The position numbers and the translations under genes are program-made. From NCBI RefSeq assembly GCF_020179475.1, contig NZ_JAILXZ010000004.1, positions 124,001-188,000 of the forward strand: a DNA stretch of 64,000 bases. Direction: 5' to 3'. Origin of the DNA: Novosphingobium huizhouense (GTDB lineage Bacteria > Pseudomonadota > Alphaproteobacteria > Sphingomonadales > Sphingomonadaceae). The notes under the pieces were generated by a model that did no database searches, had not been told where the DNA came from, and saw nothing but the letters and a program-made list of their open reading frames with translations. Position 1 is the stretch's first letter, and each line of letters opens with the position of its first letter. Below, piece by piece: positions 1 to 64,000 of the stretch.

Positions 1-459
1 GATGTAGTTGAGGAATCCGGTCAGCAGCGGGAAGCTGAACACGAACATCAGCGCCCAGGCCGCGCCATGGCCGCCCCGGGGATTGAGCATGCGGATCGTG
101 GCGAGGCCGCCGCCGGCGAATAGCCCGGTCGCCAGCACCGTGCTCCACCAGCCGGCGGCCAGGATGCCGAACTGCGCGCCGAGCACCTTCATCAGCACGC
201 CGCCGCCGATGTTGAGCGTGAACACCCACTTCCAGCTGAAGTATTTCTCGAGCGGGCTGTCAGGCCCGGCCGCCTCGATCGCGGCGGCGCCCATGTGGCC
301 GGGCACGTCGATCAGCGGCGGCACCTCGACCAGCGCGAAGGGCAGGCAGATCGCCAGCACCAGCAGCACGATGCCCGGGCCGCTCAGCCACGGCAGCGTG
401 CCGGCGCGGTCCCACAGGGCGCGGATCAGCGACGAGAAGGATGTATCGCGGACTTGCAT
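1..459 (-). CDS. polytopic membrane protein, N-terminal part (cut by window edge)
   Basis: This is the first 153 codons of a membrane protein that runs off the left edge. The ATG at 459-457 is followed by a short basic-to-polar N-terminus and a clear first membrane segment at about residues 27-46. A conserved-looking DVPGH motif follows at about 51-55, then a soluble stretch with two tryptophans, and further hydrophobic segments at about 95-120 and 135-153. A TTG lies one codon upstream. The gene diverges from mutS, leaving about 100 bp for both promoters. I do not recognise the family; the layout resembles sphingomonad integral membrane proteins of unknown function. Confidence 0.6.
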   Translation of the reverse strand, partial: MQVRDTSFSSLIRALWDRAGTLPWLSGPGIVLLVLAICLPFALVEVPPLIDVPGHMGAAAIEAAGPDSPLEKYFSWKWVFTLNIGGGVLMKVLGAQFGILAAGWWSTVLATGLFAGGGLATIRMLNPRGGHGAAWALMFVFSFPLLTGFLNYI

Positions 460-557
460 CAACGCCTGCGCGGGCCTCTGTGCGCTAGGCCGGAACTTGT
501 CGATATCCGGCACCGGTGGTTTGAGAAAGCGGCGCGTCTGGTCTAGCCACCAGCGTC

Positions 558-3155
558 GTGAGCCCTCATGCCCCAACTCCGATGATGGCGCAATATCTTG
601 CGCTCAAAGAGCAGGCCGGAGATTGCCTGCTGTTCTACCGGATGGGCGACTTCTTCGAGCTGTTCTTCGACGATGCGCGCACCGCCGCGCAAGTGCTCGA
701 CATCGCGCTCACCAGCCGCGGCGAACATGGCGGCGCGCCGATCCCGATGTGCGGCGTGCCGGTCCATTCGGCCGAGGGCTACCTTGCCCGGCTGATCAAG
801 GCCGGCTGCCGCGTCGCCATCGCCGAGCAGGTCGAAAGCCCCGAGGAGGCGAAGAAACGCGGCGGCTCGAAGGCGCTGGTCGCGCGCGACATCGTCCGCT
901 TCGTCACCGCCGGCACGCTGACCGAGGAAGCGCTGCTCGAGCCGCGCCGCGCTAATGTGCTCGCGGCGGTCTGCCCGCTGCGCGAGCGCATCGGCATCGC
1001 CGCCTGCGACATCTCGACCGGGCGCATGGAGCTGGAGGAGTGCGGCCCCGAAGGCCTCGGCGCCGCCCTCGCCCGGCTCGGTGCGAGCGAGGTGGTCGCG
1101 CCCGAGGACTGGGGCGATGCGCCGCTCGAAGTGGTGCCGCGCCCGGCGCGCAGCTTCGATTCCGGGCGAGGCGAGGCGCGGCTGAAAGACCTGCACGGCG
1201 TCGCCACGCTCGACGGCTTCGGCCGGTTCGAGCGCGCGATGCTCGCCGCCGCCTGCGGGCTCGTCGACTATCTCGAGCACGCCGGGCGCGGCAGGCTGCC
1301 GCTGCTGCTGCCGCCGGTGGTGCGCGAGGCGGGCGGCCACATGGCAATGGACGAGGCGACCCGCGCCAGTCTCGAGATCCTCTCGAGCAGCAGCGGCGGC
1401 GGACGGCGCGGCAGCCTGGTCGAGGCGGTGGACCGCTGCGTCACCGGAGCAGGCGCGCGGCTGCTGGCCGAGGACCTCTCGGCGCCGCTGACCGATGCCC
1501 AGGCGATCCGCCAGCGGCTCGAGCTGGTCAGCTGGCTGCACGACGATCCGCTGCTGCGCGGCGATGTCCGCGCGATCCTGCGCGCCGCGCCCGACCTCGG
1601 CCGCGCGCTCGGCCGTCTGGTCGCGGGGCGCGGTTCCCCGCGCGACCTCGGCCAGCTGCGCGACGGCCTGTCCGAGGCGCGGCGGCTGCGCGAACTGCTG
1701 CTGGCGCGCGGCGACCGGCCTGCGCTCGCCGAGGCGCTGGTCCCCGCGCTCGGCGGCCACGGCGCGCTCGTCGACCTCCTCGCCCGCGCGCTCGTGCCCG
1801 CGCCGCCGACCGAGCGCGCGCAGGGCGGCTTCATCGCCGAGGGCTACGACGCCGCGCTTGACGAACTGCGCCGCGTCGCGGGCAATTCACGCCGCGCGAT
1901 CGCCGCGCTGGAAGCGAAGTATCGCGACGAGACCGGCGTGGCGGCGCTCAAGATCCGCCACAACGGCGTGCTCGGCTACTTCATCGAAGTCCCGGCGCGC
2001 CACGCTGACCGGCTGATGCAGCCCGATTCGGGCTTTACCCATCGCCAGACGATGGCGGGCGCGGTGCGCTTCAACGCGCTCGCACTGCACGAGGAGGCGA
2101 GCCGCATCGCCGAATCGGGCGGCCACGCGCTCGCCGCGGAAGAAGCGCATTTCGAGGACCTGGTCGCGCAGGCCGTCGCCCGGCGTGAAGCCATCGCCGC
2201 GACCGCCGCCGCGCTCGCCCGGCTCGATGTCGCAGCCGGGCAGGCCGAGCGTGCGGCCGAAGGCGGCTGGAGCCTGCCGCGCGTGGTCGAGGAGCCCTGC
2301 CTCGAAGTGATCGGCGGGCGGCATCCGGTGGTGGAAGCCGCGCTGGCAGCCAAGGGCGAGCGTTTCGTCGCCAACGACTGCGCGCTTTCGCAAGCCGACC
2401 GGCTGTGGCTGATCGGCGGGCCCAACATGGGCGGCAAGTCCACCTTCCTGCGCCAAAACGCGCTGATCGTGCTGCTGGCGCAGGCGGGCGGCTTCGTGCC
2501 GGCGGAACGCGCGACGGTCGGCCTCGTCGACCGCCTGTTCAGCCGCGTCGGCGCGGCGGACAACCTCGCCCGCGGCCGTTCGACCTTCATGGTCGAGATG
2601 GTCGAGACCGCGGCGATCCTGGCGCGGGCCACGACACGCAGCTTCGTCATCCTCGACGAAGTGGGCCGTGGCACCTCGACCTATGACGGCCTCGCGCTCG
2701 CTTGGGCGGTGGCCGAGGCGGTGCACGAGGTGAACCGCAGCCGCTGCCTGTTCGCCACGCACTATCACGAACTGGCGCGGCTCGCCGAAACCTGCCCGGC
2801 GCTGTCGCTCCACCACGTTCGCGCGCGCGAATGGAAGGGCGATCTCGTGCTGCTCCACGAACTCGCCGAAGGGCCTGCCGACAAAAGCTACGGCCTAGCC
2901 GTCGCGCGGCTGGCCGGCGTCCCCGCCCCCGTGGTCAAGCGCGCCAAGGCGGTGCTCGACAAGCTGGAGAAAGGGCGCGCCGCTACCGGCGGGCTGGCGG
3001 CAGGGCTGGGCGAACTGCCCCTGTTCGCCGCCGCGATCGAGGCCGCCGAGGAAAAGGTCGACGCCCTGCGCGCAAGGCTCGAGGCGGTCGACATCGATTC
3101 GCTCAGCCCCCGCGCCGCGCTCGACCTGCTCTACGACCTCAAGCGCGAGCTCTGA
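558..3155 (+). CDS. mutS: DNA mismatch repair ATPase MutS
   Basis: MutS binds mismatches and small loops as a dimer and, with ATP, recruits MutL. The protein has 865 residues, close to the family norm. The mismatch-reading Phe-X-Glu motif is in GDFFELF (F32, E34). The Walker A sequence GGPNMGGKST lies near residue 620, Walker B with FVILDEVGRGTST near 695-707, and the switch motif FATHYHEL follows. The start is a GTG at 558; the next in-frame ATGs at 582 and 585 would give a version eight or nine residues shorter, still before the conserved TPMMAQY region. The gene stands first in a rightward pair with the membrane protein at 3159. Confidence 0.97.
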   Translation: MSPHAPTPMMAQYLALKEQAGDCLLFYRMGDFFELFFDDARTAAQVLDIALTSRGEHGGAPIPMCGVPVHSAEGYLARLIKAGCRVAIAEQVESPEEAKKRGGSKALVARDIVRFVTAGTLTEEALLEPRRANVLAAVCPLRERIGIAACDISTGRMELEECGPEGLGAALARLGASEVVAPEDWGDAPLEVVPRPARSFDSGRGEARLKDLHGVATLDGFGRFERAMLAAACGLVDYLEHAGRGRLPLLLPPVVREAGGHMAMDEATRASLEILSSSSGGGRRGSLVEAVDRCVTGAGARLLAEDLSAPLTDAQAIRQRLELVSWLHDDPLLRGDVRAILRAAPDLGRALGRLVAGRGSPRDLGQLRDGLSEARRLRELLLARGDRPALAEALVPALGGHGALVDLLARALVPAPPTERAQGGFIAEGYDAALDELRRVAGNSRRAIAALEAKYRDETGVAALKIRHNGVLGYFIEVPARHADRLMQPDSGFTHRQTMAGAVRFNALALHEEASRIAESGGHALAAEEAHFEDLVAQAVARREAIAATAAALARLDVAAGQAERAAEGGWSLPRVVEEPCLEVIGGRHPVVEAALAAKGERFVANDCALSQADRLWLIGGPNMGGKSTFLRQNALIVLLAQAGGFVPAERATVGLVDRLFSRVGAADNLARGRSTFMVEMVETAAILARATTRSFVILDEVGRGTSTYDGLALAWAVAEAVHEVNRSRCLFATHYHELARLAETCPALSLHHVRAREWKGDLVLLHELAEGPADKSYGLAVARLAGVPAPVVKRAKAVLDKLEKGRAATGGLAAGLGELPLFAAAIEAAEEKVDALRARLEAVDIDSLSPRAALDLLYDLKREL

Positions 3156-3158
3156 GCG

Positions 3159-4136
3159 GTGCGGCTGTGGCGCTTCCTCATCGTCGCGCTGCTTGCGCTT
3201 GCCGCCGCACCGGCCGCCGCCGCGCCACCGCCTGCCACCAACGGCGTGCTGGTCGACCAGGAGCTCTACCGCGCGGTTACCGAGCGGGTGCGCAAGGGTG
3301 AGAACTTCTACCCCGCGACGATCGCCGAGCAGCGCGCGCGCAGCTATCCGGCCAAGCCCGCGCTCGCCGTGCGGCCGCCCACGCTCGCCTATGCGCTGGC
3401 GCTGCTGCCTTCGACGCAGGCGCGCACCGGGGCGCTGATCCTGCTGCTGTTCGCGGCCCTGATCGCTGTGCGCCGCACGCTGTCCGACCAGCCCGCCCCC
3501 TTGGCGCTCGCCACCATCGCGTTGACCCTGACCGGACTGTTCGGCGCGTTCTTCCCGGGCGCTGCCTATCTTCACGAGCAATGGAGCGTTCTGCTCCTGC
3601 TGCTGGCGCTCTGCGCCGCGCGACGCCCGGCGCTGATGGTCGGCCTTGCCTTCCTCGCGGTGCTGGTGCGCGAGACCGCGCTCGCCTGGCTCGCGGCGAT
3701 GGTGCTCGTCGCGCTGTGGCGGCGTGACTGGAAGCTGGCGGGGCTGGCGACCGGCGCGATCGCGGCAGCGGGCGCGCTCTGGCTGGTCCATGCCCACTTC
3801 GCCGCTGCGCAGGTCACCGCCGCCGACGTCGCCTCGCCCGGCTGGGTGCGCTTCCAGGGGCTGACGCTGGTGATCGACGCGCTGCGCCGCAATCTTGCGC
3901 TCTATCCGCTGCCCGGCTGGCTCTTGCTCGGCGTGGCCGCCGCCTCGCTGCTCGCCATGCTGCGCTGGGGCGAAACGCGCGTGCGCATTGCCGCCGTCGG
4001 CAGCATCGGCTTCATCGCCGCACTGACCGTCCTCGGCCGCGAGGACAACGGCTACTGGGGCTTCATGGTCGCCCCGTTCGTGCTGTGGGGCGTGCCGCTG
4101 CTGGCCGCGCGCGCCCTCGCGCGGGTCAGACGCTGA
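3159..4136 (+). CDS. polytopic membrane protein of unknown function
   Basis: A 325-residue protein begins with GTG only three bases after the mutS stop, so the two are probably cotranscribed. Residues 5-22 form a hydrophobic leader ending in alanines, which could be a signal peptide or a first membrane helix. A soluble loop of about 65 residues follows (residues 23-90), then eight or so membrane segments up to the C-terminus. A loop after the first helix followed by many helices recalls GT-C type glycosyltransferases or mannosyltransferase-like proteins, but I see no diagnostic motif. Its 3' end overlaps the convergent nucleoside transporter gene by 11 bp. Confidence 0.75.
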   Translation: MRLWRFLIVALLALAAAPAAAAPPPATNGVLVDQELYRAVTERVRKGENFYPATIAEQRARSYPAKPALAVRPPTLAYALALLPSTQARTGALILLLFAALIAVRRTLSDQPAPLALATIALTLTGLFGAFFPGAAYLHEQWSVLLLLLALCAARRPALMVGLAFLAVLVRETALAWLAAMVLVALWRRDWKLAGLATGAIAAAGALWLVHAHFAAAQVTAADVASPGWVRFQGLTLVIDALRRNLALYPLPGWLLLGVAAASLLAMLRWGETRVRIAAVGSIGFIAALTVLGREDNGYWGFMVAPFVLWGVPLLAARALARVRR

Positions 4137-5382
4137 GGAACAGCCCCGCGAGCGCGGCGCTCATCAGGTTGGACAGCGCGCCGGCGACCAGCGCGCGCAG
4201 GCCGAGGCGCGCAATCACCGGGCGCTGGTTGGGGGCAAGGCCGCCGGTCACCGCCATCTGGATCGCGATCGAACTGAAGTTGGCAAAGCCGCACAGCGCG
4301 AAGGTGACGATGGCGACGGTGTGCGGCGACAGCCCTTGCGCATTGCCGAGGTCGATGAAGGCGACGAATTCGTTGAGCACGAGCTTGCTGCCGAACAGCC
4401 CGCCGGCCTGCATCGCCTGCGACCAGTCGGGCGCGCCGAGCAGGAGGAACACCGGCGCGAAGACGTAGCCTAGCACCTGCTGGAACGAGAGTTCCGGATG
4501 GCCGAACCAGCCGCCGATCCAGCCGAACAGCCCGTTGGCGAGCGCGACCAGCGCGACGAAGGCGAGCACCATCGCGCCGACCGCCACGGCGAGCTTGACG
4601 CCGGTCTGCGCGCCCTGGCTCGCGGCCATGATGATGTTGGCGGGGCGCTCCTCCTCGGGCTCGACCGCATCGGGCAGCGGGTGCGGATCGGGCAGCGCGC
4701 CCTCGCCGATTCCGACAGGGGCGGGCGGCTCGTCGGGCATCACGATCTTGGCCATCAGCACGCCCCCCGGCGCGGACATGAAGGCCGCCGCGACGAGGTA
4801 GTCGATGCGGATGCCCATCGCGGCATAGGCGGCAAGGATCGTTCCGGCGACGCCCGCCATGCCCACCGTCATCACGCAGAACAGCTGCGACGGGGCGAGG
4901 CCTGCGAGATAGGGCCGGATCACCAGCGGCGCTTCGCTTTGCCCGACGAAGATGTTCGAGGCCGCGCACAGCGCCTCGACCTTGCTGATGCCCGTCACCT
5001 TCTCGAGCGCGCCGCCGATCCAGCGGATCACCAGCTGCATCACGCCGACGTAATAGAGGATCGAGATCAGTGCCGCGAAGAACACGATCGTCGGCAGCGC
5101 CGAGATGGCGAAGCTGTGGCCGCCGATCTCGGGCGCGGCGAGCGGGCCGAACAGGAACTGCACCCCGGCGCGGGCGAAGCCGAGCAGGCTTTCGACGCCG
5201 TGCGCCGCGCCCTGCAGCGCCGCATTGCCCGGGGGGAAGTAGAGCACCAGCGCGGCGAGCCCTGCCTGCAGCGCGAAGGCGGGCGCCACCACCCGCAGCC
5301 GGATCGCGCGGCGGTTGGAGGAAAGCAGCACGGCGAGACACAGGATGAGAGCCATCCCGGCGAGGCTGAGGATCACGCGCAT
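4126..5382 (-). CDS. nupC: NupC-type concentrative nucleoside transporter
   Basis: The 418-residue protein belongs to the CNT family, which imports nucleosides with H+ or Na+ across the inner membrane. It has the N-terminal pair of helices, the central block with GGALEKVTGISKVEAL and SNIFVGQSEAPL (family nucleoside and cation-binding region), and the C-terminal block with LNEFVAFIDL and FALCGFANFSSIAIQ. A less hydrophobic linker at about 215-235 separates the halves. Length fits the family (about 400). It is read convergently to the membrane protein at 3159 and divergently from the queuosine-precursor transporter. The subtype specificity cannot be read from sequence alone. Confidence 0.92.
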   Translation of the reverse strand: MRVILSLAGMALILCLAVLLSSNRRAIRLRVVAPAFALQAGLAALVLYFPPGNAALQGAAHGVESLLGFARAGVQFLFGPLAAPEIGGHSFAISALPTIVFFAALISILYYVGVMQLVIRWIGGALEKVTGISKVEALCAASNIFVGQSEAPLVIRPYLAGLAPSQLFCVMTVGMAGVAGTILAAYAAMGIRIDYLVAAAFMSAPGGVLMAKIVMPDEPPAPVGIGEGALPDPHPLPDAVEPEEERPANIIMAASQGAQTGVKLAVAVGAMVLAFVALVALANGLFGWIGGWFGHPELSFQQVLGYVFAPVFLLLGAPDWSQAMQAGGLFGSKLVLNEFVAFIDLGNAQGLSPHTVAIVTFALCGFANFSSIAIQMAVTGGLAPNQRPVIARLGLRALVAGALSNLMSAALAGLFLSV

Positions 5383-5478
5383 CGGCGGGTCGGTCGCTCC
5401 AGTGGCAAGGGAAAAACTGGTTTCAAGGGGTCCTAAACGGGATTTGGCAGAGGGTCAAAACATGGGTATCGGGCGGCG

Positions 5479-6171
5479 ATGAAGGACACTGTTTCGACCT
5501 CTGCCGCCCCGACCGGCGTACCCCGCTCGCTGTTCGCCTTCGCGCTGCTCTATGGCGGCCTCGTCGTGCTGGCGGGCGTGCTCGGCACCAAGATCGCCTC
5601 GCTCGGCCACTGGCCGGTGGTCGGCGATCTCGCGGTCGAATCGGGGATTTTCGCGTTCCTGCTGCTGGTCGTGCTGGCGAGCGCGGTTGCCGAACTGTTC
5701 GGGCAGGATGTCGCCAACCGCCTCGTGCGCTTCGGCTTCGTGCCGCTGATCCTGTCGATGTGCCTGCTGACCTTCGTCATCCGCGTCGTGCCGCCCGCGC
5801 CCTTCTGGAGCGACCAGGACGCCTTCGCCCGGCTGCTCGGCCAGGGCGCACGTATGCAGTTCGCCGGGCTCATCTCCTACGGCACCTCGCAGACGCTCAA
5901 CGTCTATGTGTTCTCGAAGCTCGCCGGCGGGCAGGGCAACCTGCTGATGGTGCGCGCCTGGATCGCCAGCATGCTCAGCCAGATCGTCGACACGCTGATC
6001 TTCATCACCATCTCGTTCTGGGGCGTGGCCGACGCCTCGGGCCAGCCCCTGCCGTTGGGCGCGATGATGGAAGGCCAGATCATCGCCAAGCTGACGCTGT
6101 CGACGATCATGGTCCCGCCGCTGATCTGGGCTTTCGTGCGGCTCGGCCGCCGGCTCGACCGTACAAACTGA
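5479..6171 (+). CDS. yhhQ: queuosine precursor transporter (YhhQ/QPTR family)
   Basis: A 230-residue inner-membrane protein with six hydrophobic segments belongs to the DUF165/YhhQ family, which imports queuine precursors (preQ0/preQ1) for tRNA modification. The typical family blocks are visible: NxxGxK-like GVLGTKIASL in the first helix, the long second helix with AELFGQ, and the C-terminal SMLSQIVDTLIFITISFWG with its conserved Q and D. The N-terminal 15 residues are polar. The start ATG lies in an AT-richer leader. I looked for a preQ1 riboswitch in the 96 bp upstream and did not find a convincing one. Confidence 0.9.
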   Translation: MKDTVSTSAAPTGVPRSLFAFALLYGGLVVLAGVLGTKIASLGHWPVVGDLAVESGIFAFLLLVVLASAVAELFGQDVANRLVRFGFVPLILSMCLLTFVIRVVPPAPFWSDQDAFARLLGQGARMQFAGLISYGTSQTLNVYVFSKLAGGQGNLLMVRAWIASMLSQIVDTLIFITISFWGVADASGQPLPLGAMMEGQIIAKLTLSTIMVPPLIWAFVRLGRRLDRTN

Positions 6172-6227
6172 TTGCGTGACGATTCCGCTTTGATTCCGCG
6201 GTCAGGCGCGCCATTGCGCGCTCCATC

Positions 6228-7148
6228 ATGGCCACGAACATCGACCAGACCAACGCCTACCGCCAGTCCATGCTCGACAAGGCGGAAACGCTCATCGAGG
6301 CGCTGCCCTACCTGCAGCGCTATGCCGGACGCACGTTCGTGGTGAAGTACGGCGGTCACGCGATGGGCGATCCCGAGCTTGCCGAGGACTTCGCGCAGGA
6401 CATCGTCCTGCTCAAGGCCTGCGGCATCAACCCGGTGGTGGTCCACGGCGGCGGGCCGCAGATCGGGCGGATGCTCAAGGCGCTCGGCATCGAATCGCAG
6501 TTCGTCGACGGCCTGCGCGTCACCGACAAGCAGACCGCCGAAGTCGCCGAGATGGTCCTGGCCGGCGCGATCAACAAGGAACTGGTCAGCTGGATCAGCC
6601 GCGCCGGGGGCAAGGCGATCGGCATTTCGGGCAAGGACGGCGGCATGGTGATCGCCCGCAAGGTCCAGTCGAAGTCGCCCAAGGCGATCGAAGAGGACGG
6701 CGAACCGCTGGTCGTCGACTTGGGCTTCGTGGGCGAGCCGGACCGGATCGACACCACGGTGATCGACACCGTCTGCGCCGCCGGCATGATCCCGGTGATC
6801 GCGCCGATCGGCGTGGGCGAGGACGGCGAGACCTACAACATCAACGCCGACACCATGGCCGGCGCGATCGCCGCCGCCCTGGGCGCCTCGCGGCTGTTCC
6901 TGCTGACCGACGTCCCCGGGGTGCTCGACAAGGACAGGAACCTGCTCACCGACCTCAGCCCGGCCGACATCGCCGCGCTGGCCGAGGACGGCACGATCCA
7001 GGGCGGGATGATCCCCAAGCTGGAAACCTGCGTCCACGCGGTCGAGGCGGGATGCGAGGCGGCGGTCGTGCTCGACGGGCGCGTGCCGCATGCGATGCTG
7101 CTCGAAATCTTCACCTCGCGCGGCGCGGGTACGCTGATCCGCGCCTGA
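6228..7148 (+). CDS. argB: acetylglutamate kinase ArgB
   Basis: ArgB phosphorylates N-acetyl-L-glutamate with ATP, the second step of arginine synthesis in the cytoplasm. The 306-residue protein shows the amino-acid kinase fold: [10 protein letters not shown] near residue 38 with the catalytic lysine, [11 protein letters not shown] near 70 with the glycine-rich loop, the NAG-binding segment around VDGLRVTD, and the C-terminal [10 protein letters not shown] with the second catalytic lysine. The longer N-terminus is typical of alphaproteobacterial, arginine-regulated forms. The stop TGA overlaps an ATG (TGATG at 7146-7150) in the frame of the following lipoprotein gene, which suggests cotranscription. 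Confidence 0.97.
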
Positions 7149-7201
7149 TGTCCGCGGCGACGCGCGCGGGAACCAAACGCGGCGCTGCTCGTCACCGGCG
7201 C

Positions 7202-7777
7202 ATGATCCGCGCCACCCCGATGCATTTCGTCGCCGCCGTCCTCGCTTCCGCGCTCGCCATCAACCTGTCGGGCTGCGACCGGCCCGCGCCCGAGCCGGCG
7301 GACCACGAGGACGCGCAAGTCGCGGCCAGCATGTCCGCCCCGCCGACGATGCCCGCCGCCCCTGCTCCGGCGGCCGCTCCCGCGCAATCGGCCACGCCCA
7401 CGGCGGAAATCGCCGCGCCCGGCCAGCCTTCCGTCTCGCGCGATCCCGGCGAGGTGCTCGCTGCCTGGGCCAGGGCAGTCGAGACCCGCGACTGGGCGAG
7501 CGCGCGCGCCTACTGGGGCGACCACGGCGCGCGGAGCGGCCTTTCGGACAAGGACTTTGCCGCCAAGTGGTCGAGCCTGCTCGACCCGCGCGTGACGATC
7601 GGCAGGGGCAGCGAGGAGGGCGCGGCGGGCTCGCTCTATTACACTGCCCCGGTGCGCATCATCGACGGCCCGCGCACGGTGCGGGGCGAGATCGTGCTGC
7701 GCCGCGCGAACGACGTCGAGGGCGCAAGCGACGAGCAGTTGCGCTGGCACATCGAGAGCACGACGCTCGCCCCCTGA
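7202..7777 (+). CDS. putative lipoprotein of unknown function
   Basis: The protein of about 191 residues starts with a short basic region, a hydrophobic stretch and the lipobox LSGC, so it should be processed by signal peptidase II and anchored by lipid in the envelope. A proline/alanine-rich linker follows the cysteine, then a globular domain of about 110 residues with a WARAVETRDWASARAYWGD motif. This resembles small helical/NTF2-like periplasmic domains, but I cannot name the family. I chose the ATG at 7202 because it places a normal signal peptide at the N-terminus. The in-frame ATG at 7148 overlapping the argB stop is a real alternative and would add 18 residues. Confidence 0.75.
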   Translation: MIRATPMHFVAAVLASALAINLSGCDRPAPEPADHEDAQVAASMSAPPTMPAAPAPAAAPAQSATPTAEIAAPGQPSVSRDPGEVLAAWARAVETRDWASARAYWGDHGARSGLSDKDFAAKWSSLLDPRVTIGRGSEEGAAGSLYYTAPVRIIDGPRTVRGEIVLRRANDVEGASDEQLRWHIESTTLAP

Positions 7778-7890
7778 AGGCGCCGCCGCTCGCGGCTCAT
7801 CCGTATTTATCCAAAGGGCAGGTGTTTCCCCTGCCCGGCAAAATGCTCTAAGGGCGGCGCATTCACCCTGCGTGGAAGGACGCCTTGCGC

Positions 7891-8184
7891 ATGCTGCTCT
7901 ACACTCTCGTCCAGATGATCGATTATCTGGTCAACATCGTCAGCATGGTGGTGATCGTGCAGTTCGTCCTCGGGCTGCTGATCGCCTTCAACGTCGTCAA
8001 CATGCAGAACAACGCCGTCGCGGCGATCTGGAAGGCGCTCAACGCCATTCTCGAGCCGCTGCTTGCGCCCATTCGCCGGATGATGCCCGACACCGGGCAG
8101 ATCGACTTCTCGCCGATGGTGCTGATCGTCCTGCTCAACCTGCTGTCGATCCTGCTCCGGGGCATCGCCGCGTCCGGCTACTGA
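7891..8184 (+). CDS. YggT family membrane protein
   Basis: A 97-residue protein has two hydrophobic halves joined by the family signature [17 protein letters not shown], ending with a second membrane segment. The YggT family sits in the inner membrane and has been linked to osmotic or divisome functions, without a defined biochemical role. A good ribosome binding site (GGAAGGA at 7874-7880) precedes both a TTG at 7885 and the ATG at 7891; I prefer the ATG. The gene is 16 bp upstream of folD, so the two probably form an operon. Confidence 0.88.
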
Positions 8185-8200
8185 TACAGGAATCTTATCC

Positions 8201-9094
8201 ATGACCGCTGCCGTCATCGACGGAAAGGCCTTCGCCGCCACCTTGCGCGCCCGCGTCGGCGAGCTTGCCCGCGCGTTCGAGGAGAAGGCGGGCCGCAAGG
8301 CGGGCCTCGCCGTGGTGCTGGTCGGCGAAGACCCGGCGAGCCAGGTCTACGTCCGCTCGAAGGGCAAGCAGACGCTCGAGGCCGGCATGGCGAGCTTCGA
8401 GCACAAGCTGCCGGCCGATGCCGCCGAGGCCGAACTGCTGGCGCTGGTCGACCGGCTCAATGCCGACCCGGGTGTCGACGGCATCCTCGTCCAGCTGCCG
8501 CTGCCCGCGCACATCGACGAGCAGAAGGTCATCGCCGCGATCGCGCCCGACAAGGACGTCGACGGCTTCCACGTGATCAATGCCGGACGCCTCGCGGTGG
8601 GCCAGCCTGGCTATGTGCCTTGCACCCCGCTCGGCTGCCTGATGCTGCTCAAGGACAGGCTGGGCGACCTGTCGGGCCTCGATGCAGTGGTCATCGGCCG
8701 CTCGAACATCGTCGGCAAGCCGATGGCGCAGCTGCTGCTCGCCGAAAGCTGCACCGTCACCGTGGCCCATAGCCGGACCCGCAATCTCGCCGAGGTCGTG
8801 CGCCGCGCCGACATCGTCGTCGCCGCGGTGGGTCGGCCCGAGATGGTCAAGGCGGACTGGATCAAGCCCGGCGCGACCGTGATCGACGTCGGCATCAACC
8901 GCGTTGCCGCCGCCGAAGAGGGCAAGACCCGTCTGGTGGGCGACGTCGACTATGCCGGCGCGGCCCAGGTGGCCGGGGCGATCACCCCCGTCCCCGGCGG
9001 CGTCGGCCCGATGACCATCGCCGTCCTGCTGCGCAACGCGCTCGTCGCCGCCTACCGCCACGCCGGCCTGGATCTCGCCGCAGACGCGATCTGA
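8201..9094 (+). CDS. folD: bifunctional methylenetetrahydrofolate dehydrogenase/cyclohydrolase FolD
   Basis: FolD interconverts 5,10-methylene-, methenyl- and 10-formyl-tetrahydrofolate in the cytoplasm. The 297-residue protein has the N-terminal substrate domain with [16 protein letters not shown] (catalytic Tyr and Lys), QLPLPAHID and the [12 protein letters not shown] block. The NADP-binding half follows with [17 protein letters not shown], and the protein closes with the PGGVGPMT motif. Length is typical. It follows the yggT gene closely and probably shares its transcript. Confidence 0.97.
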
Positions 9095-9139
9095 GCCTGG
9101 GGGTGGGCAGTGCGTGCCGCTTGAGCTAGGCTTGCGCGC

Positions 9140-9889
9140 ATGAAGCGCCGGATCCCGCTCGCCCTGCTGTCCCTCGGCCTCGCCGCTTCGGCGCAGGCCC
9201 AGCCCGGACCGCGACCGATTCGCCCGCTCGCCAACCCGAGCGCGCTGATAGCGGCGGACATCGCCTTCTCGCGGCTCGCACAGGACAAGGGCAAGACCCG
9301 CGCCTTCGCCGAAACCGCGGACAAGGACGCCGAGATGTTCGCGCCCCGCCGCCTTGCCGTGGCCGAATGGCTCAAGCGCAAGAAAGCGGACGCGCCGCTC
9401 AAGTGGCAGCCGCACGGCGCCTGGGTCAGCTGCGATGGCAGCGCCGGCGTGACGCGGGGCGGCTGGCAATCGACCGGGGCGAGCGGCTGGTACACGACGG
9501 TGTGGCAGCAGCAGAAGAAGGGCGACTACAAGTGGGTGCTCGACCAGGGCGACACGACCGCCAAGCCGGTGGAAGCGCCCGACTTCCTCGAAGGCCGCAT
9601 CGCCGATTGCCCCGCCCGGCCACACCGTCCCGACAGTGAAGACCGCAGGCGCCAGTCGCAACCCGGCGACAAGGACCAGCCGCTGCCGCCGCTCGCTGGC
9701 CCGGTTCCGCAACTTGCCGCGCCTGCAGGTTCGGATGCGAAGGACGGGCGCTCGCGCGACGGTACGCTCGCCTGGCGCTCGATCGTCCTGCCCGACGGCG
9801 CGCGTGATTTCACCGTCTGGCTGTGGAAGGACGGCGCAATGACCGCGGTGATCGAAACCCACGCCGACGCGCCGAAGGCGGCCGGCTGA
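9140..9889 (+). CDS. secreted protein, possibly SnoaL/NTF2-like
   Basis: The 249-residue protein has a signal peptide (MKRRIPLALLSLGLAASAQA, cleavage after about residue 20). The N-terminal half of the mature part, about 35-165, begins with a helix AADIAFSRLAQDKGKTRAFAE and includes the aromatic-rich strand YTTVWQQQKKGDYKWVLDQGD. This pattern is common in DUF4440/SnoaL-like domains of sphingomonads. The C-terminal part is polar and ends in a short aromatic segment. Its function is unknown; a periplasmic location is inferred from the signal peptide. The stop TGA overlaps the ATG of the next gene by one base, so they are translationally linked. Confidence 0.75.
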   Translation: MKRRIPLALLSLGLAASAQAQPGPRPIRPLANPSALIAADIAFSRLAQDKGKTRAFAETADKDAEMFAPRRLAVAEWLKRKKADAPLKWQPHGAWVSCDGSAGVTRGGWQSTGASGWYTTVWQQQKKGDYKWVLDQGDTTAKPVEAPDFLEGRIADCPARPHRPDSEDRRRQSQPGDKDQPLPPLAGPVPQLAAPAGSDAKDGRSRDGTLAWRSIVLPDGARDFTVWLWKDGAMTAVIETHADAPKAAG

Positions 9890-10509
9890 TGCTCCAGCTG
9901 TTCGTCTCCGCCTTCGTCACGCTGTTCGTGGTGATCGACCCGCCGGGCTGCGCGCCGATCTATGCCGGACTCACCGCCAATGCGAGCGCGCGCCAGGCCT
10001 TCTCGATGGCCTTGCGCGCCTGCCTGATCGCCACCGGCATCCTGCTGGTGTTCGCGCTGTTCGGCGAGGACCTGCTGGGGGCCTTGCACATCGAGCTCGA
10101 CAGCTTCCGCATCGCCGGTGGCATCATGCTGTTCCTGATCGCGCTCGACATGGTGTTCGAAAAGCGCACCGAACGCCGCGAGGAGCGCGCCGAGAAAGTC
10201 CGCGCCGCGCAACCGCAGGTCGAGGACGTGTCGGTCTTCCCGATGGCCATGCCGATGCTCGCCGGGCCAGGCTCGATCGCCTCGGTCATGCTGCTGACGG
10301 CGCGGGCCAAGGGCATCGAGGAGACCTGCGTGATCCTTGCCGCGCTCGTCGTGGTGATGGTGTTGAGCTTCCTCGCGCTCGTCGCCGCGCGGCCGATCAT
10401 CCGCGTGCTCGGCGCGCAGGTCGAGGCGGTGGTCACCCGCCTGCTCGGCGTGTTGCTGGCGGCGCTCGCGGCGCAGTTCGTGATCGACGGGATCCAGGCG
10501 CAGTTCTGA
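9889..10509 (+). CDS. MarC family integral membrane protein
   Basis: A 206-residue protein with six hydrophobic segments matches the MarC/UPF0056 family. It shows the opening FVTLFVVIDPPGCAPIYAGLT, the central LDSFRIAGGIMLFLIALDMVF and the AMPMLAGPGSIASVMLL block. The family is found in the inner membrane and its substrate is not established; a role in multiple antibiotic resistance was withdrawn for E. coli MarC. The ATG at 9889 sits in a TGATG overlap with the preceding gene. Spacing to the next gene is about 90 bp. Confidence 0.92.
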   Translation: MLQLFVSAFVTLFVVIDPPGCAPIYAGLTANASARQAFSMALRACLIATGILLVFALFGEDLLGALHIELDSFRIAGGIMLFLIALDMVFEKRTERREERAEKVRAAQPQVEDVSVFPMAMPMLAGPGSIASVMLLTARAKGIEETCVILAALVVVMVLSFLALVAARPIIRVLGAQVEAVVTRLLGVLLAALAAQFVIDGIQAQF

Positions 10510-10600
10510 TCCCGGGGCGCCTGTCCCGTAACGGTGCAGCCGAGGGCGCAGCGACGGGAACCGGGATGACGGCTCGACCATTTGGCGATACCCCGGCGCA

Positions 10601-11608
10601 ATGCGTTGGATGTTCGTCATGTTGAACCCGATCGAAACCCGGATGAGCCGCCACCGCGCGATGCGCGTGCAGCTGATGCTCCTCGGAGTCGCCATGCTTC
10701 TGGCGATCCCTGCCGGTGCGGTCTTCGCGCAGGCGCAGATGGCGCCCTACACGCTGGTCGAAAGCGGCCAGCGCTTCGGCACCTTGCAGCAGGCGGTCAA
10801 TGCGGTGGGCGAGGGATCGGGCACGATCTCGATCGCGCCGGGCGTCTGGCGCGACTGCGCGGTGCAGACTGCGGGCGATGTCGCCTACGTCGCCGAGGCT
10901 CCGGGCAAGGTCGCGTTCGACGGGCAGGTCTGCGAGGGCAAGGCGGCGCTGGTGATGCGCGGCCGCTCGATGCGGGTCGAAGGGGTCACCTTCCGCAACT
11001 TGCGCGTGCCCGAAGGCAACGGCGCCGGAATCCGGCTCGAGCACGGCGACCTCACCGTGCGGCAGGCCTGGTTCAAGGACAGCGAGGAAGGCATCCTCTC
11101 GGCCGAGGACCCCACCGGCAGCGTGCTGATCGAAAAGTCGACCTTTTCCCGTCTCGGCCGCTGCGATCGCGGCCTGTCCTGCGCCCACTCGGTCTATTTT
11201 GGCAACTATGGCAACGTCGTGATCCGCCGCAGCCGTTTCGAGGAGGGCCGCGGCGGCCACTACGTCAAGAGCCACGCGGCGCGGATCGAAGTGGTCGATT
11301 CGAGCTTCGACGACAGCCGGGGCAAGACGACCAACTACATGATCGACCTGTCGGTCGGCGCGACCGGCCTGATCGCGGGCAACTGGTTCGTGCAGGGGCA
11401 GGACAAGGAAAATTACAGCGCCTTCATCGCCAACGGCGCCGAAGGGCACAAGAACTCGGCCAACGGGCTGACGATCCGCGACAACGTCGCGCGCCTGGCG
11501 CCCGGGGTCGATCGCAACACGGTGTTCTTCGCCGACTGGACCGGCGATGCCACGAAGCTCGGCGCCAATTCGCTCGGATCGGGTCTCAAGTCCTTCGAAA
11601 AGCGCTGA
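10601..11608 (+). CDS. secreted right-handed beta-helix protein
   Basis: The 335-residue protein has an N-terminal export signal (hydrophobic run about residues 21-42, ending AVFAQ). The body is of parallel beta-helix type: an entry segment SGQRFGTLQQAVNAVGEGSGTISIAPGVW, followed by short repeating turns with stacked valines and isoleucines (VEGVTFRNL, LTVRQAWFKD, VLIEKSTFSR, VVIRRSRFEEG, IEVVDSSFDDS). Such folds occur in pectate lyases and polysaccharide epimerases, but I see no catalytic residues that would fix an activity. Starts at 10601, 10643 or 10661 are possible; the last gives the most normal signal peptide. Confidence 0.82.
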   Translation: MRWMFVMLNPIETRMSRHRAMRVQLMLLGVAMLLAIPAGAVFAQAQMAPYTLVESGQRFGTLQQAVNAVGEGSGTISIAPGVWRDCAVQTAGDVAYVAEAPGKVAFDGQVCEGKAALVMRGRSMRVEGVTFRNLRVPEGNGAGIRLEHGDLTVRQAWFKDSEEGILSAEDPTGSVLIEKSTFSRLGRCDRGLSCAHSVYFGNYGNVVIRRSRFEEGRGGHYVKSHAARIEVVDSSFDDSRGKTTNYMIDLSVGATGLIAGNWFVQGQDKENYSAFIANGAEGHKNSANGLTIRDNVARLAPGVDRNTVFFADWTGDATKLGANSLGSGLKSFEKR

Positions 11609-11648
11609 AAAGCTTGGCTTTGGCCGAAGCCGTAGCTAGATCGACGCG

Positions 11649-11993
11649 GTGATCCGCCGCCGCTCCTTCCGCCTTTGGGCCCTGCTCGCGATGCTTGTCG
11701 TCGTGCTCCTGGCGCTGGCGCCGGGAAGCGGGGGTCTCTCGCTGCGCTCGGGCTCGGCGTTTAGCGCGGACACCGTCGAGGTCGCGATCGCGCCGGCCCG
11801 CAGGGCGATTGCCGCCAGCGTCGCCACCCTGCCGACGCCGCCACCCTCCCTGCCGCCCGTTGTTGTCGCGCCGGTCGCGCTGCTTCCCGTGCTCGCCGCG
11901 CCATGGCTACCGAAGCCGCAGCCGACCGCGCCGCCGCGCCGCGATGCGGCGCTGGCGCAGGTCCTTGCACCGCGCGCACCGCCACGGCCCTGA
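11649..11993 (+). CDS. small proline-rich membrane-anchored protein
   Basis: A GTG start opens a 114-residue reading frame with a basic N-terminus, one hydrophobic segment (about residues 9-25) and a tail very rich in alanine and proline (PTPPPSLPPVVVAP). One short anchored helix plus a proline-rich periplasmic tail is common among envelope proteins of unknown role. The composition alone could also arise by chance in GC-rich DNA, so I rate it as likely but not certain. It lies 40 bp after the beta-helix gene and may share its transcript. Confidence 0.5.
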   Translation: MIRRRSFRLWALLAMLVVVLLALAPGSGGLSLRSGSAFSADTVEVAIAPARRAIAASVATLPTPPPSLPPVVVAPVALLPVLAAPWLPKPQPTAPPRRDAALAQVLAPRAPPRP

Positions 11994-12052
11994 AACGCGT
12001 TACCGCCCCGCACCGCCCGGTGCGCCGCAGATGCCTTTCAGGAATGCTTGCC

Positions 12053-12352
12053 ATGAACGAACTCGATGCGAGCGCCGTCGCGCTCGCCCGCCGCGCGCAC
12101 GTCGAAGCGCTGCTCGCCGCCTATCCCGACGTCACCCCTGCCGAACATGCGCTCCTGCTCGGCTGGTTCCGCAAGGAAGCCAGCGCGCTCGACATCGGCA
12201 TGGTCGCGAGCAACCCCGACATCGCGCGGGGCTATCGCCTGTTCCGTGAAAACCACGTGGACCGCTTCACTCTTGCCGATCTGGGCAAGGCGCTCGCCTT
12301 TGCGGGCGTGGTCGTCGCCCTGTGCGCGCTGATGCTGTTCCGCGCCTTCTGA
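12053..12352 (+). CDS. small C-terminally anchored protein of unknown function
   Basis: The 99-residue protein has a soluble, charged N-terminal part of about 75 residues (with helical segments VALARRAHVEALLAAYPDV and EHALLLGWFRKEAS) and one C-terminal hydrophobic helix, which suggests a tail-anchored inner-membrane protein. An AGGA sequence at 12039-12042 stands about ten bases before the ATG at 12053; an ATG at 12044 is the alternative. A strong bidirectional terminator follows directly. I do not recognise the family. Confidence 0.72.
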   Translation: MNELDASAVALARRAHVEALLAAYPDVTPAEHALLLGWFRKEASALDIGMVASNPDIARGYRLFRENHVDRFTLADLGKALAFAGVVVALCALMLFRAF

Positions 12353-12361
12353 GCAGGTTGG

Positions 12362-12389
12362 GGGGAAAGGTGCGCCCGCGCCTTTCCCC
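12362..12389. terminator. bidirectional rho-independent terminator
   Basis: The sequence forms a long hairpin: GGGGAAAGG at 12362-12370 pairs with CCTTTCCCC at 12381-12389, and GTGCG/CGCGC extends the stem inward with one G-U pair. It lies exactly between the convergent small membrane gene and ribA, and the A- and T-containing lower stem can serve both strands. Confidence 0.7.
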
Positions 12390-13457
12390 TCAGCGCAGGA
12401 TGTGGCCGCTGCGGTCGCGCTTGGTCGCGAGGTAGCGTTCGTTGTGCGGGTTCGCCGGCAACTGGTGCGCAACGCGTTCGATCACGTCGACGCCGACCGC
12501 CTGCAGCGCCGCGACCTTGGCCGGGTTGTTGGTCATCAGCCGGACCCGCGACACGCCGAGCAGGTCGAGCATCCGCGCCGCGACCGGGAAGTCGCGCGCT
12601 TCGCTCGGCAGGCCGAGCCGCTCGTTGGCGTCGACCGTGTCGAACCCCTGGTCCTGCAGTTCGTAGGCGCGCAGCTTGTTGATGAGCCCGATCCCGCGCC
12701 CTTCCTGGCGCAGGTAGAGCAGCACGCCCCAGCCGCCGTTGTCCCGCGCTTCCGCCGCCATGGCGCGCAGCGCGGCGTCGAGCTGCGGGCCGCAATCGCA
12801 CTTGAGGCTGCCGAGGATGTCGCCGGTCAGGCACTCGCTGTGCAGCCGCACCAGCGGCGGCCGGTCCCCGCGCTGTTCGCCGATCACCAGCGCGACGTGT
12901 TCGCGCAAGTCGTCGCGGGCGCGGAAGGCGACGATCTGCGCTTCCTCGCAGGCATCGACCGGAAGCCGCGCGCGGGCCTGGATGGTGAGGTTGAGCGGGT
13001 CCTTGAACGCCGCCAGATCCTCTGCCGTCACCGTGGCGGCGATCTCCGCCCCGCTCGCGACGAGGAAGGCGGGGAGGATCCCGGCGAGCCGCGCCAGCTC
13101 CATCGCCGCCACCGCGGCATCGTGCGCCCCGATCGCCTCGGCGCGGAAGGGGCCGCGCAACGGATGGGCGAGATCGAGCGCCGGATCGGCGAGCTCGCGC
13201 GCGGCGTCGAGGGTGAACGGCTCGGCGCCATGGATCATCACGGGCGCTTCGGGCACGGCCGCCTCGCGCTGGTTGGTGAGCTTGAGCGTGGCGGCCCGCG
13301 CGGCCGAGATCAGCAGGCGCTCGGCGGCAAGCCCGGTCTGCGCAAAGCCGGTTTCGGCCGCGAGCAGATCGAGCGCGCCGCCTTCGCCGTGGACGCGGAT
13401 GGCCCAGCCGTGGCGCAGCGCATCGAGCGCGCGCGCGACGACGCGCGTCTCGCTCAA
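12390..13457 (-). CDS. ribA: GTP cyclohydrolase II RibA with degenerate N-terminal RibB-like half
   Basis: RibA converts GTP to the diaminopyrimidine that starts riboflavin synthesis. The C-terminal domain is complete: zinc site SECLTGDILGSLKCDCGPQ with three cysteines, GTP-binding LYLRQEGRGIGLINKL, the arginine/tyrosine region and the end with TNNPAKVAAL. The first 150 residues resemble a DHBP synthase domain in outline but lack its acidic substrate-binding motif, so that activity is unlikely; sphingomonad RibA proteins commonly have this form. The proposed start is a TTG at 13457-13455 that overlaps the stop codon of the exonuclease gene, giving 355 residues. No better start is visible downstream of xthA. 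Confidence 0.9.
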   Translation of the reverse strand: MSETRVVARALDALRHGWAIRVHGEGGALDLLAAETGFAQTGLAAERLLISAARAATLKLTNQREAAVPEAPVMIHGAEPFTLDAARELADPALDLAHPLRGPFRAEAIGAHDAAVAAMELARLAGILPAFLVASGAEIAATVTAEDLAAFKDPLNLTIQARARLPVDACEEAQIVAFRARDDLREHVALVIGEQRGDRPPLVRLHSECLTGDILGSLKCDCGPQLDAALRAMAAEARDNGGWGVLLYLRQEGRGIGLINKLRAYELQDQGFDTVDANERLGLPSEARDFPVAARMLDLLGVSRVRLMTNNPAKVAALQAVGVDVIERVAHQLPANPHNERYLATKRDRSGHILR

Positions 13458-14257
13458 AGCGCCAGCTCCGTCACCAGCGGCACGTGGTCCGAGGGCTGGT
13501 CCCAGCGACGCGTCTCCTCGACGAAGCGATGCGACACCGACTGCGCCGCCACTTGCGGCGAGGCCCACATGTGGTCGAGCCGGCGGCCCTGGTCCTTCTG
13601 CCGCCAGTAGGAGCGATAGGACCACCACGAATAGTTGCGTTCTGGCGCCGGGATATGCTTGCGCCCGAGATCGATCCAGCCGTGCGCATCGGCGAAGCGC
13701 TGCAGCGTCTCGACCTCCACCGGGGTGTGGCTGACCACCTTGAGCAGCGCCTTGTGGTCGTAGACGTCGCAATCGAGCGGGGCGATGTTGAAGTCGCCGA
13801 CAATCAGCGTCGGCTTGTCGAGCTTGTCCGCCCAGCGCGTCATCCGTTCGAGGAAATCGAGCTTCTGGCCGAACTTCACGTTCACTTCGCGGTCGGCAAT
13901 GTCGCCGCCGGCGGGGATGTAGACGTTCTCGACGATCAGGCCCTGTCCGCGACCGGTCAATTCCACCCCGACGTGGCGTGCCTCGCCATTGTCCTGCCAG
14001 TCGTGGCGGCCGATCTCGCGGAAGGGGATCCGGCTGACCGTGGCGACGCCGTGGTAGCCCTTCTGCCCGTGCACCGCGCGGTGGGTGTAGCCGAGCTTTT
14101 CGAAGACATCGTGCGGGAACAGCGATTCGGCGGTCTTGATCTCCTGCAGGCAGAGCACGTCTGGCGATTCCTGCGCGAGGAAGCGTTCGACCTGGTCGGC
14201 GCGCAGGCGGACCGAATTGATGTTCCAGGTGGCGACCGAGACCGTGGGGGAAACCAT
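13454..14257 (-). CDS. xthA: exodeoxyribonuclease III
   Basis: This enzyme cleaves DNA at abasic sites and removes 3' blocking groups. The 267-residue protein has the endonuclease/exonuclease/phosphatase motifs in order: WNINSVR with the first Asn, CLQEIK with the metal-binding Glu, YIPAGG, GDFNIAP with Asp and Asn, RLDHMWAS, and the terminal SDHVPLV with the catalytic Asp-His pair. Length matches the family. Its stop overlaps the TTG start proposed for ribA, so the two form a translationally linked pair. The start ATG at 14257 places MVSPTVSVATWNINS at the N-terminus. Confidence 0.96.
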   Translation of the reverse strand: MVSPTVSVATWNINSVRLRADQVERFLAQESPDVLCLQEIKTAESLFPHDVFEKLGYTHRAVHGQKGYHGVATVSRIPFREIGRHDWQDNGEARHVGVELTGRGQGLIVENVYIPAGGDIADREVNVKFGQKLDFLERMTRWADKLDKPTLIVGDFNIAPLDCDVYDHKALLKVVSHTPVEVETLQRFADAHGWIDLGRKHIPAPERNYSWWSYRSYWRQKDQGRRLDHMWASPQVAAQSVSHRFVEETRRWDQPSDHVPLVTELAL

Positions 14258-14322
14258 GGGCGCGGCTTTAGGGGCGATGCTCGCTGCTCGTCAAACCACA
14301 ATGGCGGAGCGCGCCAAAGGAA

Positions 14323-14355
14323 AACCCTCGTCCCGGGGGCATTGGGACGAGGGTT
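14323..14355 (-). terminator. rho-independent terminator of the lolA transcript
   Basis: A perfect 12-bp stem (AACCCTCGTCCC at 14323-14334 with its complement at 14344-14355) encloses a 9-base loop. On the minus strand the stem runs into a short T tract. It lies downstream of lolA and upstream of xthA, both leftward, so it should end lolA transcription and insulate xthA-ribA. Confidence 0.75.
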
Positions 14356-14561
14356 CCATGTGCGTTCGTCACGCTTGACAAGCGGCTGGATGGAGACCGG
14401 GCAACAGGGGGGAGACCCGCCTCGACCGTCTTGTCGAGAGCCTCTCTAGGCCGCCGCCGCTTGCTGGCCGATGAACGCAACTGTCAGGATTTTCGCAAGT
14501 TGTCGCAAGTGGCGAACACTGCTGCGACGATCGGACCTTCCGGACCGGTGAGCGGAGCGGC
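14356..14561. other. intergenic stretch between terminator and lolA
   Basis: About 200 bp lie between the end of lolA and its terminator with no recognisable gene. On the minus strand there is a possible 20-codon frame starting with TTG and ending with QQAAAA at 14446, without a clear ribosome binding site. A small inverted repeat (CTCGAC/GTCGAG) and a directly repeated TCGCAAGT are present. I cannot assign a function. Confidence 0.3.
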
Positions 14562-15218
14562 CTAGTGACGAACCTGCGGACGCGGGTCGTTCCAGCGGAA
14601 GGTGCTGTCGGGCACCGCGATGCCGTACTGCTGGTTCGACAGCCGCACGGTCGTGCGCTTGGCCTGCGAATCGAGCGCGACCCACGAATCGAGCTGCCAG
14701 CCGCCCGGTGCACCCGGGTTGCGGGTCATCACCAGCGTGATCGTGCCGTATTCGGGGTGCCGGGGATCCTTGACGGTCACGCTCAGCACGTCGGGGTGCG
14801 CGGTCGGATTGAGCGTGGCGAAGCGGGCGACGTCCTTGTTCGGATCGAGCAGCGCGCCCAGCGGGCTGTTGCGGATCGGCCAGCGCTGGACCTGGCGCAC
14901 TTCGTAGTCGATCATGGTCAGCGCGCTGCCGTCCGAAACGATCAGGAAGGGCACGCCCTTCTGGTACTGAAAGCGGATGCGGCCCGGGCGCTTGAGCGTC
15001 ATCGTGCCGGTCACGCTCTGCCCGCCACGGTCGGTCTGGACGAAGTCGGCGCGCATCGTGGTGATGGCGCGCAGCGCGGTCACCGCCTGGTCGACCTGCG
15101 GGCTGCGCGCGGCTTGCGCCACTGCGGGCGCCGGAAACGCGAGAAGGCCTGCGGCCGGAAGGGCGAGGGCCATGCCGGCGGCAGCCGGCGCGCGGAAGTA
15201 TCTGAGGATCGTGTTCAT
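14562..15218 (-). CDS. lolA: outer-membrane lipoprotein carrier protein LolA
   Basis: LolA is the periplasmic chaperone that takes lipoproteins from LolCDE to the outer membrane. The 218-residue precursor has a signal peptide ending near AVAQA (about residues 1-36). The mature part follows the family pattern: TTMRADFVQTDRGGQSVTGTMTLKRPGRIRFQY, then ALTMIDYEVRQVQRWPI, the NPTAHPDVLSVTV strand, and the C-terminal region with the STFRW end. Length fits alphaproteobacterial LolA. It is transcribed leftward after the rpmG terminator. Confidence 0.9.
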   Translation of the reverse strand: MNTILRYFRAPAAAGMALALPAAGLLAFPAPAVAQAARSPQVDQAVTALRAITTMRADFVQTDRGGQSVTGTMTLKRPGRIRFQYQKGVPFLIVSDGSALTMIDYEVRQVQRWPIRNSPLGALLDPNKDVARFATLNPTAHPDVLSVTVKDPRHPEYGTITLVMTRNPGAPGGWQLDSWVALDSQAKRTTVRLSNQQYGIAVPDSTFRWNDPRPQVRH

Positions 15219-15270
15219 CGCCGCTCCTTGTCGTGCCGGCGTTGAACTCCCCCTTAACCCGGGGGTTCCG

Positions 15271-15315
15271 AAAAAGGCGCGGGGCCGGGCGGGTTCGCCA
15301 GCCGCCGCTGCGCCT
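15271..15315 (-). terminator. rho-independent terminator of rpmG
   Basis: Directly after the rpmG stop, read on the minus strand, an AAGGCGC arm and a GCGCCTTTTT arm enclose a GC-rich inner hairpin, and the second arm continues into five T residues. Position and T tract fit an intrinsic terminator between rpmG and lolA. Confidence 0.65.
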
Positions 15316-15482
15316 TACTTGATCTTCGCTTCCTTGAACTCGACGTGCTTGCGCACGACGGGATCGTACTTGCGGAAGGTCATCTTCTCGGTCGTGTTGC
15401 GCGGGTTCTTCTTGGTGACGTAGAAGAAGCCGGTGTCGGCGGTCGAGACCAGACGGATCTTGACGGTGGTGGGCTTGGCCAT
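15315..15482 (-). CDS. rpmG: 50S ribosomal protein L33
   Basis: The 55-residue protein [20 protein letters not shown] continues with [11 protein letters not shown] and [22 protein letters not shown], the full pattern of the bacterial L33 family. It lacks the zinc-binding cysteines, so it is the C-minus form found in most alphaproteobacteria. The gene stands alone, with its own terminator directly after the stop. The ATG at 15482-15480 is the only sensible start. Confidence 0.96.
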
Positions 15483-15566
15483 TGCTCGAATCCTGAAACG
15501 AAAGCGGCGGCGCGTCGCCACGCCGCCATCACAGGGCGCGGGCGTTGGGGGAGAATCGGGGCAAAG

Positions 15567-16346
15567 TCAAGGGGCGGGATAGGGACGAAGCGGCGCAAGC
15601 AGGCCAAATCGCTCTTTGCCGGGCGCGCCGTCGAGCGGGGGCAGCTCGAGCGGCGGCACCTCGACCTGCGTGTCGGGCAGGCGATCGAGCAGGTGGCGGA
15701 TTAGGGTCAGCCGGCCGCGACGCTGGTCGTTGAAGTCGACCAGCGTCCACGGCGCATGCGCGGTGTGGGTGGCGGCCAGCATGACCTCGCGCGCCTGGGT
15801 GTAGTCGTCGTAGTGGCGACGCGCCTCGAGATCGATCGGCGAAAGCTTCCAGCGCTTCATCGGGTCGTCGCGGCGTTCGGCAAAGCGCCGTTCCTGTTCG
15901 GCCTGGTCGCAGCACAGCCAGTACTTGAACAGGAAGATGCCGTCGTCGGTCAGCAGTTTCTCGAACACCGGCGCCTGGGCAAGGAAGGCGCGCACCTGGT
16001 CCTCTGCGGCATAGCCCATGACCCGTTCGACGCCGGCGCGATTGTACCACGAGCGGTCGAACAGGACGATCTCGCCCGCACAGGGAAGATGCGGCACGTA
16101 GCGCTGGAAGTACCATTGCCCCTGCTCGCGCTCGGTCGGCTTCGACAGCGCCACGGTGCGCACCTGCCGGGGATTGAGCCGGTCGGAGATGGCGTTGATC
16201 ACGCCGGTCTTGCCGGCGGTGTCGCGCCCCTCGAGCAGGATCGCGACCCGTGCGCCGGTGGTCTGCGCCCAGCGCGCCATCGCCGAGAGTTCCTCCTGCA
16301 GCGGTTCGAGCAGCTCTTCGTAGTCCTTGCGCCTGAGCTCGGTCAT
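15567..16346 (-). CDS. ppk2: polyphosphate kinase 2 family protein
   Basis: PPK2 enzymes transfer phosphate between polyphosphate and nucleoside di- or monophosphates. The 259-residue protein shows Walker A GRDTAGKTGVI near residue 41, the Walker B region VLFDRSWYNRAGVERVMG near 95-112, and the lid region with arginines (RRFAERRDDPMKRWKLSPID). The single-domain length is that of class I/III PPK2. A class-I enzyme making GTP or GDP is most likely, but subclass cannot be fixed from the motifs. It is divergent from phhA and separated from it by 66 bp. Confidence 0.93.
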   Translation of the reverse strand: MTELRRKDYEELLEPLQEELSAMARWAQTTGARVAILLEGRDTAGKTGVINAISDRLNPRQVRTVALSKPTEREQGQWYFQRYVPHLPCAGEIVLFDRSWYNRAGVERVMGYAAEDQVRAFLAQAPVFEKLLTDDGIFLFKYWLCCDQAEQERRFAERRDDPMKRWKLSPIDLEARRHYDDYTQAREVMLAATHTAHAPWTLVDFNDQRRGRLTLIRHLLDRLPDTQVEVPPLELPPLDGAPGKERFGLLAPLRPYPAP

Positions 16347-16377
16347 CGGCAGCCTTTCGCGAAATCACCGAGGGTTG

Positions 16378-16404
16378 TTTGCACCATTCGCGTTCCGGTG
16401 TAAA
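16378..16404. promoter_or_regulatory. inverted repeat between ppk2 and phhA, possible operator
   Basis: TTTGCACC at 16378-16385 and GGTGTAAA at 16397-16404 form an inverted repeat with one mismatch and an 11-base spacer. It ends nine bases before the phhA start. The spacing and position suit binding by a dimeric regulator, for instance a TyrR/PhhR- or Lrp-type protein, but the binding protein is not known from the sequence. Confidence 0.35.
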
Positions 16405-16412
16405 AAGTTGCG

Positions 16413-17354
16413 ATGGAAACCGGTTTGGATCTGACCGGGCAGGCCTTCGAACGGCTGCCCGACCCTTCGAGCGAGGTGTTCACCGCGCCGCTCAAGCGGC
16501 CGCCGCACGTCGGCGAGGATTGGCTCGAGCCGGCGCAGCGGGTCTATGGGGCGGACGAACACGCGGTGTGGGACGACCTGTTCGCCCGGCAGATGGAGGT
16601 GCTGCCCGGGCGCGCGGCGAGCGCGTTCCTGGCCGGGCTCGACAAGCTCGACCTCGGACGCGGCGGCGTGCCGGAATTCGCGCGGCTGTCGCGCGATCTC
16701 GGCCGCCTGACCGGGTGGAGCGTGGTGCCGGTGCCGATGCTGATTCCCGATCACGTGTTCTTCTGGCACCTGGCCAACCGTCGCTTTCCGGCAGGCAACT
16801 TCATCCGCACCCGCGCCGCCTTCGACTACATCGAGGAGCCTGACGTGTTCCACGACGTGTTCGGGCACGTGCCGATGCTGGCCGATCCGACGTATGCCGA
16901 CTACATGCAGGCCTATGGCCGGGCCGGATGGAAGGCGATGCGCTACAATCGCCTCAAGGCGCTCGGCGCGCTCTACTGGTACACCGTCGAATTCGGGCTG
17001 ATCGAGGAAGCGGGCGGCTTGCGCGCCTATGGCGCGGGCATCCTGTCTGGGCCGAGCGAGGCGGTCTTCGCGCTCGAGGCGCGTTCGCCCAACCGTATCT
17101 ACCTCAACGTCGACCGGGTGATGCGCACGGACTACGTGATCGACGACCTGCAGCCGACCTATTTCGTGATCGAGAGCCTGGCGGACCTCTACCACCAGAC
17201 GGTGGAGCGCGACTTCGACCGGCTCTACCGCGGGCTGGGGCCGGGCTTCACCTACGCCAACACCGCGGTCATCGACATCGACAACGTCCACAGCCGCGGC
17301 ACGCTCGAATACCACCTGCGCGGCGGTCGCAAGTCCGGGGCACGGCCGGTGTAA
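16413..17354 (+). CDS. phhA: phenylalanine 4-monooxygenase
   Basis: PhhA hydroxylates phenylalanine to tyrosine using O2, tetrahydrobiopterin and Fe(II). The 313-residue protein has only the catalytic domain, as in bacterial forms. The iron ligands are visible: two histidines in DVFHDVFGHVPML near residue 145-157 and the glutamate in YWYTVEFGLIEE near 194. The pterin/substrate region FIRTRAAFDYIEEPD stands just before. No tetrahydrobiopterin recycling gene (phhB) is adjacent. An inverted repeat immediately upstream may be an operator. Confidence 0.95.
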   Translation: METGLDLTGQAFERLPDPSSEVFTAPLKRPPHVGEDWLEPAQRVYGADEHAVWDDLFARQMEVLPGRAASAFLAGLDKLDLGRGGVPEFARLSRDLGRLTGWSVVPVPMLIPDHVFFWHLANRRFPAGNFIRTRAAFDYIEEPDVFHDVFGHVPMLADPTYADYMQAYGRAGWKAMRYNRLKALGALYWYTVEFGLIEEAGGLRAYGAGILSGPSEAVFALEARSPNRIYLNVDRVMRTDYVIDDLQPTYFVIESLADLYHQTVERDFDRLYRGLGPGFTYANTAVIDIDNVHSRGTLEYHLRGGRKSGARPV

Positions 17355-17362
17355 CGCGAAAA

Positions 17363-17388
17363 CGGCGCCCGGGGCTGCCCGGACGCCG
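17363..17388 (-). terminator. terminator between phhA and the small lipoprotein gene
   Basis: An 11-step hairpin with one mismatch (arms 17363-17373 and 17378-17388, loop GCTG) lies between convergent genes. On the minus strand it is followed by four T residues, so it should mainly end the lipoprotein transcript, though it may also stop phhA. Confidence 0.55.
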
Positions 17389-17422
17389 CTCGCGAACCCG
17401 AAAACGATGGGGTCCCGGGCGA

Positions 17423-17707
17423 TCAGCCCGGGGTCTTGTCCATCTTGTCGGCGTTGTCTTCCATCTTGTCGGCCTTGGCCTCGCCCGAGGCGCGCACGGC
17501 GTCGGCCTGCTTCTCCATGGCGTCTTCCGAGGCGCCGCCCATCTTGTCGGCGGTGGCGTCCATCGCGTCGGCGGTCGCATCGGCCGACTGGCGCACGGCG
17601 TCGGCCTGGTCCTCGGCGGCGTTCTCCTTGGCGGAATCGCAGGCGGCGAGGCTGAGGCCCAGCGCGGCAACCGACGCGATCATCGCGCCCTTGATCAAGC
17701 TCTTCAT
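17423..17707 (-). CDS. small repetitive alpha-helical lipoprotein
   Basis: The 94-residue protein has a signal peptide and lipobox LSLAAC, so Cys 23 should be lipidated. The mature part is almost entirely made of approximate repeats such as ADAVRQSADATADAMDATADKM and MEKQADAVRASGEAKADKM. It is rich in Ala, Asp, Met and Lys and probably a long amphipathic helix or coiled coil. A ribosome binding site (AGAAGGGGA) precedes the ATG at 17707. Similar alanine/aspartate-rich small lipoproteins are common in sphingomonads without a known role; an entericidin-like or envelope-stress function is only a guess. Confidence 0.85.
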   Translation of the reverse strand: MKSLIKGAMIASVAALGLSLAACDSAKENAAEDQADAVRQSADATADAMDATADKMGGASEDAMEKQADAVRASGEAKADKMEDNADKMDKTPG

Positions 17708-17730
17708 GGCATTGTCCCCTTCTGAAAGAA

Positions 17731-17751
17731 GGGCGGCCACTTGGACCGCCC
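17731..17751 (-). terminator. terminator after the GlsB-type gene
   Basis: GGGCGG at 17731-17736 pairs with CCGCCC at 17746-17751, with a CCA/TGG pair inside the loop. On the minus strand the stem is followed by TTCTTT. It lies just downstream of the YeaQ/GlsB-type gene and upstream of the lipoprotein start, separating the two leftward genes. Confidence 0.55.
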
Positions 17752-17777
17752 CTTGTTGGTGATGCGTGGGTTGCGGA

Positions 17778-18044
17778 TCAGCGAACCGCGCCGCGACGGA
17801 CGAGGTTGACGATCGCGAGCAGGATCACGGCGCCGAGGAACGAGACGATCAGGCTGCCGGCCGAGATGCCGTCGGTGATCGAACCGCCACCGATCAGCGG
17901 CGCGAGCAGGAAGCCGCCGAGCAGCGCGCCGACAATGCCGACCACGATGTTCAGGAAGATGCCCTGCTGGGCGTCGGTGCGCATGACGATGCTGGCGAGC
18001 CAGCCGAGGATGCCGCCGACGACGAGAAGAATGATAAGGCCCAT
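17778..18044 (-). CDS. GlsB/YeaQ/YmgE family stress membrane protein
   Basis: The 88-residue protein consists of three hydrophobic glycine-rich segments. It has the family pattern MGLIILLVVGGILGWLASIV, then the acidic turn MRTDAQQG, a second helix NIVVGIVGALLGGFLLAP and a C-terminal helix. Members of this family (transglycosylase-associated proteins) are general-stress-induced inner-membrane proteins. A ribosome binding site (AAGGGA) precedes the ATG. An EcfG-type promoter sequence upstream agrees with stress control. Confidence 0.92.
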   Translation of the reverse strand: MGLIILLVVGGILGWLASIVMRTDAQQGIFLNIVVGIVGALLGGFLLAPLIGGGSITDGISAGSLIVSFLGAVILLAIVNLVRRGAVR

Positions 18045-18080
18045 GGTGATAATCCCTTCGAAATGCTGTCTTTCCCGCAA

Positions 18081-18105
18081 AACCGGGAGGACGGCCTTTG
18101 GTTCC
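18081..18105 (-). promoter_or_regulatory. EcfG-type general stress promoter of the GlsB-type gene
   Basis: On the minus strand GGAAC (18105-18101) is followed after 17 bases by GTT (18083-18081), which fits the alphaproteobacterial sigma-EcfG consensus GGAAC-N16/17-CGTT except for the first base of the -10 element. It lies about 37 bases before the start codon of a gene family known to respond to general stress. The match is seen; use by EcfG is inferred. Confidence 0.5.
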
Positions 18106-18179
18106 GAAGGTGCGACGAGCCGTTGCGGGCGTTGCTTGCCGCTACTTGAACTCTACTTGGGCGCGACTCAGGCGTGAAC

Positions 18180-18995
18180 TCAGGCGACGAGCAGCCACGC
18201 CCCCGCGCCGAGGCCGAGCGCGATGCGATACCACGCGAACGGGGTGAAGCCGCGACGGCTGACATAGGCGACGAACAGCTTGATCACCGCGAGCGCGACC
18301 ACGAACGCGACGAAGGCGCCGATCGCGATCTCGCTCCAGCCGACCCCGGTGGTGCCTGCGGCAAGCGCATGGCGCTGGCCGAGCAGTTCGATGGTGCTCG
18401 CCCCGAGCATCGTCGGGATCGCGAGGAAGAACGAGAACTCGGCCGCAGTGCGGCGCTCGATGCCCATGGCGAGCGCCCCCATGATCGTCGCGCCCGAGCG
18501 GCTCATGCCCGGGATCATCGCGAGGCACTGGACGAAGCCGACGCCGATCGCCTGGCGCAGCGGCAACTGGCCGATGCCCGAGGGGCCGCCGCCCCTGGCG
18601 AAGCGCTCGACCACGAGGATGCCGACGCCGCCGACGATCAGCGCGGCGCAGACCACCAGCGGGCTGCCGAGCAGGCCCTCGATCTGGTGCTTGAAGATCA
18701 GGCCGATCACCGCCGCCGGCATGAACGCGGCAAGCAGGTTGCGCACGAAGCGCAAGCTGAGCGGCTCGAGCCGGACAAGTCCCATGCCCACCGCCCAGAA
18801 CGTGCGCCAGTACTGGACTACCACCGCGAGGATCGCGCCGAGCTGGATCACCACGTTGAACAGCGCCCATTGGGCGGCGTCGTAGCCGAACAGCTCGGTC
18901 GCGAGGATCAGGTGGCCCGTCGAGGAGACCGGCAGGAACTCGGTCAGGCCCTCGACGATGCCGAGAAGAACCGCGGTAATGGTGGTGCTGTCCAT
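18180..18995 (-). CDS. uppP: undecaprenyl-diphosphatase UppP
   Basis: UppP removes a phosphate from undecaprenyl pyrophosphate at the membrane, recycling the lipid carrier for peptidoglycan and polysaccharide synthesis. The 271-residue protein has about eight membrane segments and both family motifs: EGLTEFLPVSSTGHLIL near residue 15-31 with the catalytic Glu, Ser and His, and PGMSRSGATIMGAL near 160-173 with the key Arg. The ATG at 18995 is well placed. The gene is functionally linked to the Wzx/Wzy pathway further right, though not genetically. Confidence 0.96.
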   Translation of the reverse strand: MDSTTITAVLLGIVEGLTEFLPVSSTGHLILATELFGYDAAQWALFNVVIQLGAILAVVVQYWRTFWAVGMGLVRLEPLSLRFVRNLLAAFMPAAVIGLIFKHQIEGLLGSPLVVCAALIVGGVGILVVERFARGGGPSGIGQLPLRQAIGVGFVQCLAMIPGMSRSGATIMGALAMGIERRTAAEFSFFLAIPTMLGASTIELLGQRHALAAGTTGVGWSEIAIGAFVAFVVALAVIKLFVAYVSRRGFTPFAWYRIALGLGAGAWLLVA

Positions 18996-19089
18996 GGGCG
19001 CATGGAGTTGCCGCAGTGCAGCAGGGTGTCAAGGGCGGCAGCCGGGCCGCCGCCCTTAAATTTCCGTCATCCTGTCGACGGCGCCGTGC

Positions 19090-21285
19090 TTACCAGATGC
19101 GCAGGCGCTGCTCGGGCGGCAGGTAGAGCTTGTCGCCCGGCGTGACGTCGAAGGCCTTGTACCATTCGTCGAAGTTGCGGACGATGCCGTTGATCCGGTA
19201 CTGCGCCGGCGAGTGCGGGTCGGTGACGAGGTACTGGCGCGCGGTCTCGTCGCGGATCGCCTGGCGCCAGACCTGGGCGAAGGCCATGAAGAAGCGCTGG
19301 TCGCCGGTCAGGCCGTCGATCACCGGCGCAGGCTTGCCGCCGAGCGAGAGCTTGTAGGCGCGGTAGGCAAGGCTGAGGCCGCCGAGGTCGCCGATGTTCT
19401 CGCCCATAGTCAGCTGGCCGTTGACGCAGGCCTTGCCGCCCACGCTGTTCTCGTCGAACGGGCAGTAGGCATCGTATTGCTTGCCGAGCCGCGCGGTCAG
19501 CGCCTCGAAGGCGGCGCGGTCCTTGTCGGTCCACCAGTCGCGCATGTTGCCCTTGCCGTCGTAGGCGGCGCCCTGGTCGTCGAAGCCGTGGCCCATCTCG
19601 TGCCCGATCACCGCGCCGATCGCGCCGTAGTTGACCGCCGGGTCCGCCTTGAGGTTGAAGAACGGCGGCTGGAGGATCGCGGCCGGGAACACGATCTCGT
19701 TGTAGGTCGGGTTGTAGTAGGCGTTGATCGTCTCAGGCAGCATGCCCCACTCGCTGCGGTCGACGTCCTGGCCGACGCGCGCGGCCTCGAACCGGCTTTC
19801 CCAGTCCTGCGCGGCGATGGCGTTGGCGAGCGGGGTCGCAGGCGACACGGTCAGCCCGGCGTAGTCCTTGTAGGTGGCCGGCATGCCGATCTTGGGCGTG
19901 AACGCGTCGAGCTTGGCTTGGGCTTCCTTTCTCGTCTCCGGGCCCATCCACTTGAGGTCGGCGAGGTTGGCGGCCATCGCCTTGCGCAAGTTGGCCACGA
20001 GTTCGTCCATCGCCACCTTGTTCTCGGGCGGGAAGTAGCGCTCGGCATAGAGCTTGCCCAGCTGCTCGCCGACCTGACCTTCGACCGCGCGGATCGCGCG
20101 CTTCCAGCGCGGCAGCTGCGCCTTCTGCCCGGCCAGCACGGTGCCGTAGAAGGCGAAGCGCGCATCGTCGATCGGCTTAGGCAGGACGCCGGCATAGGAG
20201 GCGAGGAACTGGGTCGCGAGCCAGGCCCGCCACGTCTCGACCGGCTCGCTGCGCACCAGTTGCGCCAGCGCCGGCACGCCGCCGCCGCCGAGCTTCGCCG
20301 CCATGTCGGCAGTGTACTTCACCGCGGCGAGCTTCTCGGGCGAAGGCGGCATCTGCGCGACGACCGCCCCCTGCGCCTTGGCAAGGCCCATGTCGGCGAG
20401 CATCGCATCGACCGGCAGGCCCGGCAGGGCCCGCGCGAAGTCGGCCCGGCCGATCTTGGTGTAGGTCAGCGCCGGATTGCGCGAAAGCGCGCGGTCCCAG
20501 TGGGCGAGCGCCATCTTCTTCTCGAGCGCATAGACGGCGTCCGCGGTCTTCGCAGGGTCGGCATACCCCGCCTGGCCCAGCGCGAAGCGCAGCCACTCCA
20601 TGTACTTTTCGCGCACCAGCAGGTTGCGCGGGTTGTCGACGAGATAGAAATCGCGATCGGGCAGGCCGAGGCTGCCGGTGCCCATGTAGAGGATGTAGTG
20701 ATCGCTGTCCTGCTCGTCGGCGGTCACGTAGAAGCTGATCGGCGAGGCGATGCCGGGCATGGCGAACAGCCGGGCGAGGTCGTCGCTGGTCCGCGCAGCG
20801 GCGATCCGGTCGAGCCAGGGCTTCGCCGGCGCGAGGCCGGCGGCATCGATCGCCGCGGTATCGAGGTAGGCCGCATACGTCGCGGCGATCTTGCCTTCGG
20901 GCGTCGCCGGGTCGGGCTTCCTGGCGGCGAGTTCGTCGAGGATGCCCTTGATGCGCTCCTGCGACAGGTCGTCGAGCACGTTGAACGAGCCGTAGCGGGT
21001 CTTGTCAGCGGGCATGACGAAGCTCGACTGCCACTTGCCGTTGACGAAGGCGTTGAAGTCGTCGCCCGGCTTCACGCTGCGGTCGACGTACTGCAACTGG
21101 ATTCCCGCGCCGGGGAACACGCGGCTCATCAGCGGGGCGGCCATCGGCGCAGGTGTGCTCGCGGGCGAGGGGGCGGCAGGCGCATCCGCAGACGCGGCGC
21201 GGCTTTGCGCCGGCTGGGCATGAAGGGCGGGCGCAAGCAGCGAAAGCGCCGACACGGTGACGAGGAATGCAGGAAGCCTGGGCAT
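19090..21285 (-). CDS. M13 family zinc metallopeptidase (neprilysin/PepO-like), secreted
   Basis: The 731-residue protein has a signal peptide (residues 1-23) and an alanine/proline-rich linker, then the two M13 domains. The N-terminal cap starts with DRSVKPGDDFNAFVNGKW. The catalytic domain carries HEMGH at about residues 562-566 and the third zinc ligand in GENIGDLGGLSLAYRAY about 60 residues later. The NAYYNPTYNEIVFPAAILQPPFF motif precedes the zinc site, and the C-terminal VWRQAIRDE and PEQRLRIW regions end as usual for the family. It should degrade peptides in the periplasm or outside. Confidence 0.95.
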   Translation of the reverse strand: MPRLPAFLVTVSALSLLAPALHAQPAQSRAASADAPAAPSPASTPAPMAAPLMSRVFPGAGIQLQYVDRSVKPGDDFNAFVNGKWQSSFVMPADKTRYGSFNVLDDLSQERIKGILDELAARKPDPATPEGKIAATYAAYLDTAAIDAAGLAPAKPWLDRIAAARTSDDLARLFAMPGIASPISFYVTADEQDSDHYILYMGTGSLGLPDRDFYLVDNPRNLLVREKYMEWLRFALGQAGYADPAKTADAVYALEKKMALAHWDRALSRNPALTYTKIGRADFARALPGLPVDAMLADMGLAKAQGAVVAQMPPSPEKLAAVKYTADMAAKLGGGGVPALAQLVRSEPVETWRAWLATQFLASYAGVLPKPIDDARFAFYGTVLAGQKAQLPRWKRAIRAVEGQVGEQLGKLYAERYFPPENKVAMDELVANLRKAMAANLADLKWMGPETRKEAQAKLDAFTPKIGMPATYKDYAGLTVSPATPLANAIAAQDWESRFEAARVGQDVDRSEWGMLPETINAYYNPTYNEIVFPAAILQPPFFNLKADPAVNYGAIGAVIGHEMGHGFDDQGAAYDGKGNMRDWWTDKDRAAFEALTARLGKQYDAYCPFDENSVGGKACVNGQLTMGENIGDLGGLSLAYRAYKLSLGGKPAPVIDGLTGDQRFFMAFAQVWRQAIRDETARQYLVTDPHSPAQYRINGIVRNFDEWYKAFDVTPGDKLYLPPEQRLRIW

Positions 21286-21420
21286 CTTGGAGCTGTTCCG
21301 TTCCGGTTACATCTGAGACCGGATCGACTTTAGCGCCTTGACGCGCGGTGAACAGCCATCCTTGCGGGCGAGGCCGGACAGTTCATGTCGTTCGACAGGT
21401 CGGGTGTGCGGTTGGTCGAT

Positions 21421-23226
21421 TCAGGCCTCGGCGCCTTCGAACTGCAATCGGGCGAGGCGCGCGTAGAGCCCGTCCTGCGCCGAAAGGCTCGCGTGCGTGC
21501 CCTGTTCGGCAATGCGGCCCTGGTCCATCACCACGATCCTGTCGGCCTGGCGCACGGTGGCGAAGCGGTGGGCGATCACCAGCGTGGTACGCGTGCGCAT
21601 CAGCCGGTCGAGCGCCTGCTGGACCAGCCGCTCGCTTTCGGCGTCGAGTGCGCTGGTCGCCTCGTCGAGCAGCAGGATCGGCGCATCGCGCAGCAGCGCC
21701 CGGGCAATCGCGATGCGCTGGCGCTGCCCGCCCGACAGGCGCGCGCCGTCCTCGCCAAGGAAGGTGTCGAGCCCTTGCGGCAGCGCGCGCAGGAAGCTCT
21801 CGGCATTGGCGTCGCGCGCCGCCTGCCAGATCTGCTCGTCGCTGGCGTCCCAGTTGCCGTAGCGCAGGTTGTCGCGGGCGGACGCGGCGAACAGCACGCC
21901 GTCCTGCGGCACCAGCGCCATGCGGGCGCGCACCTCGGCGGGGTCGGCCTGCGCCAGCGGCACGCCGTCGATCCGCACGGTGCCGCCCTGCGGGTCGTAG
22001 AAGCGCTCGGCAAGCTGGAACAGCGTCGACTTGCCCGCGCCCGACGGGCCGACGATGGCCACGGTCTCGCCCGGCTCGACGGTCAGCGAGAAGTCTTCGA
22101 GCGCAGCAAGTTCGGGTCGGCTGGGATAGCGGAAGGTGACGTTCTGGAAGGCGAGCTGGCCGCGCGGCGGGCTCGGCAGCGCGATCGGGCGGGCGGGCGG
22201 CGCGATGTCGGGCTGTTCGAGCAGCAGCTCGTTGAGCCGCATCGCCGCCCCCGCCCCGCGCACGAGATCGCCGTAGACCTCGGTCAACGCGCCGAACGCC
22301 CCGGCGACGATGCCGCCGGTCAGCACGAATGCAGCGATCGTCCCCCCGCTGATGTGGCCTGCGGCGACCGCCAGCGCACCCTGCCACATCAGCACGGTCA
22401 GCGCGCCGAAAATGAGGAAGATGACGATCGCGGTCATCACCGCGCGGATGCGGATGCGGCGTTGCGCGGCGGCGAAGGTGCGCTCGACCGCGCCGGAAAA
22501 GCGCTGCGCCTCGCGCGATTCCTGGCCGAAGGCCTGGACCACCCGCATCGCCGCCAGCACTTCGGCGATCATCACCCCGATGTCGGCGACGCGATCCTGG
22601 CTCGAACGCGAGGCGTTGCGCAGCCGCGCGCCGAAGAACATGATCGGCCCGATCACCACCGGGATGCCGACGAGCAGGCCCGCCGTGAGCCCGGGCGCCA
22701 GCGCGAACAGGTAGACGATGCCGGCGACCGCGGTGAGGATGTTGCGCAGGGCGACCGAGACGCTGGTGCCGACCACCTGCTCGATGATCGCGGTGTCCGA
22801 GGTCATCCGCGACGAGATTTCCTTGGGGCTGTTGGTCTCGAAGAACGAGGGTGGCAGGCGCAGGAGGTTCTTCTGCACATTGAGCCTGAGGTCCGCGACC
22901 ACGCGCTCGCCGATCCACGAGACGAAGTAGAACCGCACCGCGGTGCCCAGCCCGAGCAGGATCACGATCAGCGCCAGCATGCGGAACGAACCGTTGATCG
23001 TGCTCGCATTGGCGCCCGGCCCGAAGGCCTTGTCGATGATCGCCTTGAAGCTTGCCGGGATCGCGATGGTGGAGCCCGAGGTGACGAGGAGCGCACCGAG
23101 CGCCAGCAGCACCTGCGTCGGATAGTTCAGCGCCTGGCGCCAGACCATGCGCAAGGGGGTGAGGCTGCGCCGCGCGGGCGCCTGCGGTTGTGGCGAAGCC
23201 GGGTCGCCCTTTGATACCTCGTCCAT
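21421..23226 (-). CDS. MsbA-like ABC transporter, fused permease and ATPase
   Basis: The 601-residue half-transporter has six membrane helices in the first 340 residues and a C-terminal ATPase. The ATPase shows Walker A VGPSGAGKST, Q-loop LVPQDGVLF, signature LSGGQRQRIAIARALL, Walker B ILLLDEATSALD and the H-loop VIAHRFATV. It works as a homodimeric exporter in the inner membrane. Substrate could be lipid A core, another lipid or a drug; the sequence does not decide. It is divergent from phaZ across a leader of about 160 bp and lies 135 bp beyond the start of the M13 peptidase gene. Confidence 0.93.
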   Translation of the reverse strand: MDEVSKGDPASPQPQAPARRSLTPLRMVWRQALNYPTQVLLALGALLVTSGSTIAIPASFKAIIDKAFGPGANASTINGSFRMLALIVILLGLGTAVRFYFVSWIGERVVADLRLNVQKNLLRLPPSFFETNSPKEISSRMTSDTAIIEQVVGTSVSVALRNILTAVAGIVYLFALAPGLTAGLLVGIPVVIGPIMFFGARLRNASRSSQDRVADIGVMIAEVLAAMRVVQAFGQESREAQRFSGAVERTFAAAQRRIRIRAVMTAIVIFLIFGALTVLMWQGALAVAAGHISGGTIAAFVLTGGIVAGAFGALTEVYGDLVRGAGAAMRLNELLLEQPDIAPPARPIALPSPPRGQLAFQNVTFRYPSRPELAALEDFSLTVEPGETVAIVGPSGAGKSTLFQLAERFYDPQGGTVRIDGVPLAQADPAEVRARMALVPQDGVLFAASARDNLRYGNWDASDEQIWQAARDANAESFLRALPQGLDTFLGEDGARLSGGQRQRIAIARALLRDAPILLLDEATSALDAESERLVQQALDRLMRTRTTLVIAHRFATVRQADRIVVMDQGRIAEQGTHASLSAQDGLYARLARLQFEGAEA

Positions 23227-23387
23227 CCCGCTCGCCTAGCCGATGCGGTGCCGCTCCGAAAGGGGAACCAAAAGGGCAACCCGCGCGACCTCGCCCTTTG
23301 CTGCATTGCACAACGCGGCGAAAGGGCGCATCTTGGGTGGCAAACGAATCCCTCCGGCAGCGCGCCGGAAGCCGAAAGGTGTCGCAG

Positions 23388-24644
23388 GTGCTTTACAAGG
23401 CTTATGAAATCCAGCGCTCGCTGCTCAATGCGGGCAGCGCCTGGGCGTCGATGACCGCCGATCTTCTCAACGATCCGCGCTCGCCCTTCGCCGGGCTCGG
23501 CCCCACGCAGATGATGGCCTCGGCGCTCGACGTCTTCGCCCACGCCACGGCGCCGCGCGGCAAGCCCGCCTTCGGCATCAAGACGATCCAGCTCGACGGC
23601 GCGATCCATGCGGTCAGCGAATCGACCGAGCTGCAGAAGCCGTTCGGCAAGCTCAAGAAGTTCACCCATGCCGGGCTTCCCGCCGATGCGCCGCGACTGC
23701 TGATCGTCGCCCCGATGAGCGGGCACTTCGCCACGCTGCTGCGCGGCACGGTCGAGCGTATGCTCGAACGCTGCGTCGTCTACATCACCGACTGGGCGGA
23801 CGCCAAGTTCGTGCCGCTGGCCGACGGGTCGTTCGATCTCGACGACTACATCGACTATCTTGTCGAGTTCCTCGAGCACATCGGCCCGGGCGCGCACGCG
23901 ATGGCGGTCTGCCAGCCCTCGGTGCCGATGTTCGCGGCAACGGCGGTGATGGCGGCGGCCGAGCATCCGTGCCGCCCGGTGACGCTGACGATGATGGGCG
24001 GGCCGATCGACACGCGCGAGAGCCCGACCGCAGTCAACGACCACGCGATCACCAAGCCCTACGTCTGGTTCAAGCACAACGTCATCACCGAAGTGCCGAG
24101 CAACTATCCGGGCGAGGGGCGCCGCGTCTATCCGGGGTTCGTGCAGCTGACCAGCTTCATGTCGATGAACCTCGGCAGCCACATGATGAGCCATTACAAG
24201 CTGTTCCAGCACATGGTGCAGGGCGCCGACGAAAGCGCCGAGGCGACCAAGGCGTTCTACGACGAATATCGCGCGGTCTGCGACCTGCCGGCCGAGTTCT
24301 ATCTCCAGACCGTCGATGTCGTGTTCCAGCAGCATCTGCTGCCCAAGGGCGAGTTCGTCCACCGCGGTACGCCGGTCGATCTCGCCGCGATCAAGGACAC
24401 CGCGATCCTGTGCATCGAGGGCGAGAAGGACGACATCTCGGGGATCGGCCAGACCAAGGCGGCGCTGAAGGTGACGCCGAACCTGCCCGACGACATGAAG
24501 CAGTACCACATGGCGCCCGAAGTCGGGCACTACGGAATCTTCAACGGCAGCCGCTGGCGCACGCGCATCGCCCCGGTGGTGGATGCCTGGATCGCCAAGT
24601 TCGAAAAGAAGGCCAGGGCGCGCAAGCTGACCGTGGTCGCCTGA
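23388..24644 (+). CDS. phaZ: intracellular polyhydroxyalkanoate depolymerase PhaZ
   Basis: PhaZ breaks down the cell's own PHB granules. The 418-residue protein follows the Ralstonia PhaZ1 type: N-terminal LYKAYEIQRSLLNAGSAWA, catalytic cysteine in AMAVCQPSVPM (about residue 175), the catalytic Asp in the IEGEKDDISGIGQ segment, and the His in APEVGHYGIFNGSRW. The start is the GTG at 23388, which gives the usual N-terminus; no ATG is well placed. It diverges from the ABC exporter. The reductase gene phaB lies about 37 kb away in this window, and no phaC is present. Confidence 0.93.
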   Translation: MLYKAYEIQRSLLNAGSAWASMTADLLNDPRSPFAGLGPTQMMASALDVFAHATAPRGKPAFGIKTIQLDGAIHAVSESTELQKPFGKLKKFTHAGLPADAPRLLIVAPMSGHFATLLRGTVERMLERCVVYITDWADAKFVPLADGSFDLDDYIDYLVEFLEHIGPGAHAMAVCQPSVPMFAATAVMAAAEHPCRPVTLTMMGGPIDTRESPTAVNDHAITKPYVWFKHNVITEVPSNYPGEGRRVYPGFVQLTSFMSMNLGSHMMSHYKLFQHMVQGADESAEATKAFYDEYRAVCDLPAEFYLQTVDVVFQQHLLPKGEFVHRGTPVDLAAIKDTAILCIEGEKDDISGIGQTKAALKVTPNLPDDMKQYHMAPEVGHYGIFNGSRWRTRIAPVVDAWIAKFEKKARARKLTVVA

Positions 24645-24759
24645 TCGCTCCGTCCCGGACGGGGGCGCGCTTCGTCGCGCAACCACCGTGCGGGGCGCCT
24701 TGGCGAGGAACTGCAATCGCGCGCGGCGCTTCCGGCTGTGACAGCCAAGGAGTGCGCCG

Positions 24760-25344
24760 ATGGGGCAGCAGGAACAGTTCATGCCGGAGCGCGACGACGC
24801 TCCGGTTACCGCCGCCAAGGATCTCGATTCGGATCGCGCGCTGCTCGCCGAGGCGGTGACGATCAATCGCGATCCCGATGACGTCTACGCCTTCTGGCGC
24901 GACCCGACCAACCTCGTGCAGGTGATGGAGAACGTCGCCGCAATCGAGCGGATCGACGACCGGCGCTCGCGCTGGACGGTCAAGGGTCCGGGCGGCAAGG
25001 ACGTCTGCTGGGTGTCGGTCATCACCCACGACGTGCCCGGCGAAGAACTCACCTGGCAATCGGAGGAAGGGGCCCAGGTCGCCAACAGCGGCAAGGTCGA
25101 GTTCCGCGATGCCGGTCCGCGCGGCACGGTGGTCCGCGCGGTCATCGCCTACGATCCTCCCGGCGGCGCCATCGGCCAGCTGATCGCCAAGCTGTTCCAG
25201 CGCGAGCCGCGAATTCAGACCCGGCGCGACCTGCACCGGCTCAAGCAATTCCTCGAAACCGGCGAGCTCGCGACGTCCGCACGCAATCGGCGCATCCACG
25301 AAGAGCGCTACGGCGACGAGTCCCAGGCGGAGAAGCAGGCATGA
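24760..25344 (+). CDS. SRPBCC (START-like) family protein
   Basis: The 194-residue protein carries the SRPBCC helix-grip pattern. [24 protein letters not shown] is the first strand and helix, followed by [14 protein letters not shown], the strand with [36 protein letters not shown] and the long C-terminal helix [22 protein letters not shown]. These proteins bind hydrophobic ligands; this subgroup is often annotated as polyketide cyclase/dehydrase without evidence of activity. A strong ribosome binding site (AAGGAG) stands before the ATG. Its stop overlaps the next ATG by four bases (ATGA), so it forms an operon with the dehydrogenase, a frequent pairing in alphaproteobacteria. Confidence 0.9.
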
Positions 25345-26537
25345 AGGCGATTACCTGGCACGGCAAGCACGACGTCCGTCTCGACAGCGTCGACGATCCT
25401 GAAATCCTCAATCCGCGCGATGCGATCATCCGGGTGACCTCGACCGCGATCTGCGGTTCGGACCTGCACCTCTACGACGGCTATGTGCCGACGATGGAGA
25501 AGGGCGACGTGCTCGGCCATGAATTCATGGGCGAAGTCGTCGAGATCGGGCCGAAGTCCACGCTCAAGGTGGGCCAGCGCGTGGTCGTTCCGTTCCCGAT
25601 CGCCTGCGGCAGCTGTTACCACTGCTCGAAGCAGCAGTACTCGGGCTGCGAGAACGCCAACCCGGCGGACACGCAGGACATCGGCCGCGAAGGCATGGGC
25701 ATGCCGATGAGCGGGATCTTCGGCTACAGCCACATGACCGGCGGATATTCGGGCGGGCAGGCGGAATATGTCCGCGTGCCGTTCTCCGACTTCGGACCGT
25801 TGGTCATCCCCGACGACAGCATCGAGGACGACAAGGTTCTGTTCCTTAGCGACATCCTGCCGACCGGCTGGATGGCGGCCGAGAATGCCGAGATTGAACC
25901 CGGCGACACGGTCGCGGTGTGGGGCTGCGGACCGGTCGGGTTATTCGCGGTGCAGTCGGCCTTCCTGATGGGCGCCGAGCGGGTGATCGCGATCGACCAC
26001 TTCCCCCACCGCCTGGCGCTGGCCAAGCAGTTCGGCGCCGAAGTGCTCAACTACGAACAGAGCAAGATCTACGAAGCGCTGTGGGACATGACCGGCGGCA
26101 TCGGTCCCGACGCCACCATCGACTGCGTCGGGCTCGAATCGCACGGTGCCTTCGCCGACAACATCTGGGACCAGATCAAGGTATCGACCTTCATGGCGAC
26201 CGATCGCCCCCACGTGATCCGCCAGGCGATCATGGCGACGCGCAAGGGCGGGCGGGTATCGATGCCCGGCGTCTATGCGGGCTTTGTCGACAAGTTTCCG
26301 CTGGGCGCGTTCATGGAGAAGGGGTTGACGCTCAAGACCGGGCAGACCCACGTCCACAAGTACCTGCGCCCGCTGTACACCGCGATCGCCGAGGGGAAGA
26401 TCGATTCGACCTTCCTCATCAGCCACCGCATGGGGCTCGACGAGGGACCCGAAGGCTACAAGCACTTCAAGGAAGAGCAGGACACCTACACCAAGATCGT
26501 GCTCAAGCCCGGGATGGCGGCGACCACGGCCGCCTGA
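25341..26537 (+). CDS. zinc-dependent alcohol dehydrogenase
   Basis: The 398-residue medium-chain dehydrogenase has the catalytic zinc ligands in [12 protein letters not shown] and [12 protein letters not shown], and the four structural-zinc cysteines in [15 protein letters not shown]. The Rossmann motif [13 protein letters not shown] lies near residue 195. It belongs to the glutathione-dependent formaldehyde dehydrogenase-like branch, whose substrates differ widely, so no specific alcohol can be named. It is cotranslated with the SRPBCC gene through an ATGA overlap and is convergent with the MaoC gene, 7 bp away. Confidence 0.93.
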
Positions 26538-26544
26538 CCGGCGC

Positions 26545-27006
26545 TCAGACGAAGAACTGGGTGATCCACTCGCAGATCAGGGCAGGCTTGTCCTGCCCTT
26601 CGATCTCGACCGTGATCTCCATCGTCTGCTGCCACTGGCCGGGGCGCTTCTCGTCGAGCTCGAGCAGCTTGAACACCCCGCGGATGCGCTTGCCCGAGCG
26701 CACCGGCGATAGGAAGCGCGTCTTGTTGCCCCCGTAATTGACGCCCATCTTCACCCCCTCTGGGCGCGGGCAGTCGCTCTCCATCGTCAGCAGCGGGATC
26801 AGCGACAGCGTGAGGAAGCCGTGGGCTATCGTGCCGCCGAACGGGGTGTCCTTGGCGCGCTCGGGATCGACGTGGATGAACTGGAAGTCCCCGGTCGCCT
26901 CGGCGAACTGGTTGATGCGCTCCTGCGTCACCTCGACCCAGCTTGACGTTCCGACCACCTCGCCCACGCGGGCCTTGATCTCGGCTGCAGGAATGAACTT
27001 GGTCAT
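26545..27006 (-). CDS. MaoC-like hotdog-fold hydratase
   Basis: The 153-residue protein has the MaoC/R-specific enoyl-CoA hydratase pattern: FAEATGDFQFIHVDPERA with the catalytic Asp and His, then FGGTIAHGFLTLSLIP. It probably hydrates an enoyl-CoA; some members feed (R)-3-hydroxyacyl-CoA into PHA synthesis, which would match phaZ nearby, but the NodN-like subgroup is not characterised. I chose the ATG at 27006 because GGAG stands six bases before it; the ATG at 27018 would add four residues. Confidence 0.9.
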   Translation of the reverse strand: MTKFIPAAEIKARVGEVVGTSSWVEVTQERINQFAEATGDFQFIHVDPERAKDTPFGGTIAHGFLTLSLIPLLTMESDCPRPEGVKMGVNYGGNKTRFLSPVRSGKRIRGVFKLLELDEKRPGQWQQTMEITVEIEGQDKPALICEWITQFFV

Positions 27007-27084
27007 GTCGCTCTCCATGTTCTGCTTTGGCGACAGTCATGGCGGCTCGCGGGCTCACCGGCAAGTGATTGCTTAACCGGCCGG

Positions 27085-28446
27085 TTAAGTCGTGGCAGGC
27101 TCCGATCGGCGCGCCGGCCGGAACGGCATCGGCGCGGCGCGGCGCACGCGTCCGATATAGGCCGACAGCCCGCACTGCAGCCCGACCAGCATGTAGCAGA
27201 AGGGCTGGAACGCGATCCCGACGAAGGCGCCGCCGACGAGGTAGACGATCTGCGCCTGTTGCAGGGCATCGGCGAGCGGCGTGACCCAGGCAAAGCCCTC
27301 GGGCGGGTCCTTGGCGTACTGGCGGCGGATCACCTCCATGTGCAGCACCCCCATCAGGTGCAGCAGCAGCCACAGGCCAAGGCCGGGATAGCCCTGTTCG
27401 CCGAGCATCTCGAAGTAGCTCGAATGATAGGCGCGGCCGCGCTCCTCGATCCGCTCGGTCTCGATCACCGCGTTGTTCTCGCCGGCGTAGTCGGCCTTTT
27501 CGGTGTCGTAGGAGACCGCGTTCTGGCGGAACGCATCGAAGCCGCCGCCGAAGGGGTGGTCCTTGGCGAACTCGATCGTCCACTTCCATACCGCGACGCG
27601 GGTCGAGGCCGACTGGTCGGCCTTGTGGTTCTTGATCGTGCTCATCCGCTCGTTGAAGCTCGAGGGGAGCAGCGGCAGCGCGATCATCGCGCCAGCGCCC
27701 AGCAGCGAGACGTAGAGCAGCCGTCGCCTGGTGCTCCGCAGCATCATCACCAGCAGCACGCCGAAGCACACGAGCCCGGTGCGCGCCTGCGTTCCGACCG
27801 GCATCAGCACGCAGGCGAAGCACAGCGCCAGGGCATAGCCGCGGACCAGCCAGCCGGGCCTGAAGATCGTGCCGTGCTGCATCAGCCACAGCGCCAGCGG
27901 GATCACGCAGATCGCCACGGTCGAGATGATCGAGCCTTCGTAGAGCCCGGTGTTGTCGTTCACCAGCAGCTTGAGCTCGCCGTAGCCGCCGCCCGAGGCG
28001 AGCGTCTTGATCCCGCCGCCGATCACGATCACCGAAACCGACAGCACCATGACCAGCGCCAGCGCCTCGATCCGCAGCCGCGTGCGCAAGGTCAGCGGCA
28101 GGAACAGCGCGAAGACCAGCGCCTTCCACACCCAGCCCCACTTGTCGGCCGCCTCGACCGGGAAATCGGCGGTCCGGGTGGTCAGCCCGCAATAGATCAG
28201 CAGCAACAGCAGCACGAACTGGCGCGGCGACAGGCGGATGCCGTTCTTGTCCTCCGCCACCATCCAGGCGCCGAACGCGCAGCAGAACGCGATCAGCGAG
28301 ATGGGCACGCTTTGCAGGAAGCCCCAGGTGACCTTCTGCGGGGCGACGATGTCGATGTAGGCATAGGCCAGCACGAACAGGAACGGGCGGCGCACGCCGG
28401 CGAGCAGGAAGGCGCTGACGAAGGCGGTGAGGAACAGATTGAGCAC
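27085..28446 (-). CDS. putative O-glycosylation ligase, exosortase A system-associated
   Basis: The 453-residue protein has about ten membrane helices and the O-antigen ligase/polymerase (Wzy_C) loop with GTQARTGLVCF and VAVWKWTIEFAKDHPFGGGFDAF. The extended periplasmic region contains YHSSYFEMLGEQGYPGLGLWL. It resembles the TIGR03097 group found with exosortase A, thought to transfer glycans to exported proteins or exopolysaccharide. The start is GTG at 28446, three bases after the stop of the small membrane protein gene, so the two form one operon. No exosortase gene lies in this window. Confidence 0.87.
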   Translation of the reverse strand: MLNLFLTAFVSAFLLAGVRRPFLFVLAYAYIDIVAPQKVTWGFLQSVPISLIAFCCAFGAWMVAEDKNGIRLSPRQFVLLLLLIYCGLTTRTADFPVEAADKWGWVWKALVFALFLPLTLRTRLRIEALALVMVLSVSVIVIGGGIKTLASGGGYGELKLLVNDNTGLYEGSIISTVAICVIPLALWLMQHGTIFRPGWLVRGYALALCFACVLMPVGTQARTGLVCFGVLLVMMLRSTRRRLLYVSLLGAGAMIALPLLPSSFNERMSTIKNHKADQSASTRVAVWKWTIEFAKDHPFGGGFDAFRQNAVSYDTEKADYAGENNAVIETERIEERGRAYHSSYFEMLGEQGYPGLGLWLLLHLMGVLHMEVIRRQYAKDPPEGFAWVTPLADALQQAQIVYLVGGAFVGIAFQPFCYMLVGLQCGLSAYIGRVRRAAPMPFRPARRSEPATT

Positions 28447-28449
28447 GCG

Positions 28450-28605
28450 CTAGCGCTCGCGCCGGTCCGCGCGGTGGGCACGGCGCCAGGCGATGGTCTG
28501 GCGCGGCAGCGCGGGGTCCTCGTCGAGATCGTCGCGGTGGAGCAGGCGCCACACGGCAAGGCCCATCAGCGCATGGGGCAGCAGGACGGTGAAAATGTCG
28601 ATCAT
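28450..28605 (-). CDS. very small membrane protein upstream of the ligase
   Basis: A 51-codon frame starts at ATG 28605 and encodes MIDIFTVLLPHALMGLAVWR, one membrane helix, followed by a charged tail with HRDDLDEDPALPRQ and an arginine-rich end. It stops three bases before the ligase start. The tight spacing, the clean helix and the acidic-then-basic tail argue for a real gene. It may be a membrane partner of the ligase; I do not know the family. Confidence 0.6.
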   Translation of the reverse strand: MIDIFTVLLPHALMGLAVWRLLHRDDLDEDPALPRQTIAWRRAHRADRRER

Positions 28606-28695
28606 CGTCTCGGCCCTTGCGACAGACTGGCGGGCCTGCGCATAATGGATCGAGGTTGACGGCCCATTAAGGCCTTTCTTGGCATCGGATCCCGC

Positions 28696-29976
28696 ATGAC
28701 CCGTGTGCTCCACGTTCTCGACCACGGCCTGCCGCTGCACAGCGGGTACACCTTCCGTACCCGCGCGATTCTCAAGGCGCAGCAGCGGCTCGGGCTGGTG
28801 GTCGAGGGGGTAACCGGGCGCCGTCACAATGTCGAGACGGGCGAGCGCAATCCGCCGCCGGTGGAGGAGGTCGACGGCATCCGGTTCCATCGCACGCAGG
28901 GCCTGCCGCAGGGCCTGCCGCTGCTGCGCGAGCTGGATGAAGTGCGCGCGCTGGGCGAGCACATCGTCGCGGTGGCGCGCGAGTTCGGCGCGGACCTGCT
29001 CCATGCCCATTCGCCGGCGCTGTGCGGACTCGCCGCGGCGCACGCTGCGCGTGTCCTGCGGATCCCGCTGGTCTACGAGATCCGCGCGTTCTGGGAGGAT
29101 GCGGCGGTCGGCAATCTGACCGGCCGCGAAGGCTCGTTGAAGTACCGTCTCACGCGTGCGCTCGAGGACCGGGCGGTCGCGCGCGCCGGTGCGGTGGTGA
29201 CGATCTGCGAGGGCCTGCGCGCCGATCTCGTCTCGCGCGGGGTTCCCCCGGGGAAACTCTCGGTCATGCCCAATGGCGTCGATCTCGGCCTGTTCGGTGA
29301 TCCGCCACCGCGCGATCCCGCGCTGGCCGAGGCGCTCGGTCTCGGCGACGGGCCGGTGATCGGCTTTGTCGGCAGCTTCTATCCCTACGAGGGCCTCGAC
29401 GACCTCGTCGCCGCCATGCCCGCGATCCTCGCGGCGGTTCCGCAGGCGCGCCTGCTGCTCGTCGGCGGCGGTCCGGCCGCCGAAGCGGTGCGGGCGCTCG
29501 CAGCGGCATCGGGTGCGGCCGGCGCGATCCATTTCGTCGATCGCGTTCCGCACCACGAAGTCGAACGCTATTACGCGCTGGTCGACGTGGCCTGCTATCC
29601 GCGCAAGGCGATGCGACTGACCGAACTGGTCACGCCGCTCAAGCCGCTCGAGGCGATGGCGCAGCGCAAGCTGGTGGCGGCGAGCAGTGTCGGGGGCCAT
29701 CGCGAGCTGATCGAGGACGGCGTCACGGGAACGCTGTTCGCCCCGGACGACCCGGCGGCGCTGGCGGCGGCGCTGGTCGATCTGTTGCAGCGGCGCGATG
29801 TCTGGCCGGTGCGGCGCGAGCGCGCGCTTGCCTTCGTCCGGACCGCCCACGATTGGGCGCGCAACGTTGCGCGTTATCGCACCGTTTACCAGATTGCGTT
29901 AGGACAAGATGCTGAAGTCGCGGCAATCTCGACGTCAGGACGAGAGCTTCCGCTTCGCGAATCGAGCATGACCTGA
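28696..29976 (+). CDS. glycosyltransferase family 4, exosortase A system type
   Basis: The 426-residue GT-B enzyme begins RVLHVLDHGLPLHSGYTFRT, the hallmark of the PEP-CTERM/exosortase A-associated glycosyltransferases (TIGR04063). Further signs are VYEIRAFWEDAAV, the second-domain start VIGFVGSFYPYEGLDDL, and the donor-binding EX7E-like region near PLKPLEAMAQRKLVAASSVGGHRE. It should build part of an exopolysaccharide or protein-linked glycan at the cytoplasmic face. It diverges from the ligase operon and is followed 14 bp later by the acidic membrane protein. Confidence 0.9.
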   Translation: MTRVLHVLDHGLPLHSGYTFRTRAILKAQQRLGLVVEGVTGRRHNVETGERNPPPVEEVDGIRFHRTQGLPQGLPLLRELDEVRALGEHIVAVAREFGADLLHAHSPALCGLAAAHAARVLRIPLVYEIRAFWEDAAVGNLTGREGSLKYRLTRALEDRAVARAGAVVTICEGLRADLVSRGVPPGKLSVMPNGVDLGLFGDPPPRDPALAEALGLGDGPVIGFVGSFYPYEGLDDLVAAMPAILAAVPQARLLLVGGGPAAEAVRALAAASGAAGAIHFVDRVPHHEVERYYALVDVACYPRKAMRLTELVTPLKPLEAMAQRKLVAASSVGGHRELIEDGVTGTLFAPDDPAALAAALVDLLQRRDVWPVRRERALAFVRTAHDWARNVARYRTVYQIALGQDAEVAAISTSGRELPLRESSMT

Positions 29977-29990
29977 GACGTCGGGGGATT

Positions 29991-31631
29991 ATGAGCCGCA
30001 GCCACACCAACGCCAGAGCGACCCGAGCCCCGCTGACGGCCCATCCGCTGTTTCCGGTGCTCGTCGCGCTCTGGCTCGCGGCCCTTCTCGGCCTCGGCAG
30101 CTTCGCGGTCCCTTCCGCATTGATCGAGCGGGTGCTGGCAGCGGCCCACGTCCCATCGCTGCTGCCTGCCGCGGCGCCGCCGCTGGGGTTGACCGCCCGC
30201 CTGCTGATCGCAGTGGGAATGGCGGGACTGGGCGTGCTTGCGGGCGTGGCGATCGCGCTCCGCCTGCGACCGCGCGATGTCGCTCCGGCGCCCCGTCGGC
30301 GCACCGCCGCTGCGGCGCGCCGGGCGTTCGAGGACGAGGCCGAGGCCGCGCTGGTGGCGGACGAGGAGCCGGTGGCGGTGCGCGCCTTCGATGCGCATCC
30401 CGACGCGCCGCCGCGCAAGCCCTTCGATCTCAGCGAGGCGCTGGCGCTCGATGCCGCACGCGACACTGCCGCCGAGCTTCCTTCCGCCGACCTTGCAGGT
30501 CCCGAGGCGGAGGCCGCGCACGACGATGACGCGTGGAGCGAGGCGGAATGGTGCGAGGCCGAATGGAGCGAAGTCGATCCGGACGATCTCGCCGATGAGC
30601 CGGTCGTCGCGCTGCATCCCCGCGAAGACGCCGAGGACGAAATTCGCGCGGCCACGCCGGTGCAGGCGGAGCCGCACGATGCCGGCGAGCGTCCTGCCCA
30701 GATCGCTGCAGAGGTCGCTGCAGAGGTTGAAGGCTCCACGAACAAGCCGCCGATCTTCGCGATGCCTCCGCTCGGCGCTCGCGCCGGCCGTGCGGTGCTC
30801 GCCGGCGAGCCTCTCGAATCGATGGGGATCGTGCAACTGGTCGAGCGCCTCGCCCTGGCAATCGAAACCTCCCGCCGCACAAGGGCTTCCACGACCGGCG
30901 GCGAGGGTGCGCCGGTACCGCCCCGTGGCGTCTCGGCAGCCGAGCCCGAGGCGGCGATGGCCGCGCCGGCCGACCGGCTCCAGGTCTTCGTTCCCGTCCC
31001 GGTCGACGCCGCAGAGGCGGCGCACATCGCCGTTGTACACGGCGTCGGAGCGCCGGGCGCTGACCTTCCGGCCGGCGGCTTGCCGCAAACCTTCGTCGCG
31101 ACGATCGACGCCTCGGACGAGGACGTGCTCCAGAGCGACGCCGCAGAGCCTGACATTGCCGAGCTCGAACCGGCGCCCCTGCGCCCGATGCCGCGGCTGT
31201 TCGGCGCAAGCGACGGCGGGTCGATGCGCTCGCCGCTGCGCGCGCTTTCGCCTCGCTGGCGCAGCGCCGTCGCCGAAGACGAGGGCGAGCTCGACGAGGA
31301 AGAGGACGTGGTCGTCCCGCGCTTTCTCGGATCGGTCCGACCCGACGGCGCGCGCGTCGAGGCCGCCGAGCCCGCCGAACGGATGGCTGCCAGCTCGCTC
31401 CAGGCCCCGGTGCGGCAGGAGTTCATCCCGGCCTCCGCTTCACCGGTGGCGGCCGATATCGCGCCGGTCGTGGTTCTCCCGGGGCAGCACGGTCCCCGCG
31501 CGGTCGAAGCGGAGCACGAGATGCTGCCCGAAGCGGATGGTCCGGCCGGCGATCCCGCCTCGGCCGAGGAGACCGAGCGCGCGCTGAAGGCGGCGCTGGC
31601 GACGTTGCAGCGGATGACGGCGCGGGCCTGA
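29991..31631 (+). CDS. large acidic membrane-anchored protein of unknown function
   Basis: The 546-residue protein has two hydrophobic helices near the N-terminus (about residues 20-42 and 66-90). A long, low-complexity tail follows, rich in Glu, Asp, Ala and Pro. The tail contains a short ordered segment [21 protein letters not shown] at about 280-300 and a C-terminal helix [18 protein letters not shown]. Such architecture suggests a scaffold or a partner of an envelope machine. It is 14 bp after the glycosyltransferase gene, so it may work with it. I do not recognise a family, and the acidic tail could be poorly conserved. Confidence 0.75.
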
Positions 31632-31831
31632 CGGCGCGCAACTGGTGCATTTCGTCCCGCTTGCGGGGCGCGCATCCGTATTTGCCGTTACCCCAAAGGC
31701 GGGGAAATGCCGCTCGCGGTTGCAAAATAACATTCCTGCAGTCATGGGGGAGCTTCGCGCAACTTTCGCTCTCTGAACGGGGCGTGATTCGCGCGACGTT
31801 TCCACTTTATGGATGTAGGAACAGCTTCGAG
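31632..31831. promoter_or_regulatory. leader and promoter region of gltBD
   Basis: About 200 bp precede gltB. The stretch is less GC-rich than its surroundings around 31,715-31,740 (GGTTGCAAAATAACATTCC), which is where a promoter would be expected. I could not define -35/-10 or sigma-54 elements with confidence. An in-frame extension of gltB upstream exists but has no family support. Confidence 0.3.
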
Positions 31832-34800
31832 ATGGGATTTCCGCCGGTTCAGGGCCTGTACGATCCGCGTAACGAGCACGATGCGTGCGGTGTGGGCTTC
31901 ATTGCCCATATCAAAGGCGTCAAAAGCCACGCGATCATCGACCAGGCCCTCGAGATTCTGCGAAATCTCGACCACCGCGGCGCGGTGGGCGCCGACCCGC
32001 TGCTTGGCGATGGCGCGGGCATCCTGATCCAGCTGCCCGACGCGCTGTTCCGCAAGTGGGCGGCGGCCGAAGGAAAGCAGCTCCCGGCGCCGGGCGACTA
32101 TGCCGTGGCGATGTGCTTCCTGCCCCAGGACGAGCCGAGCCGGAACTTCGTCATCGAGTTCTTCGAGAAGTTCATCGCCAAGGAGGGCCAGGAACTGGTC
32201 GGCTGGCGCGATGTACCGACCACGATCGATGGCCTCGGCAAGACAGTGATCGAGCAGATGCCGGTGATCCGCCAGTGCATCATCGCGCGCGGCGCTTCGA
32301 CGCCCGATCAGGACGCGTTCGAGCGCAAGCTGCTAGCGATCCGCAAGCAGACCCAGAACCCGCTCGCGGCGATGGCCGAAAAGTTCGGCCTGCCGGGCGT
32401 GAAGCAGCTCTACATGCCGAGCTTCTCGTCGCGCACGATCGTCTACAAGGGGCTGCTGCTGGCGACCCAGGTCGGCGGCTTCTACGACGACCTTCGCGAT
32501 CCTGACTGCGTTTCGGCGCTGGGCCTCGTCCACCAGCGGTTCTCGACCAATACCTTCCCGAGCTGGAAGCTGGCGCACCCGTTCCGCTTCGTTGCCCACA
32601 ACGGCGAGATCAACACCGTCCGCGGCAACGTCAACTGGATGAACGCCCGCCGGCGCACGATGGAGTCGGAGCTGCTCGGCCCCGATCTCGACAAGATGTG
32701 GCCGCTGATCCCGCACGGCCAGTCGGACACCGCCAGCCTCGACAACGCGCTCGAGCTGTTGCTCGCGGGCGGCTACTCGCTGGCGCACGCGGTGATGATG
32801 CTGATCCCCGAAGCCTGGGCCGGCAACCCGCTGATGAGCCCGTCGCGCCGCGCGTTCTACGAGTATCACGCCGCGCTGATGGAGCCCTGGGACGGCCCGG
32901 CGGCGGTCGCGTTCACCGATGGCCGACAGATCGGCGCCACGCTCGACCGCAACGGCCTGCGGCCCGCGCGCTTCTCGATCACGCGCGACGATCTGATCTG
33001 CATGGCTTCGGAAAGCGGCGTCCTGCCGTTCCGCGAAGAGGACATCGTGCGCAAGTGGCGGCTCCAGCCGGGCCGCATGCTGCTGATCGACATGGAGAAG
33101 GGCCGGATCGTCGAGGACGAGGAGATCAAGGCCGAACTCGCCAATGCCGAGCCTTACGAGGAATGGCTGGAGGCCGCGCAGTACAAGCTCAAGGAACTCG
33201 CCGTGATCGAGCCCGAGCTTGCCGCGCTGCCGGTCGAGACGACCTCGCTGCTCGATCGCCAGCAGGCCTTCGGGTACACGCAGGAGGACGTCACCAAGTT
33301 CCTCGAGCCGATGGCGATCAACGGCGACGATCCGATCGGCTCGATGGGCACCGACACGCCCATCGCGGTGCTGTCGAAGCGCTCGCGCCTGCTCTACGAC
33401 TACTTCAAGCAGAACTTCGCGCAGGTCACCAACCCGCCGATCGACCCGATCCGCGAGGAGCTGGTGATGAGCCTCGTCAGCATGATCGGGCCGCGCCCGA
33501 ATCTGCTCGGCCACGATGCCGGCACGCACAAGCGGCTCGAGGTCGACCAGCCGATCCTGACCAACGAGGACGTCGCCAAGATCCGCTCGGTCGAGGCCGC
33601 GCTCGACGGCGCGTTCCGCACCGCGACGATCGACACCACGTGGGACGCCGCGAGCGGCGCTGCGGGGCTCGAACAGGCGGTCAAGGAAATGTGCTGGGCG
33701 GCGACGGAAGCCGTGCTGGCGGACAAGAACATCCTGATCCTGTCCGACCGGTCGCAGTGCGAAAGCCGCATCCCGATGCCGGCGCTGCTGGCGACGGCGG
33801 CGGTGCACCACCATCTCGTCCGCCAGGGCCTGCGCATGCAGACCGGCCTGGTGGTCGAGACTGGCGAGGCGCGTGAGGTGCACCACTTCTGCGTGCTCGC
33901 AGGGTACGGCGCCGAGGCGATCAACCCCTACCTCGCGTTCGAGACGCTCGAAGCCATCCGCGTCGACAAGGAGCTGCCGCTCTCGACCAAGGACGTGCAG
34001 AAGAACTACATCAAGGCGATCGGCAAGGGGATCCTCAAGGTGATGTCCAAGATGGGCATCTCCACCTACCAGTCGTACTGCGGCGCGCAGATCTTCGACG
34101 CGGTGGGCCTCTCGACCGCCTTCGTCGAGAAGTACTTCACCGGCACGGCCACGACCATCGAGGGCGTCGGCCTCGCCGAGATCGCCGAGGAAACCGTGCG
34201 TCGCCACGCGGCGGCCTATGGCGATAACCCGATCTACCGGAAGATGCTCGACGTGGGCGGCATGTACCAGCTGCGCCTGCGCGGCGAGGAACACGCCTGG
34301 ACCGCGGGCAACATCGCCAACCTGCAGCACGCGGTGCGCGGCAACATTCCTGAAAAGTACAAGGAATTCGCCGAAAGCATCAACGAGCAGTCGGAGCGGA
34401 TGCTGACGATCCGCGGTCTGATGGAGCTCAAGAAGGCCGACCAGCCGATCTCGATCGACGAGGTCGAGCCGGCGAGCGAGATCGTCAAGCGCTTCGCCAC
34501 CGGCGCGATGAGCTACGGCTCGATCAGCTGGGAAGCTCACACCACGCTGGCGCTGGCGATGAACCGCATCGGCGGCAAGTCGAATACCGGTGAAGGCGGC
34601 GAGGATCCGGCGCGTTTCACGCCGCTCGCCAACGGCGATTCGATGCGCTCGGCGATCAAGCAGGTGGCCTCGGGACGCTTCGGCGTGACCGCGGAATACT
34701 TGGTCAATGCCGACGACGTGCAGATCAAGATGGCGCAGGGCGCAAAGCCCGGCGAAGGTGGCCAGCTGCCGGGTGACAAGGTTGACAAGACCATCGGCAA

Positions 34801-36472
34801 GACCCGGCACTCGACCCCCGGCGTCGGCCTGATCAGCCCGCCGCCGCACCACGACATCTATTCGATCGAGGACCTCGCGCAGCTCATTCACGATCTCAAG
34901 AACGTGAACACGGCAGCGCGCATCTCGGTCAAGCTGGTGTCCGAAGTGGGCGTCGGCACCGTGGCCGCCGGCGTATCGAAGGCACGCGCGGACCACGTGA
35001 CGATCTCGGGCTACGAAGGCGGCACCGGCGCATCGCCGCTGACCTCGCTGACGCACGCGGGCAGCCCGTGGGAAATCGGTCTTGCCGAAACCCAGCAGAC
35101 GCTGCTGCTCAACAACCTGCGCTCGCGCATATGCGTGCAGGCCGATGGCGGCCTGCGCACGGGTCGTGACGTCGCCGTCGCCGCGTTGCTCGGCGCCGAC
35201 GAGTTCGGCTTTGCCACCGCGCCGCTGATCGCGGCTGGGTGCATCATGATGCGCAAGTGCCATCTCAACACCTGCCCGGTGGGCGTCGCGACCCAGGACC
35301 CCGTCCTGCGCGCCCGCTTCACCGGCCAGCCCGAGCACGTGATCAACTACTTCTTCTTCGTCGCCGAAGAGCTGCGGGCGATCATGGCCGAGATGGGCTT
35401 CCGCACGGTCGCCGAAATGGTCGGCCGGGTCGACCGGCTCGACGTCAAGAAGGCGGTCACGCACTGGAAGGCGCAGGGCATCGACCTGTCGAAGCTGCTG
35501 CACAAGGTCGAGCCGGTCGCCGGCACGACGCTCAACTGGAGCGGCCGGCAGGATCACGGGCTCGAAGCCGCGCTCGACAACGACCTGATCGCGGCGGCCA
35601 AGCCTGCGCTCGACAACGGCGAGGCGGTGCGCATCGAGCGCAGCGTGATCAACGTCAACCGCACCGTCGGCGCCATGCTCTCGGGCGAGGTGGCGCGCCG
35701 TTATGGCCACCGCGGCCTGCCGGACAACACCATCGCCATCTCGTTCAAGGGCGTGGCCGGGCAGTCGTTCGGCGCGTTCCTCGCGCATGGCGTCACGCTC
35801 GACCTCGTCGGCGACGCCAATGACTATGTCGGCAAGGGTCTGTCGGGCGGTCGGGTGATCGTGCGTCCGCCGGCGCACGTCGAGCGCGAGGCCGCCGACA
35901 ACATCATCGTCGGCAACACCGTACTCTACGGCGCGATCGCGGGTGAGGCCTACTTCAATGGCGTTGCCGGCGAACGCTTCGCGGTGCGCAACTCGGGCGC
36001 CGTCGCAGTGGTCGAAGGCACCGGTGACCACGGCTGCGAGTACATGACCGGCGGTGTCGTCGCCGTGCTCGGCAAGACCGGGCGCAACTTCGCGGCCGGC
36101 ATGTCGGGCGGCGTCGCCTACGTCTACGACGTCGACGGCACCTTCGCACAGCTCGTCAACCCGGCGATGGTCGACCTGCTGCCGGTTTCGGCCGAGCGCG
36201 ACGAGGACGAGGGGACTGGCCGTCCGCAGCAACGTGGGGTCGACGTCAACGACTACGGCATGGGCGACATGCTGCGTCATGATGCCGAGCGCCTGCGCGT
36301 GCTGGTCGAGCGCCACCTGCTCCACACCGGCAGCAAGCGGGCGCGCGCCATCCTCGACAACTGGGCCGAGGAACTGCCGCGTTTCGTCAAGGTCATGCCG
36401 CGCGACTATGCGCGCGCGCTTCGCCAGATGGAGGCCGAGCGCCTCGCTGCCGCCTCGGTCGCGGCGGAATAA
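31832..36472 (+). CDS. gltB: glutamate synthase large subunit
   Basis: GltB, with GltD, makes two glutamates from glutamine and 2-oxoglutarate using NADPH. The protein has about 1546 residues, as usual. A short propeptide precedes the catalytic cysteine of the class II glutaminase domain (Cys 19 in [13 protein letters not shown]). The central domain is followed by the FMN/synthase domain with [14 protein letters not shown], and GGQLPGDKV near 970. The Fe-S cysteines are in [15 protein letters not shown]. The C-terminal GXGXG beta-helix follows. I chose the ATG at 31832 since conservation starts just after it. gltD follows 13 bp later. Confidence 0.96.
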
Positions 36473-36485
36473 GGATTAGATACCA

Positions 36486-37919
36486 ATGGGCAAGGCAACC
36501 GGCTTTCTCGAACTCGACCGCAAGGACCGGAGCTACGACGCTCCGGCCGAGCGTCTCAAGCACTACCGCGAATTCATCGTGCCCCACGACGAAGCAGGGC
36601 TGAAGGGCCAGGCCTCGCGCTGCATGAACTGCGGCATTCCGTACTGCCACAACGGCTGTCCGGTGAACAACCAGATCCCCGACTGGAACCACCTGGTCTA
36701 TGAGAACGACTGGCGCGAGGCGCTCGACAATCTCCATTCGACCAACAACTTCCCGGAATTCACTGGGCGGATCTGCCCCGCCCCGTGCGAGGCGGCCTGC
36801 ACGCTCAACATCATCGACCAGCCGGTCACGATCAAGTCGATCGAATGCGCGATCGTCGACAAGGGCTGGAAGGAAGGCTGGATCGCACCGCAGGTTCCGG
36901 CGAAGAAGACGGGCAAGTCCGTGGCCGTGGTCGGCTCGGGTCCGGCCGGCCTTGCCGCGGCGCAGCAACTGGCGCGCGCTGGGCACTCGGTCACGGTGTT
37001 CGAGAAGAACGACCGTCTCGGCGGGCTGCTGCGTTACGGCATTCCCGACTTCAAGATGGAAAAGCACCTGATCAACCGGCGCGCGATGCAGATGGAAGCC
37101 GAAGGCGTCCAGTTCCGCACCAGCACCGAAGTGGGCGTCACCGTCTCGTTCGGCAGCCTGCAGGAAAACTTCGACGCGGTGGTGCTGGCGGGCGGCGCCG
37201 AGGATCCGCGCGGGCTCGCCATTCCGGGCGCCGAGCTGCCGAGCGTGCGCATGGCGATGGAGTTCCTGACCCAGCAGAACAAGCGCAACGCCGGCGACGA
37301 CGAACTGCGCGCCGCGCCGCGCGGCTCGCTGCTCGCCACCGGCAAGCATGTCGTGGTGATCGGCGGCGGCGACACCGGGTCTGACTGCGTCGGCACTTCG
37401 AACCGGCAGGGCGCGCTCTCGGTCACCCAGCTCGAGATCATGCCCAAGCCGCCCGAAAAGGAGGACAAGGCGCTGAGCTGGCCGAACTGGCCGCTCAAGC
37501 TGCGCACCTCGTCGAGCCACGAGGAAGGATGCGAGCGCGAATTCGCCGTGCTGACCAAGCGCGTCGTCGGCGAGAACGACGTGTCGGGCCTCGAATGCGT
37601 CCGCGTCGAATGGATCGATGGCAAGATGCAGGAAGTGCCCGGCAGCGAGTTCACGCTGCAGGCGGACCTGATCCTGCTCGCGATGGGCTTCGTCGGCCCG
37701 CGCAAGCAGGGCCTGCTCGAGCAGGCAGGCGTCGAGCTCGATCCGCGCGGAAACGTCAAGGGGAACGTCGTCGACTACAAGACCAGCGTCGATAACGTCT
37801 TCGCCTGCGGCGACATGCGCCGCGGCCAGAGCTTGGTGGTCTGGGCGATCCGCGAAGGTCGCCAGTGCGCCCGCGCGGTCGACGAGGCGCTGATGGGCGT
37901 GTCGGAACTGCCGCGCTGA
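36486..37919 (+). CDS. gltD: glutamate synthase small subunit
   Basis: GltD passes electrons from NADPH through FAD and Fe-S clusters to GltB. The 477-residue protein has the N-terminal cysteine motifs [22 protein letters not shown] and [14 protein letters not shown]. The FAD dinucleotide site is [19 protein letters not shown] near residue 145, and the NADPH site is [16 protein letters not shown] near 290. The C-terminal [18 protein letters not shown] region is present. It is in an operon with gltB; a GC-rich hairpin follows the stop. Confidence 0.96.
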
Positions 37920-37942
37920 CGCGCTGACGCGCAGGCACGAGA

Positions 37943-37969
37943 GGGGAGCCGCGCCTCGGCGCGCTCCCC
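37943..37969. terminator. hairpin between gltD and the endolysin gene
   Basis: GGGGAGCCGCGCC (37943-37955) pairs with GGCGCGCTCCCC (37958-37969) with one bulged C and a very short loop. It lies between convergent genes. A T tract is missing, so it may act as a weak bidirectional terminator or as an RNA-stabilising end. Confidence 0.45.
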
Positions 37970-37992
37970 GTCCTGTCGTCCCGGATCGACGC

Positions 37993-38643
37993 TCACATGT
38001 GCGCGGCGAGCTTGGTATGGTAGGCGTACTTTTCGTATTTCCCGCCATTGTACCCCTTGGCAAAGGCCCTGCAGGTCTCGGGGTCGGACGAGATCGCCTT
38101 CATTTCGTCCTGAAGATGGTTGTGCTCGATGTAGCGGCACAGAAGCTCGTAATGGGTGGCTTCCGATGCGACGGTCGAGAAGGCCAGCGCGAAGGGCGAA
38201 TCGTAATGGAAGGCCGCCCAATACTCGCCCATTACCTGAAACTTGCCCCACGAGCAGGACATGAACGCCGCATCGACCGAACCGGTGACGATGGCGCCGA
38301 CCAGCTTGTCCCAGCTGCTGGTTTCGTAGCCCCCCGACAAGGGATTGCTGAAGGTGCTGACCGAGTACCTGCCGCCGGTGAAGGTGTGGAACTTGTGTCG
38401 TTCGAACAGGATCTTCGGCTTCCCCGAAGCATCGAAGCCCGCACCGCCGGCCTCCACCGCGGCGACGGCGGCGAGTTGCTTGACCGAAACGCCCAGCCTG
38501 TCCGCCACCTTCTGCGCTTCGTCGGCCGAAAGTTTTGCCGGGTGCGGGTTGGTGAAGGCGCTGATCAGCGCGGCGCGTGACTTCTCACCCCAGATGCCGT
38601 CGGGCTTGGCTCCCACGGCCTTCTGCAGATCGACGATGTTCAT
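37993..38643 (-). CDS. phage-type N-acetylmuramidase (endolysin-like)
   Basis: The 216-residue protein starts with a short peptidoglycan-binding-like repeat (VDLQKAVGAKPDGIWGEKSRAAL). The catalytic N-acetylmuramidase domain (DUF3380 type) follows at about 55-210, with AAVEAGGAGFDASGKPKILFERHKFH containing the likely catalytic Glu, then SWGKFQVMGEYW and FAKGYNGGKYEKYAYHTKLA. Such enzymes cut the glycan strand of peptidoglycan and are typical of phage lysis cassettes. No holin, spanin or other phage gene is adjacent, and there is no signal peptide. It may be a prophage relic or a captured cell-wall enzyme. Confidence 0.88.
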   Translation of the reverse strand: MNIVDLQKAVGAKPDGIWGEKSRAALISAFTNPHPAKLSADEAQKVADRLGVSVKQLAAVAAVEAGGAGFDASGKPKILFERHKFHTFTGGRYSVSTFSNPLSGGYETSSWDKLVGAIVTGSVDAAFMSCSWGKFQVMGEYWAAFHYDSPFALAFSTVASEATHYELLCRYIEHNHLQDEMKAISSDPETCRAFAKGYNGGKYEKYAYHTKLAAHM

Positions 38644-38654
38644 GGGTATCTCCC

Positions 38655-38671
38655 CTCGACTCCAAGTCGAG
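38655..38671 (-). promoter_or_regulatory. hairpin at the ribosome binding site of the muramidase gene
   Basis: CTCGACT and AGTCGAG (38655-38661 and 38665-38671) form a perfect 7-bp inverted repeat with a 3-base loop. In the muramidase mRNA the 3' arm directly adjoins and partly overlaps the GAGGGGAG ribosome binding site. The structure could therefore limit translation, or be an operator. Confidence 0.4.
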
Positions 38672-38772
38672 ACGAAGAATGATCCCGAATCCGCAAAGCG
38701 TAAAGGCGTTGTTCTTCTTCGCGGTAATCAATCCCGGAAGTAATTGATCGGGCGATGTCTTTTTTCGTTCTG

Positions 38773-39456
38773 TCAGATCCGCCAGTCGATCGTGCCGCGG
38801 CCATGGCTTTCGAGAAAGGCATTGGCCTGGCTGAAATGGCGCGATCCGAACCAGCCTGCATGGGCTGACAGCGGACTGGGATGGGGCGCGCGCAGCACGA
38901 GATGGTGCCCGCCCCCCAGTTCCGCGATGCGCGCGCCCTTCTTCTGGGCATGACTGCCCCAGAGCAGGAAGACGCTGGGGGCCGGCGCCTTCGCAACCGC
39001 AGCAACGATCGCGTCGGTGATTTCCTCCCACCCGCGTTTCTGATGGGAGCCCGGCCGGCCTGCCTCTACCGTCAGGGCGTTGTTGAGCAGCAGGACCCCC
39101 TGCCGTGCCCAGCCTTCGAGATTGCCGTGCGCGGGCCGCGGCAAGGCGAGGTCCGCAGCCAGCTCCTTGTGGATGTTGACCAGGCTCGGCGGCGCCTTCA
39201 CGCCGTGCCGGACGGAAAACGCAAGGCCATGCGCCTGCCCAGCCCCGTGATAGGGATCCTGCCCCAGAATCACCGCTCTGACCGCTTCGGGTGGGGTCAG
39301 AGCCAACGCCGAGAGGCGCTCGGCCGGCGGCGGATAGACGAGCTTGCCAGCCCGTTCCTCGCGAGCGAGGAAGGCGGAAATGCGTTCCAGCGCCGTCGCG
39401 TCGAGGAGCGGAGCGAGCGTTTCGCGCCAGGGTTCGGGAACGGATATCGCTGCCAT
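38773..39456 (-). CDS. ung: uracil-DNA glycosylase (family 1)
   Basis: Ung removes uracil from DNA. The 227-residue protein has the water-activating motif VILGQDPYHGAGQAHGLAFSV with the catalytic Asp, the VLLLNNALTVE strand with the uracil-binding Asn, FLLWGSHAQ, and the minor-groove loop APHPSPLSAH with the catalytic His. Length fits family 1. It diverges from the UDP-glucose dehydrogenase gene across 138 bp. Confidence 0.96.
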   Translation of the reverse strand: MAAISVPEPWRETLAPLLDATALERISAFLAREERAGKLVYPPPAERLSALALTPPEAVRAVILGQDPYHGAGQAHGLAFSVRHGVKAPPSLVNIHKELAADLALPRPAHGNLEGWARQGVLLLNNALTVEAGRPGSHQKRGWEEITDAIVAAVAKAPAPSVFLLWGSHAQKKGARIAELGGGHHLVLRAPHPSPLSAHAGWFGSRHFSQANAFLESHGRGTIDWRI

Positions 39457-39594
39457 CGCTTTGCGCGGTAGCGCTGCAGGTGTGGCCGGTGCAATCCTCG
39501 CAGGGTTGCTCCGCTTCTGAACAATCCCTAATGCTGCGCTGCGAAGAAACTTTCCGGCGGCGCGTGCCGCACAGCATCAGCCGAGGGACTGCGA

Positions 39595-40899
39595 ATGAAG
39601 ATCGCGATGGTTGGGTCGGGCTATGTCGGCCTCGTATCCGGGGCTTGCCTTGCCGATTTCGGGCATGACGTCGTGTGCATCGACAAGGATGCGGGCAAGA
39701 TCGAACGGCTCCACCAGGGCATCATGCCGATCTTCGAGCCTGGGCTCGCCGAACTCGTCGGCTCCAATGTCAAGGCGGGGCGCCTTTCGTTCTCGACCGA
39801 CCTTGCCAGCGCGATCGAAGGGGCGCAGGCCATCTTCATCGCGGTGGGCACGCCGTCGCGCCGCGGGGACGGCCACGCCGATCTCAGCTACGTCTATGCC
39901 GTGGCGCAGGAAGTGGCCGACAACCTGCGCACCCCCGCCGTCGTCGTGACCAAGTCGACCGTCCCGGTCGGCACCGGCGACGAGGTCGAGCGGATCATCC
40001 GCGATTCGGGCACGACCACGCAGTTCGCGGTGGTCTCCAACCCGGAGTTCCTGCGCGAAGGCGCCGCGATCGGCGACTTCAAGAGGCCCGACCGCATCGT
40101 CATCGGCGCGGAGGACGATTGGGCGCGCAGCGTGATGAGCGAAGTCTATCGCCCGCTGTTCCTCAACAAGGCGCCGATCCTGTTCACCAGCCGCCGCAGC
40201 TCGGAACTGATCAAGTATGCTGCGAACGCCTTCCTGGCGACCAAGATCACCTTCATCAACGAGATGGCCGACTTGTGCGAGAAGGTCGGCGGAGACGTCC
40301 AGGACGTGGCGCGCGGCATCGGCCTCGACGGGCGGATCGGCGCGAAGTTCCTGCACGCCGGGCCCGGCTATGGCGGCTCGTGCTTCCCCAAGGACACGCT
40401 CGCGCTGCTGAAGACCGCCGAGGACTACAACAGCCCGGTAAGGATCGTCGAGGCGGTCGTTCACGTGAACGATTCGCGCAAGCGCGCGATGGGTCGCAAG
40501 GTGATCGAAGCGCTGGGCGGCGAAGCGCGCGGCAAGCGTATCGCCCTGCTCGGCCTGACCTTCAAGCCCAACACCGACGACATGCGCGATGCCCCGTCCA
40601 TTGCCATCGTGCAGGCGCTGCAGGATGCTGGCGCGGAGGTTGTCGCCTACGATCCCGAAGGCATGGAGATCGCGGCGCCGATGCTGCCCGACGTCGCCAT
40701 GGCGACGGGCACCTACGACGCGGTGACCGGGGCCGACGCGGTGGTCCTGGTCACCGAGTGGGACGCCTTCCGCGGCATCGACCTCGATCGCGTCGGGCAG
40801 CTGGTCAAGGGCAAGGTGCTGGTCGACTTGCGCAACGTGTTCAATCCGGCCGAAGTTCGCGCGGCGGGGTTCACCTACTCGAGCGTCGGACGCCCCTGA
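39595..40899 (+). CDS. ugd: UDP-glucose 6-dehydrogenase
   Basis: Ugd oxidises UDP-glucose twice with NAD+ to UDP-glucuronate, a donor for acidic polysaccharides. The 434-residue protein shows the N-terminal NAD site MKIAMVGSGYVGLVSGACLA, the TKSTVPVGTGDEV strand, NPEFLREGAAIGDF, the central FINEMADLCEK helix, and the catalytic cysteine in GPGYGGSCFPKDT near residue 262. The C-terminal GLTFKPNTDDMRDAPS follows. Its product and that of galU probably serve the polysaccharide locus further right, although the gene is separate from it. Confidence 0.95.
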   Translation: MKIAMVGSGYVGLVSGACLADFGHDVVCIDKDAGKIERLHQGIMPIFEPGLAELVGSNVKAGRLSFSTDLASAIEGAQAIFIAVGTPSRRGDGHADLSYVYAVAQEVADNLRTPAVVVTKSTVPVGTGDEVERIIRDSGTTTQFAVVSNPEFLREGAAIGDFKRPDRIVIGAEDDWARSVMSEVYRPLFLNKAPILFTSRRSSELIKYAANAFLATKITFINEMADLCEKVGGDVQDVARGIGLDGRIGAKFLHAGPGYGGSCFPKDTLALLKTAEDYNSPVRIVEAVVHVNDSRKRAMGRKVIEALGGEARGKRIALLGLTFKPNTDDMRDAPSIAIVQALQDAGAEVVAYDPEGMEIAAPMLPDVAMATGTYDAVTGADAVVLVTEWDAFRGIDLDRVGQLVKGKVLVDLRNVFNPAEVRAAGFTYSSVGRP

Positions 40900-40923
40900 G
40901 GGCGGGCAACCGGGCGAGGCCGT

Positions 40924-40942
40924 CGGCAAGCGTCCCTTGCCG
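40924..40942 (+). terminator. hairpin after ugd
   Basis: CGGCAAG (40924-40930) and CTTGCCG (40936-40942) form a perfect 7-bp stem with a 5-base loop, flanked by a directly repeated GAGGCCGTC at 40916-40924 and 40942-40950. It lies 25 bp after the ugd stop. There is no T tract, so termination is uncertain. Confidence 0.35.
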
Positions 40943-40971
40943 AGGCCGTCGTCAGGGCTTAAGTGCCGGGG

Positions 40972-41589
40972 ATGGCTGTTTACCTCCACGAAGAAGACCT
41001 GCCCGCCGATTGCCTCGCGCCGGGGGCCGTTGCCGTCGATACCGAGACGATGGGTCTGGTCACCACGCGCGACCGCTTGTGCCTGGTGCAGATTTCCGAT
41101 GGCCGGGGGGACGAACATCTCGTGCGCTTCGGCGTCGGGAGCACCTACGATGCGCCGCAGCTCAAGGCGGTGCTCGCAGACCCCGCGCGGGTGAAGCTGT
41201 TCCACTTCGCGCGCTTCGATCTCGCCGCCATCCAGCACTACCTCGGGGTGATGGCGACGCCCGTGTTCTGCACCAAGATCGCGAGCAAGCTGGTGCGGAC
41301 CTATACCGACCGGCACGGCCTCAAGGATCTGGTGCGCGAACTGCTCGGCAAGGAGATCTCCAAGCAGCAGCAGTCGAGCGACTGGGGCGGCCCGGTGCTG
41401 AGCGATGCACAGCAGGACTATGCGGCTTCCGACGTGCGCTACCTGCACGCGATGCAGACGATCCTGGCCGAGCGGCTGGAACGCGAGGGCCGCACCGCGA
41501 TTGCCCAGGCGTGCTTCGATTTCCTTCCTTCGCGCGCGCTGCTCGATATCGCCGGCTGGGCCGATCGCGATATCTTCAGCCACGAATAG
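40972..41589 (+). CDS. rnd: ribonuclease D (3'-5' exonuclease, DEDDy type)
   Basis: The 205-residue protein has only the exonuclease domain: VDTETMGL with the first Asp and Glu (near residue 23), FHFARFDLAAI with the second Asp, and YAASDVRYLHAM with the Tyr and final Asp. It lacks the HRDC domains of the longer E. coli enzyme, a common short form in alphaproteobacteria. It trims stable RNA 3' ends. I chose the ATG at 40972; a GTG at 40963 would add three residues. lptC follows 19 bp after. Confidence 0.9.
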   Translation: MAVYLHEEDLPADCLAPGAVAVDTETMGLVTTRDRLCLVQISDGRGDEHLVRFGVGSTYDAPQLKAVLADPARVKLFHFARFDLAAIQHYLGVMATPVFCTKIASKLVRTYTDRHGLKDLVRELLGKEISKQQQSSDWGGPVLSDAQQDYAASDVRYLHAMQTILAERLEREGRTAIAQACFDFLPSRALLDIAGWADRDIFSHE

Positions 41590-41608
41590 TCCGGCTCCGG
41601 CGACGGGG

Positions 41609-42262
41609 ATGACCGCCAGGGCTGACCAGGTCCGTTCGCGCCGGCGCATCTTCGCAGCGCCCGGAGGCGTGCACGACCGCATCGTCCGGATCGCCGCGCG
41701 CGGCCTGCCGCTCCTCATCGGCGCGCTGCTCGCCGTGATGATCCTCGCGCCGCTCAGCCCGCGCGGGGAGATCAGCTTCCTGCTCGACCGCAACAAGGTC
41801 GCCGTCGTCCAGGACCGCCTGAAGGTGGTCAGCGCGATGTACCGCGGGCAGGACAACGACGGGCGCAATTTCTCGGTCACCGCGGGCAACGCGATCCAGC
41901 ATTCGGCCGCCGACGACGTGGTCCAGATGCGCGACGTCACCGCGCGGGTCATGCTCGACAACGGACCGGCGATTCTCACCGCCAACACCGGCGGCTACAA
42001 CTTCGCGCACCAGACCATCGCGGTCGATGGGCCGGTGAATTTCCAGACCTCGGACGGCTATCGGCTGGTGACCGAGGGCAGCGACATCGACATCAACGCC
42101 AAGCGCATGGTCAGTCGCGGGCGGGTCGACGGCCGCATTCCGGCTGGCACATTCACAGCCGACAGGATAAGCGCCGATCTCGAGCAGCGCACCGTCACGC
42201 TTGTCGGCAATGCCCGCCTGCGGATGGAGCCGGGCAAGATGAAAAGTCCTACACCGCGATGA
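41609..42262 (+). CDS. lptC: LPS export protein LptC
   Basis: LptC is anchored in the inner membrane by one helix and passes lipopolysaccharide from LptB2FG to LptA. The 217-residue protein has a basic N-terminus, a single helix at about 33-50 and a periplasmic domain of repeating beta strands with VTARVMLDNGPAILTANTGGYNF and VDGPVNFQTSDGYRLVTEGSDID, the jellyroll pattern of the Lpt bridge. Its last four bases overlap the lptA start (ATGA). Confidence 0.88.
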   Translation: MTARADQVRSRRRIFAAPGGVHDRIVRIAARGLPLLIGALLAVMILAPLSPRGEISFLLDRNKVAVVQDRLKVVSAMYRGQDNDGRNFSVTAGNAIQHSAADDVVQMRDVTARVMLDNGPAILTANTGGYNFAHQTIAVDGPVNFQTSDGYRLVTEGSDIDINAKRMVSRGRVDGRIPAGTFTADRISADLEQRTVTLVGNARLRMEPGKMKSPTPR

Positions 42263-42825
42263 CGATACCCGACATGATCGAGAAGCACGGCTTCACCCGC
42301 CCCTTGCGCCTGGCAGCGTTCGGCTTTGCTGCGACGGCGATCGCCGTCGCGGGCGCGGGGCAGCTGTCGGCGCAGGCGATCGCGGCGCACAATTCCAACT
42401 CGCCGGTCAACTACGCCGCCGACCGCATCGAGCTGCAGGACAAGCAGAAGCGCGTGGTATTGAGCGGGAACGTCGACATCACGCAGGACGAGCTTCGCTT
42501 GAAGGCAGCGCGCACGACCGTGGCCTACACCGACGCCGGCGACCTCAAGATCCAGCGCATCGATGCGACCGGCGGAGTGGTCGTCACGCGCCGCGACGAG
42601 CGCGCGAGCGGCGATGCGGCGGTCTACGATTTCAACCGCAAGATCATCACCATGGTCGGCAACGTCGCGCTGCGGCGGGCGGGTGACACGCTGAGCGGCG
42701 GGCGGCTGGTGATCGACCTCAACACCGGCATATCGAGCGTCGACGGGCGGAGCGGCGCAAGCGGCGCGGGCCCGGCCGGTGGCGGGCGGGTGACCGGAAG
42801 CTTCAGCGTCCCCAAGAAGTCCTGA
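42259..42825 (+). CDS. lptA: LPS transport periplasmic protein LptA
   Basis: LptA forms the periplasmic bridge for lipopolysaccharide transport. The 188-residue precursor has a signal peptide ending near QLSAQA (about residue 39). The OstA-like beta-jellyroll follows, with VNYAADRIELQDKQKRVVLS and GNVDITQDELRLKAARTTVAY, then GGVVVTRRDERASGDAAVYDF, and a glycine-rich tail. It overlaps lptC by four bases. The ATPase gene lptB, usually next in related genomes, is absent; a decayed methyltransferase gene on the other strand follows instead. Confidence 0.9.
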   Translation: MTIPDMIEKHGFTRPLRLAAFGFAATAIAVAGAGQLSAQAIAAHNSNSPVNYAADRIELQDKQKRVVLSGNVDITQDELRLKAARTTVAYTDAGDLKIQRIDATGGVVVTRRDERASGDAAVYDFNRKIITMVGNVALRRAGDTLSGGRLVIDLNTGISSVDGRSGASGAGPAGGGRVTGSFSVPKKS

Positions 42826-42839
42826 CCGGCTACACCCGG

Positions 42840-43614
42840 CGGCAGCGGGTTGCTTGCGCGCCCGGATGGTGATGCAGACCGGAAGGTCGGGTCGTTTTAA
42901 TCGAGCCAACCGTGCCCGATGTCCGCCTGGACGATGCCCTGGTGGAAGCACGTTGCGGCGAAGGCATTGCCGCAGACGTCGATCTCGACATTGCCGGGGC
43001 CGAACGCTTCCCCGAGAAGCTTAGGGGTCGAGTGGCGAGTGAACAGCCAGTACCTTGCCAGTCGGCATGACGACCGGCGAGATCGCCGGGACGGTGGCCA
43101 GGGCAACGCCGTTCGGCTTGAGGCTTCGTCCGATCTGACGGACGGCGGCCTGCAGGTCGAACACGTATTGCAGCGTCTGGGTGATGACGGTGCAATCGAA
43201 CGCATCGTCGGGCAGGGTGCCGGGATTGCCGAGACCACCGAATATCGTCGCTTCGGGAGAGGGGATCGCGTTGAGCACGTCCTGGCGCTCGACATCGCGC
43301 CCGAATTCGCGACAGTAACGCGAATCCGCAACCTCGAGCACGCGCCCGCGGATGTCGGCAGCGTGGCGGGCGAGGAAGCGCTCGATGTAGAAGCGGTCCA
43401 CCGGCGTGCCCCGGCTGAAGCCGTAGCCGTGGCTTACCGGGCGGACCCGGGCGAGGTCGCCGAAGTCGATCCGCCCGGTATCGGCCAGAAGCGCGCGGTG
43501 ACGCAGGGCGCGCAGGCGTGCCGCAAGCGGTCGGGGCAGGCAGCGGACGCTGTCGTAAAGCACGGTCGAGTGCGAGCCGATATGATTGCCGCGCAGCAGG
43601 CTCCGGTGGCTGCG
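42840..43614 (-). pseudogene. decayed class I SAM-dependent methyltransferase, possibly fused to a glycosyltransferase remnant
   Basis: Conserved-looking peptide pieces continue one another in different minus-strand frames. SRGTPVDRFYIERFLARHAA, RGRVLEVADSRYCREFG and FDCTVITQTLQYVFDL lie in one frame up to a stop near 43,020. YWLFTRHSTPKLLGEAFGPG and NVEIDVCGNAFAATCFHQG lie in a second frame ending at 42,897. LPVCITIRARKQ lies in a third, near 42,850. Together they match the order of a methyltransferase-11 domain. Upstream, without any start codon, RSHRSLLRGNHIGSHSTVLY recalls family 2 glycosyltransferases. At least two frameshifts make it a pseudogene, unless the assembly has errors here. 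Confidence 0.7.
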
Positions 43615-43796
43615 CGGGCCGATGGCCTGCTCGCCGCAAAGCCACTCGCGCTGGCCCCTGCGACGTCTTTGCGCCTTACCGGCCGCGCAGCAAGCGCGTG
43701 CGGTTCGTTCTTCTACCGATGGCAGCCGTTCCGGGCTTGCCCGGCTTGCTCGCGTTTCTTATCAGCGCACTCGCGCGCAAGATTCCGCCTAGCGGT

Positions 43797-44039
43797 AAAT
43801 CAAGTCATTGATTTGCAGGGATTTTTGCGAACGTTCGCGAATTGGTCTACTGGACCGGGGGTGCGCAAAGGCGAAAGGATACTGCGGCGATATTGCACCT
43901 CCATTTCGCAGTCGCAATGATAATTTTAAGATTTTGCAGCGATTTGTGACCCACGGTGAGGCGACATTTTGCTTGCGCTGAAGCAAATGACAGCTAGATC
44001 ACTTCGCAACTGCACAAAACCCTTAGCGAAGGCGGAAGC
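43797..44039 (+). promoter_or_regulatory. AT-rich regulatory region upstream of gmd
   Basis: This leader of the polysaccharide locus is clearly poorer in GC than the surroundings and holds several symmetric elements. They are AAATCAA/TTGATTT (43797-43803, 43808-43814), the palindrome GCGAACGTTCGC (43827-43838), and TTTGCTT/AAGCAAA (43968-43974, 43981-43987). A 13-base sequence TTTGCAG[G/C]GATTT is repeated at 43812-43824 and 43933-43945. These may be sites for one or two regulators controlling gmd and genes downstream. The stretch from 43615 to 43796 holds nothing else that I recognise. Confidence 0.45.
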
Positions 44040-45113
44040 ATGTCGGAAGGCGTCGGAAAAGTTGCGTTGATCACGGGTGTCACCGGGCAGGACGGGGCTT
44101 ATCTTTCCCGGTTGCTGCTGGAAAAGGGCTATGTTGTCCACGGGGTCAAGCGCCGGTCGTCGTCGTTCAATACCGGTCGTATCGAGGACATCTACGAAGA
44201 CCCGCATGTGGAGCACCAGCGTTTCCACCTGCACTATGGCGACCTGACCGATTCGACCAACCTGATCCGCATCGTCCAGCAGATTCAGCCGGACGAAATC
44301 TACAACCTCGCGGCGCAAAGCCACGTACAGGTCTCGTTCGAGACGCCCGAGTATACCGCAAATGCCGATGCCATCGGCACGCTGCGTCTGCTCGAGGCCA
44401 TCCGCATCCTCGGGCTCGAGAAGAAGACGAAGTTCTACCAGGCCTCGACGTCCGAGCTTTACGGTCTCGTGCAGGAAGTGCCGCAGCGCGAAACTACGCC
44501 GTTCTACCCGCGCTCGCCCTATGGCGTTGCCAAACTCTACGGCTACTGGATCGTGGTCAATTACCGCGAGGCCTATGGTATCCACGCCTCGAACGGCATT
44601 CTCTTCAATCACGAAAGTCCGCTCCGCGGCGAGACGTTCGTGACCCGCAAGATCACGCGGGCCGCGGCGGCAATTGCGTTGGGACGCCAGGATCGGCTTT
44701 ACCTCGGCAACCTCGATGCCAAGCGCGACTGGGGCCATGCCCGGGAATATGTCCGCGGCATGTGGCTCATGCTGCAGCAGGAACAGCCAGACGACTACGT
44801 CCTCGCGACCGGTGAAACCACCGAGGTGCGGGAATTCGTTCGCTGGGCATTCGAGGACGCCGGCATCACCGTCGAGTTCAGGGGCGAGGGTGTCGACGAG
44901 AAGGGGTATTGCGCGAAGACGGGCAAGTGCCTTGTCGAGATCGACCCGCGCTACTTCCGCCCGACCGAGGTGGACCTGCTGATCGGCGATCCGGCCAAGG
45001 CGAAGGAAAAGCTGGGCTGGACGCACGAAATGTCGGCTCGCGAACTGGCGCGGGACATGGTGCTGGCCGACTTGGAAACGATGAAGAGCGCGCCGATCGC
45101 CAAGGACGCGTGA
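44040..45113 (+). CDS. gmd: GDP-mannose 4,6-dehydratase
   Basis: Gmd converts GDP-mannose to GDP-4-keto-6-deoxymannose, the precursor of GDP-L-fucose and GDP-D-rhamnose. The 357-residue short-chain dehydrogenase has the NADP site [20 protein letters not shown] and the specificity region [15 protein letters not shown]. The catalytic Thr-Glu pair is in [14 protein letters not shown], and Tyr/Lys are in [28 protein letters not shown] completes the family pattern. It starts the polysaccharide locus and is followed by a GC-rich hairpin. fcl, the next enzyme, is two genes downstream. Confidence 0.97.
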
Positions 45114-45121
45114 TCAAGCCG

Positions 45122-45144
45122 CCCGGCGCGCAGTGCGCGCCGGG
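45122..45144 (+). terminator. hairpin after gmd
   Basis: CCCGGCGCGC (45122-45131) and GCGCGCCGGG (45135-45144) form a perfect 10-bp stem with the loop AGT, eight bases after the gmd stop. Only TGTT follows. It may end or attenuate the gmd transcript before the unassigned stretch. Confidence 0.5.
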
Positions 45145-45854
45145 TGTTCCATCGAAGTGGGCGGACGGCGGATTGATGCTCAAGGACCCCTTCATCTTAC
45201 CCGTCCCAGACCAGACCTACTTCGTCCATAGTCGTGTCGACGGCGCGCGAGCCGTGAAGTTGCTGTTGCTGCTTCTTCCTATGCTGACGAGCGTGGAACT
45301 GCGCAGGTTCGGAAGCGATGGTGACGGGGACGAACTGAGGCCGGACGGCATCGGGCGCATCGCAGTGCGAGTTGGGATCGAAAGAGGGCGACCTGCTCCC
45401 GAAGATGGACGCAGAGGGGAGGAATGGCCGGTCTTGCTCAACATCTCGTCCGAGCACCTGCCGAACTTCGGCGTGATTCTGCTCAAACTTCAGGCAGTCC
45501 CGCGTTGGATCGCAGGGTTCGCTTTGCGTACGAAGCGAGCCCTGCTTCGGCTGGTGGGCAAACTGTATCGCGTGGTACACGGACAACGCAACAGCAGGAT
45601 GGCGTGCCAAGAGATCGGTGAAATCAAGGTTCCACACTCTTTGGGGTGCGCTCTGCTAGGCCGGGATCGCGCCGAGGCTATTGCGCCGGTGACCACCTTC
45701 TCCATCGGCTGGACTAGATCTCGGTGCCCTGGCGGCCGTATTTCCCGCTCCGCGCTTTCCTGCGCGGCATGGCAAACGGTGTGGATCACCTACGCATGAC
45801 GAAGTGCACTAAGCCTGCTGCACCATCCAGGCTCCCCGGCTGTGGAGCAACGGA
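45145..45854. other. 710 bp without a recognisable gene
   Basis: This stretch between gmd and wzx has open frames on both strands, for example 45176-45799 on plus (208 codons) and 45197-45637 on minus (146 codons). None has a family signature, a good ribosome binding site or a convincing start. Base composition is lower in GC than the left flank. It may be a decayed gene or remnant of a mobile element, or it may hold a new gene that I cannot identify. Confidence 0.35.
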
Positions 45855-47345
45855 ATGAGCTCAACACTGGCCCGGAACGCGGCCTCGGGTGTGGCCCAGG
45901 TCATCGTTTCGGCGGGCTCGCTATTCGTAACCTATCGACTGCTGATGGATTTCCTGTCGGTGCAGGAGATCGGCTTGTGGTCGCTGGTAGTCGGCACGAC
46001 AGCCGTTGCGCGCCTGAGCGAGTTGGGTGTCGGGAACGGTGTGCTGCGTTTCGTTGCCGCGGACGTGGGTTGCGACGATCGCCCGATGGCAGCCAGCACG
46101 ATCGGCATGGCTTTGACTGTCGTGTCTGTGGCGGTCGGACTCGTGGCTCTGGCCGCTTATCCGTTCCTGCTTCGCTACCTGCTCAGCACAACGCCGCTGG
46201 CGCTGCACGCGGGGGTCGAGACGCTGCTGCCGGCCGCGCTCGGCTCGTTGGTCGTGGGTACGACCGCGAACATCTTCATGAGCGGTCTCGACGGATGCCA
46301 GCGAATGGACGTCAGGGTCGGATTGCAGATGGCGTCCAGCGTCATCCAACTCGTGATGACTTATGTGGTTCTGCCCAGGTTCGGCCTGCTCGGACTTGGG
46401 GTCGTGCAATTGGCGCAGGCCGGATTTATCTTCGTCGCCGGAAGTATCGGCCTTGTCCTGCAACTGCGCCAGCCGTTGTCCGCCTACTTGTCCTGGCACG
46501 TGCCGCGCCTCAAGGAAGTGCTGACTTATGGGGGCAGCGTGCAGTTATCGAGCTTTGCGCAGCTGTTGTTCGATCCGGTCTTGAAGGTGCTGCTCAACCA
46601 CTTCGGCGGGCTCGCCATCACGGGATACTACGATATTGCCAATAGGGTCGCGTTGCAGGCCAGATCGCTGATCGTCGCGGCGTATAACGCGCTCGTGCCC
46701 TACGTCGCAGCGAGAGCGGGGCGGGCTGGGCTCGGCCCGGAGGAGATCAGGAAGATCTACTTCGATGCACTCGCTGTGCTTTATCCGGTAATCGTCCCTT
46801 ATTTTTCCATTGTGTTCGCCACGCTGCCGATGGCATTGATCGTTTGGAAGGGGCACTATGACCAAGTGCTGCTGGCAGTCACTTTTGTGCAGTGTCTTGC
46901 TTGGCTTCTTAACACTATCAATCCGCCAGCCTACCTCATCTACATGGCGCTCGGGCAGATGCGATGGATTGTGGCGACGCATCTGCTGGTCGGCAGTCTG
47001 GTCATTGTGCTGGGGTTGCTTCTGGGACCGATGTTTGGTTCTTACGGCGTACTCGCGGCAGGCGCACTGGCGCTTTCGGTGGGCAGCTTTTTCGTCGTCG
47101 TGATGTTCCACCGCGAGTATGGCATTGCCTTCCGGCTGCTGGTGCCGATGCAGCGGTTGCCCGACCTGGTGGTATTGCTGGCCGTGCTCGGCTGTGGCAC
47201 CTGGCTCGCCCGCAGCCCTGAAGCACCCGCCTGGACCGTCCGGTTGGGCCTGCCGCTGGCCGTGGGCTTGTTCGCCGCGGGCAGATTCTGGTTCGACCCT
47301 GTACAACGCAACATTCTGACCAGGCTTAGAGGGGCGCTGCGCTGA
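45855..47345 (+). CDS. wzx: Wzx-type polysaccharide flippase
   Basis: The 496-residue protein has 12-14 membrane helices in the MATE/Wzx pattern. It begins SSTLARNAASGVAQVIVSAG, with ARLSELGVGNGVLRFVA near residue 60, ANIFMSGLDGCQRMDVRVGLQ near 140, and the central LTYGGSVQLSSFAQLLFDPVLKVLLNHF. It should flip lipid-linked repeat units across the inner membrane. The context with wzy and glycosyltransferases supports this. It starts the tight gene run wzx-fcl-wcaI; fcl begins 27 bp after its stop. Confidence 0.88.
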   Translation: MSSTLARNAASGVAQVIVSAGSLFVTYRLLMDFLSVQEIGLWSLVVGTTAVARLSELGVGNGVLRFVAADVGCDDRPMAASTIGMALTVVSVAVGLVALAAYPFLLRYLLSTTPLALHAGVETLLPAALGSLVVGTTANIFMSGLDGCQRMDVRVGLQMASSVIQLVMTYVVLPRFGLLGLGVVQLAQAGFIFVAGSIGLVLQLRQPLSAYLSWHVPRLKEVLTYGGSVQLSSFAQLLFDPVLKVLLNHFGGLAITGYYDIANRVALQARSLIVAAYNALVPYVAARAGRAGLGPEEIRKIYFDALAVLYPVIVPYFSIVFATLPMALIVWKGHYDQVLLAVTFVQCLAWLLNTINPPAYLIYMALGQMRWIVATHLLVGSLVIVLGLLLGPMFGSYGVLAAGALALSVGSFFVVVMFHREYGIAFRLLVPMQRLPDLVVLLAVLGCGTWLARSPEAPAWTVRLGLPLAVGLFAAGRFWFDPVQRNILTRLRGALR

Positions 47346-47372
47346 CGGCGCGGCGAACTGATGGAGTTCCGA

Positions 47373-48320
47373 ATGCATAGTCTCGAAAACAGGCGCATCT
47401 ACGTTGCGGGTCATCGCGGCATGGTCGGGTCCGCGATCGTCCGGAGGCTGGCGGACGAAAACTGTGAAGTCCTCACCTCGGAGCGGTCGACCGACTTGCG
47501 CGAACAGAGGGCAGTGGGAGACTGGTTCGCGCAAAACCGGCCCGATGTCGTCGTGCTGGCCGCCGCCAAGGTCGGCGGCATCCTCGCCAACGACACCTAT
47601 CCGGCCGAGTTCCTCTACGACAATCTGATGATCGAGGCGAATGTCATCGAGGCGGCCCGGCAGGCCGGCGTCGAACGGCTGCTTTTCCTCGGTTCTTCCT
47701 GCATCTATCCCAAGTTCGCGACCCAGCCGATCGTGGAGGATTCGCTCCTGACCGGGCCGCTCGAGCCGACCAATGAATGGTACGCGATCGCAAAGATCGC
47801 AGGAATCAAGCTTTGCCAGGCTTATCGTCGGCAGTACGGCCTTGATTACATCAGCGCCATGCCGACGAACCTGTATGGGCCGGGGGACAATTTCGATCTT
47901 TCTGGAAGCCACGTCCTGCCTGCGTTGATCCGCAAGGCGCACGAAGCGAAACTGGCGGGGCGACCTTCGGTCGAGATCTGGGGTACCGGCACCCCGCGCC
48001 GCGAATTTCTGCACGTGGACGATCTGGCAGATGCCTGCGTCTTCCTCCTCAAGACCTATTCCGGGGAGAGCCACGTCAACGTGGGCAGCGGGACCGACAT
48101 CGCCATCGCCGATCTTGCCGAACTCGTCTGCCGTGTCGTGGGTTTCGAAGGCGAGGTTACCAAGGACACGTCGAAACCCGACGGAACGCCGCGCAAGCTC
48201 ATGGACGGAGGCATGCTGGCGCGCATGGGCTGGACCGCATCGATCTCGCTCGAGGACGGTGTCGAGGGAGCGTACCGCTGGTTTCTCGAAGGACTCGAGA
48301 GCGGGGCAATCCGGGCGTGA
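47373..48320 (+). CDS. fcl: GDP-L-fucose synthase
   Basis: Fcl epimerises and reduces GDP-4-keto-6-deoxymannose to GDP-L-fucose. The 315-residue protein has the NADP site [37 protein letters not shown], the catalytic Ser region [10 protein letters not shown], and Tyr/Lys in [24 protein letters not shown] chose the ATG at 47373 because GGAG stands six bases before it; the ATG at 47361 is the alternative and adds four residues. The last four bases overlap the start of the next gene. Confidence 0.95.
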
Positions 48321-49558
48321 CACGCGCGGCGCCGGTCCTTCTGCTCGGGATCAATTATGCGCCTGAGCCCGTAGGCACCGGTCCTTATACGGCCGGTCTT
48401 GCAGAGGCGCTCGCAGCGGCGGGGCACGAGGTCACCGTCGTTGCCGGGCACCCTTATTATCCACAATGGAAGCGTACGGACGGCTATGGCCCGTTCTGGC
48501 AACGCAGCTCGGAGAACGGGGTCGAGGTTATCCGGTGCCCACACTATGTCCCCCGGCGCCCGAGCGGGCTGCGGCGCATTGTGCACCTGGCAAGCTTTGC
48601 GGGGGCCGCGTTCGGGCCGATGGTTTCCTCGGCGCTCCGCCAACGCCCGCAAGTCGTGATCGTCGTTGCGCCAGCGCTGCTCTCGGTACCGGTCGCATGG
48701 TTCGCAGCCCGGCTGATCGGAGCCAAGCTGTGGATACATGTCCAGGATTTCGAGGTGGATGCGGCGGTCGCGACCGGGCTTGTCGGCGGAGGCGGTCCCC
48801 TGCTGCGACTGGCGCAGTGGTTCGAGCGGACGCTGCTGAGCTCGGCGGACCGCGTGTCGACCATCAGTCCACAGATGTGCGCCAGACTCGCGCTGAAAGG
48901 TGTAGCGCCAGACGCGATCGTCGAAGCGCGCAACTGGGCCAACCTGGCCTATGCCAAGCCTTCCGGGACCGGGTGCGACTATCGCGCACAGTGGGGGCTT
49001 TCCGACCGGCAGGTCGTTCTTTACTCCGGAAACATAGCCAATAAGCAGGGCATCGAAATCATCATCGAGGCAGCGCGCCTCGTCCGGCATCGGCGCGACA
49101 TCGTCTTTGTCATCTGTGGCGAGGGGCCGAATCGCGCGAACTTGGCGCGCCTTGCCGAGACGCTCGACAACGTCCAGCTTCACGATCTCCAGCCGACCGA
49201 GCGGGTCGGCGATCTGCTCGCACTGGCCTCGGTTCATCTGTTGCCGCAGATTCCCGGTGCCGCCGACCTCGTCCTGCCGAGCAAATTGGCGAATATGCTG
49301 GGATCGGGTCGTCCCGTTGTCGCGACCGCAGCGCTTGGCACCGGCATCGCGGTGGAAGTCGAGGGAGCCGGCTTGGTTACCCCCCCGGGCGATGCGCCCG
49401 CCTTGGCGGAGGCCGTCGTCTACCTGATCGATAATCCCGAGGTTGCCCGCCGGCTTGGCGATGAAGGACGGCAGCGCTCGCTCGAGCGCTGGAGCAAATC
49501 CGCTTTGCTCGATCGAATGGTCGAGGGCATTGCTCAAGCCGCTCGAACTCTCCGATAG
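48317..49558 (+). CDS. WcaI-like family 4 glycosyltransferase
   Basis: The 413-residue GT-B enzyme resembles the colanic acid fucosyltransferase Wca[28 protein letters not shown] at the N-terminus, [28 protein letters not shown], then [23 protein letters not shown] opening the second domain and [19 protein letters not shown] as the donor-binding region. A fucosyl donor would fit gmd and fcl upstream, but the sugar is inferred. It starts with GTG overlapping the fcl stop by four bases. Confidence 0.9.
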
Positions 49559-49575
49559 CGGCAACTTTCCTACAG

Positions 49576-49592
49576 ATAACCAAATAGGTTAT
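49576..49592. promoter_or_regulatory. inverted repeat in the leader of the phage-tail-like cassette
   Basis: ATAACC (49576-49581) and GGTTAT (49587-49592) form a 6-bp inverted repeat around AAATA in an AT-rich island of an otherwise GC-rich gene run, followed by TATAAAATT-like sequence and then a near-perfect Shine-Dalgarno AGGAGGT at 49612-49618. This looks like a promoter/operator giving the two following genes their own expression. Confidence 0.4.
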
Positions 49593-49621
49593 AAAATTGA
49601 CCTCTTGCAACAGGAGGTCCC

Positions 49622-50047
49622 ATGTCCCCTTCACCCATTGCAGCCCCCGCTGGCTATGCAACGCCCAATGCGGTGGCCTATGCCGATGTCGACGGCAATG
49701 CAGCCATCGTCAGCAAGGCACAACCGCTTCCGGTTCAGCTCAAGCCTGCACCGGTCAGCCCGCTTGCCGGGACCACCACCACCAGCGTCATTGTCGGCCC
49801 CTACGTTCCCGCCGTCGATCGGCCGATCATCTTGTCGCTCAACGGCACGTGGACGGGACTGGTCAAGGTTTCCCGTTCGACCGATGGCGGCGCAACCCGG
49901 CTGCCCTTGACCCTCGCCGGTACGGCATGGGCGCAGTTCTCCGCCAATGCCTGCGAGCCGATCTGGGAGGAGCCGGAAGCCGGAGCGACGCTATATCTTG
50001 AAGTGACGATGACGTCGGGCACGCTGATCTACAGGCTTGCACAATGA
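49622..50047 (+). CDS. phage virion-like small protein (fibre or baseplate accessory type)
   Basis: The 141-residue protein starts with a flexible region rich in Ala and Pro (SPIAAPAGYATPNAVAYADV, then QPLPVQLKPAPV). It ends in a compact beta-rich domain, about residues 50-141, with PIILSLNGTWTGLVKVSRST, DGGATRLPLTLAGTAWAQF, PIWEEPEAGATLYLEVTM and a closing LIYRLAQ strand. The same composition and motifs occur in prophage structural proteins of sphingomonads as I know them. There is no signal peptide. It has the strongest ribosome binding site of the locus and overlaps the tailspike-like gene by four bases (ATGA). Confidence 0.65.
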   Translation: MSPSPIAAPAGYATPNAVAYADVDGNAAIVSKAQPLPVQLKPAPVSPLAGTTTTSVIVGPYVPAVDRPIILSLNGTWTGLVKVSRSTDGGATRLPLTLAGTAWAQFSANACEPIWEEPEAGATLYLEVTMTSGTLIYRLAQ

Positions 50048-51825
50048 GCCTCGACGCAATCGCCCGGGGCCTGGCGAACAAGGCCCAGAACGCAATCGCC
50101 GAGGGCAATCTTCCCTACGCGATGTCGTCGAACTTCGGTTCCGGCACCGTCGGGCGAAAACTCCAGGAAGTGCTCAGTGCGCGCGACTTCGGTGCGAAAG
50201 GTGACGGCAAGTCCGCATTTTCGGGCGCCATGACCGCCGGCAGTGCCGTACTTGCCGTCAGCTTGTCGGGCTTTCCCGGCGGCTTCGTCGCAAGCGACAT
50301 CGGCAAGATCGTGAGCGTGCCGGGCGCAGCGGCCGCAGGTGCCAATCTCACCACCACGATCGTGGCGGTCAACTCGACCTCGAGCGTAACCCTCGCTTCC
50401 CCTGCCGGGACCACCGTCTCGGGGAAGCAGATCACGTTCGGGACAGACGATACGAGCGCCATGCAGGCTTTCGTGACCTACCTTGCCAACAATATGCGAC
50501 AGGGCTTCGTCCCGGGCGGGACATATTGCCTGAACGGTCCGATCAACACGCCCCACAGGCAGGGTTGGGGGATCTCCGGGAACGGCCCGGAATCGACCAT
50601 TTTCAGCCAGTTCGCCGACAATGTACCGATCATCGACCTAGGCGCCGGAACGACACAGGCCGTCGATGCGGGAGGCTTTCACACCCTGCTGCTTGAGGAC
50701 TTCCGCCTGTCCTATGCGGCACCGCAGCCGGTAACCAACACCAGCGCCGCATGTCTTGCGTTTTCCTCGATGGTCTACTGGTCGACAATCCGCAGAATCA
50801 CGTTCGAGAAGGGCTACGACGGAATCAAGGTCCGCCCAACGCGCCCCGGGCCATGGGGGTCGAACTGGGATGATTTGCGCTTCCGCTCGTCGAACGGGGA
50901 GTATCTCTCAGGTTGTGCGATGGATTGGACCGGCGTGGTCCAGGGCTGCCCGAATAACCGTTGGGGTCGCATGACAATCGAGATGGGAGGCATGTCAAAG
51001 CCCGCTTTCAACCAAATCCGCGGGTATAACTGGGAAATCGATACGCTCGAATTCCTAGGAAACAAAGCACCTAACTCGGCAGGCGGGACCGGGCAGATGC
51101 TGCTAAATCTCCAGTCAGGCAGTCAGGTGAGCATCGGCTCGATCAAGCTCGAGACCTTCGACATCGGTGGTCCCGCTGGTTACTTTGCCAACAATTCCTT
51201 GATCTATGTGCCTTCGTGCATCATCAACATCCGGCATTTATCGTTCTCTGGTAATACTGCTACGAACGATGACCGATTTGCAACAACCGGGACATTGGCG
51301 ATCATCGGCGGGCCGGCAACACAAGTTATCGTCGATACCTTTGTATCTCTCACGAACCAGGCCTCGAATATCGTCTGGTCGGCAATTTCCGGCGGCGTTG
51401 TCGAGCTGGGCAATTACTACAATGGTGGTTATGCAGGCATCTTGCCGCTCACTTCGATCGGAGGGGGCACCGGTGCCGAGTTCCTGACCTATCGGCCGAA
51501 CGCGCAACGACGGCTTTCGCCGGACATCGGTGATGCGAACTACGCCATCGCGACCAACGGCGGCGCCAACGTGATCATGGCGCAGACGGCGCTTACCGCG
51601 TCGCGGACGGTCGAGATCATGGCCGACAGCAATTACCTGCACAACGGTTATACCGTCACCGTCATTTCGCGCGGCGCGGTCAACGGTGCTAATACGCTGG
51701 TAATCAAAGCGGGCGGGATCACCAAGGCTACGCTCACCGCCGACAACACCGCCGTTGAACTGACCTGGCGGCGCAATCCGACTGCGCACAACGGATGGGT
51801 CGTTACCCGGCAAGGAGCAGTCTGA
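50044..51825 (+). CDS. tailspike-like pectate-lyase-fold protein
   Basis: The 593-residue protein has an N-terminal helix-rich head (MSLDAIARGLANKAQNAIAE). The pectate lyase superfamily entry motif follows at about residues 45-58 (LSARDFGAKGDGKS), then a long right-handed beta-helix with GYDGIKVRPTRPGPWGSNWD, up to about 500. A small C-terminal domain (IMAQTALTASRTVEIMADSN, then the tail VELTWRRNPTAHNGWVV) is of the kind that caps phage tail proteins. Phage tailspikes with this fold cut capsule or O-antigen. No signal peptide is present. Placed between glycosyltransferase genes, it may cut or shape the polysaccharide made here. GC is lower than in the flanks. Confidence 0.75.
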   Translation: MSLDAIARGLANKAQNAIAEGNLPYAMSSNFGSGTVGRKLQEVLSARDFGAKGDGKSAFSGAMTAGSAVLAVSLSGFPGGFVASDIGKIVSVPGAAAAGANLTTTIVAVNSTSSVTLASPAGTTVSGKQITFGTDDTSAMQAFVTYLANNMRQGFVPGGTYCLNGPINTPHRQGWGISGNGPESTIFSQFADNVPIIDLGAGTTQAVDAGGFHTLLLEDFRLSYAAPQPVTNTSAACLAFSSMVYWSTIRRITFEKGYDGIKVRPTRPGPWGSNWDDLRFRSSNGEYLSGCAMDWTGVVQGCPNNRWGRMTIEMGGMSKPAFNQIRGYNWEIDTLEFLGNKAPNSAGGTGQMLLNLQSGSQVSIGSIKLETFDIGGPAGYFANNSLIYVPSCIINIRHLSFSGNTATNDDRFATTGTLAIIGGPATQVIVDTFVSLTNQASNIVWSAISGGVVELGNYYNGGYAGILPLTSIGGGTGAEFLTYRPNAQRRLSPDIGDANYAIATNGGANVIMAQTALTASRTVEIMADSNYLHNGYTVTVISRGAVNGANTLVIKAGGITKATLTADNTAVELTWRRNPTAHNGWVVTRQGAV

Positions 51826-51963
51826 CGACTCTGTCCAGCAACGTCGATGCAAGGGGGCGGTGCTGCAGGCGCGTCGTCCCCTTGTTGCCGGATTTTGCCG
51901 ACGGGCCGACGCCGCGACCTTTTCTGGTTGCAACGCAGCAAGGAATTGCCTTTAACGCGGCGC

Positions 51964-53193
51964 ATGACCAACCGTGGGCGCCACCCGACGATCGGCCTGA
52001 TATGGTCGCAGTTCTCGGCGTACCATGTCGACCGCCTCGAGGCGGTCGGCCGTCGCCTCGCAGGCCGCGCGCGCGTTCTTTCGGTTGAAGTCGCCTCCAA
52101 GTCGGCAACATATGCTTGGGATCCTTCCGGTGAAGTTGCCGGAACGGAAAAGATCCGGCTTTTTCCCGGCGAATCGCACGAACGGATTTCGATCTGGCGG
52201 CGGTTTCGCGCTGAGTGGACGGCGCTGCGAGCTTGCGATGTCGTTTTTGTCGGCGTCGCCTACAGCCAGCCCGACATCATTCTCCTGTCCTATGTATTGC
52301 GCGCGCTCGGAAAGCGCGTGGTCATGATGACGGCTTCCAAGTTCGACGACTTTCAGCGCAAGTCTACGCGGGAATTGTTCAAGCGACTGCTCCTCAGCCC
52401 CTATTCAGCAGCGATTGTCGGCGGTCGGCGGCAATTCGAATATGTGCGTTTCCTCGGGTTCGACGGCAGGCCGGTTCTTCCGGGCTACAACACCGTCAGC
52501 ATGGAGCGGGTCCGCCATCAGGCCGAATCCGCAGATGCGAGATCTGACGCTACGCCATTCGACGCGCGCAGCTTTGTGTTCGTGGGTCGCTTCGTCGAAA
52601 AGAAGAACATCGAGCGCATGCTCAAGGCCTATGCCAGCTACGTGCATGCCCACGGAGGACCTCATGGCGCAGGGGTGAAGCGGCTGACGATGATCGGCGA
52701 TGGCCCATTGCGTGCAGCAATCGACGCGCGATGCGCGGATCTCGGCATCGCCGAAATGGTCGATTTTCCTGGTTTCCTGCCGGCGGATCAGGTTTCAGCC
52801 CGCCTGGCGCGTTCGCTGGCGCTGGTTCTCGTCAGCGAGGAAGAGCAATGGGGCCTGGTCATCAACGAAGCGCTGGCGGTCGGCCTCCCGATCCTCGCCA
52901 GCGCCGAAGTCGGCGCCCGCGAGGCGTTGGTTCGCAATCTCGAGAACGGCATCGTGGTCGAGGCGGGCGCATTGGAGGGCATTGCGAGAGCTTTTGGGCA
53001 GATCGCTGACAATGAGGCAGCCTGGCAGGCCATGTCCTCTGCATCGCGTGCACGAAGCTGGCATGCCGATACCGAACGATTCGCCGACGCCGTGGAATTG
53101 ATGGTGTTCCCGGGATCCGAGCCGGCCGCAGCGAACCACGCGCGCTTTGCTTCGGAGATCCTGATCGATGCCTGCCGGGTCGCCTGCGTATGA
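51964..53193 (+). CDS. family 4 glycosyltransferase
   Basis: The 409-residue GT-B enzyme has an N-terminal acceptor domain (PTIGLIWSQFSAYHVDRLEAV, VVFVGVAYSQPDIILLSYVLRAL). The donor domain begins with RSFVFVGRFVEKKNIERMLKAY and carries the EX7E-like sequence SEEEQWGLVINEALAVGLPI. The acceptor and sugar are unknown. The ATG at 51964 is chosen since conservation begins about seven residues later; 138 bp separate it from the tailspike-like gene. Its stop overlaps the wzy start by four bases. Confidence 0.88.
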   Translation: MTNRGRHPTIGLIWSQFSAYHVDRLEAVGRRLAGRARVLSVEVASKSATYAWDPSGEVAGTEKIRLFPGESHERISIWRRFRAEWTALRACDVVFVGVAYSQPDIILLSYVLRALGKRVVMMTASKFDDFQRKSTRELFKRLLLSPYSAAIVGGRRQFEYVRFLGFDGRPVLPGYNTVSMERVRHQAESADARSDATPFDARSFVFVGRFVEKKNIERMLKAYASYVHAHGGPHGAGVKRLTMIGDGPLRAAIDARCADLGIAEMVDFPGFLPADQVSARLARSLALVLVSEEEQWGLVINEALAVGLPILASAEVGAREALVRNLENGIVVEAGALEGIARAFGQIADNEAAWQAMSSASRARSWHADTERFADAVELMVFPGSEPAAANHARFASEILIDACRVACV

Positions 53194-54665
53194 TTGATGC
53201 CGGCGACCTCGACAGCAGCCGGCCCCGGTCCAGGGTGGGAGCGATGATCCGTCCCCGTGCCTTGGGAGTTCCCGCTGTCCGCCATGGCCAAGGGGAGACG
53301 AGCGCCCACAGTGCCCTGCTGATCGCGTTCGTCACCGCGGTCGGTGCCTGGATGCTGGACTTTCATGCCGATCAAGGAAGTGGCGGTGCGCGCAACATCC
53401 AGGCTTTGTTTCTCGGCACCTACGGTCTTTCGACGTTCGTTTTCCTGCTGCTTGATCAGGCGGACCGGTACCGTGCTCCGGGCCTAGGGCTATTTGTCAT
53501 TTCTGGCGTGCTGTTCCTTACCGTCGGTCCAATAAGTGCTCTACTCAACGGGCAGGAATTGAGCGTTATAATCAGTGCCAGCGTGGGCACGCTGCTGTAC
53601 TTTTCGGTAAGCTACATGACCTGCCGGATCGTGATGGTAAGCGATCCTGGGCGCGTCCGCCGGGCGCTCGCAGTCCTGTGCCTTGCCTTCATTCTGTTGG
53701 GCGTTGTCGTTCTAAGGTTTAACTCAGGCTCAATCGACTTTTCGAGTACGAGGTATGAGATCCTCAGCGGCGCGACCATTCCGGCGCTGGGCTATATCGA
53801 GTGCATGATCCTGTTTGGCCTTTCGATCACCGAGGCTGCAGGTGTATTCAGCGGGACGATCCTTGTTGTCCTCTCGGTCACGCGAACGTACCTCATCAGC
53901 GCTCTCGTGCAGTTCATTGCGCTGCTTCTTGGCTGGCGCACGCTGCTGCTGCCTCGGCTTCCACTGGTCTTCGCCGTTGGCACGATTGCGGCTGCCGGAA
54001 TGGTCGTGTTCGGCGGGAGCGAACTCGATCGCTGGAGCGACCGCATATTTGCCCAGCGCACACGAAGCGGCGAGGACTACACCTACTACACGCGCAAGTC
54101 CGAGTGGGACTACATGATCGGTGCGTTCACCCGGAGCAATCGCACGATCCTCTTCGGCAACGGGATCGCGGCGCGGACGATCTGGTACAACCCGCGCGAG
54201 ATCGGTGGCGGCGTCGCGCTAGGTTCGGTCGGCTTTGGCCATGGCGAGCATATCAGCTTGCTGTTCATCGGCGGGCTGGTCGGCGGCGGACTGCTGTTGG
54301 TGCTGCAGTTCGTCCAGGCGATCCAGTCGTTCCAGTTGCTGGCGCGCCTCGCCTTGCGCCCGCGGGAGAACTCCGACCTGCTGTTCCTGGCGGGCTGGGG
54401 TGCGACAATCATCCTCGGTGCGTTCGCGGCAAATTTCTTTTCCTCGATCCTCGGCAACCGAAGTTGGGCGCTGTGGTATGGCGTCGGGACCGGATTGTTT
54501 CTCGGCGCGCGCGCGCGATACCTGCGTGCGCACGAAACGCCGTCCGGGGCCACTGCCGCGGCCCGACCGAAAGGCCGGCAATTGTCCGGCTTGCGCCAGC
54601 CGCCCGGCGTTCCGTCCGCCGTCGCCCGCCGCAGGCGTGCTCTTGCTCTCCCTCCCCGCCCATGA
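53190..54665 (+). CDS. wzy: Wzy-type O-antigen/exopolysaccharide polymerase
   Basis: The 491-residue protein has a polar N-terminus of about 40 residues and about eleven membrane helices. A large periplasmic loop after the seventh or eighth helix contains RTRSGEDYTYYTRKSEWDYMIGAF and FGNGIAARTIWYNP, then FGHGEHISLLFIGGLVGG; this is the usual polymerase layout (loop with H and R residues). Polymerases are poorly conserved, so the call rests on topology, loop and operon position. The C-terminal 55 residues are basic and proline-rich. ATGA overlaps join it to both neighbours. Confidence 0.82.
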   Translation: MIDAGDLDSSRPRSRVGAMIRPRALGVPAVRHGQGETSAHSALLIAFVTAVGAWMLDFHADQGSGGARNIQALFLGTYGLSTFVFLLLDQADRYRAPGLGLFVISGVLFLTVGPISALLNGQELSVIISASVGTLLYFSVSYMTCRIVMVSDPGRVRRALAVLCLAFILLGVVVLRFNSGSIDFSSTRYEILSGATIPALGYIECMILFGLSITEAAGVFSGTILVVLSVTRTYLISALVQFIALLLGWRTLLLPRLPLVFAVGTIAAAGMVVFGGSELDRWSDRIFAQRTRSGEDYTYYTRKSEWDYMIGAFTRSNRTILFGNGIAARTIWYNPREIGGGVALGSVGFGHGEHISLLFIGGLVGGGLLLVLQFVQAIQSFQLLARLALRPRENSDLLFLAGWGATIILGAFAANFFSSILGNRSWALWYGVGTGLFLGARARYLRAHETPSGATAAARPKGRQLSGLRQPPGVPSAVARRRRALALPPRP

Positions 54666-55780
54666 CCGGATTGCTTGCCGGTTTGCGGATCGGGCTGCTG
54701 ACGGCCTGGGCCTCGCGCGCCGGAGGGGGCGTATTCGAAGCCGTCGCGCTTCAGGCGGAAATGATCCGCGCGGCAGGCGGAGAAGCTCCGATATTTGCTC
54801 TCGACCGGGGGCATGTGGCCGAAGACACTGGTCGGTTCGCGCCCGGTAGCCTCTTTCTGTGTCGGCAACAGGGACCGGCAGCCATCGGCTTTGCCGGAGA
54901 GATGGTGGAGCGGCTGGTCGAAGCCGACCTTCACGTGCTTCATCTCCACGGGATCTGGATGTACCCCTCTTCGGCCGGCGCCGCCTGGGCCCGCCGGACC
55001 GGGCGGCCCTACATCGTGTCGCCGCACGGCATGCTCGATCCGTGGATCACGGCGCGCGGCCGGTGGAAGAAGGCCCTCGCACGAGCAGGGTACGAGCGGC
55101 GCAGTTGGCGGGCGAGCACCTTCCTCCATGCGTTGACGCAGCGTGAGGCCGAAGACATCGCCCGGGAGTCGGGCCGCACCGACAGCGTGGTCATCCCCAA
55201 TCCGGGACCCGAGCCCGCAGGCAAGGCGGTCCTCGCCATGCCCGCCGCCACCGTCGCCTATATTGGCCGGATCCATCCCAAGAAGAACCTGCTGCCTTTG
55301 GTGGCTGCGTGGAAGGTGGCGCGACTTCCGGCGGACGCGCGGCTGGTCATTGCCGGCTGGGGCGCGCAGAGCGACATCGAAGCTTTGCAGGCGGCGATCG
55401 GAGACGATCCGACCATTTCGTTCGTCGGCCCTGTCTTCGGCAAGGCAAAGGATGCCTTGATCGCGGGGGCGCGGTTCGTGGTCCTCCCCTCGTTGAGCGA
55501 GGGCCTGCCGATGGCGATCCTCGAAGCCTGGTCCGCGGCCGTGCCGACGATCATGACGTCACAATGCAACCTGCCCGAGGGTTTTGCCGCCAACGCTTCG
55601 CTCCAATGCGGTTTCGATGCGCCCGACATCGGGCGGGCGCTCGAGCGGGCCTTGCAGCTGGGTGAAGGCGAATGGGTGATCATGGCGGCTGCCGCGCAGG
55701 CGTTGTTTGCAGAACGCTTCAGCCCTGCGCGGGTCGCAGCCACCTGGGCGCGGACCTACGCATCCGTCGCCGTGCCCTAG
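54662..55780 (+). CDS. family 4 glycosyltransferase
   Basis: The 372-residue GT-B enzyme has the acceptor-domain motifs LLTAWASRAGGGVFEAVALQ, LHLHGIWMYPSS and YIVSPHGMLDPWITARGRWKK, typical of GT4 enzymes of the WcaK/HepD-like polysaccharide type. The donor domain follows with TVAYIGRIHPKKNLLPLVAAWK and LPSLSEGLPMAILEAWSAAVPTI carrying the two glutamates. It is the third glycosyltransferase of the locus. The start ATG overlaps the wzy stop. Confidence 0.9.
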   Translation: MTGLLAGLRIGLLTAWASRAGGGVFEAVALQAEMIRAAGGEAPIFALDRGHVAEDTGRFAPGSLFLCRQQGPAAIGFAGEMVERLVEADLHVLHLHGIWMYPSSAGAAWARRTGRPYIVSPHGMLDPWITARGRWKKALARAGYERRSWRASTFLHALTQREAEDIARESGRTDSVVIPNPGPEPAGKAVLAMPAATVAYIGRIHPKKNLLPLVAAWKVARLPADARLVIAGWGAQSDIEALQAAIGDDPTISFVGPVFGKAKDALIAGARFVVLPSLSEGLPMAILEAWSAAVPTIMTSQCNLPEGFAANASLQCGFDAPDIGRALERALQLGEGEWVIMAAAAQALFAERFSPARVAATWARTYASVAVP

Positions 55781-55843
55781 CGACTCGCCAGCGCTCGTGA
55801 CCAACGCCACCATCGCCTTGTTCCTAGACACCTGGAGGCCTGC

Positions 55844-56689
55844 GTGCTCCCGTTCTTGAAAGCGCTTGCCGAGCCGCGCAAGCTTCTGTTCTACGGTTCG
55901 CTCTACGCCATCTACGGCATGCGCCGGGTGACGGGGACAGGCGCGGTGATCGAAACCCGTGGGCCGGGCCACACACGCCCCAACCTGACCTGGAAGATTT
56001 TTGCCTACCTCGGCCTCAAGCCCGTGCGCGACGGCAAGGGCGCCTGCCCGGTCTACTATCATTACGACGACACCACGGTCGCGGCTTGCGAGGGCGCGAT
56101 CAACGGACGTTGCGTCGACATCAGCAAGAGCACCGTCGGTCGCGTATTCGCCGAAGTGTTCGGGTATGCCCTCGACATCGATCCGCGCGAGCACCACGGC
56201 AAGATCGTCCGCAAGAGCGAGATCAACGCTGTCCACGACGGCGAAGTCCTTGAAGGACCGATCACCATGCCGCAGCCGGGCTCGGTCTATCAGCGGCTGA
56301 TCGACAACACCACCGACGACGGCATGGTGCTCGACCTGCGCACAGGCATCGTCGGCAACGAGGTCCCTTACGTCTTCCTGAAGTATCGGCCCCGCGACAT
56401 CCGCTTCTCGAACGACAACGCCTACGTCCGCTTGGGCCAGCCCGACCTCTTCACCCCAGAGGAAAAGGCTCTCATCCTGCGATTTTGTCGCGCGATCGGG
56501 CTGGACATCGGCGAGCTGGACATCCTGCGTGATCGCGAAAGCGGGAAAATCTATATCGTCGACGTCGCCAAGACTCCCCATTCGCCCAGCGACAACTTCA
56601 TCACCCTTGGCGGATTGAAGGCCATCCGGGCCGGAGCACTCGCTTTCCGTCGGCAATTCCTTGAGGGAGGCGCGACGCTCCCGGCCTGA
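55844..56689 (+). CDS. ATP-grasp-like protein of the polysaccharide locus
   Basis: The 281-residue protein starts with GTG. Its middle and end follow the ATP-grasp scheme: GKIVRKSEINAVHDGEVLEG with the nucleotide-binding lysine, VYQRLIDNTTDDGMVLDLR and VPYVFLKYRPRDIRF, then FCRAIGLDIGELDILRD with the acidic metal ligand and IYIVDVAKTPHSP. The usual Asn of the last motif (VDVN) is replaced by Ala. Such proteins sometimes attach amino acids to sugars; here the product is unknown. It lies 63 bp after the last glycosyltransferase gene and is convergent with galU. Confidence 0.7.
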   Translation: MLPFLKALAEPRKLLFYGSLYAIYGMRRVTGTGAVIETRGPGHTRPNLTWKIFAYLGLKPVRDGKGACPVYYHYDDTTVAACEGAINGRCVDISKSTVGRVFAEVFGYALDIDPREHHGKIVRKSEINAVHDGEVLEGPITMPQPGSVYQRLIDNTTDDGMVLDLRTGIVGNEVPYVFLKYRPRDIRFSNDNAYVRLGQPDLFTPEEKALILRFCRAIGLDIGELDILRDRESGKIYIVDVAKTPHSPSDNFITLGGLKAIRAGALAFRRQFLEGGATLPA

Positions 56690-56702
56690 GCGGCTTTGTC
56701 GA

Positions 56703-57590
56703 TCAGCTCGCGAGCAGGCGCCTCATGATCGCGCGCACCTCGTCGGCCATGTCGCTCCGCTCGAGCGCGAGCGCAATCGTTGCTTCGACGAAACCGGTCT
56801 TGCTGCCGCAGTCGAAGCGGCGACCTGCGAACGTCACCGCGTGGAACGGCTGGGCGCCGATCATTTTCGCCATGGCGTCGGTCAATTGGATCTCGCCCCC
56901 TGCGCCCTTCTCCTGGTTTTCGAGCGTGCGCATGACTTCGGGTTGGAGGATGTATCGACCCGAGATGATCAGGTTCGATGGCGCGTCCTCGCGCTTGGGC
57001 TTCTCGACCAGCCCGGTGACCTCGGTCAGCGTCTCGGAGACCTTCGCCCCAGGCGCGATGACGCCATAGTTCGAGACTTCCTCTTCCGGGACCTCGAGTA
57101 CGGAGATCAGGTTGCCGCCGACCTCGTTGTAGGCATCGACCATCTGCTTCATGCAGCCGGGGGTGCCGACCATCATCTCGTCCGGCAGGAAGATTGCGAA
57201 GGGCTCGTCGCCGACGACCGCGCGTGCGCACCAGACGGCGTGCCCGAGGCCCATCGGCACCTGTTGGCGGACCGTCACCAGATTGCCCGGCTGGATGCGA
57301 GTCGGATCGAGCACCGAAAGGTTCTTGCCGCGTCCCGACATCGTGCTTTCGAGTTCGTACGCCGTGTCGAAATGCTCGACGATCGCAGTCTTGCCGCGCC
57401 CCGTCACGAAGATCAGTTGCTCGATCCCCGCCTCGCGGGCCTCATCGACCGCGTATTGGATCAGCGGCCGGTCGATGATCGGCAGCATCTCCTTGGGAAT
57501 CGCCTTGGTTGCGGGCAGAAAGCGCGTTCCGAGGCCGGCAACTGGGAATACGGCCTTGCGGATCGGCTTGCGGGTGGTTGCGCTCGTCAT
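56703..57590 (-). CDS. galU: UTP-glucose-1-phosphate uridylyltransferase
   Basis: GalU makes UDP-glucose, the precursor of UDP-glucuronate and other polysaccharide sugars. The 295-residue protein shows the nucleotidyltransferase signature FPVAGLGTRFLPATKAIPKEM at the N-terminus with the catalytic Arg and Lys, FVTGRGKTAIVEHFD, PMGLGHAVWCA, FAIFLPDEMM, and GLVEKPKREDAPSNLIISGR. It ends the polysaccharide locus from the opposite strand and diverges from murA. Confidence 0.96.
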   Translation of the reverse strand: MTSATTRKPIRKAVFPVAGLGTRFLPATKAIPKEMLPIIDRPLIQYAVDEAREAGIEQLIFVTGRGKTAIVEHFDTAYELESTMSGRGKNLSVLDPTRIQPGNLVTVRQQVPMGLGHAVWCARAVVGDEPFAIFLPDEMMVGTPGCMKQMVDAYNEVGGNLISVLEVPEEEVSNYGVIAPGAKVSETLTEVTGLVEKPKREDAPSNLIISGRYILQPEVMRTLENQEKGAGGEIQLTDAMAKMIGAQPFHAVTFAGRRFDCGSKTGFVEATIALALERSDMADEVRAIMRRLLAS

Positions 57591-57724
57591 GCAGCTTCAT
57601 TTCCCCAGTTGTGTTGCAGTGCAGTTATGCCCCTCGCTTGCACCCTGACAAGCGACCTTTTTCTTGCACAGCGTGGAACTTCCCGGCTTTTGCGCGAACG
57701 TGACAAAGGCGCTAAGGCGCGTCG

Positions 57725-59008
57725 ATGGACAAGATCATCATTCGCGGCGGCAAGCGCCTTTCGGGAACCGTGCCCGTGTCGGGCGCCAAGAACGCCGCAC
57801 TCACCCTGCTACCCTGCGCGCTGCTGACCGACGAGCCCGTCACCTTGCGCAATCTGCCGCGACTGGCCGACATCGACGGCTTCCAGCACCTGATGAACCA
57901 GTTCGGCATTTCAACCTCGATCGCGGGAGCACGGCCCGAGGATTTCGGCCGGGTGATGACGCTGCAGGCGACGCGCCTTACCTCGACCGTCGCGCCCTAC
58001 GACCTGGTGCGCAAGATGCGCGCCTCCATCCTCGTGCTCGGTCCGCTGCTCGCGCGCGCCGGCGAGGCGACCGTCTCGCTGCCGGGCGGCTGCGCGATCG
58101 GCAATCGTCCGATCGACCTCCACCTCAAGGCGCTCGAGGCCTTCGGTGCGAAGATCGAACTGGCAGCGGGCTACGTCCGCGCCATTGCGCCCGACGGCGG
58201 GCTGCCCGGCGGGCGCTACAGCTTCCCGGTGGTTTCGGTCGGCGCGACCGAGAACGCGGTGATGGCGGCGGTCCTCGCCCGCGGCACCAGCACATTGCAC
58301 AACGCCGCGCGCGAACCCGAGATCGTCGACTTGTGCAACATGCTCGTGGCGATGGGTGCGCAAATCGAAGGCATCGGCACCTCCGACCTGACGATCCATG
58401 GGGTCGACCGCCTCCATGGCGCGACCTACATGGTCATGCCTGACCGGATCGAGGCCGGCTCCTATGCCTGCGCGGCGGCGATCACCGGCGGTGAAGTCAC
58501 CCTTGCCGGCGCCCGCGCCAGCGAGATGGAGGCTACGCTGCAGGCGCTGCGCGATGCGGGCGTCCATGTCGAGGAGACCAAGGGCGGGGTCCACGTCGCC
58601 GCCAATGGCGCGCTCAACCCGGTCACGCTTTCGACCGCGCCCTACCCGGGCTTCGCGACGGACATGCAGGCGCAGTTGATGGCGATGCTGTGCCTGGCCA
58701 AGGGCTCGAGCGTCCTGACCGAGACCATCTTCGAAAACCGCTACATGCACGTCCCCGAACTCAACCGCATGGGGGCGCGGATCGAAACCAAGGGCCGCAC
58801 CGCGATCGTTCACGGCGTCGACCGGCTGCACGGCGCCGAAGTGATGGCGACCGACCTTCGCGCCTCGATGAGCCTTGTCATCGCCGGCCTCGCCGCCGAG
58901 GGCGAGACGCAGGTGCATCGCCTGTATCACCTCGACCGCGGCTACGAGCGGTTGGAGGAGAAGTTCGCGCTTCTGGGCGCAGATGTCGAGCGCGTCGGCG
59001 GGGATTGA
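57725..59008 (+). CDS. murA: UDP-N-acetylglucosamine 1-carboxyvinyltransferase MurA
   Basis: MurA starts peptidoglycan precursor synthesis by adding enolpyruvate to UDP-GlcNAc. The 427-residue protein has [15 protein letters not shown] near residue 20 with the catalytic Lys, and the flexible loop [19 protein letters not shown] near 119-137 with the reactive cysteine, which predicts fosfomycin sensitivity at the target. The [16 protein letters not shown] segment and the C-terminal [14 protein letters not shown] domain follow. The region from 57591 to 57724 holds the promoters of galU and murA. Confidence 0.97.
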
Positions 59009-59027
59009 GAAGTCTGCGGAAGGGGCC

Positions 59028-60350
59028 ATGGCCGAGATGCCGGACACCCTTCCCGAATCTCAAGCGGACGGGCCGGCGTTTCGCGACCTGGTTCGCGTCT
59101 TCGCTCGGATCGGCTGGATTTCCTTCGGCGGCCCGGCCGGCCAGATCGCGCTGATGCAGCACGAGATCGTCGACCAACGCGGCTGGGTCGACCAGCAAGC
59201 CTTCCTGCGCGCGCTCAATCTGTGTCACCTGTTGCCGGGGCCGGAGGCGCAGCAACTGGCGACGTGGATCGGTTGGCGGCTCCATGGAGTGCGGGGCGGG
59301 CTCGCGACCGGTCTGCTGTTCGTCGCCCCGGGGGCCCTGGTCATGCTGGCCCTGTCGCTCGTTTACGTAGCGGCAAGTGGCCTCGGGTGGTTCGTCGCCC
59401 TGTTCCTGGGGATCAAGGCCGCAGTCCTGGCCGTGGTGGCTCAAGCGCTGGTACGCGTTGCCCGGCAAGCGCTCGGCACGCGGTTCAAGTTTCTTCTCGC
59501 ACTGCTTGCCGCGCTCGCGTTGACGGTTTTCGAGGCTCCCTTTCCGTTCGTCATCGCATTGGCAGGCGGAGCGGGCGCGTTGGTCGCCAAGTCCCGGCCG
59601 CAATGGCTTTCGTTGCATCAGGTCGTGCGGCGTGCGGTCCCGCAACCTCCCGCAACGCGGCTTGCCGGACAGACCGTTGCGACCGTTGCGATCTGGCTCA
59701 TCGTCTGGTGGCTGCCGATGGGCCTCGTGCTGCTGGCGTTCGGTCCTCGGCACGTCCTATGGAACATCGGGCTGTTCTTCGCGCGATTGGCGATCGTGAC
59801 GTTCGGTGGGGCCTACGCCGTCCTTGCCTACATGGCGCAGCAGGCCGTAGCCGGGTTCGGCTGGCTCGACGCCAGCGAGATGGCCGATGGCCTCGGATTG
59901 GCAGAGACCACGCCCGGACCGCTGATCATGGTAACCCAATTTGTCGGGTTCCTCGCAGGGTGGCGCAATCCCGGGCCGCTGTCCGCCCTCACGAGCGGCG
60001 TTCTCGGCGCACTGCTCACCACCTGGGTCACGTTTGCGCCCTGTTTCCTCTGGATATTCGCTTGCGCGCCATGGATGGAGCGCCTTGAACGTGCCCGGCG
60101 CCTGCAAGGCGCACTGGCCGCGATCACAGCTGCAGTGGTCGGCGTGATCGCCAACCTTGCCCTGTGGTTTGCACTGCACGTGCTGTTTCGAGACCGCTCT
60201 CCGTCGGGATGGCCGCTGCTGTCGAGCCTCGACACGCGCGCTCTTGGTCTTGCGCTCTTGGCGAGCGTGCTACTCCTGCGCTTGCGCCGCTCCGTTCCCG
60301 AGGTCCTCGCCATCTGTATACTGTGCGGATGGCTGCTCGCTCGGGCGTAG
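59028..60350 (+). CDS. chrA: chromate transporter ChrA (two-domain)
   Basis: The 440-residue protein has two homologous CHR domains, the long form of the family. The first begins FARIGWISFGGPAGQIALMQHEIVDQ, with LPGPEAQQLATWIGWRLHG; the second has FARLAIVTFGGAYAVLAYMAQQAV and ETTPGPLIMVTQFVGFLAGW. About eleven membrane helices are present. Family members export chromate by the proton gradient, though many environmental homologues are untested. The ATG at 59028 follows a GGAAGGGG ribosome binding site and stands 19 bp after murA, so it may share that transcript. Confidence 0.92.
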   Translation: MAEMPDTLPESQADGPAFRDLVRVFARIGWISFGGPAGQIALMQHEIVDQRGWVDQQAFLRALNLCHLLPGPEAQQLATWIGWRLHGVRGGLATGLLFVAPGALVMLALSLVYVAASGLGWFVALFLGIKAAVLAVVAQALVRVARQALGTRFKFLLALLAALALTVFEAPFPFVIALAGGAGALVAKSRPQWLSLHQVVRRAVPQPPATRLAGQTVATVAIWLIVWWLPMGLVLLAFGPRHVLWNIGLFFARLAIVTFGGAYAVLAYMAQQAVAGFGWLDASEMADGLGLAETTPGPLIMVTQFVGFLAGWRNPGPLSALTSGVLGALLTTWVTFAPCFLWIFACAPWMERLERARRLQGALAAITAAVVGVIANLALWFALHVLFRDRSPSGWPLLSSLDTRALGLALLASVLLLRLRRSVPEVLAICILCGWLLARA

Positions 60351-60587
60351 CAACCGGTTCGCGACCCACAGCCGGACGGCGCTGGCAAGGCCCGGTGGCG
60401 TTGCGACCGCGATGCGTTCGACGTCGATCCGCGCGACGAGCGCGTTGATCGGCACGCCCTCCGCCGCGGCCGCGGCCCGCAGCATGTCCCAGAACAGCGG
60501 TTCGAGGCTGATCGAGGTCTTGTGGCCGGCGATCTCGACCGATCGCTTGACCGGAGGATGGTAAGGCGAGGTCCGATCCGCGGGCAT
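60270..60587 (-). CDS. ribbon-helix-helix domain protein
   Basis: The 105-residue protein has the segment VKRSVEIAGHKTSISLEPLF, a beta strand followed by the first helix, and then WDMLRAAAAAEGVPINALVARIDV, the second helix of an Arc/RHH-type DNA-binding fold. A less ordered C-terminal tail follows. It may bind DNA as a dimer; the target is unknown. The ATG at 60587 is chosen since conservation begins near it. Its 3' end overlaps chrA convergently by 81 bp, and its start almost touches that of the HTH gene on the other strand. Confidence 0.8.
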   Translation of the reverse strand: MPADRTSPYHPPVKRSVEIAGHKTSISLEPLFWDMLRAAAAAEGVPINALVARIDVERIAVATPPGLASAVRLWVANRLLRPSEQPSAQYTDGEDLGNGAAQAQE

Positions 60588-60648
60588 GGACGGCAGATAC
60601 GAAAAATTCGGGGTGGCCCGCAAGTTGGGCCGATCCTACATCCGCGGC

Positions 60649-61416
60649 ATGACCGGCAACTACCAGGCGCTCAGCGAAAAGGAGAAGGAGACGCTGCGCC
60701 TGCTGCTGGCCGGCCATGACGCAAAATCGATGGCCCGCCACTTCGGGCTTTCGGTCCACACGGTCAACGAACGCCTGCGCGAAGCGCGGCGTAAGCTCGC
60801 CGTTTCGAGCAGCCGCGAAGCTGCGCGCTTGCTCCACGAGATCGAAGGTCAGGCCCCCCAATCGTTTGGGGACAGGGCTTTGGGGGATGTGGCGGCGCAG
60901 GATCAGCGGCAACCCCTTGTTCCACCAGCGGGGGAAAGCGGCCAGCGGGGCCGGACCGGCTGGATTGCAGGAGGAATTGCGATGCTTTTGAGCCTTACCC
61001 TTGCGGCAGCCCTTGCAGCAGCCGGTGGTCCCGTGCCGGTGGCGCAGTCGGCCAGTCCCGATGCCGATGCCATCGCGCACAGCGCGGCCGAAACCGCAGC
61101 GGTCGCCGCCGCGCGTCATTGGCTCGAACTGGTCGACGCGCGCGACTGGAAGGCGAGCTACGGCCTCACGTCCCGCTCCTTCCGCACCAGCAACACACTC
61201 GATGGCTGGACGCAGGCGGCACTCGGCGTCCACGACAAGTTCGGTCCGGCCAGCAGCCGCGTGCTCGTCTCGGCAGAGGAAACGCCGGCACCGCCCGATG
61301 GCAACGTGGTGGTGAAGTTCCGCGCCCGGTACACCAACAAACCCGAAGGGTCCGAAGTGCTTACGTTGGTGCGCGAAGATGGAGCGTGGAAGGTTTCCGG
61401 GATATACGTAGGTTGA
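60649..61416 (+). CDS. membrane-anchored LuxR-type HTH protein with DUF4019 domain
   Basis: The 255-residue protein has a LuxR/GerE-type helix-turn-helix at about residues 7-52 (LSEKEKETLRLLLAGHDAKS, SVHTVNERLREARRKL). A linker follows, one membrane helix at about 103-127, and a C-terminal DUF4019 domain with ARHWLELVDARDWKASYGLT and LTLVREDGAWKVSGIYV. The orientation puts the HTH in the cytoplasm and the sensor-like domain in the periplasm. Such one-protein transmembrane regulators are known in sphingomonads but not well studied. ATG at 60649 is preferred; ATG 60586 would add 21 residues and overlap the start codon of the RHH gene. Confidence 0.85.
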   Translation: MTGNYQALSEKEKETLRLLLAGHDAKSMARHFGLSVHTVNERLREARRKLAVSSSREAARLLHEIEGQAPQSFGDRALGDVAAQDQRQPLVPPAGESGQRGRTGWIAGGIAMLLSLTLAAALAAAGGPVPVAQSASPDADAIAHSAAETAAVAAARHWLELVDARDWKASYGLTSRSFRTSNTLDGWTQAALGVHDKFGPASSRVLVSAEETPAPPDGNVVVKFRARYTNKPEGSEVLTLVREDGAWKVSGIYVG

Positions 61417-61429
61417 GATTCCGCGGATC

Positions 61430-61456
61430 GGCCCGCCGCGACGCGGCGGGCCTTTC
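61430..61456. terminator. bidirectional terminator between the HTH gene and phaB
   Basis: GGCCCGCCGCG (61430-61440) pairs with CGCGGCGGGCC (61443-61453), followed on the plus strand by TTT. It lies between two convergent genes, only 13 bp after the HTH gene and 3 bp from the phaB stop. Confidence 0.65.
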
Positions 61457-61458
61457 GC

Positions 61459-62181
61459 TCAATACATGTGCTGGCCGCCGTTGATGCTCATCGTCGAGCC
61501 GGTCACGAAGCCGCCCTCGTCGGAGGTCAGGAACGACACGCCGCGTGCGATTTCACTCGCCTGGCCGAGTCGCCCGCAGGGAATCTTGGCAACGATCTTC
61601 TCGAGCACCGGCGCGGGGACGGCCGCGACCATGTCGGTATCGATGTAGCCGGGGGCAATCGCGTTGACGGTAACGCCGTACTTGGCGCCTTCCTGCGCCA
61701 GCGCCTTGGTGAAGCCGTGGATGCCCGACTTCGCTGCGGCATAGTTGACTTGGCCGTATTGGCCGGCCTGACCGTTGATCGAGCCGATATTGACGATCCG
61801 GCCCCAGCCGCGCTCGCGCATGCCGGGAAAGGTCGCCTTCGCCATGTTGAAGCAGCCGCCGAGGTTGATCCGCATCACCTCGTTCCAGTCGTCGAAGCTC
61901 ATCTTGTGCAGCACGCCGTCGCGCGTGATGCCTGCGTTGTTGACGACGATGTCGATCGGACCGACTTCGGCTTCGACCCGGGCGCATCCTTCGAGCGTCG
62001 CTTCGTGGTCGCCCACGTCCCAGCGGTAGGCCTTGATGCCGGTGGCCTCGGTAAAGGCCCGCGCCTTGTCCTCGTTGCCCGCATAGTTGGCAACGACGAT
62101 GCGACCTTCGGCCTGCAGCGCCAGGCAGATCGCTTCGCCGATTCCGCGTGTTCCGCCCGTGACGATTGCAACTCGTGTCAT
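61459..62181 (-). CDS. phaB: acetoacetyl-CoA reductase PhaB
   Basis: PhaB reduces acetoacetyl-CoA with NADPH to (R)-3-hydroxybutyryl-CoA for PHB synthesis. The 240-residue short-chain dehydrogenase has the Rossmann motif VTGGTRGIGEAICLAL, NNAGITRDGVLHKMSFDDW, the catalytic Ser in IVNIGSINGQAGQYGQVNY, the YAAAK pair, and the PhaB-typical GFTKALAQEGAKYGVTVNAI. The C-terminal GGFVTGSTMSINGGQHMY is characteristic for PhaB rather than FabG. The matching phaA and phaC are not nearby. Confidence 0.95.
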   Translation of the reverse strand: MTRVAIVTGGTRGIGEAICLALQAEGRIVVANYAGNEDKARAFTEATGIKAYRWDVGDHEATLEGCARVEAEVGPIDIVVNNAGITRDGVLHKMSFDDWNEVMRINLGGCFNMAKATFPGMRERGWGRIVNIGSINGQAGQYGQVNYAAAKSGIHGFTKALAQEGAKYGVTVNAIAPGYIDTDMVAAVPAPVLEKIVAKIPCGRLGQASEIARGVSFLTSDEGGFVTGSTMSINGGQHMY

Positions 62182-62403
62182 GCCTTACTCCCGTCTCCGC
62201 CCTCTCGCGGCTAGGGTAAATGCATGACGGACCTGCGACAAGCGCAAGCGGATCCAAGCGCATCCACCATCGATTGACCTCGCGCTGCGCCCTATCGTAC
62301 CCATCACGTTGGAGCAGACAGGCTTCCGTCGCGTGTGTGACATGGGACAACAACTGGGCCTACTGGCTGCCCTGTCTGCTGCGGCGACCGCACCGATCCG
62401 GGG

Positions 62404-63014
62404 ATGATCGAAATCGACGAATGGCACGTGTGGACGGCGCTCCCCTCCGCCAAGGACCAGCTCAGGATAGAGCGCCATGTCGATGGCTTCGCATGTCCGG
62501 TGCGCGCATACTTCATGTCGGCGTGGGCAACTCGCTTCTTGCAAGGCGCTTCTGCGCGCGTGGCGCGGAGGTCGTCGGCACCACGATCGCGCCCGAGGAA
62601 GTCGCGCATGGTCGGGCGATGGGCATCACCCGCTATGACTTGCGCCTGCACAACAAGTACCGCGGACACGACGGACAGGCTTGGGGGCACTTCGACTTCA
62701 TCGTCGACAACAACCCTTCGAGCTTCGCCTGCTGTCTCGACCACTACATGACGATGCTGAAGTTCTATTCCGACGTGCTGAAGCCCGATGGCCAGTTCCT
62801 CGTCGACCGGGTCGGGCTCGGTTGGGCGCTGTCGGCAGACGGCGCACTTGCGCGCTGGGGGTTCTCGTCCGAAGATCTGGCCTCGACCGCGGCGTTGGTC
62901 GACCTGCGGGTCGAGCCGGTCACGGCCGATATCCTCGCGGTGTCGCGCGGCGAACCCGTGCGGCCCAGTGCGATCCGGCGGACTGCCTGGCGAATCATCG
63001 AGCGGCTCAAATAG
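62404..63014 (+). pseudogene. class I SAM-dependent methyltransferase gene with a frameshift
   Basis: The first part reads MIEIDEWHVWTALPSAKDQL and RIERHVDGFA from the ATG at 62404. The rest, starting in another frame at 62493, reads SGARILHVGVGNSLLARRF (methyltransferase motif I), then VVGTTIAPEEVAHG, HFDFIVDNNPSSF and a typical C-terminal half ending at 63014. Together they look like one protein of about 203 residues, joined by a one-base loss near 62493 (GCATG). Alternatively the ATG at 62493 starts a shorter intact protein of 173 residues, or the assembly has a one-base error. Confidence 0.6.
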
Positions 63015-63059
63015 GAGGCGGGCCGCGTTCGACACGAAGGCGCAGCCGGCGCAACGCGG

Positions 63060-63842
63060 TCAGAAGCGGAACTGGGTCCCGACGTAGACGGCTTGGCTGT
63101 CCTGCTTGCCATCGGTCAACGGACGCAGGCGATCGCGCTCGGACGAATAGCGAATACCTGCGATCGCGTTGAAATTGCGCGTCAGGCGATAGCTGCCGCC
63201 CAGATCGAGCTGGTAGTCGCCCTGCGTTTCGAGGGTGCGCGGCGCGCGGCCTGCGCGTTCCTTCTCGTCGATCTGGATGCGCGGGGCAAGGCGGCCGGGA
63301 TTGACCGCGGCGGTTGCTCCGGCTGGCGTGAAGCTGCGCAGGTCGGGCACGTCGAGGCGCTCGATCTCGCGCGGCAGGACGGCCACGCTGCCGGCTGCGA
63401 AACTCTGGTAGCCGCGTGCGGCGCCGAGATTGTAGACCGTCGGCGCAATGCGCACCGCGGCAGAGCCGGGCGTCATCGCCGATGCCGGCAACGCGCCGCG
63501 CACCGAGATCACGCGGCCTTCGTCTCCGTCGACGCGGATCGCGACGGTCACCGCGTTGGGACGCGACGCCGAACCGGCCGGGGTGAAGCGGAAAAGCTTG
63601 CCATGGGTGGGCAAGCCGAATTGCGCGGCAAGGCGCGGATCGACCGAGGCCGGGGTGAACGACCCGATGCCGCCGCGCGCTGCGAGGCTGACCGGCACCG
63701 AATCGAGCTTTCCGGCAAGCACGTTGCCGAGAGCCGGAACCGCCACCAGAGCCGCCGCGGCAAAGCTTGCGGACAGCAGCGAGGCACGACGAAAGCGGCG
63801 CTTATCAGCACCCTTTGCCTGCCATGTCCCCTGCTTGCGCAT
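63060..63842 (-). CDS. secreted or outer-membrane protein of unknown function
   Basis: The 260-residue protein has a long basic N-terminus and a signal sequence ending near VPALG (about residue 40). The mature part contains a repeated segment with FTPASVDPRLAAQFG and FTPAGSASRPNAVTV, then RSFTPAGATAAVNPGRLAP. The last 65 residues alternate polar and hydrophobic positions and end QAVYVGTQFRF with a final Phe, as in outer-membrane beta-barrel strands (YQLDLGGSYRLTRNFNAIAG, IRYSSER). I infer an outer-membrane place but no function. The remaining 158 bp to the window end hold no gene I can support. Confidence 0.72.
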   Translation of the reverse strand: MRKQGTWQAKGADKRRFRRASLLSASFAAAALVAVPALGNVLAGKLDSVPVSLAARGGIGSFTPASVDPRLAAQFGLPTHGKLFRFTPAGSASRPNAVTVAIRVDGDEGRVISVRGALPASAMTPGSAAVRIAPTVYNLGAARGYQSFAAGSVAVLPREIERLDVPDLRSFTPAGATAAVNPGRLAPRIQIDEKERAGRAPRTLETQGDYQLDLGGSYRLTRNFNAIAGIRYSSERDRLRPLTDGKQDSQAVYVGTQFRF

Positions 63843-64000
63843 GCCGTGAGCCAGTTCTCTTCCGTGTGCGGCGAGACCGCGACTCGCTTGTCAGCTCGTC
63901 CGACTCTCCCGACCAACTCTCCACATAGGCAAAGGTTCGTCCAAAAGCCAGCAATGGCGATGACGCAGCTCGGTTTCGCGCATGGTTGCGCGAGACCTGT

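Follow-up and report, generated by a model that had tools for sequence, protein, structure and literature searches.

Why should two intact genes that resemble parts of a phage particle stand in the middle of a polysaccharide operon? This question is raised by a locus of Novosphingobium huizhouense in a window of 64,000 nucleotides (the whole stretch of DNA that was analysed), which is part of contig 44 of a genome of 3.67 Mb with 100% completeness. A sequence-only reading had described the two products as a small virion-like protein and a tailspike-like beta-helix protein, and it had left their function open among a trimming enzyme, a decoy or weapon, and a phage-tail-like device.

The SMALL/SPIKE pair in its polysaccharide locus

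The two genes, here called SMALL and SPIKE, are joined by a 4-base overlap (ATGA), and both frames are intact. Their position between a WcaI-like glycosyltransferase and a glycosyltransferase/wzy pair had already been proposed, and both the coordinates and the family matches agree with it; gmd, wzx and fcl all lie upstream of the pair. SMALL and SPIKE are 67% and 62% identical, respectively, to counterparts at the equivalent place in another genome, and given these counterparts we take both frames to be real genes. As had been noted before, no signal peptide is seen in either protein when judged by eye. The features of the locus are:

44040–45113, + strand: gmd (GDP-mannose dehydratase-like), read from sequence; retained near the pair in G048, G033 and other genomes
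45855–47345, + strand: Wzx-like flippase, by size, hydrophobicity and position; without Pfam match
47361–48320, + strand: fcl-like epimerase/reductase (PF01370, 7e-68)
48317–49558, + strand: WcaI-family glycosyltransferase upstream of the pair (NF007640, 3e-139)
49566–49592, + strand: promoter block TTTCCTACA-GA-TAACCAAATAGGTTA, consisting of the conserved element TTTCCTACA and the palindrome TAACCAAATAGGTTA that is also present at the head-tail promoter of the strain's gene transfer agent (GTA)
49612–49617, + strand: ribosome-binding site of SMALL, AGGAGG
49622–50047, + strand: SMALL, 141 aa, ATG start; predicted beta-sandwich, proposed spike base
50044–51825, + strand: SPIKE, 593 aa, ATG start; predicted tailspike-like right-handed beta-helix, proposed polysaccharide-binding or -depolymerising fibre
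50044–50076, + strand: N-terminal motif MSLDAIARGLA of SPIKE, all that otherwise unrelated spikes have in common; proposed to anchor SPIKE to SMALL
51847–53193, + strand: GT4 glycosyltransferase downstream of the pair (PF00534, 5e-25); the start may be 51964
53190–54665, + strand: Wzy-like O-antigen polymerase/ligase, a membrane protein (Wzy_C, 1.4e-4, below the Pfam cut-off)

Searches with SMALL against Pfam, PHROGs and NCBIfam gave nothing meaningful. Its structure model is confident (pLDDT 89.6) and predicts a beta-sandwich that resembles capsid turret and cement proteins of phages. The best solved match is YomS (Z 10.6 over 102 of 112 residues, 12% identity); other solved folds are the cement protein of Helicobacter phage KHP40, the HFTV1 turret, STIV A223 and the capsid protein of phage VP1, and since Z scores of about 8 are common for beta-sandwiches only YomS stands out. 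YomS and XepA are Bacillus prophage proteins of a lytic cassette, i. e. of another context. With Foldseek, SMALL had no match under 0.001 in the PDB; the base protein (Rcc01079) of the head spike of RcGTA, the GTA of Rhodobacter capsulatus, was absent among the matches listed there as well as among the other structural matches listed for SMALL, a profile built from SMALL hit none of the RcGTA chains in the PDB, and no sequence match of the pair to Rcc01079 or Rcc01080 was found.

The beta-helix of SPIKE is visible only through structure: there was no Pfam match at E<=1, and no Laminin_G_3 domain by Pfam. The model, of moderate confidence (mean pLDDT 66, about 75–92 over most of residues 130–340 and low at the N-terminus), is a right-handed beta-helix with the tailspike of Acinetobacter phage AS12 as its best match (Z 28.7), and the further matches include the DpK2 and Depo32 depolymerases, alginate epimerases and lyases. 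Thus, structure prediction and fold comparison returned for the two proteins the virion-type fold (by the matches to YomS, the KHP40 cement protein and the HFTV1 turret) and the tailspike fold that the sequence-only reading had anticipated. SPIKE shares the right-handed beta-helix with the tailspike depolymerases of phages (AS12 gp42, DpK2, Depo32, HK620; Z 24–29); unlike these, it has no phage anchoring domain and is encoded with polysaccharide genes outside any phage.

At 68 loci, a single large gene comes after SMALL, and 54 of these pairs have the same ATGA overlap; the bodies of the large proteins are beta-helices or GDSL hydrolases, mostly of 400–770 aa. These bodies are mostly without similarity to one another, and some sister spikes match the head decoration PHROG. 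What is kept is an N-terminus of about 11 residues: nearly all spikes start with M-S-x-D-x-x-A-R-G-L-A or, in Qipengyuania and its kin, with M-x-A-L-x-L-P-A-L-G-L-A. The ARGL-type motif was counted in 44 of the 68 spikes as compared to 18 of 544 other proteins, and the ALxLxxLGLA-type in 17 of 68 as compared to none of 544. A short conserved N-terminus in front of variable bodies is the pattern of a docking peptide, and this suggests such a role here. Two spike-like proteins (L059, L066) have a signal-peptide-like start, Tat-like in L066, that precedes DPxARGLx, suggesting that some versions of the spike are exported.

SMALL itself appears to be modular. A third unit under the full promoter block (L188:2422-3783; the orthologues in G048 and G033, at L162 and L169, have 350 aa) encodes a protein of 453 aa, and the first 40 residues of this protein and of SMALL share 43% identity. 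Since this module of about 40 residues recurs in another protein linked to the same operator, the N-terminus of SMALL looks like a shared docking module.

The promoter block and the GTA cluster

The same genome carries, on contig 53 and thus away from the pair, a complete RcGTA-like head-tail cluster with portal, HK97 capsid, distal tail protein of the Rcc01695 family, hub, a megatron-like gene 15 and a DUF2793 tail fibre. The closest PDB match of the capsid is Rcc01687 of RcGTA (3e-82), and the product of gene 15 matches NF048004 with an E-value of 1e-108, which is below the family cut-off as the protein is shorter. GTA_TIM (PF13547) is absent from gene 15 here and in 98 relatives, so that it is useless as a GTA marker for these genomes, and TIGR02217 was used instead.

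Upstream of SMALL, almost every homologous locus has the block TTTTCCTACA together with TAACC-N5-GGTTA; in genomes of the Erythrobacteraceae type the palindrome lies one helical turn further downstream, and at about eight SMALL loci it is divergent or missing. In this genome and many others, GTA gene 1 is preceded by the same palindrome, which lies directly upstream of a sigma-70-like promoter (TTGACA-17-TACATA). When a matrix trained only on the SMALL promoters of other genomes was run over 103 kb of this genome, its top-ranking site was the SMALL promoter (49576), with the GTA promoter in second place. Among 587 upstream regions, scores of at least 14.5 bits were reached by this SMALL promoter, five GTA gene-1 promoters (all five that were scored, each counted with the gene that diverges from it) and a single further intergenic site. 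When 20 whole genomes were scanned with a pattern that covers both spacing forms, each had 0–4 sites besides the repeat family of this genome, and about three quarters of the non-repeat sites belong to SMALL, to GTA gene 1 or to the third unit with the SMALL-like N-terminus; the exact composite pattern occurs once per genome. The pair is thus predicted to be co-regulated with the GTA cluster through a shared operator.

A further gene also speaks for a link of this operator to GTA control. GafA, the activator of RcGTA, binds its own promoter as well as the GTA promoter and is annotated as DUF6456 (PMC9638019). Of 16 genomes, 9 have the palindrome upstream of the gene for a GafA-like DUF6456 regulator. 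The element TTTCCTAC stands before DUF6456 in the Novosphingobium genomes without the palindrome at this position, and it does so in the genome studied here as well.

CtrA, LexA and sphingan lyases were each considered as the basis of the palindrome or the pair, and none of them found support. About eight copies of an intergenic repeat of about 100 bp, in which the same palindrome occurs as ATAACCTATATGGTTA, are scattered over this genome (L159, L172, L180, L186), and a related copy is present in G015 (L164); this repeat could be a titration element or a coincidence. Moreover, many GTA gene-1 promoters of Novosphingobium (L116, L122-L140) have a -10 region that overlaps with GTAC-N7-GAAC, a sequence similar to the LexA box of alphaproteobacteria, and SOS control is possible.

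Distribution of the pair and co-variation with its neighbours

SMALL is present in 29 of 99 relatives, and the pair, intact in most of the genomes that carry it, recurs in Novosphingobium, Qipengyuania, Croceicoccus and related genera in the same chromosomal contexts. Had homologues been confined to complete prophages, the sequence-only reading would have lost its ground; instead, the pair is conserved in related polysaccharide loci. A GT4-type glycosyltransferase lies within 7.5 kb of the pair at 34 of 44 loci, and at several of the remaining ten the pair directly follows lptC-lptA. No match to SMALL was found in 50,697 phage records or in plasmid collections, and viral contigs gave just two weak ones; in prophage-like tail regions (L063-L068), there are relatives with less than about 45% identity.

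The survey of homologous loci that had been suggested showed that the spike bodies vary, and that they do so together with the neighbouring genes. With SMALL controlled for, similarity of the SPIKE bodies tracks that of the neighbours (partial Mantel, partial r 0.45, p 0.0004, for 23 Novosphingobium-type loci with a glycosyltransferase nearby; partial r 0.48 over all 44 loci), and this co-variation may in part reflect joint inheritance of the region.

The presence of SMALL follows that of a GTA as a weak trend and not as strict co-occurrence: among 398 Sphingomonadales genomes, the GTA gene-12 family was detected in 30 of the 44 with full-length SMALL and in 202 of the 354 without. At least eight near-complete genomes, Qipengyuania genomes among them, have SMALL and SPIKE intact with neither the gene-12 family nor the capsid detected. 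Two of these cases without a detected capsid, G109 and G302, retain the GTA promoter and remnant genes, which fits a recent loss of the GTA, but the pair may also have a second role. Decaying GTA clusters (L189, L190, L191) are reduced to genes 1-2 and the tail fibre in G302 and to genes 1 and 13 in G109, where SPIKE is an intact frame of 650 aa; in G029, GTA genes 2-8 are lost and the spike is truncated to 260 aa. Of 20 genomes that lack the gene-12 marker, 3 have a broken spike, as compared to 2 of the 43 that have it, a difference that is not convincing.

A candidate polysaccharide-directed GTA spike and its alternatives

We think it likely that SMALL and SPIKE are the base and the fibre of a polysaccharide-directed spike on the RcGTA-like GTA of the strain. 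This reading is based on the operator that both promoters have, on the presence of a GTA cluster in this genome and on the arrangement of the head spike in RcGTA; the structural matches of the two proteins, the head decoration matches of sister spikes and the co-variation of SPIKE bodies with the neighbouring genes are also in its favour. Such an accessory spike of a GTA had not been named among the functions that the sequence-only reading left open. We infer the location on the particle, the contact between base and fibre, the enzymatic action and the self-specificity as the steps of the following scheme. Upon GTA induction, the activator of the head-tail promoter would also fire the promoter in front of SMALL. 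SMALL would assemble on the particle, probably at the capsid vertices, docking via its N-terminal module, and hold SPIKE by the first eleven or so residues of the latter. The body of SPIKE would bind, and probably cut or deacylate, the polysaccharide specified by the neighbouring genes, and the spike would thus help released particles to attach to sister cells and to pass their coat. SPIKE may plausibly act as an enzyme on the polymer that the strain itself makes. Since the genes for spike and coat sit together, they could be exchanged or replaced together.

In Rhodobacter capsulatus, the RcGTA spike is a pentamer of a jellyroll base with one fibre that is held by residues 2-10, IALGLGLGL (PMC7296036). 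SMALL and SPIKE resemble this spike in several respects: the RcGTA base GhsA (Rcc01079) and fibre GhsB (Rcc01080) are encoded by two genes outside the head-tail cluster and next to capsule genes, the partners have the same order, a small base, in our case a predicted beta-sandwich, is combined with a fibre that has a short conserved N-terminus, in our case proposed as the anchor, and control is linked to the GTA, which in our case is predicted from the operator. There are also differences. The RcGTA fibre is lectin-like and has 325 aa, whereas the fibres of the SMALL loci have enzyme-like bodies that are replaced from locus to locus, and the start MxALxLPALGLA of the Qipengyuania fibres resembles the RcGTA anchor peptide closely, the MSLDAIARGLA of this genome less so. 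This looser motif, the lack of a match to the RcGTA base and the deviant palindromes count against a GTA spike, as do the weak co-occurrence and the intact pairs in genomes without a detectable GTA.

An intact-looking podovirus prophage is present in the same genome (L230, L231, L039; G000:C11 ~655-696 kb). Its tailspike (L039:8912-10585) is 44% identical to residues 87–592 of SPIKE and differs at the N-terminus; the same binding body on two particles suggests that SPIKE targets the strain's own surface.

The findings may also be read in other ways. SPIKE might be a host polysaccharide-processing enzyme of phage origin that trims or releases the polymer of the cluster, with SMALL as its chaperone or carrier and the GTA link limited to shared regulation. 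Such an enzyme would explain the place of the pair inside a polysaccharide operon, its retention in genomes without detectable GTA and the signal-peptide-like starts of the two related spikes, and it has a precedent in WelR, a sphingan lyase with a beta-helix and no signal peptide whose gene belongs to the predicted wel (welan) biosynthesis cluster (PMC7899989). WelR, GelR and SpsR, the sphingan lyases, come from predicted sphingan biosynthesis clusters and are like SPIKE in having a beta-helix and no signal peptide; however, no SMALL partner is reported for sphingan lyases, and WelR has the Laminin_G_3 domain. That the pair has its own promoter with the GTA operator, that a virion-type partner is always upstream of the spike, that only a docking-peptide-like motif is kept and that most spikes have no export signal makes the host enzyme unlikely in our view.

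Rather more doubtful still is a soluble depolymerase that is co-induced with the GTA, freed at lysis and not fixed to the particle, and that clears the matrix around the producers. The operator common to the pair and the GTA would suit it, and so would TspA (Rcc02623) of RcGTA, a loosely attached biofilm-degrading tailspike that is confined to Rhodobacterales and missing in all other GTA bearers (PMC13420450). Against it, both the existence of a beta-sandwich partner and the conservation of the N-terminal peptide suggest that SPIKE is firmly attached. TspA and SPIKE have in common that they are tailspike-type depolymerases produced with a GTA, in the case of SPIKE as a proposal, but TspA is a baseplate-attached trimer encoded at its own locus, whereas SPIKE has a separate small partner and is found in polysaccharide loci. 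We give hardly any weight to an ordinary prophage remnant or receptor-binding module, or a part of a tailocin. The distant SMALL relatives in prophage-like tail regions and the similar prophage tailspike of the strain are in its favour, yet adjacent virion genes are absent, SMALL is nearly unmatched among phages and viral contigs, the frames are undecayed, and the pair recurs across genera. The earlier judgement had been that a prophage remnant is less likely, and the findings agree that the pair is not one.

A GTA spike of this kind would have implications beyond the locus. GTA theory requires that transfer is directed to kin, and capsule binding by a head spike, known in detail only in R. 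capsulatus, has been proposed as the filter. Our literature search, for which preprints and subscription papers were mostly out of reach, found no description of GTA spikes in Sphingomonadales. If our reading is true, the cassette fills the gap left in Sphingomonadales by the absence of TspA outside Rhodobacterales, the genome alone marks which polysaccharide each GTA targets, a readable operator adds components to the GTA that lie outside its head-tail cluster, and the loci provide many depolymerases with matching polysaccharides. For the broader idea that the GTAs of Sphingomonadales carry an exchangeable, enzyme-armed spike encoded in the very polysaccharide locus that it recognises, with coat and spike as one cassette and transfer tuned to cells with the same coat, we see the chances as evenly balanced.

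The sequence-only reading had also stated that no other virion gene is present. This is true for the polysaccharide cluster, but not for the genome with its GTA cluster and podovirus prophage, nor for the window, which contains a gene for a phage-type N-acetylmuramidase/endolysin at 37993-38643 on the - strand (PF11860, 6e-33). No GTA operator was found at this gene, which stands alone beside a uracil-DNA glycosylase gene. Its product shares 55% identity with the endolysin encoded by the podovirus prophage of the strain; the gene might serve in lysis for the release of the GTA, or it might be a stray from a phage.
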